A stretch of DNA of 46,324 nt from Bacilli bacterium (GTDB lineage Bacteria; Bacillota_I; Bacilli_A; RFN20; CAG-826). The translations under genes were made by a program, and so were the position numbers. How positions within the stretch are numbered: the stretch's first letter is position 1; the number at the start of each line of letters is the position of its first letter. Shown here one piece after another: positions 1-46,324 of this stretch. The stretch covers positions 1 through 46,324 of the forward strand of contig JAGAYY010000014.1 of assembly GCA_017940265.1 (NCBI GenBank). The letters are read 5' to 3'. The notes under the pieces are model-generated. The model made no database searches, was not told the DNA's origin, and saw nothing but the letters and a program-made list of their open reading frames with translations.

Positions 1-20
1 TCCTATGTTAAAATAAGGCA

Positions 21-51
21 TACAATACCTCCGTCGAACAGTTGTATTGTA
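21..51. repeat. 8-bp perfect inverted repeat (hairpin)
   Basis: TACAATAC at 21-28 pairs perfectly with GTATTGTA at 44-51 around a 15-nt loop. No T-run follows directly, so this is not an obvious terminator. It is the first of three stem-loops in the gene-free first 239 bases. It may belong to the tail of a transcript that starts outside the window. Confidence 0.45.
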
Positions 52-53
52 GC

Positions 54-88
54 AAAAGTGGCGATTTCTGACGATTTCGTCACTTTTT
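54..88 (+). terminator. Intrinsic terminator-like hairpin
   Basis: AAAAGTGGCGA (54-64) pairs with TCGTCACTTTT (77-87) with one G/T position, around a 12-nt loop. The right arm ends in a T-run. An A-run precedes the left arm, so it could work in either direction. It probably ends transcription entering from left of the window. Confidence 0.55.
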
Positions 89-94
89 CATAAT

Positions 95-142
95 AAAAGG
101 AGCTATCTACTCACCTATAGGTTTTCGAACAGCCCCTTTTTT
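95..142 (+). terminator. Second terminator-like hairpin
   Basis: AAAAGGAGCT (95-104) pairs with AGCCCCTTTT (131-140), with one A/C mismatch, and runs into six Ts. The wide loop contains the small palindrome CCTATAGG. Together with the hairpin at 54-88 it makes a tandem terminator before the lipoprotein gene. Bases 143-224 are AT-rich; TTGTTT (175-180) and TAACAT (198-203), 17 nt apart, are a weak promoter candidate for that gene. Confidence 0.5.
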
Positions 143-239
143 ATTACTTTTTTGATGTTTTTTATGCATAATTATTGTTTTTATTATGAAAAACAAATAA
201 CATTGTCATTGTGCGTTTATGACTAGAAAGGAACGTATT

Positions 240-3080
240 ATGAAAAAAACACTCATCAAATCAATACTTCTTGGTGCGATGACATTAGGTATGATGATCG
301 GTTGTAACGAACCTACATCTTCTACATCTAATCCAGTAACATCAAGTAGTACAACAAGTTCTACAGTCTCAAGTAGTTCTTCAGAAATTACATCAAGTAT
401 TACAACTTCTTCAAGCGACTCCTCTAGCAGTGCTTCAAGTAGTTTACCAAGTAGCTCATCTTCTAGTAGTTCAAGTTCTGTTGCCCCTACATTAACTGGT
501 ATTACATTAGATACCACGAATGTTAAGAAAACATACATTCAAGGTGAGGCATTAGATTTAACTGGCTTAGTGGTTACCGCTAAATATAGTGATAACACAA
601 CCGAAGCTGTTACTAACTACACCACTAACCCTGCAAATGGTGCGGCACTTAACAATACTGGCGCTATTCCAGTTACTGTTGCCTACGGAAGATTTACTGA
701 TTCATTTAATGTTATTGTTACCAAGGCTCCTAAAGCAGCGTGGACTGAAGAAGAAGCTAAGTTAATGTCTGATCACTTATATGGTGAAGTCTTACCATAT
801 ACAGGATTCGAAGCATCACAAGTTGTCTATAACGAACAATATAAAGCTGTTGTCATTATTGGTGGCACAATCACTGATGAAACATTAGAAAGCTACGCTA
901 GAGCATTATCTTTTAATGGTTATATCTTAGTAAGCACTACTGAATTAGTGTTTGAAAAGTCAGTTCAAACTGATGCTGGTAAGCGTATTGTTCAAGTTTC
1001 AATTATGGATAATAAAGGTCAATTAGCGATTGTCGCTATGGACCCATACTATTATGCTTTCCCAACTGATTTTGCTAACTATGTTGCGGATAAATACTTC
1101 ACTTCTAAGGATGCAGTTCCTGCTATCCAAGCTGATTATTATCAATTAATTGAAGGTAATGATGGTATTGCTATTGTTTGCTATATGGATGCCACTACTG
1201 ATGATGCTGGTTATAGTGATATCTTAACCACTGCTAATTGGACAGTTTTAGGAAAAGATGAACATGAATTATATAGTGCTGTTTCTCCAGATAGCGCTTA
1301 TATGATTTCTTATGAATATAGTGCACAAAACGGCGCCTTACTCATTGTCTTTAGACCAGTTAATTTCTTTAACGATGCCCCAATTAAAGCATTCTTTGCT
1401 AAATATAACGGTACATATGTTGAATTACCTGCTTTAAATATTCCTAACGGACAATACTATTTCGAAGAAGCTGACACCAATGAATACTTCTTTGAAAAAG
1501 GTGAAATTGATATGGTTGTAGCGTTCTTAACCATCTACGGTGGTGCCGCTGAAGATGCTAAAAACTATATGACCACCTTACAAGAAGCTGGTTTCAAAGT
1601 TTTAAATTCTAATGATTCATATTCCGCTACAAAAGCGGTTGAAGGTAAAGGTTTATTCAGATTAGATTATTCATATGATCCTGAAAAAGGAGTTATCACA
1701 TTAATTTTCTATATCTATTTAGAACCATTCCCAACCACAGAATTCCCACAAGATGAGATTTCCGAATTATTAGGTGGTTACACCACTGATATCGTTCCTG
1801 GTTATACTGGTGAAACAACTGGTTTCCAATTAAACGATGATTCATATGGTACATATATCGTTGTTCAAGTTGAGCAAGGTACAGAAGAAGAGGCAATCGC
1901 CTCATATACACAAACACTTCTTGAAAATGGTTATAGATTAGAAAACGAAGGTGGTTCTGTCTACGTTAGTGAACATCATGAAATCTTTGTGCAAATGTAT
2001 AAGGATTCTGGTTCATTTAAGATTGTTTTCTATCGCGCTCCATATTTATCATGGCCAAGTACACAAATTGCGGCCTATTTAGGTGAAGAAATCAATGACG
2101 TAGTTCCTGCTTTTGCGGATGCAGACGCTGATGAATTCACATTTGAACCAGATGATGATGGCTTATGGATTACCGTTGGTTATAACTATGAAGAAGATGA
2201 TCAAGGTGAAGAAATTGAATTCGATATGGAAGAAATTTCTAGTGCCTATATTGAAGAATTAGAAGATGCTGATTACACCGCGATTGAAGTTGAAGATACA
2301 ACATATTATGTTTCTAAGAACTTAGAAGTCGTTATTAGCATTGATTATGATGATATTTGGGATGAAATCTATATCTTCATCAACAGTGTTAGAGCTGTTA
2401 CAGCGGGTCAATGGCCAGCATATCATCTTACCTATTTCTTAAATGCTCATAACTATACAGATGAACTTCCAGTTTATGAAGGTGAATTCGTTAGTGCGGA
2501 TGCTAGAGTGACATTAAGCGCTTTAACAATTGATGTTGTTTTAGAAACAACTGATGCTGAAGAACTTAAAGCCGCGGCGGACACCTATATTGATACCTTA
2601 GAAGAAGCCGGTTTCACATATTTTGAAGAATTAGGTGAAGGTGCATGTAAGAGATATCTTTCTCCAAATGAAGAATACGAAGTCTCCGTGATGTATCAAC
2701 CAAATGGTTTCACTGTCCAAATTGATGAAATCGCTAATGAAAGACAAGAAACCACTACTTTCCCAACCGAAGCCTTATTCGCAGCGCACCCAGAATTAGA
2801 AGGTGTTCTTCCAGTTGTCGTTGAAGGTGAAGCTGCATTTGATACCCAAATCCAAAGTGACTGGGTTGAAATCTATGTTACATATGAAGATACTTCATTA
2901 ATCGCTGGTGCTATGGAAGCTTATAAAAAATCTTTAGAAGACGCTGGCTTAAGAGCACAAGAAGATACAGCCGGTTATGATGTTGTCTATTTCTCACCAG
3001 ATGGCACATACTATGTCTGTGTTACTGACTGGTCAGATTATGATCCAGCGGGATTCGATATTGAAATCTATTACTTATAA
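240..3080 (+). CDS. Large surface lipoprotein with Ig-like domain and seven tandem repeats
   Basis: A 946-residue predicted lipoprotein. The N-terminus is a lipoprotein signal with Cys22 in a M-I-G-C lipobox. Residues ~25-80 are almost entirely Ser/Thr, a typical spacer away from the membrane. Residues ~82-165 resemble a bacterial Ig-like group 3 domain (pattern ITLDT..VKKTY..GE.LDLTGL.V.A.YSD). The rest is seven diverged repeats starting near residues 168, 272, 380, 497, 605, 725 and 841. Each opens with a W/F-P-T-like turn and a short helix, then a V(L/V)P-x-Y/F motif and alternating beta strands ending in hydrophobic VxV/IxI patterns. The late part is very acidic. I start at ATG 240, seven bases after AAGGA (228-232), rather than at the in-frame ATG 21 bases upstream, because the signal peptide then begins MKK. 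It sits alone between terminators. The function is unknown; adhesion or ligand binding at the cell surface is an inference. Confidence 0.85.
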   Translation: MKKTLIKSILLGAMTLGMMIGCNEPTSSTSNPVTSSSTTSSTVSSSSSEITSSITTSSSDSSSSASSSLPSSSSSSSSSSVAPTLTGITLDTTNVKKTYIQGEALDLTGLVVTAKYSDNTTEAVTNYTTNPANGAALNNTGAIPVTVAYGRFTDSFNVIVTKAPKAAWTEEEAKLMSDHLYGEVLPYTGFEASQVVYNEQYKAVVIIGGTITDETLESYARALSFNGYILVSTTELVFEKSVQTDAGKRIVQVSIMDNKGQLAIVAMDPYYYAFPTDFANYVADKYFTSKDAVPAIQADYYQLIEGNDGIAIVCYMDATTDDAGYSDILTTANWTVLGKDEHELYSAVSPDSAYMISYEYSAQNGALLIVFRPVNFFNDAPIKAFFAKYNGTYVELPALNIPNGQYYFEEADTNEYFFEKGEIDMVVAFLTIYGGAAEDAKNYMTTLQEAGFKVLNSNDSYSATKAVEGKGLFRLDYSYDPEKGVITLIFYIYLEPFPTTEFPQDEISELLGGYTTDIVPGYTGETTGFQLNDDSYGTYIVVQVEQGTEEEAIASYTQTLLENGYRLENEGGSVYVSEHHEIFVQMYKDSGSFKIVFYRAPYLSWPSTQIAAYLGEEINDVVPAFADADADEFTFEPDDDGLWITVGYNYEEDDQGEEIEFDMEEISSAYIEELEDADYTAIEVEDTTYYVSKNLEVVISIDYDDIWDEIYIFINSVRAVTAGQWPAYHLTYFLNAHNYTDELPVYEGEFVSADARVTLSALTIDVVLETTDAEELKAAADTYIDTLEEAGFTYFEELGEGACKRYLSPNEEYEVSVMYQPNGFTVQIDEIANERQETTTFPTEALFAAHPELEGVLPVVVEGEAAFDTQIQSDWVEIYVTYEDTSLIAGAMEAYKKSLEDAGLRAQEDTAGYDVVYFSPDGTYYVCVTDWSDYDPAGFDIEIYYL

Positions 3081-3096
3081 TTCAAATCTATTAAAC

Positions 3097-3131
3097 AAAA
3101 AAGCCAGAACGCTTATGTCCTGGCTTTTTTT
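3097..3131 (+). terminator. Bidirectional intrinsic terminator
   Basis: AAAAAAGCCAG (3097-3107) pairs with CTGGCTTTTTT (3120-3130), with an inner AC/GT pairing across one mismatch. It has A- and T-runs on its flanks. It lies between two convergent genes and probably ends both the lipoprotein gene (plus) and the purine operon (minus). Confidence 0.8.
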
Positions 3132-3152
3132 ATTGTTTTAAATATAATTTAA

Positions 3153-3839
3153 CTATTCTTCTCTTTTTGTGGCTATAATTGCGGTTAAATGCACAATACA
3201 TCTAACTAGAAGCGCACCCACACTATTGGTGAGAATCACAATTAATAAGTTCCATAACATATTGATATTCCAGTTAAACGCCATACCGAAATAGAACATA
3301 TTAGCGATACAGTGTTGGAAACCACAGTAGACGAATAAAGTAACGGCAACAATAATGCCGATAATCTTCATACCCCAGTTTTGTAAGTTCTTATAGAAAT
3401 AAACTGCGATATACACTAACGCGCCACATAAGATACCTTCGATAAGAACGTGGTTCGAGGCAATCTTTGCGTTGGCAATATTAACAATACGTGTTGCAAC
3501 TTCTGGCACATTCATAAATATGAAGTGACAGATAATACCTAATGCGAAAGCGCCTATCGCATTACCCACGAGCATGATTGGTAAATTAATTGCGTTTTCC
3601 ACTAACTTTTCACGGTTATCAAAAACCACACCAATTTTACCGGTATAAAGTTGTAATCCTAAGACACAAACAAGGATCAAACCAATGGAGAATAATGCGG
3701 AACCAACCATTAACCATTCAGAAGCAACTTTGCCTGCTTCATCAACAGCAAAAGAAGTTGCCACAGTAAAGGCAAGAGAACCTAGACCAATGGCTAAGCC
3801 CGCGAAAATACCAAAAAGTAAGACCTTTAAATATTTCAT
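3153..3839 (-). CDS. Formate/nitrite transporter (FNT) family channel
   Basis: A ~228-residue membrane protein with six predicted hydrophobic segments. It carries two FNT family marks: a LQLYTGK loop, equivalent to the first broken helix, and GFQHCIANMFYFG, equivalent to the second broken helix with the central pore histidine (family pattern GFEHSxANM). FNT proteins move small monovalent anions such as formate, nitrite or hydrosulfide across the cell membrane with protons; which one cannot be told here. I chose the ATG at 3839, one base after the xpt stop codon, which implies translational coupling. An in-frame GTG at 3887 inside xpt would add 16 residues and cannot be excluded. Formate export would suit a fermenting, purine-salvaging cell, but that is inference. 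Confidence 0.85.
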   Translation of the reverse strand: MKYLKVLLFGIFAGLAIGLGSLAFTVATSFAVDEAGKVASEWLMVGSALFSIGLILVCVLGLQLYTGKIGVVFDNREKLVENAINLPIMLVGNAIGAFALGIICHFIFMNVPEVATRIVNIANAKIASNHVLIEGILCGALVYIAVYFYKNLQNWGMKIIGIIVAVTLFVYCGFQHCIANMFYFGMAFNWNINMLWNLLIVILTNSVGALLVRCIVHLTAIIATKREE

Positions 3840-3840
3840 A

Positions 3841-4410
3841 TTAGAAAACTGGTTTGTTATCTTTGAATTCTTTGATGTTAGCGCCACTATAGACTTTAAG
3901 GCCTTCAGCCTCTAATCTAGCTCTACCACCTTGGAAGCTCTTTTCAATGGCGACCGCAGCGCCCACGACTTTCGCGCCTGCTTGATTGCAGATATCTAAT
4001 AAGCCAAACGCAGCATTACCTTCGGCTAAAAAGTCATCAACAATGAGTACCGTGTCGCTTGCTTTGATGTATCTATTGGATACAGTGATTGGTGAAACTG
4101 TATTACGAGTAAATGATTTAACTTGGGCTGTATAAACGTCATTACCGACAGTCGCAGATTTACTCTTTTTAGCGAACACTAATGGTAAATCACCCATTTC
4201 TTGTGCGACAGCGTAAGCAAAAGCAATACCACTAGTTTCAATGGTTAAGATTTTGTTAATACCATCACCATTAAAATGTTCAGTGATTTCTTTAGCTAAA
4301 TCTCTGGCTAAAGCCACGTCGATTTGGTGATTTAAGAATGAATCCACTTTTAAAATATCGTTATTAATGATGACACCATCTTTTAAGATACGTTCTTCTA
4401 ATGATTTCAT
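3841..4410 (-). CDS. xpt: Xanthine phosphoribosyltransferase
   Basis: Converts xanthine and PRPP to XMP in the cytoplasm, feeding the GMP synthetase encoded three genes upstream. It has 189 residues, close to the ~194 usual for Xpt. The PRPP-binding loop VLIVDDFLAEGNA is at residues 121-133, and the N-terminus (SLEERILKDG) is typical of the family. Its ATG overlaps the stop of hpt by one base (TAATG), so the two are translationally coupled. In Bacillus the xpt operon is controlled by a guanine riboswitch; none was recognised upstream of this operon. Confidence 0.93.
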   Translation of the reverse strand: MKSLEERILKDGVIINNDILKVDSFLNHQIDVALARDLAKEITEHFNGDGINKILTIETSGIAFAYAVAQEMGDLPLVFAKKSKSATVGNDVYTAQVKSFTRNTVSPITVSNRYIKASDTVLIVDDFLAEGNAAFGLLDICNQAGAKVVGAAVAIEKSFQGGRARLEAEGLKVYSGANIKEFKDNKPVF

Positions 4411-4976
4411 TATTTTTGAATCTCCTCATTCCATCTATCAATGTCCTCAGGTTTAGCGATGTAAACGTAAGGAACATTTCTTTCTAATTCGTTATAGTCT
4501 AAGCCATAACCAACGAGGAAAGAGTTTTCTTTAAGAACTTTACCGCAGTAGTCAATTTTAATATCTTCACATCTGGCATATTCTTTATCAAATAAAGCAC
4601 AGATAATGATTCTTTTTGGTTGGTAGTTTTCGTTTAAATGATCAATAAGATATTTCATAGAAATACCTGTATCCACAACGTCTTCCACGACCACGACTGT
4701 GCGATCTTTAATGTCCATATCAAAATCTTTTTTAAGATTGATCTTTCCTGTTGATTGCACACCAGCATAAGAAGAGATTTGAATGAAATCTGTATAGATA
4801 GGTCTATCAATACGTTTGATTAAATCGAACATGAAGTTTAAAGCGCCTTTCATGACGCCTAAAAAGAGCGGAGTTTTTTCTTCGTTTTTAAGTTCCTCTG
4901 TTAATCTTTTGCCAAAATCATTACAAATATCTTGGATTTCTTGTTCTGATAAAACTATCTCACGATTTTCTTTCAT
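4410..4976 (-). CDS. hpt: Hypoxanthine(-guanine) phosphoribosyltransferase
   Basis: Salvages hypoxanthine or guanine to IMP or GMP with PRPP. It has 188 residues, normal for the family. The PRPP loop VVVVEDVVDTGIS spans residues 94-106, and the conserved FLGVMKGALNFM segment (38-49) is present, as is the SSYAGVQSTG region for substrate closure. A clear AGGAGG precedes the ATG. It follows guaA by 48 bases and overlaps xpt by one base, so it lies in the middle of the purine operon. Confidence 0.93.
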   Translation of the reverse strand: MKENREIVLSEQEIQDICNDFGKRLTEELKNEEKTPLFLGVMKGALNFMFDLIKRIDRPIYTDFIQISSYAGVQSTGKINLKKDFDMDIKDRTVVVVEDVVDTGISMKYLIDHLNENYQPKRIIICALFDKEYARCEDIKIDYCGKVLKENSFLVGYGLDYNELERNVPYVYIAKPEDIDRWNEEIQK

Positions 4977-5024
4977 GGTAATTTCCTCCTCAATGCTGAT
5001 GAATGAAAAATTAAATAATATTAA

Positions 5025-6005
5025 TTATTCCCATTCAATTGTGGCGCATGGTTTATTACTTAAATCATATAATACACGATTTACGCCTTTAACTTCATTT
5101 AAAATTCTATCTCTTATTTTATTTAAAAGTGCATAAGGAATTTCTTCAATGGTCGCTGTAACGGCATCAACTGAGTTAATTGCACGGATGACAACTGGCC
5201 ATTCGAATGTTCTTTTGCCATCTTTAATACCAGTGGATTTTACTGGTGGAACGATGGTGAAGTATTGCCATACTTTTTGATCTAAACCTGCGTTAGCGAA
5301 TTCTTCTCTTAAGATAGCGTCGCTTTCTCTAACGGCTTCTAATCTATCTCTTGTAATCGCACCAACACAACGGACACCTAAACCTGGTCCTGGGAATGGT
5401 TGACGGTAGACCATATTACGTGGTAAGCCTAAGGCTTCACCAACTTGTCTAACTTCGTCTTTATATAATAATTTCACTGGTTCGACGAGTTCAAAACCGA
5501 GTTCCGCTGGTAAACCACCAACATTGTGGTGAGCTTTTAAACCTTTGGATTCTAAAATGTCAGGATAAATGGTGCCTTGTCCTAAGAAAGAAATACCATT
5601 AAGTTTTTGTGCTTCTCTTTTGAAGACATCAATGAAGATTTTACCAATGATTTTTCTCTTTTGTTCTGGATCTTCAACACCCGCTAAAGCATCTAAGAAT
5701 TCATCAACTGCGTCAACATAGATTAAGTTAGCGCCCATTTGTTCTTTAAATACTTTAATAACTTGTTCTGGTTCACCTTTTCTTAATAAACCATGATTAA
5801 CGTGAACACATGTTAAGTTGTTGCCGATTGCTTTGATTAATAAGGCTGCACAGACTGATGAATCAACACCACCTGAGAGGGCTAATAATACTTTCTTATC
5901 ACCCGCTTGTGCCTTAATTTCTTTAATTTGTTGTTCGATGAACGCATTCGCTAATTCCCTATTAGTGATACGTTGCATGTTTGGATCTCTGACATTTCCG
6001 CTCAT
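5025..6005 (-). CDS. guaA: GMP synthetase, ATP-pyrophosphatase and dimerisation domains only
   Basis: Amidates XMP to GMP with ATP. The protein has 326 residues instead of ~510, because the N-terminal class I glutamine amidotransferase domain is absent. What remains is complete: P-loop SGGVDS (44-49), GQGTIYPD (142-149), the XMP-binding RQPFPGPGLGVR (201-212) and the C-terminal KPCATIEWE. The start is secure: TAAGGAG lies just upstream of the ATG and the upstream gene stops 10 bases before. It therefore resembles the separate synthetase subunit (GuaAb) of archaea. It must use free ammonia or a glutaminase subunit encoded elsewhere; none is in this window. The operon neighbours, hpt and xpt, confirm the purine role. 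Confidence 0.92.
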   Translation of the reverse strand: MSGNVRDPNMQRITNRELANAFIEQQIKEIKAQAGDKKVLLALSGGVDSSVCAALLIKAIGNNLTCVHVNHGLLRKGEPEQVIKVFKEQMGANLIYVDAVDEFLDALAGVEDPEQKRKIIGKIFIDVFKREAQKLNGISFLGQGTIYPDILESKGLKAHHNVGGLPAELGFELVEPVKLLYKDEVRQVGEALGLPRNMVYRQPFPGPGLGVRCVGAITRDRLEAVRESDAILREEFANAGLDQKVWQYFTIVPPVKSTGIKDGKRTFEWPVVIRAINSVDAVTATIEEIPYALLNKIRDRILNEVKGVNRVLYDLSNKPCATIEWE

Positions 6006-6015
6006 AATTTTCTCC

Positions 6016-6483
6016 TTACCAATGAATTTCTTCTACTCTATTGAATAGTTCTTTAATTTCTTCTGTAGGTTCTTCCCATTTCTTCATCAAAACTTCGAGT
6101 TGTTGATCTGGCACAATTGAAGTTTCTTTTCTTTGTTTGTTATAGAAACGAATTTGTTCAGCTGTGCGTGGGAATAAAACTAAAACATATTCATCGAATT
6201 CAGGATTCTCTTTAACATACTTTTCCCTTAACATGTTCAAGTCAGTTAAAGCATCTAAAATTACAGTGACGTCATCATACTTTTTCGCGTATTCATGAAT
6301 TCTAAAAGAAAAAAGCTCCCATACTTCTTTTTGTTTAGAAAAATCCTGTGTCTGACCAGTGAGTTCGAATCTAATTTCGTCACTAGAGACAATCAAAGTA
6401 TGTGGATGAGCCTCTTGGTACGCTTTTGCCCAGGTAGATTTGCCACTACCAGGCATGGCAGATAACATGATAAGTGTTTTCAT
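6016..6483 (-). CDS. P-loop ATPase/kinase, polynucleotide-kinase-like
   Basis: A 155-residue protein with a Walker A motif PGSGKST at residues 11-17, followed by an SSDEIRFELTG segment and a TVILDALTDLNMLREKYV stretch. This arrangement is seen in small AAA_33-type kinases (polynucleotide or metabolite kinases, tRNA ligase kinase-like domains). The substrate is unknown. It is the first gene of the purine operon, 10 bases before guaA, with GGAGGAAGAA just upstream of its ATG. A nucleoside or nucleotide substrate would fit this setting, but this is inference. Confidence 0.75.
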   Translation of the reverse strand: MKTLIMLSAMPGSGKSTWAKAYQEAHPHTLIVSSDEIRFELTGQTQDFSKQKEVWELFSFRIHEYAKKYDDVTVILDALTDLNMLREKYVKENPEFDEYVLVLFPRTAEQIRFYNKQRKETSIVPDQQLEVLMKKWEEPTEEIKELFNRVEEIHW

Positions 6484-6512
6484 TTCTTCCTCCGATTCGG
6501 TTGAACGAAATC

Positions 6513-6569
6513 CTATCTATTACGAACTTATTTATAAATAAAAAGTTCCTACTACATAATCATAGATAG
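6513..6569 (-). promoter_or_regulatory. Structured leader of the purine operon
   Basis: On the minus strand the leader has an outer stem CTATCTAT/ATAGATAG (arms 6562-6569 and 6513-6520). It encloses an inner stem GAACTT/AAGTTC (6543-6548 and 6524-6529), whose loop is an AT palindrome. The internal loop is lopsided: 13 nt on the 5' side (6549-6561) and 3 nt on the 3' side (6521-6523). It ends ~30 bases before the kinase ATG. A small CCGAATCGG palindrome then overlaps the start of the ribosome-binding site. I could not match it to the guanine, ZTP or preQ1 riboswitch consensus. The whole gene-free stretch between the kinase gene (6483) and the next minus-strand gene (6763) also holds a possible small plus-strand gene. 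Confidence 0.4.
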
Positions 6570-6637
6570 AAAGCGATTATTTTAAAAGTAAAAATAGTTA
6601 TTTTTATAAAAAACTATAAAATGAAATTAGTTATTAT

Positions 6638-6766
6638 ATGAAAAGTAAAAATAATAAGAAAAATAGAAAAAAGAGCAAAAGAGTTGGAGCCGCAAAAAAA
6701 GAGATGCTTGGTAAAGACATCTCTCTTGAACAACTGAATTCAATTAAGGTTGATAATTTCGATTAA
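6638..6766 (+). CDS. Possible 42-residue basic small protein
   Basis: An ATG-to-TAA frame of 42 codons. The first half is Lys/Asn/Arg-rich (M-K-S-K-N-N-K-K-N-R-K-K) and the second half looks like ordinary protein (EMLGKDISLEQLNSIKVDNFD). It points opposite to its neighbours and overlaps the end of the next minus-strand gene by four bases. TATAAA lies 22 bases upstream as a possible -10, but there is no Shine-Dalgarno sequence. A poly-lysine run is easy to obtain by chance in AT-rich DNA, so this is weak. If real, it could be a nucleic-acid-binding small protein. Confidence 0.3.
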   Translation: MKSKNNKKNRKKSKRVGAAKKEMLGKDISLEQLNSIKVDNFD

Positions 6767-7662
6767 TATAAACCTTCCTTATATTCACCTTTGTCCACTA
6801 AGGCTTTTAAGGCTTTAACAACACCTGGTTTGTCTTCTTTATAAGTAACACCGAACCACACTGATGGAGTGGATAATAAGCGCACAGTGGCCTTATTTTC
6901 GTGAACTAATTCATCAACGACTGTTGGAATTAAGAATTCTGATTTAGGAACGTTGATGTTTTCTTTTAACCAAAGTGGGAACTTTTCACCTAAAGCAGGA
7001 ATAAGATCTTTATTGAAGCAGAATAAGTTCATGGATACTAATTGGGATGGTTCTGTTTCAAAAGCTGGAGTACCATCTAATGGTTCACAAACAACTTTAT
7101 CGCCTTTAGCGTAGATACTTGATTCGATTAATTTTTCTAAATAGCCATTTTTATCTTGGAAGGCCACACCTCTTTTAACCGCACCATTTTCAGTCATAGT
7201 GTTCTTTGCTTCAAACGCTACAATAGCGTATTTACCTTTACTACCTTCTGGTAATGATTTGAGGTATTTATAAGCGACTTCATAAGTTTCTTTCCCATAG
7301 AAATCATCACCGTTGATAACGATGAAATCTTCCTTAATTAGGTCACGTGCCGCGTAAATTGCATGAGCGGTACCCCATGGCTTCTCTCTACCTTCTGGAC
7401 ATTTGAAACCTTCTGGAAGGTCATTTAAATCTTGGAAAGCATATTCCACTTTGATGATTTTTTCCGCTCTTTTACCGATAGTGTCTCTGAATGCTTCATA
7501 GAAATCTTTCTTGATAATGAAGACAACACTGCTGAAACCAGCACGTTTGGCATCATAGATGGAATAGTCTAATAAAAAATTGTTATAGTCATCCATTGGC
7601 TCCATTTGTTTTAGGCCACCAAAGCGACTACCCATGCCAGCGGCCATAATTACTAATTGCAT
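6763..7662 (-). CDS. Sugar-phosphate nucleotidyltransferase
   Basis: A 299-residue nucleotidyltransferase of the GT-A/NTP_transferase fold. It starts with the nucleotide-binding signature MAAGMGSRFGGLKQ (residues 6-19), has a GTAHAIYAAR segment, and a metal-binding VINGDDFYG motif. These enzymes join a sugar 1-phosphate (or similar) to NTP, giving a nucleotide sugar and pyrophosphate. The sequence is not close to classical GalU or RmlA, so I do not assign a substrate. It follows the glucokinase gene by 21 bases, which suggests use of a glucose-derived phosphate. The ATG is preceded by AAAGGAG. It is the last gene of its operon. Confidence 0.85.
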   Translation of the reverse strand: MQLVIMAAGMGSRFGGLKQMEPMDDYNNFLLDYSIYDAKRAGFSSVVFIIKKDFYEAFRDTIGKRAEKIIKVEYAFQDLNDLPEGFKCPEGREKPWGTAHAIYAARDLIKEDFIVINGDDFYGKETYEVAYKYLKSLPEGSKGKYAIVAFEAKNTMTENGAVKRGVAFQDKNGYLEKLIESSIYAKGDKVVCEPLDGTPAFETEPSQLVSMNLFCFNKDLIPALGEKFPLWLKENINVPKSEFLIPTVVDELVHENKATVRLLSTPSVWFGVTYKEDKPGVVKALKALVDKGEYKEGLY

Positions 7663-7683
7663 AATAAAATCTCCTTTTGATGT

Positions 7684-8628
7684 TTATTTGAAAAATAATG
7701 CTGCAGCACCAATCTTACCTGAATCATAGCCTAATTCAGCAGGTACAACTTTAACTTCTGGTGTGGCTTTATATCCATAAAAACGTTCTTCAATGTATTT
7801 GTTTAATGGATCAAAAAGCGGCGCGCCAGCATTAGCTATACCACCCGAAAGGACTACAACATTTGGTCTAAAGATGTTGCAGTAATTTAAGATACCTTCA
7901 CCAAGATACTTGATGTAGTTATTTAAAACTTCTTTAGCAGCCTTATCGCCTTTAGCGGAAGCTTCAAATACTACTTTGCCTCCCACTAATTCGATTTCAG
8001 GACTGATTTGCCACATTAATGAGCGTTTATTTAAACGCATGGCTTTTTTAGTTTCTCTAATAAGCGCAGTCGCAGAAGCATAAGCTTCCAAGCAGCCTTT
8101 TCTACCACATGAACATTGTTCGCCATCAACTTGAACAACAACATGGCCAAGTTCTCCGCCTTTACCTTCATTACCTTCATAAAGCTTGCCGTTAATGATA
8201 ATTCCACCACCAACGCCTGTGCCTAATGTGAGCATAATGACGGTTTCATATGCCTTGCCCGCGCCAAACTTCGCTTCGCCTAATGCAGCCGCGTTCGCGT
8301 CATTGGTTAAACGGACTGGATAAGGTAAGATTTCTTGCATAATATCTGCGACTGGTAATTCGTTCCAGCCTAAGTTATTCGCATAATTAACAATACCCTT
8401 TTCAACATCTAAAGTACCTGGAGAACCGATACCTATACCGGCTATTTTTCCTTCAAGATGTTCAGAGGCAATATAATCTTTGACTAGTTCAGCGAGTTGT
8501 CTAATGGTCTTTTCACCTGGTTCGCCTTTGACAAAAGGCATGGAAAATTTGTCATAAACACGACCGTTGCTATCAACTGCCGCACCTTTAATTGACATAC
8601 CACCAATATCAATGCCGATTGCAATCAT
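7684..8628 (-). CDS. glcK: ROK-family glucokinase
   Basis: Phosphorylates glucose (or a related hexose) with ATP in the cytoplasm. It has 314 residues, typical for GlcK of Gram-positives. Visible motifs are the phosphate-binding DIGG at 7-10, LTNDAN with the catalytic Asp at 107-112, LGTGVGGG at 135-142, ELGH at 159-162 and the zinc motif C-x-C-x4-C (C172, C174, C179) followed by LEAYAS. There is no N-terminal DNA-binding domain, so it is a kinase and not a ROK repressor. AAAGGAG lies before the ATG. It sits 11 bases after the small beta-repeat gene and 21 bases before the nucleotidyltransferase gene. Confidence 0.92.
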   Translation of the reverse strand: MIAIGIDIGGMSIKGAAVDSNGRVYDKFSMPFVKGEPGEKTIRQLAELVKDYIASEHLEGKIAGIGIGSPGTLDVEKGIVNYANNLGWNELPVADIMQEILPYPVRLTNDANAAALGEAKFGAGKAYETVIMLTLGTGVGGGIIINGKLYEGNEGKGGELGHVVVQVDGEQCSCGRKGCLEAYASATALIRETKKAMRLNKRSLMWQISPEIELVGGKVVFEASAKGDKAAKEVLNNYIKYLGEGILNYCNIFRPNVVVLSGGIANAGAPLFDPLNKYIEERFYGYKATPEVKVVPAELGYDSGKIGAAALFFK

Positions 8629-8639
8629 ATGGATCTCCT

Positions 8640-8885
8640 TTAGAACTTAATATCGTAGAATACGAAGTTGTTATCGTTATCGATATAACCAACTTCTTTA
8701 TCTTTGATGATGATGTAACCATCTTCATCGACATAACCGAGTTTCTTGGTACCAAAAGATATTTCACCATCTGGAGTAATATCCGCAAACTTTTGACGGT
8801 TGATGAAAATACCTTCACGGTCGATATATCCGACCATTCTTTCACCTACAAAAACGTTCTTACCAAAACTCTCGACAATTTGCAT
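8640..8885 (-). CDS. 81-residue protein of short beta repeats, function unknown
   Basis: A small protein made of ~16-20-residue beta-hairpin-like repeats: GYIDREG (19-25), TPDGEI (37-42), GYVDEDG (50-56) and GYIDNDN (66-72), each followed by hydrophobic strand residues. This resembles small beta-flower or WG-like folds, but I cannot assign a family with certainty. The ATG is one base after the GlmU stop codon, which suggests coupled translation. A longer in-frame start at 8948 would lie inside glmU and is unlikely. Because the preceding GlmU lacks most of its beta-helix, a role beside it is tempting but unproven. Confidence 0.7.
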   Translation of the reverse strand: MQIVESFGKNVFVGERMVGYIDREGIFINRQKFADITPDGEISFGTKKLGYVDEDGYIIIKDKEVGYIDNDNNFVFYDIKF

Positions 8886-8886
8886 A

Positions 8887-9903
8887 CTATTTACCGTGTT
8901 TTTCCACAAAAGGACCGACTTTTGCGGAGTTTTCGACCTTAACACCATCTAAATTGGAGGAGATAATTTCAGCTTCATTACCGACTTCAACATCATTAAG
9001 AATAGTATTTGGCCCAATGGAGCAAGCTTCACCAATTTTAGACTTACCTAAGATGGTTGTATTGCTACGAATAACTGTGTCTTGACCAATTTCAACATCT
9101 GGTGAAATATAAGCGGAATCAATATCTTCAATAGAAACACCAGAGAGCATCAATTTTTGGTTAATTCTTCTACGCATAATTTTAGCGGCATACGCTAATT
9201 GGACACGGTTATTAATGCTATAAACTTCTTTCATTTCTTCTGCCACGAAAACACCAACATGATAGTTATCTTGGATGAAGAGTTGGACTAATTCAGATAA
9301 GTAGAATAAGTGTCTATTATTATCAACCGATAATCTTTCAATGTATTTGAATAATAATTCGTTATCAATGATACAGATACCAGTGTTAACTTCGTTAATT
9401 TCATATTCAGCGAAAGTGCAGTCGCTTTCTTCTCTAATTGCTAAGATACGATTACTTTTATCTTCACGTAAGATACGACCATATCCTTTCGGATTTTCCA
9501 AAACAGCGGAAACAACAGTCATATCATATTTGTTCTTTTCGTGGATGTGATAGATTTGGCGTAATGTTTCAGTTTCTACGAGTGGTGTATCACCATAGAT
9601 AACTAATGTTTGACCAGGTTTACCTTCTAAGAATGGTTTTGCTTGTAAAACAGCGTGGCCTGTACCTAATAATCTCTTTTGCCAAACGACATCAGATTCT
9701 TTTTCCACTAATGATTTTGTCAATTCACCACCGAAACCAACTACAGTAACAATTTGTTGTGGATCTAATGGTTTAACCGCATCAATAACATAGTTAATGA
9801 TTGGTTTCCCTAAAATTGGATAAGAAACCTTTGAATGCTCTGGATCACGAGAATTCATTCCTGTTCCTTTACCAGCAGCTAATACGATTACATACTTGTT
9901 CAT
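8887..9903 (-). CDS. glmU: GlmU-like uridylyltransferase with truncated acetyltransferase half
   Basis: GlmU normally makes UDP-GlcNAc: the C-terminal half acetylates GlcN-1-P and the N-terminal half adds UMP. This protein has 338 residues against the usual ~455. The N-terminal domain keeps LGTGHAV, YGDTPLV, NPKGYGRI, EINEVNTG and the linker helix VNNRVQLAYA. It then has about three hexapeptide-type coils and stops at KVGPFVEKHGK, where full-length GlmU reads VGPFARLRPG, so the acetyl-transfer residues beyond are missing. The signature AAGKGTRM reads AAGKGTGM: residue 15 (codon 9861-9859) is Gly in place of the catalytic Arg, and the usual P-K is S-K. AATGGAGG precedes the ATG. It may be a GlmU relative with another substrate rather than true GlmU. 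Confidence 0.8.
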   Translation of the reverse strand: MNKYVIVLAAGKGTGMNSRDPEHSKVSYPILGKPIINYVIDAVKPLDPQQIVTVVGFGGELTKSLVEKESDVVWQKRLLGTGHAVLQAKPFLEGKPGQTLVIYGDTPLVETETLRQIYHIHEKNKYDMTVVSAVLENPKGYGRILREDKSNRILAIREESDCTFAEYEINEVNTGICIIDNELLFKYIERLSVDNNRHLFYLSELVQLFIQDNYHVGVFVAEEMKEVYSINNRVQLAYAAKIMRRRINQKLMLSGVSIEDIDSAYISPDVEIGQDTVIRSNTTILGKSKIGEACSIGPNTILNDVEVGNEAEIISSNLDGVKVENSAKVGPFVEKHGK

Positions 9904-9944
9904 AAAAGAACCTCCATTATATGATATGTAAAAATTATAAATTT

Positions 9945-10799
9945 TTATTTTAATACCTTGGCTAATTCAACCTGGTATTTGTTTTCTAGTTTTTTAAAGA
10001 CCTTCTTTAATAGTTTTTTATCTGTGCTTAAAGCAAAGACAGCAGATCCTGAACCTGACATTTGAACAATCTTAAGTCCTTCTGCTTTTAATTCGTCAAT
10101 AATTGCTTGGATAGCAGGCACTAAAGAAACAGCAGGAGCTTGTAAAGCATTAGAAATGCTATTTGCTAATAATTCATCATTGCCTTCTTCTAAAGCTTTG
10201 ATGACTGTATCAACATTACAAGAAGTTAAATCCATTGTATCTGCGACTGCATATACTTCTCTAGTGGAACAACCCGCTTCAGGTTTAACAATTAACACAT
10301 AGTAGTTATTTTTAATCTTGATTGGAGTGGTCTTTTCACCAATACCTTGGCATCTAGCGGGTTCACATTTCACAAAGAAAGGAATATCGCAGCCTAAGGA
10401 CTTACCAATTTCCATCAATTGTTCATCTGTCGCTCCTAAATTAAGTAACGTGTTCACTGCTTTCATTGTGCAAGCTGCATTAGAAGAGCCTCCACCTAAG
10501 CCCGCTTGGATAGGAATAACCTTATGAATAAGGATTCTAAATTTTTGATCAAACTTATAAATACTTTGGAGTTTATCAATTGAGAAAGTAGCTAAGTTAT
10601 AGGTGAATGAACCAATGGAAAAATCATCAACAGTAACAAAGTTATCTGGTGATTTATTTAACTTATCAATCACTAATGAGTCGTGTAAAGAGATAGGTAA
10701 CATTACCATGTCTAATTCATGGAATCCATCTTCACGCTTACCAGTAATATTTAAGCAAAGATTGATTTTCGCATAACTACGAACGTGTAAACTTTTCAT
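9945..10799 (-). CDS. ispE: 4-diphosphocytidyl-2-C-methyl-D-erythritol kinase
   Basis: A GHMP kinase that phosphorylates CDP-ME in the MEP (non-mevalonate) isoprenoid pathway. It has 284 residues, normal for IspE. The N-terminal SYAKINLCLNITGKREDGFHEL motif region (split across the start) and the ATP-binding PIQAGLGGGSSNAA loop are clear, and the C-terminal MSGSGSAVFAL motif is present. I start at ATG 10799; an in-frame TTG two codons upstream is possible but has no better ribosome site. It follows rsmA by 46 bases, a common partner in Firmicutes and other bacteria. Its presence shows that this organism probably makes isoprenoids through MEP. Confidence 0.93.
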   Translation of the reverse strand: MKSLHVRSYAKINLCLNITGKREDGFHELDMVMLPISLHDSLVIDKLNKSPDNFVTVDDFSIGSFTYNLATFSIDKLQSIYKFDQKFRILIHKVIPIQAGLGGGSSNAACTMKAVNTLLNLGATDEQLMEIGKSLGCDIPFFVKCEPARCQGIGEKTTPIKIKNNYYVLIVKPEAGCSTREVYAVADTMDLTSCNVDTVIKALEEGNDELLANSISNALQAPAVSLVPAIQAIIDELKAEGLKIVQMSGSGSAVFALSTDKKLLKKVFKKLENKYQVELAKVLK

Positions 10800-10845
10800 C
10801 TTCAATATAATCTTACTACTTAAAAAGTATTTTTAATAGGTGTAA

Positions 10846-11655
10846 TTACTTTTGGAGATAGTGATATATCGCTAAATATGTTTCTGGAGAGAGATCTTCA
10901 GGACGAGAAAGTGGATTAATATTTAAGTCTCCACACACTTTAGTGACTAGTTCCTTATCTTTCAAAGTATTAACTAAATTGTTTTGGATTGTTTTACGAC
11001 GGTTTAAGAAAAGTGATTTCGCTAACTTGAATGCCCCAATAGCAGATTCTCTATCTTTTGTTTTATCAATATTGATAGCGAACACTACTGAGCTACATTT
11101 AGGCGCTGGATAGAATGATCCGGCTTTAACTGTGAATAGTTTTTCAATGCTTCCAAGTAAATGTAATAACACAGAAACTGGGCCATATTCTTTACCTTTA
11201 ACATCATAAAAACGATTAAGTGCTTCACTTTGAATCATGAACACCATACGTTTTGCTCTAGTGGCGTTTGTTAAAAAGAATTGTATTGTTTCAGTTGTGA
11301 TATTGTAGGGTAAATTACCAATTACTTTATTATATTTAGAAACATCATGTTTTCTGATGTCACTTTCAATGATATTAATGTTTGTATTTTCTTGATAAAC
11401 AACGCGTAAAAAATTAACCATTCTAGGATCAATGTCCACTGCGTCATATTTAGGATTTTTTAAACTCACAAAATGAGTCAAACTTCCTAAGCCTGGACCA
11501 ACTTCTAAAACATAATCTTTTTCATCAAGATTTAAAGCATCCACGATGCGTTCGCAGATGGATGGTTCCACTAAAAAGTTTTGTCCATAATCCTTGTCAG
11601 GTCTTAAGGAAGCTTTAGTGACTATTTCATTGATGTTAGAACGATTAATTTCCAT
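10846..11655 (-). CDS. rsmA: 16S rRNA (adenine1518/1519-N6)-dimethyltransferase
   Basis: Dimethylates two adjacent adenosines near the 3' end of 16S rRNA, with S-adenosylmethionine (KsgA). It has 269 residues. Visible are the DYGQNFLV start motif, the SAM site LEVGPGLGSLT, the acidic AVDID strand end, and the NLPYNITT catalytic motif (IV), followed by the conserved K..SFYPAPKCSSVVF segment. Its start overlaps the end of rnmV by 11 bases. The pairing rnmV-rsmA is standard in low-GC Gram-positives. Confidence 0.95.
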   Translation of the reverse strand: MEINRSNINEIVTKASLRPDKDYGQNFLVEPSICERIVDALNLDEKDYVLEVGPGLGSLTHFVSLKNPKYDAVDIDPRMVNFLRVVYQENTNINIIESDIRKHDVSKYNKVIGNLPYNITTETIQFFLTNATRAKRMVFMIQSEALNRFYDVKGKEYGPVSVLLHLLGSIEKLFTVKAGSFYPAPKCSSVVFAINIDKTKDRESAIGAFKLAKSLFLNRRKTIQNNLVNTLKDKELVTKVCGDLNINPLSRPEDLSPETYLAIYHYLQK

Positions 11656-12172
11656 GATATTCTTCCACTATTTTCTTTAACACTTCTAATTGTACTTGAT
11701 TGAGATTCAATCTTTTAAGTAATTGTTTATTATTACACTTGCCTAAATTGAGTTTTTCAGTGACATATTGCCTCAATTCATTATTTTCTATTATTCCTAA
11801 GTTATATAAATCAGAAATTGCGATATTTTGGCTTATTTGAGGGGTTTTTATCGAAAAAGCCTGCAATTTACCAATCAATTCGTCTATCTGACATTCTGCG
11901 ACACCATTCTTTTTACCTCTATTACACTTATTAATATCGATTTCTACATTAATTAGGTCAGATATGATAGTGTTTAGCTTCTTTCTTATGGCTTTTCCAG
12001 CCTCATCTGGATCTAAAAGTGCGATGACTTTTTTACCTTTAAGATAGGCAATAGTTTTAGGGTCTAACTCATAACCATTAACCACTACTATTTCAGAAGC
12101 AATATAGTTAGAAAGATAAGAAGCATCTTCTTTTCCTTCAACCACTAAAACACCATCTAGATACATCTTCAT
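11645..12172 (-). CDS. rnmV: Ribonuclease M5
   Basis: Cleaves precursor 5S rRNA to its mature form. The protein has 175 residues with an N-terminal TOPRIM domain: the conserved Glu is in DGVLVVEGKEDASYL and the Asp pair in VIALLDPDEAGKAIR. A CNRGKKNGVAEC stretch matches the family's K-K-x-G-V-E element. The ATG overlaps the tatD stop as ATGA (12172-12169), a classic coupling; a second ATG two codons in is possible. It sits between tatD and rsmA as in Bacillus. Confidence 0.93.
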   Translation of the reverse strand: MKMYLDGVLVVEGKEDASYLSNYIASEIVVVNGYELDPKTIAYLKGKKVIALLDPDEAGKAIRKKLNTIISDLINVEIDINKCNRGKKNGVAECQIDELIGKLQAFSIKTPQISQNIAISDLYNLGIIENNELRQYVTEKLNLGKCNNKQLLKRLNLNQVQLEVLKKIVEEYHGN

Positions 12173-12939
12173 AAATTAAATAATTTACACGAATTATCGT
12201 ATACAACTTCTAATAAATGTTTCTTAGACATTTCTCTAATATTAGCAATTTCATCCGCGATTAAAATGAGGTTTGCAGGTTCATTAACTGTACCTCTTAG
12301 TGGGTGCGGAGAAAGATATGGACAATCAGTCTCTAAAACTAGTCTTTCAAGTGGAATTTCTGCGGCTACTTCTTTAGGTGTTTTAGCGTTTCTAAATGTC
12401 ACTGGTCCATCTAGTCCGATGTATAAATTTAGGTTAATTATGTCCTTGATGTTTTCCACACTTCCAGAGTAACAATGCATAACTCCACTATGTTGTGGTC
12501 TATGGTTTTTGAGTATTTCTAAAGTATCTTGGAATGCTTCACGGCTATGGATTGAAATTGGAAATCCATGTTCGTTGGCATATTCAATTTGCTTAATAAA
12601 GAATTCTTTTTGGATTTCACGTTTCGCTGGATCTTTTTCCCAGTGATAATCAAGTCCGATTTCACCAATTCCCACGACTTTTGGATGTTTTGATAGATTT
12701 AATACTTCATATAAAGTTTTCTCATTCACACCATCAAGATTTTCAGGATGAAATCCGACACATGCATAAATAAATGGGTATTGTTCCGCGATTTTAATAG
12801 CGGTTTCACTACTTTCTTTATTCCAGCCAATAACCACCATTTTTTCGATACCTGTTTGTAAGGCACGTGAAATAACATTATCCAAATCTTGGTATAATGC
12901 TTGATCATTTAAGTGACAATGTGTATCAATTAACTTCAT
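12169..12939 (-). CDS. tatD: TatD-family metal-dependent deoxyribonuclease
   Basis: A 256-residue TIM-barrel hydrolase (YcfH/TatD type) with the metal ligands in order: DTHCHLND near the N-terminus, GEIGLDYHW, SIHSREAF, MHCYSGS and LETDCPYLSP. TatD proteins are 3'-5' DNases, and possibly tRNA or repair nucleases. Its ATG overlaps the mnmE stop codon by one base (TAATG) and its stop overlaps the rnmV start, so the mnmE-tatD-rnmV-rsmA run is tightly coupled. Confidence 0.93.
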   Translation of the reverse strand: MKLIDTHCHLNDQALYQDLDNVISRALQTGIEKMVVIGWNKESSETAIKIAEQYPFIYACVGFHPENLDGVNEKTLYEVLNLSKHPKVVGIGEIGLDYHWEKDPAKREIQKEFFIKQIEYANEHGFPISIHSREAFQDTLEILKNHRPQHSGVMHCYSGSVENIKDIINLNLYIGLDGPVTFRNAKTPKEVAAEIPLERLVLETDCPYLSPHPLRGTVNEPANLILIADEIANIREMSKKHLLEVVYDNSCKLFNL

Positions 12940-14261
12940 TATTTACCCACACAGAAACGCGAGAAAATCTCTTTAGCTAAGTCCATTTGATTGGCTTCAC
13001 CTAAGATTTCTAATATAGCGGTATAAGCTTCTAATAAAGAAACAGAAACTAAGTCGATTGTTAAATCGTTTTCCGCATCTTGTTTAGCTTTTAAGATTGC
13101 TTCTTTAGCTTTCTTTAATAAACCAATTTGTCTAGCGTTATTTAAAGCCGGTTTAGAGAAAGAAATCTCATCTAAGCCGATCACTTCTTTAATCTTCTTA
13201 ATTAAAGGCTCTATATTGTTGTTTAAAGCGGAAATTGATAGTCTTCCATCTTGAGAGGAGATATCAGATTTGTTGTAAACAACAATTGGGTGTAATGCTT
13301 TTGTGTATTCTAAGATTTGTTTATCTTCGTCATCTAATTCATTTGATCCATCTAAAACAACAATAACTACATCCGCATCGTTAATTGTTTTCTTAGATTT
13401 TTCAATACCAATAGATTCAACTCTATCGTTAGATTCATGGATGCCTGCGGTGTCATATAAATGGAGGACAACACCATCAATATTTACGTGTCCTTCGATA
13501 ACATCACGTGTGGTGCCAGCGACTTCAGTAACAATTGCTCTATCTTCACCTAAGAAGGCATTTAATAAGGAAGATTTGCCAACATTTGGCTTACCCACAA
13601 TCGCGACTTTTACGCCTTCGTTAATGATTTGAGCCTTTTGTCCGTCAGCGATTAATAAATCAATCTTTTCAATTAATTCATTAGACACGGCTACTACTTT
13701 GTCCTTATTTGCGACCTCAATATCCTCATATTCTGGATAATCGATGTTGACTTCAATTAAAGAGAGAATATCAGCTAGTCTAGTCTTGATTGGTTTAAGT
13801 AATTCACTAGTCTTACCATCTAAAGATAAAAGGTTTAATTTCTTCGCTTCTTTAGTGGTCGCATTAATCACATCATTAATTGCTTCCGCTTGTACTAAGT
13901 CGATTTTATTATGCATAAAAGCACGGCCAGAAAATTCACCGTTCGTAGCCATTCTCGCGCCGTTTTGCATACAAGCTTCCACGATTTGTTTAGAAATAAG
14001 TGGGGAACCATGACAAATGATTTCCACACTATCTTCACCAGTAAATGATTTTGGTCCTTTATAGACTAAGAGGACTACATCATCAATCTTTTCACCTTTA
14101 TCAACGATAGAAGCATAAAGGATTGTACGTTCTTTAATATCTCTTAAATCTTTACTGCAGCATTTGCTGACCACGTCTAAAACGTCATCACCAGATAATC
14201 TAATGATGCTTAAAGCGGATTTAATAGGCGCGGTCGCTAAAGCTACAATTGTTTCAAACAT
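12939..14261 (-). CDS. mnmE: tRNA modification GTPase MnmE
   Basis: With MnmG it makes the 5-carboxymethylaminomethyl group on U34 of certain tRNAs. The start MFETIVALATAPIKSALSIIRLSG (in part) is characteristic. The G domain has GKPNVGKSS (G1), DTAG (G3) and NKSD (G4), and the C-terminus ends FCVGK with the family's conserved Cys. It has 440 residues from ATG 14261. A GTG eight codons upstream falls inside a terminator hairpin and was rejected as start. The gene begins just after that hairpin, so its expression depends on read-through or an unseen promoter. Confidence 0.95.
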   Translation of the reverse strand: MFETIVALATAPIKSALSIIRLSGDDVLDVVSKCCSKDLRDIKERTILYASIVDKGEKIDDVVLLVYKGPKSFTGEDSVEIICHGSPLISKQIVEACMQNGARMATNGEFSGRAFMHNKIDLVQAEAINDVINATTKEAKKLNLLSLDGKTSELLKPIKTRLADILSLIEVNIDYPEYEDIEVANKDKVVAVSNELIEKIDLLIADGQKAQIINEGVKVAIVGKPNVGKSSLLNAFLGEDRAIVTEVAGTTRDVIEGHVNIDGVVLHLYDTAGIHESNDRVESIGIEKSKKTINDADVVIVVLDGSNELDDEDKQILEYTKALHPIVVYNKSDISSQDGRLSISALNNNIEPLIKKIKEVIGLDEISFSKPALNNARQIGLLKKAKEAILKAKQDAENDLTIDLVSVSLLEAYTAILEILGEANQMDLAKEIFSRFCVGK

Positions 14262-14276
14262 AATTTTTACTGAGTC

Positions 14277-14297
14277 AAAAAACACCCTAAAGGGTGT
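14277..14297 (-). terminator. Terminator/attenuator between jag and mnmE
   Basis: The arms AACACCC (14281-14287) and GGGTGT (14292-14297) form a 6-7-bp GC-containing stem with a four-base loop. On the minus strand it is followed by TTTTTT (14282-14277). It lies 16 bases before the mnmE ATG and directly after the jag stop. It should separate the rpmH-rnpA-yidC-jag transcript from mnmE, at least in part. A T-run also follows on the plus strand. Confidence 0.75.
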
Positions 14298-14306
14298 ATT
14301 TTTTAA

Positions 14307-14906
14307 TTATTCAACGTAGATAATTTGAACTTGTCTTTGTGCGCCTTCACCGATGGATTCAGTGCGAACGTTTGCCATATTATTTAAGGCATTATGAATC
14401 GCTCTTCTTTCATCTGCTGGCATTGGATCAAATGTGTAAGTTGTCTTTGTTCTTTGCACATCGTGGCCCAATCTTCTAGCCATACGCACTAAGCGAGAGT
14501 ATTTATTATCTTTATAGCCGTTGATGTCCAATAAGATTCTAAATCTCTTATGGAAGTGATTGCTGACTGCTAACTTAACTAATTCGTTAAGAGCTTGTAA
14601 TGTTTTACCATTTCTACCAATTAAGATTGGATTGTGTGTGGAATCAATGGTAATTCTGATGACTTGGTCATCTAATTTAGTGTTGACTGTGCTTTCGATT
14701 TCTAAGGCATCAACGACACCTAAGATGTAATCTTCCGCAAATCTAATGACGTCAGCTAAGTCATAGACTTCAACAATAATCTTTTTCGCAAATAAACCTT
14801 TTTTCTTATCAGAAACGATGTAAATAAGTTCATCAACTTCAACACCAGTTTCAGTGGAAGCAGCTTGTAAAGCTTCTTCAACGGTTTTCCCTGTATATTG
14901 TTTCAT
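14307..14906 (-). CDS. jag: KH/R3H RNA-binding protein Jag (KhpB/EloR)
   Basis: An RNA-binding regulator of cell elongation, usually paired with KhpA and found next to yidC. It has 199 residues. It has a Jag N-terminal domain (residues ~1-50, ending KKGLFAKK), a KH domain with the loop IGRNGKT, and a C-terminal R3H domain (R-R-A-I-H-x-x-L). It follows yidC by six bases, with AAAGGAAG upstream of its ATG. It is shorter in the linker than Bacillus homologues. Confidence 0.93.
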   Translation of the reverse strand: MKQYTGKTVEEALQAASTETGVEVDELIYIVSDKKKGLFAKKIIVEVYDLADVIRFAEDYILGVVDALEIESTVNTKLDDQVIRITIDSTHNPILIGRNGKTLQALNELVKLAVSNHFHKRFRILLDINGYKDNKYSRLVRMARRLGHDVQRTKTTYTFDPMPADERRAIHNALNNMANVRTESIGEGAQRQVQIIYVE

Positions 14907-14912
14907 ACAATA

Positions 14913-16439
14913 TTATCTTCCTTTCTTTTTGGCTCTATTAGCAGTGATTTTCTCAATAATTAAGGTTTGGACGATTGAGAATAAAGCACCGACGAACCAA
15001 TAAACACCCATAGCACTTGGTAATGTGAAGCCCATGAAGATAATCATGGCCATCATGATATAGGTGAACATTTTCATAGTACTTTGTTGTTGAGTTTGAG
15101 CTGGGTTTTTACCTAAAGTAGCAACCTTTTTACGTTTTGCTTTTTGGATCCATTGTGGAAGTAGCATAGAAACGACTTGTGCCGCTGCCATCAAGAGGAA
15201 CAAGATTAACGCTGCAACAGCGCTACCGTTACCCCAGTTCGCCGCATTGAATAACACGGTATTAATGGAATCAGAAAGATGCAAATTAAACAAGGCGTCA
15301 GAAGACAAACTGGCAGAGCCTTGTAAAGCACCCCAAACACAGATAAATACTGGGAATTGGACAACCATCACTAATAGTGAACTAAGAGGATTAATCTTAT
15401 TCTTCTTATATAGTTTCTGCATTTCCGCAGCCATTTGCTGTTTCTCGTAATTGTTTGTATTGGAATTTGGATACTTGTTTTGAATCTTTGTGATTTCTGG
15501 TTGTAATTGTTGCATCTTCGCATTAGCCGCTGTGGACTTAATAGTAACAGCAAGCATTAATGATCTGACGATAAATGTGATGAGGAAAATAGCGAGAAGC
15601 TGAGCTAAACCACCAGCTACACCACCATTTTTAAATGAGCTAACAAATGTTTCGACTAACCAGCCGATTGGATAAACTAATAAACCTTCAAAGAATGTGA
15701 ATTTACCATTAACATTCCAGGCATTGGCCCATGTTTTGGCTTCAATTTGAACTGGAACTTTATCGCTTGTGCGATATTTCGCACCATTGGCGTAACCATA
15801 GTAACCAAATTCTGCAGTACTAATAGATAAGCATGAACGATATGAGGAAATAATAGTGTTCAAGCCATTCTTATATAAAGTTAAATAGTCATTGGTTGGT
15901 AAATCATCTAATGTAATACCATTTGCAGGATCGCTGGTCATAGCCTTGAGGTCTTGATTCATCTTTGTCCAATTGTCCCAAAGTTTTTCGCCAGAGAACT
16001 TTTGATAACCAAATTGGTCTAGAGCCACAACAACATCACCAAATGTGATGGTTGAAGCATCATATGAAGCACCTTTATATAACTTTAAAGCGTTATCTAA
16101 AACATATTGGTCTACTTTTATAAAGTAATCATTACTTGGAGTTTGAAGACCTGCTTTAGTGGCTTCTGCGTTTGCTCTTCCAATACCACTAGCGTTATTT
16201 GTTGGTACGTTTACTGTGTAATAAACTTTTGTGTTACCTTCAAATACAGGCTTGGCACCTTCTGGAAGTTGGGCACCTTCTTGTTCGGCATCGTAATAAT
16301 CACTAACGCCGTAATCAAAAGCATAAAGGATATGAGCTTTATCAGTATCTGAACAAAATGAAGCGGTACAACTAGATAAAAGAAGCACACCAGCAAGAAC
16401 TGTCAATGCTCCTGTGAGTAGTTTTGTTCTTTTTTTCAT
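14913..16439 (-). CDS. yidC: Membrane protein insertase YidC with large extracytoplasmic domain
   Basis: Inserts membrane proteins with or without SecYEG. It has 508 residues, about twice the ~260-280 of usual Gram-positive YidC/SpoIIIJ. A lipoprotein signal ends at Cys24 (L-S-S-C). Residues ~25-245 form an extra extracytoplasmic region with no resemblance I recognise. The conserved core follows: hydrophobic segments with Arg292 in IVRSLML (the groove arginine), the charged hairpin MQQLQPEITKIQNKYP, and the later membrane segments ending MGVYWFVGALFSIVQ. The tail is basic. It sits between rnpA and jag as expected. AGGA lies eight bases before the ATG. Confidence 0.92.
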   Translation of the reverse strand: MKKRTKLLTGALTVLAGVLLLSSCTASFCSDTDKAHILYAFDYGVSDYYDAEQEGAQLPEGAKPVFEGNTKVYYTVNVPTNNASGIGRANAEATKAGLQTPSNDYFIKVDQYVLDNALKLYKGASYDASTITFGDVVVALDQFGYQKFSGEKLWDNWTKMNQDLKAMTSDPANGITLDDLPTNDYLTLYKNGLNTIISSYRSCLSISTAEFGYYGYANGAKYRTSDKVPVQIEAKTWANAWNVNGKFTFFEGLLVYPIGWLVETFVSSFKNGGVAGGLAQLLAIFLITFIVRSLMLAVTIKSTAANAKMQQLQPEITKIQNKYPNSNTNNYEKQQMAAEMQKLYKKNKINPLSSLLVMVVQFPVFICVWGALQGSASLSSDALFNLHLSDSINTVLFNAANWGNGSAVAALILFLLMAAAQVVSMLLPQWIQKAKRKKVATLGKNPAQTQQQSTMKMFTYIMMAMIIFMGFTLPSAMGVYWFVGALFSIVQTLIIEKITANRAKKKGR

Positions 16440-16454
16440 TTAATAAGTCCTATC

Positions 16455-16775
16455 TTAAAATTTTAATAATTCTTGCAATGATTGTTTGTTATCATCATAC
16501 GAACGATTAAGGAAATTTGCTTTAGCAATGATAACAATATCGAATGATTGAGAATTGTAGTCGATCAACGAATCACACATTGATCTAATTTGTCTTTTGA
16601 TGAGATTGCGAACAACAGCGTTACCTAACTTAGAAGAAACAGAAATGCCCACTCGTGTATATGTATATTCATTTGGGCGATAATGGATGACAAACGATTG
16701 GTTACGCTGCGCTCTGCCTTTTTTAATCGCTAGAGCAAAGTCATCACTTGCTTTAATACGATTAATAACTTTCAT
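16455..16775 (-). CDS. rnpA: Ribonuclease P protein component
   Basis: The protein subunit that helps RNase P RNA trim the 5' ends of tRNA precursors. It has 106 residues, normal size. The RNR-type signature is seen as KLGNAVVRNLIKRQIR, and the start INRIKASDDFALAIKKG is typical. The ATG is 14 bases after rpmH, with AGAGGAAAA as ribosome site. It is the second gene of the rpmH operon. Confidence 0.95.
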   Translation of the reverse strand: MKVINRIKASDDFALAIKKGRAQRNQSFVIHYRPNEYTYTRVGISVSSKLGNAVVRNLIKRQIRSMCDSLIDYNSQSFDIVIIAKANFLNRSYDDNKQSLQELLKF

Positions 16776-16789
16776 AATTTTCCTCTAAA

Positions 16790-16924
16790 TTAGTCAGCTA
16801 ATTTTTTTCTGCCCTTAGCTCTACGACGAGCAAGAACGTTACGACCAGTTGCGGATTTCATACGAGCACGGAATCCGGCTTTGTGTTGATGTTTAATTTT
16901 GCTTGGTTGATATGTTCTTTTCAT
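16790..16924 (-). CDS. rpmH: Ribosomal protein bL34
   Basis: A 44-residue large-subunit ribosomal protein. It starts [11 protein letters not shown] and has the basic [22 protein letters not shown] core typical of L34 (described in part). AGGAGG precedes the ATG. A promoter at 16955-16983 reads into it. It is the first gene of the minus-strand run that leaves oriC to the left. Confidence 0.97.
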
Positions 16925-16954
16925 AAAAGAAACCTCCTATTACATAGCGGTAAG

Positions 16955-16983
16955 AGTTTAACAACATTTATTAATAAATGCAA
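16955..16983 (-). promoter_or_regulatory. rpmH promoter containing a 16-bp perfect palindrome
   Basis: On the minus strand, TTGCAT (16983-16978) and TAAACT (16960-16955) are 17 bases apart, a good sigma-A-type pair ~30 bases before the rpmH ATG. The spacer is almost filled by CATTTATTAATAAATG (16965-16980), a perfect 16-bp palindrome that touches the -35. This placement would suit a dimeric repressor or an origin-bound protein. Confidence 0.65.
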
Positions 16984-17039
16984 ACAAAATAGGTTTTTTA
17001 CATATTTTTTATAAGAATAGTGGTGTTTATTTTTCTATA

Positions 17040-17170
17040 TTTCCACAAATCCACAGGCGGTTGAAAAGTGGAAAACTTATCCACAAAAATAAAGATGTGG
17101 AAATGTGGAAAACTCCCTTAAAGGTCAAAAGAAAACGACTTCAATGTGGAAAACTTAAAATTGTGGAAAT
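17040..17170. other. oriC part 1: DnaA box cluster upstream of dnaA
   Basis: A perfect DnaA box TTATCCACA is at 17077-17085. Near-matches in the opposite direction (TGTGGAAAW or AGTGGAAAA) lie at 17067-17075, 17096-17104, 17104-17112, 17145-17153 and 17162-17170. Related CCACA units occur at 17042-17055. The 305-base gap between rpmH and dnaA is otherwise AT-rich. The divergent gene orientation at this point also supports an origin. Confidence 0.85.
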
Positions 17171-17198
17171 CTTCATACAAAATAAATGTGAATTATTT

Positions 17199-17224
17199 TA
17201 TAATAGTTGACACGAAATAGGTGA
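17199..17224 (+). promoter_or_regulatory. dnaA -10 element and ribosome site
   Basis: TATAAT at 17199-17204 is a consensus -10; no good -35 is visible at the right distance. AGGTGA at 17219-17224 lies five bases before ATG 17230. The TGTGGAAAT box at 17162-17170 lies just upstream, so self-control by DnaA is plausible. Confidence 0.55.
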
Positions 17225-17229
17225 CCGTT

Positions 17230-18609
17230 ATGAATAATTCAGTATCAGAAATTGCCCGAATGTGGGAACAAACATTAAAAATCATTGATGAAAGACTACA
17301 AGAAAGGCAAATATTTGATACTTTCTTCGCTGATTCCTTCATCCATAGCTTTGAAGGCGACCAAGTTGTGGTCATGGTGAAGAACTTCACATCCCAAAGA
17401 TTGTTATCTTCTAAATATATAGATTTAGTAAAAGAAGCATTCTTCGATGTGACTGAAAGAAATTGTAATTTTAAATTCGTTCTCCCAGAAGATGTTGCTA
17501 AAAGCAACCCTTCTCAAGGAGTTATTAAAAAGACAAGTGAAGAACCAGTCTTCTTTAAAGATGCAGAATTAAAAAGTAATTTAACTTTTGATTCCTTCGT
17601 TGAAGGTGAATTTAATAATGAAGCTTACCGCGCTGCGACAGTGATCGCTAAAAACCCAGGTAAAGTTTTCAACCCATTATTCATCTATTCAAATTCTGGT
17701 TTAGGCAAAACTCACTTACTTCATTCCATTGGTAACTACATCAAAAACGTTAGTAAGCCAGGAGCGAAAGTTCTTTATATTGACGCGAATGACTTCGTTG
17801 AAGAATATGTAAAATTCGTCAAAGGTGAAAAGGAATCTGAAACGTTAAAAGACTTCTTCTCCACCGTTGATGTCCTCTTATTTGATGATGTCCAATTCCT
17901 CGAAAATAAGGTTAAAACAGAAGAGATGTTTTTCTACATCTATCAGAAGATGGTTAATAGCAATAAACAAATTGTCATCACATCTGATAGACAACCTAAC
18001 GAATTAAAAGGTTTAGAAGATCGTCTTATTACCAGATTCAGCCAGGGACTCACCGTAAAAATCAACAATCCAGACACAAATACATGTGTTAAGATTCTTG
18101 AAAAACAAATCAAAAACGAAGGCTTAAACGTTGATGATTTCGACCCAGCAGTTCTCTACTTCTACGCTGAAAAATTCAGTAGCAATGTTAGAGAGTTAGA
18201 TGGTGCATTTAATAGGTTAATTTTCTATGTCACTTCTATCAAGCAAGTTGAGAAGATTACACTCGATGTCGCGATTGAAGCTGTACAGAATATTACCGGT
18301 ATCAAAAACGTCGCCGCACAGTTGTCTGAACAAAAGATTATTAACGTTGTTGCAGACTACTACAATCTCGCTCCATCACAGTTAGTTGGCAAGGTGAGAA
18401 CAGGGCAAATTGCCTTAGCGCGACACATCGCTATGTATTTAATAAGAATTAATATAGACATTCCATTAACCAAAGTTGGTAACACTTTCGGAGGTCGTGA
18501 TCACACCACTGTGATGAACGGCATCGCTAAGGTGGAAAGTATGTTGAAAACTGACGAGTCATTAAAAGCGGTGATCAACACCTTACAAAAGAAGTTAAAG
18601 TCTAATTGA
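17230..18609 (+). CDS. dnaA: Chromosomal replication initiator DnaA
   Basis: Binds DnaA boxes and opens the origin. It has 459 residues. Domain I is at the N-terminus (ARMWEQTLKIIDERLQER). The AAA+ domain III has Walker A SGLGKTH (156-162) and Walker B with FDDVQ (218-222). Domain IV ends with the DNA-binding signature GGRDHTTVMNGIAKVE. I use ATG 17230 with AGGTGA five bases upstream, not GTG 17221, which lies within that ribosome site. Origin boxes flank the gene on both sides. Confidence 0.97.
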   Translation: MNNSVSEIARMWEQTLKIIDERLQERQIFDTFFADSFIHSFEGDQVVVMVKNFTSQRLLSSKYIDLVKEAFFDVTERNCNFKFVLPEDVAKSNPSQGVIKKTSEEPVFFKDAELKSNLTFDSFVEGEFNNEAYRAATVIAKNPGKVFNPLFIYSNSGLGKTHLLHSIGNYIKNVSKPGAKVLYIDANDFVEEYVKFVKGEKESETLKDFFSTVDVLLFDDVQFLENKVKTEEMFFYIYQKMVNSNKQIVITSDRQPNELKGLEDRLITRFSQGLTVKINNPDTNTCVKILEKQIKNEGLNVDDFDPAVLYFYAEKFSSNVRELDGAFNRLIFYVTSIKQVEKITLDVAIEAVQNITGIKNVAAQLSEQKIINVVADYYNLAPSQLVGKVRTGQIALARHIAMYLIRINIDIPLTKVGNTFGGRDHTTVMNGIAKVESMLKTDESLKAVINTLQKKLKSN

Positions 18610-18745
18610 TTTTATTAAAAATAAAAAATATCAATTTAAAGTGGACTGTGGTAAAATATTTCTAAAGTAGAATTCTTGAGTTATCCACAATATCCACCGA
18701 CTCAATAATTATTATTAATATAATAAATATATAAAAAAGGGAAAG
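18604..18745. other. oriC part 2: DnaA boxes and AT-rich unwinding region
   Basis: A perfect DnaA box TTATCCACA is at 18681-18689, followed at once by a near-box ATATCCACC. An almost pure A/T stretch (18701-18741) follows and is the likely duplex-unwinding element. At its left end AATTGAT (18604-18610) pairs with ATCAATT (18630-18636) around a second nested inverted repeat, overlapping the dnaA stop codon. The layout matches the bipartite Bacillus-type origin with unwinding between dnaA and dnaN. TATAAT at 18719-18724 may also serve as the dnaN -10. Confidence 0.75.
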
Positions 18746-18752
18746 AATAAGT

Positions 18753-19880
18753 ATGAGATTTACAATTAAGCGTGAAGAATTCCTTAAAGGTCTAAATATT
18801 GCTTCAAGAGCGATTTCCAGTAAGAACGCTAAAGCAGTTTTAGAAAATTTTAAATTAGAATTAAACGAAAAAGGTTTATTCATTACTGGTACTGATGAAA
18901 ACATTTCTATTAAAACTCAAGTTCCTTATAAGTTAGGTGAAGAAGATATTATCAGAAACTACAAAGAAGGTTCAGTTTTAATCAAAGCTAGACTCTTAGT
19001 GGAAATGATCAGAAAGATGGATACTGAAGAAATTACTTTAGATGTTATTGATTCTACAATTGCAACAATCAGTAATAGCAATAATCGTTCTGAATATAGC
19101 TTAAACTGCGTTAAGGTTGACGAATATCCAGATCTTGATTTAGATGCCACAGGTACAGAATTAACTCTTTCTAAAGCCGATTTTGATATCTTAGTTAGTC
19201 AAACAACATTTGCGGCATCTCTTAAAGAACAACGTCCTATTCTTACCGCTTTAAATCTCGAAGCTAATAACGGCATCTTAACCGCTACTGCAACAGACTC
19301 TGCTCGTATGGCTAGAAAGACATTAAGCATTCCTCTAGGTGTTGAATTTGTGGCTAATGTTCCTGCTAAGATGATGAACGAAGTTAACCACCTCTTAGAA
19401 GGCAAAGAATCAGTTACTATCGCTTTTAGCGATAAGAAAGCCTTATTCACCATCGGCACAACTGTTGTTGCTACTAGATTAATCGCTGGTGATTATCCAA
19501 ATACAAAGAATATCGTTCCAAAGGTTACTAACTACTTATTGGAAGTTAACGCTAACGATTTAATGAAGGCTATCGAAAGAGCTAACATCTTATCCATTGA
19601 TAGAGAAAACATTGTTGATTTATCCATGAGTGAAGATAGCATCGAGATCTCCGCTAAATCCAGCCAAGTTGGTTCTGCGGTTGAAAGAATTGATGTCTTC
19701 AAATACATTGGTCAAAACTTACACATCTCCTTCAATAGTGGATTCGTTATTGAAGCTGTTAAAGCTCTCGGAAGTGCGGATGTCACTCTTGCGTTTGTAG
19801 GCGAAATGAAGCCATTTGTTGTTGAAAACGCCTCAGATGACTCGGTCGTCCAAATCGTCACTCCAATCCGTACATATTAG
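18753..19880 (+). CDS. dnaN: DNA polymerase III beta sliding clamp
   Basis: Forms the ring that holds the replicative polymerase on DNA. It has 375 residues in three similar clamp domains, starting MRFTIKREEFLKGLNIASRA (in part). The C-terminal PIRTY replaces the usual PMRM-type ending. A purine-rich AAAAGGGAAAG precedes the ATG. It follows dnaA across the unwinding region and is closed by a terminator. Confidence 0.96.
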   Translation: MRFTIKREEFLKGLNIASRAISSKNAKAVLENFKLELNEKGLFITGTDENISIKTQVPYKLGEEDIIRNYKEGSVLIKARLLVEMIRKMDTEEITLDVIDSTIATISNSNNRSEYSLNCVKVDEYPDLDLDATGTELTLSKADFDILVSQTTFAASLKEQRPILTALNLEANNGILTATATDSARMARKTLSIPLGVEFVANVPAKMMNEVNHLLEGKESVTIAFSDKKALFTIGTTVVATRLIAGDYPNTKNIVPKVTNYLLEVNANDLMKAIERANILSIDRENIVDLSMSEDSIEISAKSSQVGSAVERIDVFKYIGQNLHISFNSGFVIEAVKALGSADVTLAFVGEMKPFVVENASDDSVVQIVTPIRTY

Positions 19881-19914
19881 GCCAAAAACACCTATTCTGA
19901 AGATATTACAAAAT

Positions 19915-19938
19915 AAGGGAATAATTTATTCCCTTTTT
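19915..19938 (+). terminator. Terminator after dnaN
   Basis: AAGGGAATA (19915-19923) pairs perfectly with TATTCCCTT (19927-19935) around a 3-base loop (5 bases if the last pair opens), then more Ts. It separates dnaA/dnaN from the yaaA-recF-gyrBA transcript. Confidence 0.85.
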
Positions 19939-19951
19939 AATTTATATAGTC

Positions 19952-19970
19952 TATAATAAACATACAGGAG
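19952..19970 (+). promoter_or_regulatory. Promoter -10 and ribosome site of yaaA-recF-gyrB-gyrA
   Basis: TATAAT at 19952-19957 is a consensus -10, just after the dnaN terminator; the -35 is unclear. AGGAG at 19966-19970 lies five bases before the GTG start of yaaA and decides that start. Confidence 0.6.
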
Positions 19971-19975
19971 TTTTT

Positions 19976-20194
19976 GTGGCCCAAAAAAGCATTAAATTAA
20001 AAGAAGGTGAAACCTTCATCACACTTGGTGTTTTGCTTAAACTCACAGGTATCATCGATACTGGTGGACAAGCAAAATATTTTCTTAGTGAAAACGCTGT
20101 TTTGGTAAACGGAGAGGAAGAAAATCGTCGTGGTCGTAAATTATACCATGGCGATGTCATTCAGGTCCGTAACATGTCCTTTTTAATCGATTAG
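19976..20194 (+). CDS. yaaA: S4-domain RNA-binding protein YaaA
   Basis: A 72-residue S4-like RNA-binding protein found between dnaN and recF in Firmicutes. The family is linked to ribosome assembly; the exact role is not settled. Visible is the S4 core: ITLGVLLKLTGIIDTGGQAK, then LVNGEEENRRGRKLYHGD. It starts at GTG 19976 (five bases after AGGAG). RecF begins two bases after its stop. Confidence 0.92.
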   Translation: MAQKSIKLKEGETFITLGVLLKLTGIIDTGGQAKYFLSENAVLVNGEEENRRGRKLYHGDVIQVRNMSFLID

Positions 20195-20196
20195 AC

Positions 20197-23321
<3,125 letters not shown>

Positions 23322-23338
23322 GGAAAGGAGTGCAAGTT

Positions 23339-26080
23339 ATGTTATTAGAAGATGAAAACAAAGTCTTAGACGAAGAAGTCAAAGATGAAGAAACTGAAGA
23401 AGTTTCCGCTGAAGAAGAACAAGAACTTGAAGCTGGTATCGTTGCTGGTTTAACCGATGTTGATACCGTTCCATTAGTGAAAGAATCCTTCCTTGATTAC
23501 GCCATGTCTGTTATCGTCGCTCGTGCGATTCCTGATGTCAGAGATGGTATGAAACCAGTTCATAGACGTATTGTTTACTCTATGAGTGAAACTGGTAACA
23601 CTCCAGATAAACCATTCAAGAAATGTGCTCGTATCGTCGGTGACGTTATGGGTAAATATCACCCTCATGGCGACTCCGCTATCTATGGTGCTTTAGCCAG
23701 ATTAGCCCAACCATTCGCGATGAGATATATGCTTGTTGAAGGTCATGGTAACTTCGGTTCTATCGATGGTGATGAACCAGCGGCTTATAGATATACCGAA
23801 GCCCGTATGGCTAAACTCGCATTAGAAATGGTCCGTGATATCAACTGTGATGTTGTTGATTTCATGGATAACTATGATGGTGTTGACCAAGAACCAACTG
23901 TCTTACCTTCTAGATTTCCAAACTTATTAGTTAATGGTAGTAGTGGTATTGCTGTTGGTATGGCCACCAATATCCCACCACACAATTTAGGTGAAGTTAT
24001 TGATGGTGTTATTGCCATTGCAAGAAACCCACAAATCACTGTTGATGAATTAATGGAATATATTAAAGGTCCAGACTTCCCAACAGGCGCCATCATCTTA
24101 GGTAGAAGTGGTATCCGTGATGCCTATGAAACAGGTACAGGTAGCATCGCTATTAGAAGTAAATGCCACATCGAAGAACGTGGTGAACACGGTTTAAAAC
24201 GTATCGTTGTGGATGAAGTTCCTTATGGTATTAACAAAGCTAACATGATTGAAAACATGGCTGCTTTAGTCCGTGATAAAGTCATTGAAGGTATCTCTGA
24301 TATCCGTGATGAATCTAATAAAGATGGTATCCGTGTTGTTATCGAAGTTAAACGTGATGCTATTCCAGAAGTTTTATTAAACCAATTATATAAACTCACC
24401 AACTTACAAGTGAGCTTTGGTATTATCAACCTCTGCTTAGTGGACAATGCTCCAAAAGTATGCTCCTTACCAGTTCTTTTACAAAACTACTTAGACTTCC
24501 AAGCCAGTGTTATTGAAAGAAGAACAAAATTCTTACTTGAAAAAGATGAAGCTCGTGACCATATCGTCATTGGTTTAATCAAGTGTCATGATAACATCGA
24601 TGATATCGTTGATATCATTAAAGAAAGTTCCACTCCAGAAGAAGCCACTAAGGTTTTAATGGAAAAATATGATTTCACTGAATTACAAGTGAACGCTATT
24701 TTAGCGATGACATTACGTAGATTAACAGGTATCGAAACAGATAAGTTGATCGCGGAACGTAATCAGTTAGAACTCAATATCGCTGAATATAAACGAATTC
24801 TTTCTTCTAGAGAAAACGAAATTGAAGTCGTCATTAAAGAATTAGAAGAAATTAAAGAAAAATTCGGTGATGAAAGAAGAACAGAAATCTCTAACGTTGC
24901 CGCGAATATCGACGATGAAGATTTAATCCCACAAGAAGATATCGTTGTTACCTTATCTAGAGGTGGTTATGTTAAACGTTTAAGCGTTGATCAATTCAAA
25001 GCACAACATAGAGGTGGTCGTGGTGTCCGTGGTGCATCATTAAATGAAAACGACGTCGTTGAATTAATGGTCTACACTGAAACACATACTGACTTATTAT
25101 TCTTCACAGATTTAGGTAAAGTTTATCGTATTCGTGGTTACCAAATTCCTGAATATCAAAGAACAGGTAAAGGTATCCCAGTCATTAACTTAATCAATAT
25201 CGAAAAGGGTGAAAACGTTAAATCCATTATCGCTGTTAACAAATACTACGATTATAGATATTTAATGTTCTTCACTAAGAAAGGTATTGTTAAGAGAACA
25301 CCTATTTCTGAATATGAATCCATTAGACAAAACGGTAAGATTGCTATCACTTTAAGAGAAGATGATAACTTATTAGCTGTTAAGGAAATTCAAGAAAAAT
25401 CCGTCGCTAATGGTGTCATTGATCCTGAAAGAAAATACTACACTATGACAGTGGGTGAAGATGGTATTGCTAAATTCGACGAAGTCGCTGAACCAAAACA
25501 AGAAGATATCGGTTCCTACTATGTTGATACTATCGTTGGTATTGCTTCTAGCGAAGGTAAGATGGTTAACTTCCCAGTTGCTGAAGTTAGACCAATGGGT
25601 AGAACCGCAAGCGGTGTTATCGGTATTGATTTAGATGAAGGCGTTGAAGCAGTTGGTGCAACTGCGGAATACGAAGGTGAATTGGTCTTAGTCGTCACTG
25701 ATAAAGGTTTCGGCAAGATGACACGCTTCTCTGAATACCGTATTACAAAGCGTGGTGCGAAAGGTGTTAGCACCCTTAAATCCACTGATAAAGTGGGCAA
25801 AATCGTTACCGTCCGCTCTGTTTCTAGTGAAGATGACTTAATGGTTATTACTAACTATGGTATTGTCATTAGAACTCACTTATCCGAAGTTAGACAATCT
25901 TCTAGAAATACTCAAGGCGTTAAGATCTTGAACCTTGAAGGTAGACAAAAAGTCTCCTCTATCGCTGTTGTTCCTTATGAAGAAGAAAGCGAATTTGAAG
26001 AAGGCGAAGATCAAGACCCATTAGAAGAAGGTCAAGAACAAGAACAAGTCGTCGAAGAAAATAACGAATCTAACGAATAG
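23339..26080 (+). CDS. gyrA: DNA gyrase subunit A
   Basis: The DNA-cutting subunit of gyrase. It has 913 residues against ~820. There is an acidic N-terminal extension (~1-45) and a Glu/Gln-rich acidic tail. The active-site tyrosine is Tyr152 in AAYRYTEARM. The quinolone-binding segment reads HPHGDSAIYGALARL: Ser113 is retained, but the usual Asp/Glu four residues on is Gly117 (codon 23687-23689). The GyrA box appears as QHRGGRG, supporting gyrase rather than topoisomerase IV. The beta-pinwheel domain carries an extra ~40-55 residues near 683-740, absent from Bacillus GyrA. I start at ATG 23339, eight bases after AAGGAG, not at GTG 23330. Confidence 0.96.
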   Translation: MLLEDENKVLDEEVKDEETEEVSAEEEQELEAGIVAGLTDVDTVPLVKESFLDYAMSVIVARAIPDVRDGMKPVHRRIVYSMSETGNTPDKPFKKCARIVGDVMGKYHPHGDSAIYGALARLAQPFAMRYMLVEGHGNFGSIDGDEPAAYRYTEARMAKLALEMVRDINCDVVDFMDNYDGVDQEPTVLPSRFPNLLVNGSSGIAVGMATNIPPHNLGEVIDGVIAIARNPQITVDELMEYIKGPDFPTGAIILGRSGIRDAYETGTGSIAIRSKCHIEERGEHGLKRIVVDEVPYGINKANMIENMAALVRDKVIEGISDIRDESNKDGIRVVIEVKRDAIPEVLLNQLYKLTNLQVSFGIINLCLVDNAPKVCSLPVLLQNYLDFQASVIERRTKFLLEKDEARDHIVIGLIKCHDNIDDIVDIIKESSTPEEATKVLMEKYDFTELQVNAILAMTLRRLTGIETDKLIAERNQLELNIAEYKRILSSRENEIEVVIKELEEIKEKFGDERRTEISNVAANIDDEDLIPQEDIVVTLSRGGYVKRLSVDQFKAQHRGGRGVRGASLNENDVVELMVYTETHTDLLFFTDLGKVYRIRGYQIPEYQRTGKGIPVINLINIEKGENVKSIIAVNKYYDYRYLMFFTKKGIVKRTPISEYESIRQNGKIAITLREDDNLLAVKEIQEKSVANGVIDPERKYYTMTVGEDGIAKFDEVAEPKQEDIGSYYVDTIVGIASSEGKMVNFPVAEVRPMGRTASGVIGIDLDEGVEAVGATAEYEGELVLVVTDKGFGKMTRFSEYRITKRGAKGVSTLKSTDKVGKIVTVRSVSSEDDLMVITNYGIVIRTHLSEVRQSSRNTQGVKILNLEGRQKVSSIAVVPYEEESEFEEGEDQDPLEEGQEQEQVVEENNESNE

Positions 26081-26082
26081 TT

Positions 26083-27099
26083 ATGAAAGTCCTAGTTTAT
26101 TTTCAACCGAATAGAAAATATGACAACTACGAGGGCGCTAGAATGCGTAAAACCATTAAAGGTGCCCTCGAGGTTATAGGCGCTACTCATACATCAAATA
26201 TTTATGATGATTATGATGTCGCACATTTCATGTCGCCTGAGGATGAAAGTAAATTGAACATTGCGCTTGAAAGAGATGTTCCTGTTATTGTCTCTGCTTT
26301 ATATGGGGAAGATGATCCTTCTGCGAGATTCTTATCCCATAAGAGTAAAGATGGTAAAAGAACAACAATATTAAGAAATAGAGCATTAAAGATGCTCAAT
26401 AAAGCCACATTAGTTTTAGTGCCAACTGAATCTGCGAAAGAATTTCTAATTGCTTCTGGTGTTATTAGACCAATTGAAGTTTGTATTCCTGGTATCAACT
26501 TAGCGAGATTTAATTTCTCTAGAGATGATGAAAAAGAACTCTTCTATCGTTACTTTAGAGAAGATAAAAATAAGAAGATTGTGCTCGCTGTTGGGGAATA
26601 TGATAACAACTTAGAAGGTATCCACGCCTTCATCAATGCCGCTGCAAAAAGAGACGACACGGTATTTTATTATGTCGGTAGTGAAACCACTAATTTGAAT
26701 GTTGGTAGAGCTAAGACAATTATTAAAAATGCCCCTAAAAATGTGCATTTCAAAAATATCTTGCCTGATGATATCTACCGTAGCTTATTACTAAACGCTG
26801 ATGTCTTTATGTTACCAGGCTATAATTTAGCCGGTATTATCTCCGTTGAAGAAGCGATGGCGGCTAAGTGTCAGTTAATCGTGAGAAAGTCTTCCATCTT
26901 CCCAGAATTATTAAAGAATGAGAAGACCGCTTATATCGCACAGTTCTCTGAAACACTTACTTCTCTTTGCTTAGATTATTTAAACGGAGAAATTCAACCA
27001 ACAACACAAGAAGCTTATGAACAAGTTTCTGAACACAGTTTACAAAAATTTGGAGATCAATTAGTGAATATATATAATTCATTAATAAAGAATAAATAG
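26083..27099 (+). CDS. Family 4-type glycosyltransferase
   Basis: A 338-residue GT-B glycosyltransferase. The C-terminal half has a typical donor-binding pattern: KKIVLAVGEYDNNLEGI, a YYVGSETTN strand, ADVFMLPGYNLAGIISVEEAMAA with the E-x7-E-like Glu, and a following strand. The N-terminal half is less conserved (YFQPNRKYDNYEGARMR). It may glucosylate a membrane lipid, as related Mollicutes enzymes do, but the acceptor cannot be read here. It starts two bases after gyrA and ends 11 bases before serS. Confidence 0.85.
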   Translation: MKVLVYFQPNRKYDNYEGARMRKTIKGALEVIGATHTSNIYDDYDVAHFMSPEDESKLNIALERDVPVIVSALYGEDDPSARFLSHKSKDGKRTTILRNRALKMLNKATLVLVPTESAKEFLIASGVIRPIEVCIPGINLARFNFSRDDEKELFYRYFREDKNKKIVLAVGEYDNNLEGIHAFINAAAKRDDTVFYYVGSETTNLNVGRAKTIIKNAPKNVHFKNILPDDIYRSLLLNADVFMLPGYNLAGIISVEEAMAAKCQLIVRKSSIFPELLKNEKTAYIAQFSETLTSLCLDYLNGEIQPTTQEAYEQVSEHSLQKFGDQLVNIYNSLIKNK

Positions 27100-27110
27100 G
27101 AGAAAAGGTT

Positions 27111-28394
27111 ATGATAGACATTAATCGTATTCGTGAAAATCCTGAAGCCGTAAAAGAAGCCCTTAAGAAGAAATTATGGGATGCTGATTTTACTGAATTA
27201 TTAGCTTGGGATAAAAGAAAGAAAGAATTAATTCAATTCGTTGAAGGTAACAAAGCGGAAATGAATAGATTATCCGCGTCTGTTCCACAAGCGAAAAAGA
27301 ACGGTGAAGACGTTTCTAAAATCTTCGCTAAAGTTAAAGAAATCGCTGCTGCTAACGCAGAAAGTGATAAAGAACTTAAAGAATTAGAAGAAAAAATCTT
27401 CAACTTCTTAGCGGAATTACCAAACATTCCTGATGATGACTTATTAGGTGGTGGTAAAGAAAACAATAAACCAATTAGATCATTTGGTAAGAAACCTGAA
27501 TTCGATTTCCCACTTAAAGACCATGTTGAATTAGCAACTTCTTTAGGTCTTGTTGATTATGATAGAGGCGCTAAAATCGCTGGACGTGGTGCATGGATTT
27601 ATACAAATTTAGGTGCGCAACTTGAATGGGCCTTACTTAACTACTTCATCACTACACACTTAAAAGATGGTTATACCTTCATCCTTCCTCCACATTTATT
27701 AAATGAAGCTTCAGGTTTCGGTGCGGGTCAATTCCCAAAATTTAGAGAAGATGTCTTCTGGCTTGAAGGCTTAGAACCACAAAGATTCTTACTTCCAACT
27801 GCTGAAACAGCTTTAGTGAATTTATATCGTGATGAAATCTTAAAAGAAGAAGATTTACCAAAGAAATTCTTCGCTTATACACCATGCTATAGAAGAGAAG
27901 CTGGCTCCTATAGAACTGAAGAAAGAGGTATGATTCGTGGTTATCAATTCGACAAAGTCGAAATGGTTCAATATACCAAACCAGAAGATAGTGATGCCGC
28001 TTTCGAAGAATTAGTAAGAAAAGCAGAAGCCTTAGTCGCTGGCTTAGGTTTACATTACCAAGTCAGTAAATTAGCCGCTGGCGATATCTCTCACTCTATG
28101 GCGAGAACATATGACATCGAAGTCTATTTACCAAGTATGGGTATTTATAAAGAAGTCAGTTCCGCTAGTAACGCAAGAGATTATCAAGCAAGAAGAACAA
28201 TGTGTCGTTATAGAGATAATGCCACAGGTAAGACCAGATACGTTCATACATTAAATGCTTCTGGCTTAGCTACTTCCCGTATCTTCCCAGCCATCCTTGA
28301 ACAATTCCAACAAGCTGATGGTTCAGTCATCATTCCAGAAGTCTTAAGACCATGGATGGGCGGACTTGAAGTCTTAAAACCAATTAAAAAATAA
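27111..28394 (+). CDS. serS: Seryl-tRNA synthetase
   Basis: Charges tRNA-Ser (and tRNA-Sec where present). It has 427 residues. There is an N-terminal coiled-coil tRNA-binding arm (~25-105), then the class II core with motif 2 CYRREAGSYRTEERGMIRGYQ (in part) and motif 3 NASGLATSR. AGGAGAAAAGG precedes the ATG. There is no room for a T-box leader, because the glycosyltransferase ends 11 bases upstream. A terminator follows. Confidence 0.97.
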   Translation: MIDINRIRENPEAVKEALKKKLWDADFTELLAWDKRKKELIQFVEGNKAEMNRLSASVPQAKKNGEDVSKIFAKVKEIAAANAESDKELKELEEKIFNFLAELPNIPDDDLLGGGKENNKPIRSFGKKPEFDFPLKDHVELATSLGLVDYDRGAKIAGRGAWIYTNLGAQLEWALLNYFITTHLKDGYTFILPPHLLNEASGFGAGQFPKFREDVFWLEGLEPQRFLLPTAETALVNLYRDEILKEEDLPKKFFAYTPCYRREAGSYRTEERGMIRGYQFDKVEMVQYTKPEDSDAAFEELVRKAEALVAGLGLHYQVSKLAAGDISHSMARTYDIEVYLPSMGIYKEVSSASNARDYQARRTMCRYRDNATGKTRYVHTLNASGLATSRIFPAILEQFQQADGSVIIPEVLRPWMGGLEVLKPIKK

Positions 28395-28401
28395 ACAAAA
28401 T

Positions 28402-28426
28402 GGACACATTAATTTGTGTCCTTTTT
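28402..28426 (+). terminator. Terminator after serS
   Basis: GGACACA (28402-28408) pairs with TGTGTCC (28415-28421), followed by five Ts. It ends the gyrase/serS transcript just before the SRP RNA promoter. Confidence 0.85.
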
Positions 28427-28441
28427 ATTACCTGTAATAAG

Positions 28442-28450
28442 TGCTATAAT
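28442..28450 (+). promoter_or_regulatory. Extended -10 promoter of the SRP RNA
   Basis: TGCTATAAT at 28442-28450 is an extended -10 (TG-N-TATAAT) with no clear -35. It lies seven bases before the predicted 5' end of the SRP RNA, the expected distance. Confidence 0.7.
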
Positions 28451-28456
28451 CATTAA

Positions 28457-28535
28457 GCCATCGCGATGAATATTTGCGAACCAGGTCAGGACAGGAATGT
28501 AGCAGCCTTAAGTATTATGTTCATGTGCGGTGGTT
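28457..28535 (+). ncRNA. ffs: Signal recognition particle RNA (4.5S type)
   Basis: The short bacterial SRP RNA, which binds Ffh for co-translational membrane targeting. The conserved domain IV core is clear: GCGAACCAGGTCAGGACAGG then AATGTAGCAGCC (28476-28507), matching the family's GGTCAGG...GGAA-xx-AGCAGCC pattern. The ends pair: CCATCGC (28458-28464) with GCGGTGG (28527-28533, one wobble), and ATGAATA with TGTTCAT further in. About 79 nt. The exact ends are inferred from the pairing. The synteny serS / SRP RNA / tadA matches low-GC Gram-positives. Confidence 0.93.
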
Positions 28536-28548
28536 TATTTAGTTAAGT

Positions 28549-29001
28549 ATGGATAAAGACATTGAATTCATGAAAGAGGCTTTAAAAGAAGCCGAACTAG
28601 CTAGATTAGAAGATGAGGTACCAATTGGTTGTGTAATTGTCAAAGATGATCAAATCATCGCTAGAGGTCATAACCAAAGAGACAAATCTCATAATCCTTT
28701 AGGCCACGCTGAAACATTAGCGATTAAAGCCGCTAGTGAAGTAATCAATGACTGGCAGTTAGTGGACTGCACATTATATGTGACAATAGAGCCATGCATT
28801 ATGTGTTCAGGTGCAATTATTCAATCTCGTATCAAAAGAGTAGTGTATGGTGCTCCTGATATCAAAGGTGGGGCATTTGGCTCATCAATTAATATCTTAG
28901 AAGCAAGTAATATCAATCATCGCCCAGAAGTAGTTAAAGGTGTTCTTGAAAAAGAATGCGCTTCTATCATCAAAAACTATTTTAAAAGCAAAAGAAAATA
29001 A
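28549..29001 (+). CDS. tadA: tRNA(adenosine34) deaminase
   Basis: Converts A34 to inosine in the anticodon of tRNA-Arg(ACG). It has 150 residues. The zinc site is complete: HAE (His53, Glu55) and PCIMC (Cys83, Cys86). VVYGAPDIKGGAFGS follows, as in the family. The ATG lies only ~15 bases after the SRP RNA and has no separate promoter. The nearest purine-rich sequence (GGTGG, 28529-28533) is part of the RNA's closing stem, so translation may depend on processing. Confidence 0.95.
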   Translation: MDKDIEFMKEALKEAELARLEDEVPIGCVIVKDDQIIARGHNQRDKSHNPLGHAETLAIKAASEVINDWQLVDCTLYVTIEPCIMCSGAIIQSRIKRVVYGAPDIKGGAFGSSINILEASNINHRPEVVKGVLEKECASIIKNYFKSKRK

Positions 29002-29015
29002 CGACTTATAAAATA

Positions 29016-29044
29016 AACTTGGAAAATAAGTCCAAGTTTTTTTA
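29016..29044 (+). terminator. Terminator after tadA
   Basis: AAACTTGGA (29016-29024) pairs perfectly with TCCAAGTTT (29032-29040) around seven bases, then more Ts. It isolates the accessory run that begins at 29057. Confidence 0.88.
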
Positions 29045-29056
29045 TTATGTATATGC

Positions 29057-30511
29057 ATGAGTAATAAAATAAATAATCCATTTGCGTTTATAAAGCTTTC
29101 ACAAGCCACAACTGTTTGCTTTGATAAAGAAAACGCTCTTTGTGATGGCGAATTAATTATCAAACAATTAGTAATTCTCGATGAAAAAAATAATGAATCA
29201 GAAATATCACAAATTATTTCTAATGTTTTAAATACAGTTGGTGAAAGAAATCCAATTGCTGACGCTTTAAAGAAACAATATGATTTCGAACAAAGTGCGG
29301 AAGTAAAGAAAGCTTATTCATTTGATTATGAAACCCGTTCAATGGGGGCGACTTTTAAAAGTGGAAAGACTTATATTATTGGCTTAATCGATAACATATC
29401 CATCAAAAACAAAGAATCCATTCTTAAAAGATGCGAAGAATATATTAAACAAGGACAAGATGTTTATGTCTTAGCGCAAAGCTTTGTTGAAAACTTAAAT
29501 GATTTGGATCCAGTAGCCTTAATCGTTACCAAAGAACATATTAGAGACACAATGAAGCAATCTATCCAATGGTTAAACGACCATAACGTTAATATCAAAG
29601 TTGTTTCAAGTGGTAGTGTACTTAAAGCCTCTAATATTGCTTATGACGCTGGGGTAAAGAATGTTAATAGACAAGTATCAGTGGAAAATATGTCTATTGA
29701 AGATATTGAAGGCAACGCTGATAAATATGTCATTTTTGGTGACGCTTATAGAGAAGATAAAGACACAATTATCGATGCCTTAGAAAATAAAGGTGAAAAA
29801 GTTATTTATATTAATGAAGACTTTGATAACTTCTCCAAGTCACTTAAAGAAAGTAAAAGAATTAATAACAACTTACATAGAGCAGGATTATTCTTAATCA
29901 CTAAAGCCATCCTAGCGGTATTCCTAACCGTTATGTTATTAATTGGTTATAACACTAAAGCGTTTGATAATCCTTTTGGCTTATATAGATACTTTGTATT
30001 GGACGCTCTTATTGATATCGTTGCCGTTATCTTATTAATGATTGATAAAGGTCGTAACGAAGTTAAGGGTACATTCTTATTTAATATCTTAACAATATCA
30101 TTACCAGGTGCATTCATGATGTTTATGGCCTCACTAGCGATATTCATCCTCTATGCAATGCAAAGAAATGACACTGTCAGTTTTGGTCTATATAGTGTTA
30201 ATACTGTGATAGCAATGAGCATGATTGCTTTCACGGTTTTAAGCATTCCTGTTTTGCATAAGATTTGCCATCCATTAAATAGATATAGAAGAGTCATGAC
30301 TATTACAATAGCGTTTATCGCTATTATTTCACTAGTGACTTCTGCTATTATTTCTTACACATCTCATAAAGCTGATCCTTTATTTGGTGTGCCATTTATG
30401 GAAATGAACGGACCAACATATTTAATAACCACAATTATTGTGATTGTCTTAATCGGTTTATATTCCGCTTTATATCAGATTTTTGGAAAGGGAGAATTAT
30501 ATGAAAATTAA
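29057..30511 (+). CDS. P-type-ATPase-derived membrane pseudoenzyme
   Basis: A 484-residue intact frame that aligns by eye with the C-terminal half of CtpE/MgtA-like P-type ATPases. TTVCFDKENALCDGEL matches the phosphorylation site VxCFDKTGTLT: Asp23 is kept but TGT is lost. ETRSMGATFKSGKTYIIG matches the nucleotide-binding domain. LDPVALIVTKEHIRDTMKQS and KVVSSGS (181-187) match the IKVISGD step, without its Asp. KVIYINEDFDN (248-258) stands where TGDGVND belongs. RINNNLHRAGLFLITKAI leads into six hydrophobic segments (about 277-299, 309-331, 338-367, 380-400, 411-430, 453-476), like M5-M10. The actuator domain and M1-M4 are absent. ATP-driven pumping is therefore unlikely; a sensing or scaffold role is inference. 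No Shine-Dalgarno precedes the ATG. It overlaps psuG by 11 bases. Confidence 0.82.
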   Translation: MSNKINNPFAFIKLSQATTVCFDKENALCDGELIIKQLVILDEKNNESEISQIISNVLNTVGERNPIADALKKQYDFEQSAEVKKAYSFDYETRSMGATFKSGKTYIIGLIDNISIKNKESILKRCEEYIKQGQDVYVLAQSFVENLNDLDPVALIVTKEHIRDTMKQSIQWLNDHNVNIKVVSSGSVLKASNIAYDAGVKNVNRQVSVENMSIEDIEGNADKYVIFGDAYREDKDTIIDALENKGEKVIYINEDFDNFSKSLKESKRINNNLHRAGLFLITKAILAVFLTVMLLIGYNTKAFDNPFGLYRYFVLDALIDIVAVILLMIDKGRNEVKGTFLFNILTISLPGAFMMFMASLAIFILYAMQRNDTVSFGLYSVNTVIAMSMIAFTVLSIPVLHKICHPLNRYRRVMTITIAFIAIISLVTSAIISYTSHKADPLFGVPFMEMNGPTYLITTIIVIVLIGLYSALYQIFGKGELYEN

Positions 30512-31400
30512 TCCAGAAGTATTAGAAGCCTTAAAAAATAATAAGCCAGTCGTTGCTCTTGAAAGCACAATTATCAGCCACGGTATGCCTTATCCTAAGA
30601 ATGTGGATACTGCTTTAAGAGTGGAAGAAGTCATTAGAGCACATGGTGTAGTACCTGCTACTATTGGCATTATTGATGGTGAACCTATCGTTGGTATGAC
30701 ACCTGAAGAAATTGAACAATTTGGTAAGAACAATAATATTGGTAAAGCAAGTAGAAGAGACTTACCAGTGGTATACGCTAAAAAGTTATGGGCGGCCACA
30801 ACAGTATCTTCATCAATGATTCTTGCTAACCAAGCTGGTATTGAAGTATTCGTTACTGGTGGTATTGGTGGTGTTCATAGAGGCGCTGAAGATTCTATGG
30901 ATATCTCCGCTGACTTACAAGAACTTAGTAAAACTAATGTTACTGTTGTTTGTGCGGGTGCTAAAGCAATCTTAGATTTACCACGCACTTTAGAATATTT
31001 AGAAACAATGGGTGTCCCAGTATTAGGCTATCAAACAAAAGAATTACCAGCCTTCTATAGTAGACACTCTGGTTTAAACGTTGATTATGAAATAAAAGAT
31101 CCTAAAGAAGCTGCCTCTATCATTTATGAAAAGAGGAAAAATAATCTTCAAGGTGGTATATTAATCACAAATCCAATTCCTCAAGAATTCGCGATGGATG
31201 ATAATATAATAAATAACGCTATTGAAAAAGCGTTAAAAATGGCTGATGAACAAGGTGTCAAAGGCAAAGAAATTACACCATTCTTATTAAAAACAGTCGT
31301 GGAATTAACCGGTGGAGAATCATTAGAAAGCAATATCCACTTAATCCTTAATAACGCCGCTGTTGGTGCAGAGATAGCTAAAGAGGTTGCTAAGAAGTAG
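30501..31400 (+). CDS. psuG: Pseudouridine-5'-phosphate glycosidase
   Basis: Reversibly splits pseudouridine 5'-phosphate into uracil and ribose 5-phosphate. It has 299 residues. Typical family segments are VALESTIISHGMPYP at the start, TVSSSMILANQAGI, FVTGGIGGVHRGAE, VCAGAKAILDLPRTLE and GYQTKELPAFYSRHSG. I use ATG 30501 with GGGAG upstream, not the in-frame ATG 30483, so the gene overlaps the previous one by 11 bases. No psuK kinase is next to it, so its substrate must come from a kinase elsewhere. The TetR-type gene begins at its stop codon. Confidence 0.94.
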   Translation: MKINPEVLEALKNNKPVVALESTIISHGMPYPKNVDTALRVEEVIRAHGVVPATIGIIDGEPIVGMTPEEIEQFGKNNNIGKASRRDLPVVYAKKLWAATTVSSSMILANQAGIEVFVTGGIGGVHRGAEDSMDISADLQELSKTNVTVVCAGAKAILDLPRTLEYLETMGVPVLGYQTKELPAFYSRHSGLNVDYEIKDPKEAASIIYEKRKNNLQGGILITNPIPQEFAMDDNIINNAIEKALKMADEQGVKGKEITPFLLKTVVELTGGESLESNIHLILNNAAVGAEIAKEVAKK

Positions 31401-31966
31401 TGAAAACCGAACATCGTTTTGCAGAAGCATTAAAAAACATGATGTCAGAAATGCCACTTGAAGAAATATCTGTGGCGGCTTTAACGCGCCGTTGCAGAGT
31501 CAATAGGCAGACTTTTTACTATCACTTCCATGATATTTATGACTTACTCGCATTAGTGTTCCTTAATGAAACTATTCCAGGAATCGAGACTGTTAACCAT
31601 TCTGAAGAAATGGCGATTGCGATATTTGATTATTATTTAAAGAACGAAAGATTCATTGATGAAACACTTAACTCCGCAGGTAAAGATCTGTTTGTCGAAT
31701 TTATTTATAATACCTGCTATAAATGCTTTACTAAGTTCATTAATAATATCGCTGAAAGTAAAAGAATAAGCGCTAACGAGAAAAAGAATATCGTTCGCTT
31801 CAGAGCGTTTGCTTATTCAAACAGTATTGTTTATTACTTATCAACGCATAAGAGTAAAACATTAAGTGGCTTACTAGCCTGTTTCTGTTTTGAAAACGAT
31901 GAAAATATGAGAAAAGAAATATTAGATTTACTAGATTATAGATGGAGGACTAATAGACATGATTGA
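31400..31966 (+). CDS. TetR-family transcriptional regulator
   Basis: A 188-residue regulator. The N-terminal helix-turn-helix is clear: FAEALKNMMSEMPLEEISVAALT followed by VNRQTFYYHFHDIYDLL, the standard TetR recognition pattern and close in style to DhaS-type members. The C-terminal ligand domain is helical and not recognisable. It starts at GTG 31400, sharing one base with the psuG stop (TAGTG), and overlaps the next gene by eight bases. It probably regulates its own operon. No clear operator was seen at 29044-29057, where a promoter for the run would have to lie. Confidence 0.88.
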   Translation: MKTEHRFAEALKNMMSEMPLEEISVAALTRRCRVNRQTFYYHFHDIYDLLALVFLNETIPGIETVNHSEEMAIAIFDYYLKNERFIDETLNSAGKDLFVEFIYNTCYKCFTKFINNIAESKRISANEKKNIVRFRAFAYSNSIVYYLSTHKSKTLSGLLACFCFENDENMRKEILDLLDYRWRTNRHD

Positions 31967-33131
31967 TTTTGATTTTGTCAGTCCCACGAAGATTTACTTT
32001 GGTAACAACAAAGAAGAATTAATTGGGCAAATCTGCTCACAAGGTGGATATAAAAGAGTTTATATCGTTATTGGTCAAGGTTCTGTTAAAAGAAACGGTC
32101 TTTTAAGTAGAGTTACCGAATCACTTGATAAAGAAGGTATTAAATATCAAATTTTAGAAGGTGTTAGACCTAATCCAACAATTGATTTGTGCCATAAGGG
32201 TATTGAAGAAGCCCGTATTTTTGCCCCTAACTTGATACTTGCTATTGGTGGTGGATCAGTTATTGATACCGCGAAAAATATTGCGGTTGGTTATTTCTAT
32301 TCTGGTAATTCTTTTGATTTCAATTTACATATCGCTAAACCAAAGAAAGCCTTACCAATTGGTGTGATTTTAACTATTGCTGCTTCTGGTAGTGAAACAT
32401 CTAATTCTTGCGTTATCCAAGATGATGAAAAACAAATCAAGATGGGCTTCAATGATGATATTGTTAGACCAGTATTTGCGATTGAAAATCCAAAACTCAC
32501 GTATAGTGTTTCTAGAGTACAAACAGCATATGGCATTGTGGATATCATGATGCATACTTTAGAAAGATATTTTCATGCATCCAGTGATAATGAACCAGCG
32601 GATGGATTTGCTGAGGCTTTATTAAGAAGTGTTATTAAAGCCGCGAAAGTCGTGGATAAAAATCCTACTGATTATGACGCAAGAGCTGTCTTAATGCTCA
32701 TGTCATCTTTATCACATAATGGCTTAACCAGTATTGGTAAGAAGATGTTATTATTTGTCCATCAAATAGAACACGCTGTTTCTGGCGTCTATCCAGAAGT
32801 TGCTCACGCTGCTGGTTTATCAGTCTTGTTCCCAGCTTGGGCTAAATACTATGTTAATTACGATGTTGATAAATTTAATAAACTAGCCATGAATGTCTTT
32901 GATTTACATAAAAAAGACAAAATGGAAAACGCTAAAGCGGGTATTAAAGAAATCGAAAAGTTATTCAAATCTTTAGATATGCCTTTAACATTTAAAGAAT
33001 TAGGTATTAAAAATGTTGATATTAAGCGTATAGTTAACATTGTGACGAATAATGGCGCTAGAGTAATTGAACACCCTAAAAAGAATATGGATTCTGAAGT
33101 GGTGCAAACAATTATTGAAAGCTGCCTATAG
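31959..33131 (+). CDS. Iron-containing alcohol dehydrogenase (butanol dehydrogenase type)
   Basis: An NAD(P)H-dependent group III alcohol dehydrogenase of ~390 residues, which reduces aldehydes at the end of fermentation. The nucleotide-binding GGGSVIDTAKNIA motif is present. The metal ligands are seen as Asp and His in GIVDIMMHTLE, His in HQIEHAVSG and His in AHAAGL. The N-terminal FDFVSPTKIYFG is typical of the YqhD/BdhA group. GGAGG lies 12 bases before the ATG, which overlaps the regulator gene. The exact aldehyde is not known. Confidence 0.92.
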   Translation: MIDFDFVSPTKIYFGNNKEELIGQICSQGGYKRVYIVIGQGSVKRNGLLSRVTESLDKEGIKYQILEGVRPNPTIDLCHKGIEEARIFAPNLILAIGGGSVIDTAKNIAVGYFYSGNSFDFNLHIAKPKKALPIGVILTIAASGSETSNSCVIQDDEKQIKMGFNDDIVRPVFAIENPKLTYSVSRVQTAYGIVDIMMHTLERYFHASSDNEPADGFAEALLRSVIKAAKVVDKNPTDYDARAVLMLMSSLSHNGLTSIGKKMLLFVHQIEHAVSGVYPEVAHAAGLSVLFPAWAKYYVNYDVDKFNKLAMNVFDLHKKDKMENAKAGIKEIEKLFKSLDMPLTFKELGIKNVDIKRIVNIVTNNGARVIEHPKKNMDSEVVQTIIESCL

Positions 33132-33143
33132 GAGGAAATCTTC

Positions 33144-34308
33144 ATGAAAAAAAGAAGATGTATTAGGACTAATTATTTATTTAGTAATCATTGCCTTAGC
33201 AATTGTCTTTGGCGTTACAGTTTTACAAGCACATAATGCTGAAAGCGCTCTTAATGGTGTTTGGAATGGCTTTGCTTATATTCTTTATGTCGCAGGAGCG
33301 GTTATCTTAGGCGCAATATTTAATGCTTGCTTATATGAATTAGGACACGTGTTAGGCGCTATAGTTGGTAAATATGAAATCTTAAGCGTCACTATTCTTG
33401 GTTTATGCTTCTATAAAGATGAAGGTAAAAGAAGAGTCCGTTTTGCCTCTTTTGATGGCTTAACTGGTGAAACCAAAATCGTTCCTAAGAAAGGGATGGA
33501 AGATAAAGCAAACCCATACCCATATCTCTTATTTAGTTCGATGTTCTTCATCATTGAAGCAATCGCAGTCATGGTGGTTTTCACCTTATTTAAAGATTCT
33601 AGCAATAAAGCTTTAACAGACGTTGCTTATTTTGTTCTTACTGTTGGTGCGATTGGTTTAGTTATCTTAGTTTATAACATCTTACCTTTCCGTATTGATT
33701 CCATTACTGATGGTTATCGTTTAACAATGGTTTCTAACCCAAAGAATAGAGCCGCTTTTAATGAACTCTTAAGAGTGGAATATGAAATCCAACAAGGCAA
33801 TCAAGATGTTGAAGTTAAAATCTTTGATGAAATCACTAACTTCACCGCTGATCTTAACTTAAACAAGGTTTATGCTTTATTGGATAAAAAAGAATATAGC
33901 GCCGCTGAAGAAATTTTAGATAAGATTATCGCTGCGAAAGATGGAGTGGACGCTAAAGTTTATATTCGCGCTAGAGCGCAAAAGATTTATATCAACTTAA
34001 TTACTAGAAATTTAGAAGAAGCTAAGGATTATTACGATAAAGAAGTACCAGTTTCCGAAAGAAGAGAAATTTCTAACGATGTCTCTATGGCTTCTATTCG
34101 TGCTTATTTATTAATGTCTGGTTTATTAGATAAATCCAGAAGTGAATGTATCATTGCGTTAAATAATGTCTATCGTGCATTCAAGCACACTCCTAAAAAT
34201 AGACAGCAAACTGAAATCACATTATTTAACGAAGCGCTTGATAGAGTTTGTACGGCCCATCCAGATTGGGAATTAGATGGCTACAAGCTTCAAGTTGCGG
34301 AGAAATAA
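33144..34308 (+). pseudogene. M50-like (site-2 protease type) membrane protein, frameshifted after the start codon
   Basis: AGGAGG (33131-33136) and ATG 33144 form a good start, but the frame runs out of phase after a run of seven As (33147-33153). With six As it reads M-K-K-E-D-V-L-G followed by a hydrophobic segment, and continues unbroken to the stop at 34308 (~387 residues). No other start lies in the correct frame before GTG 33349, which would cut off the first membrane segments. The corrected protein has an M50-like layout: hydrophobic helix, YELGHVLGA (the HExxH site with Tyr for the first His, codon 33334), two more hydrophobic segments and NILPF...TDGYRL, like NxxPxxxxDG. The second half (~190 residues) is helical, TPR-like. 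It may be a sequencing error, a pseudogene or a slippage-controlled gene. A terminator follows. Confidence 0.7.
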
Positions 34309-34328
34309 ACAAATATATTAGATGAACG

Positions 34329-34354
34329 AAAAAGCGCCTTGATTGGCGCTTTTA
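34329..34354 (+). terminator. Bidirectional terminator
   Basis: AAAAGCGCC (34330-34338) pairs perfectly with GGCGCTTTT (34345-34353) around six bases. It lies between the convergent M50-like gene and the endonuclease gene and could serve both. Confidence 0.85.
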
Positions 34355-34372
34355 ATGTAATTAAATAACTAA

Positions 34373-35848
34373 TTAATGATATAAATAGATTGGAACAGAT
34401 GGAGCACTCTTATAACCACAGAATGAGCCATTGTAATATTCTAAATAAACATTAGTGGAATTAGTGGCGTTTTTCATCACAAAGCCATTGTTAGATGTCG
34501 TGATAGTCCATGATAGGCTACCGCTATTAGTAGGAGTGGTGCCTAAGCCAATGCTATAGTGGCTGCCATCATAATAAGCAAATATGTATTTGCCATTCTC
34601 TTTATTTTGAATGTAGTAATTTCCATCTGTTTGCTTAATGAACTTATAGTATTTCAATGTAGCGCCGTCATTGGCAATCAATTTAGTTTTATCATCATTC
34701 ACTGAACAGCCGATCGGCTTAATGTACCAAGGAAGTGTGCTGGATTTAGCTTCGTTATCCATCGCAAAGTATGAGAATGATGTAGCGGAATCACTTGATG
34801 CGATAACATAGTTATTACCATCTAAGTTAGCAAGTGAGCTTTCTCTATCTAAGCCGTTGGTGAAATCACCTGGATCAGGTGGGATTTCTCCACCGATTAA
34901 ACCATTATTGTTCCAGATATAAGAAGCATATTCTGGATGATCAACAAATGGATTGCGACCATAACCATTACTGCTTAAGTAATTATTGATTTGAATTTCA
35001 ATTGGTGTTGGAGCGTAGGTAGTATTCCACGCTAATAAGGTGGAAAGAGTACCCATTGTTTTTAAATTAGTACTATCGTTTGGATTATTAGAAAGTGATA
35101 AGCCTTCTCTATAGTACATAGTGGCGGCATAAAGAATTACTCTAGCGGATTCACCACGTGCGGCTTCAAAACCACATGATGCTGGATCCCATTCTTTATT
35201 AGCTTTGCCTTTTGTGCCATAGAAATTATTACCACGGTCACTATTTTCGCTTGTTAATGTTGGCCTAATGATAAATGGATCAGCACCTGGACCACTTGTT
35301 CCAGTTCCTCTAGAATTTGGCCAAGTGTGCTCTCTATTACATTCGCTTTGTGTAGCGGTTTTGTGAGAATCGTGATAGAAAGGCACGAATGTTGATGAAT
35401 TGGCATTTGGATATGCTGCTGCTTTGGCGCCAAGGGATAAACAATTACTATATGATGTAGTTCTTGTTCTTTTACCCGCCATAATTGTTTGTAAGGCATT
35501 TCTAAATTCTGCACCTCTTAAGGAAATATTGATGTTCCATGTAGTATCTCCACTAGGTATATAGGATGAACTAGTGGTGGAAGATGAACTACTACTAGGA
35601 GCAGAACTACTGCTACTTACTACAGAAGAACTTGTAGTAGCGGATGTAGAAGTGTTACTACTTGTAGCAGATGTAGAATCTGCGGAACTTGTTGTGGAAG
35701 TAGAAGTATCACTACTTGGATTACTGCTTACTTCACTTGTTGTACTTGGAGTACTTGGGGCAATACTTGAAGATTGTGTATTACCAGTGCAGCCACTCAC
35801 AATAAAAGCGATGGCTGTCAAAATTGTTAATATCTTTTTGTTTTTCAT
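34373..35848 (-). CDS. Secreted endonuclease I lipoprotein
   Basis: A 491-residue lipoprotein. The signal ends at Cys20 (I-V-S-G-C). A Ser/Thr-only linker of ~70 residues (25-95) follows. The nuclease domain has the endonuclease I/NucM mark CNREHTWPNSRG with the catalytic His, then ADPFIIRPTLTSENSDRGNNFYG and the CGFEAARGESARVILY segment. The last ~150 residues look like a separate beta-rich domain (ANLDGNNYVIASS, YYIQNKENGKYIFAY, VYLEYYNGSFCGY), trefoil-like in rhythm. Such enzymes degrade extracellular DNA, for nutrition or biofilm. The nucleotides would supply the salvage genes at the other end of the window (inference). It stands alone. Confidence 0.9.
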   Translation of the reverse strand: MKNKKILTILTAIAFIVSGCTGNTQSSSIAPSTPSTTSEVSSNPSSDTSTSTTSSADSTSATSSNTSTSATTSSSVVSSSSSAPSSSSSSTTSSSYIPSGDTTWNINISLRGAEFRNALQTIMAGKRTRTTSYSNCLSLGAKAAAYPNANSSTFVPFYHDSHKTATQSECNREHTWPNSRGTGTSGPGADPFIIRPTLTSENSDRGNNFYGTKGKANKEWDPASCGFEAARGESARVILYAATMYYREGLSLSNNPNDSTNLKTMGTLSTLLAWNTTYAPTPIEIQINNYLSSNGYGRNPFVDHPEYASYIWNNNGLIGGEIPPDPGDFTNGLDRESSLANLDGNNYVIASSDSATSFSYFAMDNEAKSSTLPWYIKPIGCSVNDDKTKLIANDGATLKYYKFIKQTDGNYYIQNKENGKYIFAYYDGSHYSIGLGTTPTNSGSLSWTITTSNNGFVMKNATNSTNVYLEYYNGSFCGYKSAPSVPIYLYH

Positions 35849-35880
35849 AGCCCACTAATTATACACGTAGGAAACATATA

Positions 35881-35906
35881 AAAAAAGACCGTATTTATTA
35901 CGGTCT
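35881..35906 (-). terminator. Terminator of tldD-tldE
   Basis: AGACCGTA (35886-35893) and TACGGTCT (35899-35906) form a perfect 8-bp stem with a five-base loop. On the minus strand the stem is followed by a T-run (35886-35881 and beyond). It lies 20 bases after the tldE stop. Confidence 0.88.
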
Positions 35907-35925
35907 AATTTAACTTGATTAACGC

Positions 35926-37251
35926 TTACTTTCCTGAGACAGCAATCTTCTTAATTAATAATGATTCAGCGGAAACACCTGAAGGTGAAACAGTGACATC
36001 GTTACCAACTTCTAAGACATCTTTGAAGATTTCTAATAAGTTACCAGAAACAGTAATTAAATCTAATGGTTTGCCTTTCTTACCATTTTCAATCATGAAA
36101 CCAGTGGATTGAAGTGAGAAGTTACCAGATTGTGGATTTAAACCTGCGTGTAAACCAGAAACATCAGTAATATAAACACCATTACCAACTTCTTCGAATA
36201 ATTGATCTAATGGCTTCTTACCTGGTTTAAGTGATAAGAAGGAAGAAGCAATGCCGCGTTTAGAACCACCACCATAGCCATTACCGGTTGTTTGCACACC
36301 CGCTTTAGCAGCAGTGGTTAAGTTATATAAATATGTTTCTAATCTACCATTTTTGATGATTGGTTTATTGTATGTAGCAACACCTTCATCATCAAACCAT
36401 CTAGCAAAGACATTTTTTTGAAGTGGTTTATCTTCAATAGTGACTTTACTTGAAGCAATCTTTTGACCAATCTTACCAATGAATAAAGAAGAATTCTTTT
36501 GGACTTCTTCTGCGTTAGCGTGGCCAATATAGGCTCTCATTAAACTTGTGACAACATCTGGATGTAAGACTGCTTTATATTTGTTAGATTCACAGGCTTC
36601 ACCACCTAATTGATCAACAGTTAATTTAACAATCTTTTTAGCGAATTCTTCAGGATTGAATTCTTCAAATTTATTACCTAAGAAGAAATCATAACCAGAT
36701 TTTGTTTGCTCACCTTCTTTAGCGACGCATTGTCCAACGAATGTGAAATAGTTAGCTTTTTGCACTAAGTTAAGACCATTAGAGTTCACTAATGTGTGCT
36801 TTTCAGTGGATTCGCTATATTCAGTGCCCGCGACTTCCACAATACGTTTATCAATACCCTTTAAGGCTTTTTCTAAAGCATAGAGGTTCTTCATCTTTTC
36901 ATCGATGGAGACTTTTTCTAAGTCTTTATTATAGGTATTAACTTTGTGGTATTTTTCACTACCTTTAAAGATAAAGATAGGATCATCATTTTCAATGACT
37001 TTGGCGTTAGCGACGATTTCTTTAACTAACCAAGCCGCTTTATCTTTATTCCAAACATCACATGACGCAGAACCACATTTACCATTTAAGATACCTCTAG
37101 CCACGATTGCGTAGCCATTATTATCTTTATATTCATCGACTTCTCCATGGAATAAGGAGATATTTAAACTATGGAATTCGGAAATAGAGAGTTCAACTTG
37201 TTCTAGTCCCGCTTCTTTTGCTAAAGCAAAAAACTTATCATATTTACCCAT
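35926..37251 (-). CDS. tldE: TldE/PmbA-like metalloprotease subunit
   Basis: The partner of TldD. Together they form a hollow protease that digests unfolded peptides and matures some ribosomal peptide antibiotics. It has 441 residues. It lacks the HExxxH zinc motif, as expected for the TldE side, and has the family pattern in KNVFARWFDDEGVAT, TTGNGYGGGSKRGIASS, NGVYITDVSGLHAGLNPQSGNFSLQSTGFMIENGK (in part). It begins one base after the tldD stop codon. Confidence 0.92.
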   Translation of the reverse strand: MGKYDKFFALAKEAGLEQVELSISEFHSLNISLFHGEVDEYKDNNGYAIVARGILNGKCGSASCDVWNKDKAAWLVKEIVANAKVIENDDPIFIFKGSEKYHKVNTYNKDLEKVSIDEKMKNLYALEKALKGIDKRIVEVAGTEYSESTEKHTLVNSNGLNLVQKANYFTFVGQCVAKEGEQTKSGYDFFLGNKFEEFNPEEFAKKIVKLTVDQLGGEACESNKYKAVLHPDVVTSLMRAYIGHANAEEVQKNSSLFIGKIGQKIASSKVTIEDKPLQKNVFARWFDDEGVATYNKPIIKNGRLETYLYNLTTAAKAGVQTTGNGYGGGSKRGIASSFLSLKPGKKPLDQLFEEVGNGVYITDVSGLHAGLNPQSGNFSLQSTGFMIENGKKGKPLDLITVSGNLLEIFKDVLEVGNDVTVSPSGVSAESLLIKKIAVSGK

Positions 37252-37252
37252 A

Positions 37253-38659
37253 TTACTTTAATTCTCCTCCTCTACCACCGACAGTGACTTCACTAACTCT
37301 TAATGTTGGTTGACCAACGTTAGTTCTAATAGAACCAGAAGAAGCGCCACACATACCTTGGGCTAAATCTAAGTCGTTAGCAATCATGTCAATTTTCTTT
37401 AAGATTTCAAAGCCTTTACCAATTAAGGTTGCGCCTTTAACTGGTTCAGCGATTTTACCATCTCTAATGATATAAGCTTCTGAACAACCGAAGTTGAATT
37501 CACCAGTTGTTGGATCAACAGAACCACCGTTAAAACCAACAGCGTATAAGCCTAATTTAGTGGCTTTAATGATTTCTTCTGGTGTGCTCTTACCATTACA
37601 GATATAGGTATTAGACATACGAGATGTTGGAATAAAGCGGTAGTTTTGTCTACGGCAAGCACCGTTACCATTTCTTTCCATACGACGACCATTTAAGTCA
37701 TCAATCATATAGTCATTGAGTTTACCGTTTTTAATAAGTAATCTCTTACTACCTAAATTACCTTCATCATCGATATCAATTGAACCCCATTCACCAGGAA
37801 TAGTGGAGTCATCCACAGCACTGACGATTGGAGAAGCAATATAATCACCAATCTTATTTTCTGAGAAACAAGATAAGCCTTTAGCGACTGCGCTTGCTTC
37901 TAATGGGTGACCACAAGATTCATGGAATAAGACACCACCCCAACCATTACCAATAACAACTGGCATTTTGCCACTTGGACATTCTGCGGCTGTTAACATC
38001 TTGAGAGCAGTTTCTGCGGCTTTTCTAGCTGTTTTTCTTGGATTAACTTTTTCAGTTCTGAAATAGTCGATAGCGTGTTGTGCACCAGGACCTTCAAAAC
38101 CTGTTTCAAAACCATTTTGATCTGCAGCGATAACTTGGAAAGCCATTCTACCGAATTCAGTAGTGCGCTTAAACCATTTTTCTTTAGAATTAAATACTGC
38201 GACAAAACGTTTATTATCAGCGAAGCTACCAAATGTTCTAACAATACGTGGATCTTTTAAGGAATTAATTTCATCAATACCTTCACGAATTAACGCAATC
38301 TTTTCTTCCACTGGAACATCATCATAACTACGTGTCACTGGGTTACGATTCTTACATTTGATCATGTCCAATTTGTTAACAGTAATTAATCTCTTATCGT
38401 GGAATGATTTGTTAAGGGAATTGGCTAACGCTAATAAACCTTTCTTTGTTAAATCATTAGTATATCCATACACGCATTGGTTATTTTTAAGTAAACGCAA
38501 ACCAACACCACATAAGGAATTAGAGCTACTTGTTTCTACTTTACCGTTTTCAATTAAGACTGAGTGAGCACTGCTATCTTCATAAAAGATTTCAGCATAA
38601 TCCGCACCAGTTTCTAAAGCGGTATTGAGTACTTCAATAGCTAACTTTTTACTAATCAT
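37253..38659 (-). CDS. tldD: TldD-like zinc metalloprotease subunit
   Basis: The catalytic subunit of the TldD/TldE protease. It has 468 residues. The zinc motif HESCGH (His246, Glu247, His251) is complete and embedded in GGVLFHESCGHPLEA. The third-ligand region CGASSGSIRTNVGQPTLRVSEVTVGG is near the C-terminus (seen in part). AAGGAGG precedes the ATG. It is the first gene of a two-gene operon read toward the endonuclease. No modified-peptide gene was seen nearby, so a general housekeeping role is as likely as peptide maturation. Confidence 0.94.
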   Translation of the reverse strand: MISKKLAIEVLNTALETGADYAEIFYEDSSAHSVLIENGKVETSSSNSLCGVGLRLLKNNQCVYGYTNDLTKKGLLALANSLNKSFHDKRLITVNKLDMIKCKNRNPVTRSYDDVPVEEKIALIREGIDEINSLKDPRIVRTFGSFADNKRFVAVFNSKEKWFKRTTEFGRMAFQVIAADQNGFETGFEGPGAQHAIDYFRTEKVNPRKTARKAAETALKMLTAAECPSGKMPVVIGNGWGGVLFHESCGHPLEASAVAKGLSCFSENKIGDYIASPIVSAVDDSTIPGEWGSIDIDDEGNLGSKRLLIKNGKLNDYMIDDLNGRRMERNGNGACRRQNYRFIPTSRMSNTYICNGKSTPEEIIKATKLGLYAVGFNGGSVDPTTGEFNFGCSEAYIIRDGKIAEPVKGATLIGKGFEILKKIDMIANDLDLAQGMCGASSGSIRTNVGQPTLRVSEVTVGGRGGELK

Positions 38660-38709
38660 ATATATACCTCCTTTGTTACTTAATGTTTTCTAACTGAGGC
38701 AATATTACC

Positions 38710-38727
38710 ATAATTCGAGTGAATTAT
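38710..38727. repeat. 7-bp inverted repeat upstream of tldD
   Basis: ATAATTC (38710-38716), GAGT, GAATTAT (38721-38727) form a perfect inverted repeat ~50 bases before the tldD ATG, in the region where its promoter should lie. It is a candidate operator. Confidence 0.45.
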
Positions 38728-38944
38728 GATACCAAAACGACTCAAGTTGACAAAATGACCACTAAAGTTTCCTCGCGTATATATAAATAAGGATATATAG
38801 TAGTGGATATTCTCTATAAATAACGTTGAAGGATAAGAACATTAAGGTTTCATAATCGATATTTTGTGCTTTATTATCAATTATCTTAACTCCATCAAAA
38901 AATATAACTTTTAAAAAAGTGTGAAAGTATCGTAATAAAATAAT

Positions 38945-39035
38945 CATTTTTTAATCAAAAAATGCATTTTTGCAATTTTTTCTACCAAAAAGATAGTTGA
39001 ACTATCAAAATAATAAAAAACCACTAATTGTAGTG
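38945..39035. repeat. Cluster of palindromes in the tldD-oppB gap
   Basis: The 552-base gap contains several perfect palindromes: CATTTTTT/AAAAAATG (38945-38964), overlapping AAAAATGCATTTTT (38958-38971); GATAGTTGAACTATC (38992-39006); and CACTA/TAGTG (39022-39035). CTTTTATAAAAG follows at 39079-39090. They lie just upstream of the opp promoter. No convincing gene was found in 38660-39211. Confidence 0.5.
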
Positions 39036-39105
39036 TATTTTAATAAAACGTTATATTTATAAAATATAAACAAAAAAGCTTTTATAAAAGTTCTAGCAAA
39101 GGTGG

Positions 39106-39135
39106 TTGACTGGTTAAAAATTTGCTCGTTAAAAT
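39106..39135 (+). promoter_or_regulatory. Promoter of the opp operon
   Basis: TTGACT (39106-39111) and TAAAAT (39130-39135) are 18 bases apart, each five of six to consensus. The predicted start leaves a leader of ~70 bases before oppB. The nearest ribosome-like AAGGA (39191-39195) is 16 bases from the oppB ATG, unusually far. Confidence 0.65.
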
Positions 39136-39211
39136 AGACGCAATTTTATTCACGCAGTTGCGCTAAGCATATGCATATAAAAGAAAAAGAAAGGACAAGA
39201 AAACACACGAT

Positions 39212-40147
39212 ATGAATAAGAAGATGGTGTTCTACATTCTTAAAAGAATTGGGTTAGGCATTCTAACTTATCTTATTGTTGTGACAGTTACTTTCTGGGT
39301 CATGCAATTAGTGCCAGGTGGTCCATGGACTAGAGAAAAAGCTCTTAGTGATGCAGTTATCGCCGCTCTTAATCAACGCTATGGTCTTGATCAACCACTA
39401 TTTGTTCAATATCTACGTTACTTAGGCAGAGCAATGATTGGCGACTTCGGTGTTTCCTATTATTACAAAGGTAGAGAAGTTACTGAAATCATCTTCAACG
39501 GCTTTAAATACTCTCTTGGTATTGGCGCCGCTGCTGCAGTATTAGCCTTAATAGTGGGTGTTGCTTTAGGTACATATGCCGCTACTCACCAAAATAAGTT
39601 CTTCGATAGAGCCATCATGGTATTAACAACTGCAAGTGTGGCGATGCCTAGCTTCGTTACTGCTTTAATCCTCTTATATATTTTCGCGGTTAACTTACGT
39701 GTTGTGCCAACAAGTCCTGTTGGTGTTGATGGTATAGGACCGTATATCTTACCTGTTATCGCCGCAAGCTTATATCCAACCGCTTATATTACAAGACTTG
39801 TGAGATCATCTACCTTAGATGTTCTTGGTCAAGATTATATGAGAACCGCTAAATCTAAAGGCTTAAAGCCAGAACGTGTCTTAATGAAACACGGCCTTAG
39901 AAACTCAGTGACACCAGTTATTACATACTTTGGCCCAATGTTTGCCTCAATTATTACTGGTTCATTAGTTATTGAAAAAGTCTATCAACTACCAGGTGTT
40001 GGTAGAGAATTTATTAGATCAATTCAAAATCGTGACTACCCACTCATTATGGGTACAACTTGCTTATTAGCGTTATTACTAATCATCTTCACGTTGGCTA
40101 GTGATATCGCCTATATAATCGTCAATCCTCGTGTTGACTTTGATTAG
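39212..40147 (+). CDS. oppB: Oligopeptide ABC transporter permease OppB
   Basis: One of the two membrane subunits of a peptide importer. It has 311 residues and six hydrophobic segments. The N-terminal FYILKRIGLGILTYLIVVTVTF and LVPGGPW are typical of OppB/DppB. The cytoplasmic coupling motif is in DYMRTAKSKGLKPERVLMKHGLRN (EAA loop, in part). The tail ends VNPRVDFD, as in the family. The ATG at 39212 lacks a well-spaced ribosome site; an internal ATG at 39224 is no better. Confidence 0.93.
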   Translation: MNKKMVFYILKRIGLGILTYLIVVTVTFWVMQLVPGGPWTREKALSDAVIAALNQRYGLDQPLFVQYLRYLGRAMIGDFGVSYYYKGREVTEIIFNGFKYSLGIGAAAAVLALIVGVALGTYAATHQNKFFDRAIMVLTTASVAMPSFVTALILLYIFAVNLRVVPTSPVGVDGIGPYILPVIAASLYPTAYITRLVRSSTLDVLGQDYMRTAKSKGLKPERVLMKHGLRNSVTPVITYFGPMFASIITGSLVIEKVYQLPGVGREFIRSIQNRDYPLIMGTTCLLALLLIIFTLASDIAYIIVNPRVDFD

Positions 40148-40166
40148 AAAGGAGGAATAAAAGAAC

Positions 40167-41234
40167 ATGAAAAAGAACCCATTAAGTTTCCAAATCGATG
40201 TCGATAAATTTGGTTCTGCTTCTGAAAGTGAAAAAAGAAGCACTAATTTAATGCGTCCTAATTCCACGTTCTTTATGGATGGTGTTAGAAGATTCATTAA
40301 GAATCCTGTCGCTATGGTTTCCTTCTGTTTCATCGTTATTTTATTAATCATGGTCTTCATCGTTCCATTATTCTATCCATATTCTTATGACGAAGTCATT
40401 TGCTATCGTTACGTTGAAAGACCTGATCCTTCATTCAATAGATTAATGCCATTTACATTTGCACAAGCGGAAAAAGACGCTATAGCTAATGGTGTTTATG
40501 TTCCTCCACATATCTTTGGTACTGACTCTAACGGTCACGATTACTTTATTCGTATCTTAGTTGGCGCTAGAACAAGCTTAATTGTTGGCTTCTTCGCTGC
40601 AGCGATTGTCTTAATCATCGGTGGTACAATTGGTGCTTTATGTGGCTTTATTGGTGGCAAGTTTGATCTTATAGTCATGAGAATTGTTGATGTTATCTAT
40701 TCCTTACCAGATATCTTAATTATCATTCTCTTATCAGCGACATTATCCGCAGTGTTTGATGGTAATCAAGGTGGTGCTTTAGCACAACTTGGTTCTGGTT
40801 TCGTTGCTATCTTTGTTGTATTTGCCCTTCTTTATTGGGTAGGTATGGCAAGACTAGTTAGAGGCCAAGTCCTTGCTTTAAGAAAACAAGAATATGTTAT
40901 GGCGGCACGCGCTAATGGTGCGGGTACTGGCAGAATCATCTTAAAGCACTTAATTCCTAACACCATGAGTGTCATCATCATCTCCGCGGCATTACAAATC
41001 CCAAGTGCGATTTTCACTGAATCCTTCCTCTCTTACTTAGGATTAGGTGTTAAATATCCAACCCCATCTTTAGGTAGTTTAGCCAGTGATGCTCAATCAT
41101 ACATCGTTGGCAATAATCCTAAAGAACTATTCTTATTCTTAATTCCGGCGATTTCGATTTGTTTAATCGTCTTATCGCTTAATCTTCTCGGCGATGGCTT
41201 AAGAGACGCCTTCGATCCAAAACTTCAGAAATAG
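40167..41234 (+). CDS. oppC: Oligopeptide ABC transporter permease OppC
   Basis: The second membrane subunit. It has 355 residues, with a longer cytoplasmic N-terminus (residues 1-45) before the first membrane segment. The periplasm-side loop ends in HIFGTDSNGHDYFIRILVGARTSL (in part), a strong OppC mark. The EAA loop reads EYVMAARANGAGTGRIILKHLIPN (in part). AAAGGAGG precedes the ATG. OppD begins nine bases after its stop. Confidence 0.94.
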   Translation: MKKNPLSFQIDVDKFGSASESEKRSTNLMRPNSTFFMDGVRRFIKNPVAMVSFCFIVILLIMVFIVPLFYPYSYDEVICYRYVERPDPSFNRLMPFTFAQAEKDAIANGVYVPPHIFGTDSNGHDYFIRILVGARTSLIVGFFAAAIVLIIGGTIGALCGFIGGKFDLIVMRIVDVIYSLPDILIIILLSATLSAVFDGNQGGALAQLGSGFVAIFVVFALLYWVGMARLVRGQVLALRKQEYVMAARANGAGTGRIILKHLIPNTMSVIIISAALQIPSAIFTESFLSYLGLGVKYPTPSLGSLASDAQSYIVGNNPKELFLFLIPAISICLIVLSLNLLGDGLRDAFDPKLQK

Positions 41235-41243
41235 GTGAACGGT

Positions 41244-43001
41244 ATGGCTAGACAATATAAGTTATTAGAAGTTGAAAACCTCAATACATCGTTCAAGATT
41301 GACGCTGGTAAAGTCTTATCCGTCAACGGTGTGTCTTTCACCTTGGAAAAAGGAAAAGTCTTAGGTATCGTTGGTGAATCTGGTTCAGGTAAATCCGTTA
41401 CTGCTTACTCCATCATGGGTATCTTAGATAAAAACGGTAAAGTTGATGGTGGCAAAATTATCTATAACGGTACCGATTTATTAAGAATTTCTGAAAGACA
41501 AATGAGAGATATTCGTGGTAACCGTATCTCTATTATCTTCCAAGATGCGATGACCTCATTAAATCCAACTTGGACAATTGGTAATCAATTAAGAGAAGCA
41601 ATTCTTACACACGCTAGAGATCCAATTGAAGCAGCAGTCTATGACATTAGAAACGCGATTGAAAGTGATGAACAAAGACTTGCCTCTATGAGAAAAGGCA
41701 TTGCTCATCACCCAGATAGCCAAAAGTTAAAAGATGACTATGCGACTATTGAAAAGAAATTAGTGGATGATAAAGCTGCTTTCGAAGTTGAATATAAGAA
41801 AGCTGTTGAACGCTATAAAGTAATGAAAAAGGAAGCGCGTGAGAAATATAAAGCCGCTTTACCACAGTTCAAAGCAATCTATGAAGGTTTCAAAAACGAT
41901 CAATATGACACTAATATTCCTCACTTTGATGAAGAAGTAGTGGATGAAGCTAAGAAGTTAAAAAAGAACATCGAAAAAGCCAACGCTGATTATCCAATCA
42001 AATTAGATAAATACAACCAAGCCTTAGCGAACTTAAATGAATATCAACAATCATTAAAGGCCGCTAAGAAAGATGTTAAGAAAGAGCCTAAGGCCAAAAA
42101 GAAAGAACCAAAGGCAAAAGATGAAAAGCTTTTAGCGCTTCAATCTCAAGTCTCTGAAGCAAAAGCAGAACTCAAAAAAGCTAAGAAAGCAGTATCTAAA
42201 AGCAAGCGCCTATTTAGAAGACATGCTAGAAAAGCTAAGAGATGGTACTACTGGGAATGTATTTCCGAATATAAGGAAACAAAATATTCCGCGAATAAGA
42301 AAGCACTTAAGATGCTTGAAGAAGTTGGTATCACAGAGCCAAAGAAGAGAATGAAACAACACCCATTTGAAATGAGTGGTGGCATGCTCCAAAGAGCAAT
42401 GATTGCGATGGCTTTAGTGGAAAGACCTGACATCTTAATCGCTGATGAACCAACAACCGCGTTAGATGTTACCATCCAAGCCCAAATTCTTGAATTATTA
42501 AAGAAATTACAAAAAGAATATGGCATGGCAATCATTATCATCACTCACGACTTAGGCGTCGTTGCTCAAATCTGTGATGAAGTTGACATCATGTATGCCG
42601 GTAGAATCGTTGAAAGAGGTACCGTGGATGATATCTTCTATAATCCTCAACACGAATACACTAAGGGCTTATTAAATAGTATGCCTAAGCTTGACACAAA
42701 AGGTAAAAGACTTGAACCAATTCAAGGTAACCCAGTTGATCTCTTCTGCTTACCTAAAGGTTGTGCCTTCTCAAGTAGATGTAAAGAATGTATGGAAATC
42801 TGTATTGAGAGATATCCAGAAGAAGTGCAATACGATGAAAAAGGTCACGCCGCTAGTTGCTGGAAGATGATTAAAAAACTCTATGAAGAAGGAAAAATTG
42901 ACATCGTTAACGGTGTACCTGAAGGTAAACCACTAAAGTATAACGGTGCCATTATCGCCAATAAGAAAAAGGAAAGGAGCAAAAATGAACAAAGAAAATA
43001 A
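41244..43001 (+). CDS. oppD: Oligopeptide ABC transporter ATPase OppD with large coiled-coil insertion
   Basis: One of two ATPases driving peptide import. It has 585 residues instead of ~330-360. Walker A (GESGSGKSV), the Q-loop ([12 protein letters not shown]), the signature ([12 protein letters not shown]), Walker B ([12 protein letters not shown]) and the H-loop (ITHDLGVV) are intact, as is the C-terminal Cys motif ([14 protein letters not shown]). Between the Q-loop and the signature, residues ~124-348 form a highly charged Lys/Glu/Ala-rich helical stretch, predicted as coiled coil, with a K-K-E-P-K-A-K repeat. The insertion is in frame and uses the same codons as its surroundings. I start at ATG 41244 (AGGTGA five bases upstream). 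It overlaps oppF by 17 bases. Confidence 0.93.
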
Positions 43002-44061
43002 AGAACAATTTGATAAAGATATCAATCGTGATCCTAATCAAGATTTGTCTTTATTAGATGAAGAAGTCAAAAGAGTCGATCACGACATCAAAGATGACGA
43101 CTACATTCTTGAAGTTAAAAACCTCAAGATGTATTTCCCAATTGCGACTTCTGTCTTTAAAACTGTTCCTTTAAAAGCGGTCGATGACGTCTCTTTCAAG
43201 ATTAGAAGAGGTGAGACATTAGGCCTAGTTGGCGAATCAGGATGTGGCAAAACTACTTTAGGTAGAACAATCCTTCAACTCTATAAACCAACAAGTGGTG
43301 AAATTATCTTCAACGGCAAACCTGTTAAAGGTAAAGCCGCACTCAGAGAGTTTAGAAAGAAAGCCACAATCGTCTTCCAAGATCCATATTCATCATTGGA
43401 TCCACGTATGACGGTATCTGATATTATTTCCGAACCATTAGAGATTCATAAGATTTATAAGACCAAAGCGGAAAGAGAAAAACGTGTCGCTGAATTAATG
43501 GAAGCTGTTGGTTTAAGTAAAGAACATGCTTCACGTTATGTACACGCATTCTCTGGTGGCCAACGTCAAAGAATCGGTATCGCTAGAGCGTTAGCATCAT
43601 CTCCAGAATTCATTATGTGTGATGAACCAGTCAGCGCTCTCGATGTTTCCATTCAAGCGCAAATCCTTAATACGTTCCAAGATTTGCAAAAACAATTTGG
43701 TTTAACGTATCTATTCGTGGCTCACAACTTATTAGTTGTGAAACACATCTCAGACCGTATTGCAGTCATGTATCTCGGTCACATTGTCGAACTCGCCAAT
43801 TCGCAAGAATTGTACGATAACCCCCTCCATCCATATACGATATCACTCCTATCATCTATACCAGAACCTGATCCAAAGAAAGCCAGGGCCAATAAGAGAC
43901 AGATCTTAGAGGGTGATATACCATCTCCACTTAAAGCTCCAAGCGGTTGCCCGTTCAGAACAAGATGCCCTAAGGCCACACCTGAATGCGCGAACAAACT
44001 TCCAGAATTAAGGGAGATTAGCAAGGAACACTTTGTTGCTTGCCGACTATTCGATGAATAG
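42985..44061 (+). CDS. oppF: Oligopeptide ABC transporter ATPase OppF
   Basis: The second ATPase. It has 358 residues, normal size. Walker [11 protein letters not shown]-loop [12 protein letters not shown], signature [16 protein letters not shown], Walker [13 protein letters not shown] and H-loop VAHNLLVV are complete, and so is the C-terminal [14 protein letters not shown] cluster (possible iron-sulfur or zinc site). An acidic 45-residue N-terminal lead precedes the ABC domain. I use ATG 42985 after AAAGGAG, not the upstream in-frame ATG at 42946. It has no insertion like that in OppD. Confidence 0.94.
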
Positions 44062-44073
44062 TCAAATACCATA

Positions 44074-44128
44074 TATAATGCCGAGAGGCTTATATAGGTT
44101 TCTAAAAAGTACAGCGAAGGTGCTTTTT
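44074..44128 (+). promoter_or_regulatory. Internal promoter and attenuator-like hairpin before oppA
   Basis: TATAAT at 44074-44079 is a consensus -10 with no clear -35. It is followed by a stem-loop: AAAAAGTAC (44104-44112) pairs with GTGCTTTTT (44120-44128), with one T/G wobble and a seven-base loop. The T-run ends the stem. The hairpin could stop much of the oppBCDF read-through or protect the 5' end of an oppA mRNA. Confidence 0.5.
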
Positions 44129-44168
44129 GGAAAAAACAAATTCTAATTTCAATAAAGGAGGAAATGCT

Positions 44169-46007
44169 ATGAAAATTAGAAAAAACTCATGGCTCGTTCT
44201 CGCTGGTACAGCGGCTATGGCATTAGCTGCCTGTGGCGGTCCAAAGAGCCAATCTCTTACAGTCTGTTTAGCTAGTGAACCACAATCTCTCGACCCAGCA
44301 TTAAACTCTGCGGTTGACGGTGCCACTATGTTAGTCCACTTAGACAGTGGTCTTTATCGCTATCAAAAGAAAGGTAATGCTCTTGAATTAACTCTCGACT
44401 TAGCCGAAGAGATTTCAAAAGCACAAGCCGAAGTTATCGACCATGAACCAGATGGTGACGGTTGGAAAGAAGTTAAATATCCTAACGGCACAAGATATAC
44501 CGTTAAACTTCGTAAGGGTATTAAATGGTCCGACGGTTCCGCAATTACTGCTGATGACTTCATCTATTCCTGGAACAGAGCTAGTGGTGCTTCCTTAGGC
44601 GGCGACTACTGCTATATGTTCGAACAAATCGCTGATGGCGTTGCCCATGAAACTGATGACGAAGCCTATCCATCACTTGCACTTAAGAAAGTAGACGACA
44701 GTACATTCACTTTCGACGTGATGGTTGACGTTCCATTCATGGATCAACTCTTAGCCTTCCCAACATACTTCCCAGTCCAAAAAGCGGCTATTGACGCTAA
44801 CGACAAAGAAGAAGCTGGCACATGGGCTACAAATCCATCCACATTCGTTTCTTGTGGTGCTTACAAGATGTCCGCTTGGGAACACAACTCCTACATCACA
44901 CTTGTTAAGAATCCTAACTACTGGGATGCCAAGAACATTAAATTAGACAAGATTACCTTCGCACTTTCTGATGATGATAATGCTATGTTGGCTTCTTATA
45001 AGTCAGGCGAATATCAAATGATCGACAGTGTTCCAAATGAACAAATCGACACATTAAAGAAGGACTACCCAAATGAATTTGTTATCGCTGGTCAAATGGG
45101 TACATACTACATCTCATTCAACGTTAACTCCAAAGTCTTTGAAAAAGCTGCTGACGAAGCTGCTAGAGCTAAAGTTAGAAGAGCGTTAGGTTTATTCATC
45201 GACAGAGAATACATCGTTAAAGAAATTGGTAAAGCTGGCCAAATCCCAGCCAACGCCTTCGTCTCCGCAGGTTTAAGTGACCCAGCCGGTGGTGAATTCG
45301 TTGATCACAACGGTACAAAACGTGATGGCAAAGGCTATTACGACAAGGGTGAAACTGATGAAGCTTATGCCGCTAACGTCGCTGAAGGTGTTGCTTTATT
45401 AAAAGAAGTTGGCTATGCCTATGATGAAGCTCAAAAGAAATTCACAGACTTCCCAGCCTTCAAGTATTTATACAATACTTCTTCAGGTCACCAAGCCATT
45501 GCTGAAAACGTCAGAGACACATTAGCAAGATATGGTATTACTGTTAATCTTGAAAACCAAGACTGGAGCCAATTCTTACAAACCAGAAAACAAGGTAACT
45601 ACGATGTTGCCCGTAATGGTTGGATTGCTGACTACGATGATCCATCTTCATACTTAACAATGTGGACCACCGTTTCCGGTAACAATGACTGCCAATTCGG
45701 TAGAGGTGATCACGCAAATGCCGCTATCTATGAAGCAGACTTAAATAACAACGGCACAATCGAAGACAATGAAAAAGGTCTCACATGGGCTCAATCATAT
45801 GACGTTTTAATGAACAACGCTGCTAAAGAAACAGATGCTAATAAGAGATTCCAAATCTTACACGCTGCTGAAGACGTCTTAATGTCCACAGGTGCTATCT
45901 GCCCAATCTACTACTACACAGATATTTATATGCTCAAGGATAACGTCGAAGGATTCTTCTCCTCACCATTAGGTTACAAATTCTTCATGTACTGCAACGT
46001 TAAATAA
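44169..46007 (+). CDS. oppA: Oligopeptide-binding lipoprotein OppA
   Basis: The extracellular peptide-binding component. It has 612 residues (family 5 solute-binding protein). The lipoprotein signal ends at Cys22 (L-A-A-C). Family marks are ASEPQSLDPALNSAVDGATML, YTVKLRKGIKWSDGSAITADDFIYSW (in part) and the C-terminal NGWIADYDDPSSYLTMW. AAAGGAGG lies seven bases before ATG 44169; an in-frame ATG at 44127 would disrupt the signal peptide. Placing the binding protein last in the operon, behind its own -10 and hairpin, suggests separately tuned expression. A strong terminator follows. Confidence 0.95.
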   Translation: MKIRKNSWLVLAGTAAMALAACGGPKSQSLTVCLASEPQSLDPALNSAVDGATMLVHLDSGLYRYQKKGNALELTLDLAEEISKAQAEVIDHEPDGDGWKEVKYPNGTRYTVKLRKGIKWSDGSAITADDFIYSWNRASGASLGGDYCYMFEQIADGVAHETDDEAYPSLALKKVDDSTFTFDVMVDVPFMDQLLAFPTYFPVQKAAIDANDKEEAGTWATNPSTFVSCGAYKMSAWEHNSYITLVKNPNYWDAKNIKLDKITFALSDDDNAMLASYKSGEYQMIDSVPNEQIDTLKKDYPNEFVIAGQMGTYYISFNVNSKVFEKAADEAARAKVRRALGLFIDREYIVKEIGKAGQIPANAFVSAGLSDPAGGEFVDHNGTKRDGKGYYDKGETDEAYAANVAEGVALLKEVGYAYDEAQKKFTDFPAFKYLYNTSSGHQAIAENVRDTLARYGITVNLENQDWSQFLQTRKQGNYDVARNGWIADYDDPSSYLTMWTTVSGNNDCQFGRGDHANAAIYEADLNNNGTIEDNEKGLTWAQSYDVLMNNAAKETDANKRFQILHAAEDVLMSTGAICPIYYYTDIYMLKDNVEGFFSSPLGYKFFMYCNVK

Positions 46008-46029
46008 TCTCTGATAATAGTGTTTAACA

Positions 46030-46064
46030 AAAGGCCTCTTGCTTAACGCAAGGGGCTTTCTTTT
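46030..46064 (+). terminator. Terminator of the opp operon
   Basis: AAAGGCCTCTTGC (46030-46042) pairs with GCAAGGGGCTTT (46048-46059), about 12 pairs with two G/T wobbles, around TTAAC, followed by C and TTTT. Confidence 0.88.
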
Positions 46065-46121
46065 GCATTTTCATAAGTGTATTAATGTGCTTTAATGTTT
46101 TTAGGAAATTAAACGGGAATC

Positions 46122-46142
46122 CTCGGTTGTTCAACTGCCGAG
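46122..46142. repeat. Hairpin in the right-edge gap
   Basis: CTCGG (46122-46126) pairs with CCGAG (46138-46142). The loop holds a smaller TTG/CAA pairing. No T-run follows. It is the only GC-rich element in the last 250 bases. Confidence 0.4.
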
Positions 46143-46199
46143 ACGAAAGTAAATAAGTATAGTTATAATCAATGTTTTTTAAAATGTTTTTGTTGTGTT

Positions 46200-46221
46200 T
46201 ATATCAATAAATTGATATAAT
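46200..46221 (+). promoter_or_regulatory. Inverted repeat overlapping a -10 element
   Basis: TATATCAA (46200-46207) and TTGATATA (46212-46219) are a perfect 8-bp inverted repeat. TATAAT at 46216-46221 overlaps its right arm. This looks like a promoter with an operator, reading to the right. Confidence 0.45.
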
Positions 46222-46262
46222 ATAAATAGGATAAAGGATATGGAATTAGTTTAAATCATTTC

Positions 46263-46324
46263 ATGTCTTTTTTAATAAATACTATGCTACTTACTTACCA
46301 ATTTGAAATCAAAGTTAATAACAA
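46263..46324 (+). CDS. Possible start of a gene cut off by the window edge
   Basis: An open frame from ATG 46263 (or the in-frame ATG 46284) to the window end: 20 codons with no stop. From the second ATG it reads MLLTYQFEIKVNN, in the style of the first residues of IS605 OrfB/TnpB transposases (MLxxYKFRIYPxKEQ), but the match is too short to rely on. There is no ribosome site. The promoter-like repeat at 46200-46221 lies upstream. Confidence 0.25.
   Translation, partial: MSFLINTMLLTYQFEIKVNN

Follow-up and report, generated by a model that had tools for sequence, protein, structure and literature searches.

GlmU is a textbook bifunctional enzyme and a drug target. With respect to its two activities, a study of the Mycobacterium tuberculosis enzyme reports that uridyltransferase activity stays with the N-terminal part of GlmU and acetyltransferase activity with its C-terminal part (PMC4619583). 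An accessory uridyltransferase, GlmR (YvcK), is described in a second report as producing UDP-GlcNAc from GlcNAc-1-P and UTP (PMC10128056). Among the literature matches listed, taken as titles and the starts of abstracts with subscription papers and preprints outside the scope, we found no naturally split GlmU, no HTH-GlmM fusion and no stand-alone acetyltransferase of the type described below in Bacilli.

Here, we describe a stretch of 46,324 nucleotides (the window; GCA_017940265.1, contig JAGAYY010000014.1) from a Bacilli genome (G000) that encodes a GlmU ending before its acetyltransferase half. On balance, we favor the reading that this protein is the uridylyltransferase half of a bifunctional GlmU, left at its ancestral locus, and that acetylation has passed to a stand-alone enzyme.

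Results

A short GlmU directly behind ispE

The short glmU gene (positions 8887..9903, minus strand) encodes a protein of 338 residues that begins with MNKYVIVLAAGKGTGMNSRDPEHSKVSYPILG, ends with VGPFVEKHGK, and comprises the nucleotidyltransferase domain and the first coils of the beta-helix. The nucleotidyltransferase domain is homologous over its full length to that of bifunctional GlmU. Specifically, the two best NCBIfam GlmU models align to residues 5-333, the first over its positions 2-326 (of 447) and the second over 3-327 (of 452). Because the match ends at position 326-327 of profiles 447-452 positions long, the C-terminal acetyltransferase half, together with its catalytic residues, is missing, as the initial annotation had proposed; the same end point is common to all 13 genus rows. 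The scores of 335.7 and 303.3 bits fall under the curated cut-offs of 450 and 366.85. The best solved relatives are GlmU chains in the PDB (up to 239 bits), among them the 331-residue chain 1fwy, and an AlphaFold model built from a nine-row alignment was too poor to use (mean pLDDT 51.9).

The immediate upstream neighbor, ispE (9945..10805, minus strand), marks the ancestral glmU locus, as it lies directly ahead of glmU in 70 of the 71 family orthologs read, short and full-length alike (these neighbor counts omit four divergent GlmUs of genus g6). Models for RmlA, GalU and GlgC reach at most 61 bits on the short GlmU, versus 336 for GlmU, and an assignment to any of these types of sugar nucleotidyltransferase was rejected. 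Taken together, the conserved position behind ispE and the higher scores of the GlmU models indicate that the protein does not belong to another sugar-nucleotide family. Of the two options first put forward for this gene, that of a distinct nucleotidyltransferase subfamily finds no support in these comparisons, and that of UDP-GlcNAc synthesis with the help of other enzymes gains a candidate acetyltransferase in the genus and the family.

Matches to glmU were found in 13 of the 16 genus genomes searched, the three matchless genomes being 69-77% complete, and all 13 orthologs are 337-339 residues long. The gene is under purifying selection across the genus, with a median dN/dS of 0.063 over 34 genus pairs, compared with 0.094 for ispE and 0.096 for the nearby ROK gene (computed on 11 genus loci out of 13, with dS restricted to 0.15-2.5).

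Downstream, glmU adjoins a small open reading frame of 81 residues with repeated G-Y-I/V-D motifs (8640..8885, minus strand), whose assignment as beta-flower-like is a sub-threshold Pfam match. This gene stands next to glmU on the same strand at 45 of 71 family loci (33/44 short, 12/27 full-length), or 48 of 71 if a match anywhere in the locus is counted, and in G033 (L080, 548 residues) the protein is fused to the C-terminus of a full-length GlmU. Its AlphaFold model is fair (87.9 from a single sequence, the five models ranging from 64 to 88), and it has no PDB match at E <= 0.001. The same gene run continues with a glucokinase-like sugar kinase of the ROK family (7684..8628, minus strand; below the NCBIfam cut-off).

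Elsewhere in the window, the GMP synthase at 5025-6005 (minus strand, 326 residues) matched only the synthetase-type and GMP_synt_C domains, with no glutaminase domain, and is perhaps another split bifunctional enzyme. Positions ~14900-23300 form an origin-like region with yidC- and jag-like genes on one side and mnmE nearby (by eye), and with dnaN, a RecF/SMC-type ATPase and gyrB on the other (Pfam). A 953-residue open reading frame at 219-3080 (plus strand) has no Pfam match at 1e-5.

Catalytic positions

A second feature of the genus concerns the signature arginine of the nucleotide-binding loop, a residue that we take to hold the triphosphate. Codon 15 (GGA; 9859..9861, minus strand) places Gly at the Arg of G-K-G-T-R-M, so that the signature G-x-G-T-R-M with Arg is absent from the genus and all 13 rows have Gly. 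The reading GKGTGM in place of GKGTRM was therefore correct. Of the 58 other family rows, a set without the four divergent GlmUs of g6, 55 have Arg and three have Lys at this position. The suggestion that Arg-bearing relatives might expose a sequencing error did not survive, since Gly15 and the short length are common to all 13 genus genomes with the gene, which excludes such an error for both features. The substitution is accompanied by a second genus-specific charge change at codon 77 (9673..9675, minus strand), which is Arg in 13/13 genus rows and Glu in 52 of the 58 others.

The 12 other scored catalytic positions are all kept in the 13 genus rows. These retained residues include Lys25, Gln75, Gly80-Thr81, Asp105, Glu158, Asn173 and Asn231, whose functional roles we presume from GlmU structures. 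Catalytic changes also occur in other short lineages, namely N231S in six of seven g23 rows and R15K together with N231S in all three g27 rows. All 27 full-length rows keep R15, K25, D105 and N231, while T81, Y141, G142, E158 or N173 vary in some of them. Given these changes in other short lineages and the constancy of R15, K25, D105 and N231 in full-length rows, the pyrophosphorylase half may drift in function once the acetyltransferase half is lost. Full activity is made less likely by the Gly in place of the signature Arg.

The initial annotation had also remarked on S-K in place of a later P-K. The reading itself is sound (the motif is HSKVSYP, not PKV), and the peculiarity is not: S-K is present in 26 of 27 full-length ortholog rows as well as 40 of 44 short ones, making it a family trait, with P-K retained in the four divergent GlmUs of genus g6.

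Repeated truncation in a family that is probably wall-less

Twelve of the 13 named loci come from metagenome-assembled genomes (MAGs) named Erysipelotrichaceae, Erysipelotrichia, Bacillales or Bacilli at deposition, with rumen, reticulum or omasum in the titles of four; the thirteenth is a Lactococcus locus at 37% identity. The family is probably wall-less. A search for murA gave no match in 110 of 116 family genomes. All 14 controls gave one, 10 of them over the cut-off, and in the family only four genomes, all of genus g6, exceeded it.

Across the same 116 genomes, GlmU is short in 39 (249-358 residues), full-length in 45, represented only by a piece in two and absent from 30. Full length was established from sequence in 28 of the 45 genomes and from open-frame length in the other 17, and G034 (415 residues, with a disturbed C-terminal frame) was counted as full-length. 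A tree of 75 rows requires eight changes between short and full-length forms, and a single origin of the short form was rejected (p-AU 2.6e-8 in a one-clade test that warns of long branches). The acetyltransferase half has been lost more than once in the family; the exact number of truncations is unsure because 22 of the 72 inner branches are weak.

A candidate acetyltransferase behind HTH-GlmM

A search for GlmM brought up a long form in genomes with a short GlmU or none, in which the phosphosugar mutase is fused to an N-terminal DNA-binding domain, an Xre-type HTH (L107 7835-9475, L110 3704-5359 and L114 5198-6883, among others). Each of the 16 loci read with a complete HTH-glmM has, directly 3' of it, a gene for a beta-helix protein of ~223 residues, such as that at 6879-7547 in L114. 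This gene is followed by nagB at 13 of the 16; nagB lies divergently upstream in L124 and was not in the stretch at L115 and L166. In G019 and G101, the stand-alone protein has no HTH-GlmM beside it.

The stand-alone protein matches the C-terminal half of the Arch_glmU model (TIGR03992) with 136 bits; a score under the whole-protein cut-off of 292 is expected, as only half of the profile is matched. No NCBIfam model exceeded its cut-off. It also matches the C-terminal half of PDB 5z09/2ggo (77 bits), which we take to be Sulfolobus ST0452. An alignment of 15 copies has invariant segments such as E-x-RPGA, GNS-x-E-x-KN, PH-x-x-YVGDS and GAG-x-I-x-SNL. If H308, Y311, N331, K337 and K340 of the archaeal chain are the catalytic positions, as we assume, the first three are kept, and K337 and K340 are Asp and Val (one row aligned). 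This archaeal-type beta-helix protein probably performs the acetylation step otherwise catalyzed by GlmU. The separate GlcN-1-P acetyltransferase that had been sought thus has a strong candidate, beside GlmM in both genus and family.

Distribution of the stand-alone protein

Scored as present at E below 1e-40, the stand-alone protein occurs in 23 of 39 short-GlmU genomes, 0 of 45 full-length, 11 of 30 GlmU-less and 0 of 2 partial ones, presence sets that were compiled by hand from tables, some of which give only part of the matchless genomes. Short and full-length genomes differ with a Fisher value of 1.5e-10, a figure that ignores kinship. A kinship-aware test yielded four independent pairs on strongly supported branches, of which 1.6 on average ran in the same direction and none in the opposite one; with only four such pairs the test is without power, and after correction for kinship the association lacks significance. 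The protein is present in all 30 genomes scored as HTH-GlmM (by match and open-frame length; a whole HTH-GlmM was read in 19). The four remaining carriers have GlmM pieces (G009 and G117), a plain GlmM elsewhere (G101) or none (G019).

The 16 short-GlmU genomes lacking the stand-alone protein fall into two sets. Thirteen have no GlmM above background (best match <=114 bits, cut-off 447.55), and three, all of genus g6, encode an additional GlmU, divergent and full-length, within a glmS-glmM-glmU cluster. Viewed from GlmM, 77 of the 81 sampled genomes that contain it have either a full-length GlmU or the stand-alone protein; G059 and G069 have GlmM with only a piece of GlmU, and in G017 and G018 neither GlmU nor the stand-alone protein was found. 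GlmM was not found in four full-length-GlmU genomes (G093, G110, G111 and G118).

In a sample of the class, 11 of 159 genomes carry the stand-alone protein, eight of them outside the family, and none of these eight has an intact full-length GlmU. Three (G201, G208 and G227) have a short GlmU with its Arg intact and four have no GlmU, while G177 (L150 1054-2154) displays the reverse decay, its GlmU having lost the nucleotidyltransferase signature and kept the acetyltransferase half. Among seven non-carriers outside the family, GlmU is full-length in G204 and G125, short in G127 (224 residues from the first Met, without the stand-alone protein) and not clearly present in four.

The genome of the window

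Searches of G000 itself, an 88% complete MAG, found neither the stand-alone acetyltransferase nor GlmS, and nothing above background for GlmM. A second glmU was also sought in this assembly and none was found; two weak candidates, named by eye as IspD-like and serine-acetyltransferase-like proteins, were rejected. At the DNA level, an 8-kb region of G014 containing the operon and its neighbors matched nothing in G000 (40 of 96 first-look candidates scored), and the same region matched four of four genus-mates used as positive controls. Since the operon region and its flanking genes are missing together as one block, its absence suggests an assembly gap; two gaps would be needed, because glmS maps to another contig in G014. 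Among the genus genomes searched, GlmS is present in five of eight, GlmM over the cut-off in seven of eight and the stand-alone acetyltransferase in seven of eight.

Discussion

In terms of pathway, our observations are consistent with a route in which GlmS and HTH-GlmM would supply GlcN-1-P, the stand-alone acetyltransferase would convert it to GlcNAc-1-P, and the short GlmU would complete the synthesis of UDP-GlcNAc, with the NagB of the operon presumably draining surplus GlcN-6-P. Strong constraint on the gene and the retention of all other scored catalytic positions lead us to regard the Gly15 form of GlmU as still active, if perhaps with altered kinetics. Arg77 might conceivably compensate for the lost Arg15, although this is a guess.

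A competing explanation, which we consider possible and the less probable of the two, is that the Gly15 protein is no longer a UDP-GlcNAc pyrophosphorylase, that the UTP step has passed elsewhere, and that the short GlmU persists in some other function, whether on another sugar or nucleotide, structural or regulatory. The most likely recipient would be NT2, a second nucleotidyltransferase encoded in the window (6763..7662, minus strand) with an intact G-x-G-x-R signature. The 11 family genomes that have the stand-alone protein and no GlmU (an absence re-checked with a GlmU profile in nine of them) must rely on another enzyme for the UTP step, and NT2 is found in nine of these 11 and in 31 of all 34 genomes with the stand-alone acetyltransferase. 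Both in the window and in G086, NT2 lies three genes downstream of glmU, and in the g30 loci L017-L021 it starts ~840 nt past glmU. In G019 (L159 1-7037), the gene order is ksgA, ispE, the beta-flower gene, the ROK gene, nagA and a weakly ROK-like gene, with no glmU left between ispE and the beta-flower gene; NT2 follows there beside a kinase related to N-acetylhexosamine 1-kinases (best solved relatives, 284 bits). The catalytic changes in the g23 (N231S) and g27 (R15K) lineages, set against 27 full-length rows with R15, K25, D105 and N231 intact, point the same way. However, the 12 other scored positions are kept throughout the genus, and glmU is constrained no less strongly than ispE. NT2, moreover, occurs in four genomes with full-length GlmU (G032, G057, G077 and G118), its sole PDB match (3pnn) bears no functional name, and no kinase of the N-acetylhexosamine 1-kinase type lies around NT2 in the seven other GlmU-less genomes read.

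A broader version, which we hold to be doubtful, would see the entire hexosamine pathway rebuilt in these wall-less Bacilli, with HTH-GlmM as a DNA-binding regulator, the archaeal-type acetyltransferase taking over the second GlmU reaction and NT2 the first, and the Gly15 GlmU kept under strong selection for a non-canonical role.

It is also improbable that acetylation has simply become unnecessary in the genus, with UDP-GlcNAc made only from salvaged GlcNAc that a ROK or NahK-type kinase would convert to GlcNAc phosphate, leaving the acetyltransferase half dispensable. The ROK kinase gene does lie two genes downstream of glmU in the window, and where a short GlmU occurs without the stand-alone protein, no GlmM rises above background in 13 of 16 genomes. 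Salvage may be the only route in genera such as g9 and g27. Against this for the genus of the window stand its GlmS (5/8), GlmM (7/8) and stand-alone acetyltransferase (7/8), as well as the ROK gene near full-length GlmU in g14 and g17. Finally, a pseudogene or an assembly or sequencing error, for which only the odd features themselves and the 88% completeness of the MAG could speak, is most improbable given that those features are common to 13/13 genus rows and that the median dN/dS is 0.063.

Returning to the division of labor that we favor, between a short GlmU and a stand-alone acetyltransferase, the two activities of GlmU would have come apart repeatedly in nature, with an acetyltransferase-like protein tracking the loss of the second half. 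This gives the stand-alone protein a testable function and illustrates how the loss of peptidoglycan may be followed by a rewiring of UDP-GlcNAc synthesis. The change of Arg to Gly throughout the genus, under purifying selection, is likewise a test of how essential this arginine is, and the HTH-GlmM fusion suggests a direct coupling of amino-sugar flux to transcription.

With respect to known systems, the protein of the window shares with bifunctional GlmU (TIGR01173, PRK14354) an orthologous nucleotidyltransferase half, the ispE-glmU locus and all scored positions except Arg15, and differs in its missing acetyltransferase half, in the Gly at the signature Arg and in scores under the curated cut-offs. 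It resembles laboratory-truncated forms, namely the 331-residue PDB chain 1fwy, which we take to be E. coli GlmU, and GlmU-N of M. tuberculosis, in being cut near the start of the acetyltransferase half. GlmU-N is reported to retain uridyltransferase activity (PMC4619583). Unlike these constructs, which derive from bifunctional enzymes, the form in the window is natural, and its genus also lacks the Arg. By sequence, the C-terminal half of the archaeal-type dual enzyme (5z09, 2ggo; TIGR03992) is the closest solved relative of the stand-alone acetyltransferase; that enzyme carries both halves in one chain, whereas here the acetyltransferase has a gene of its own, downstream of HTH-glmM. Family models give no homology between GlmU and GlmR/YvcK. 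G243, in which no GlmU turned up, has the stand-alone acetyltransferase gene followed by a HAD-like gene (by eye) and then by yvcK/glmR (L140 1498-3646).
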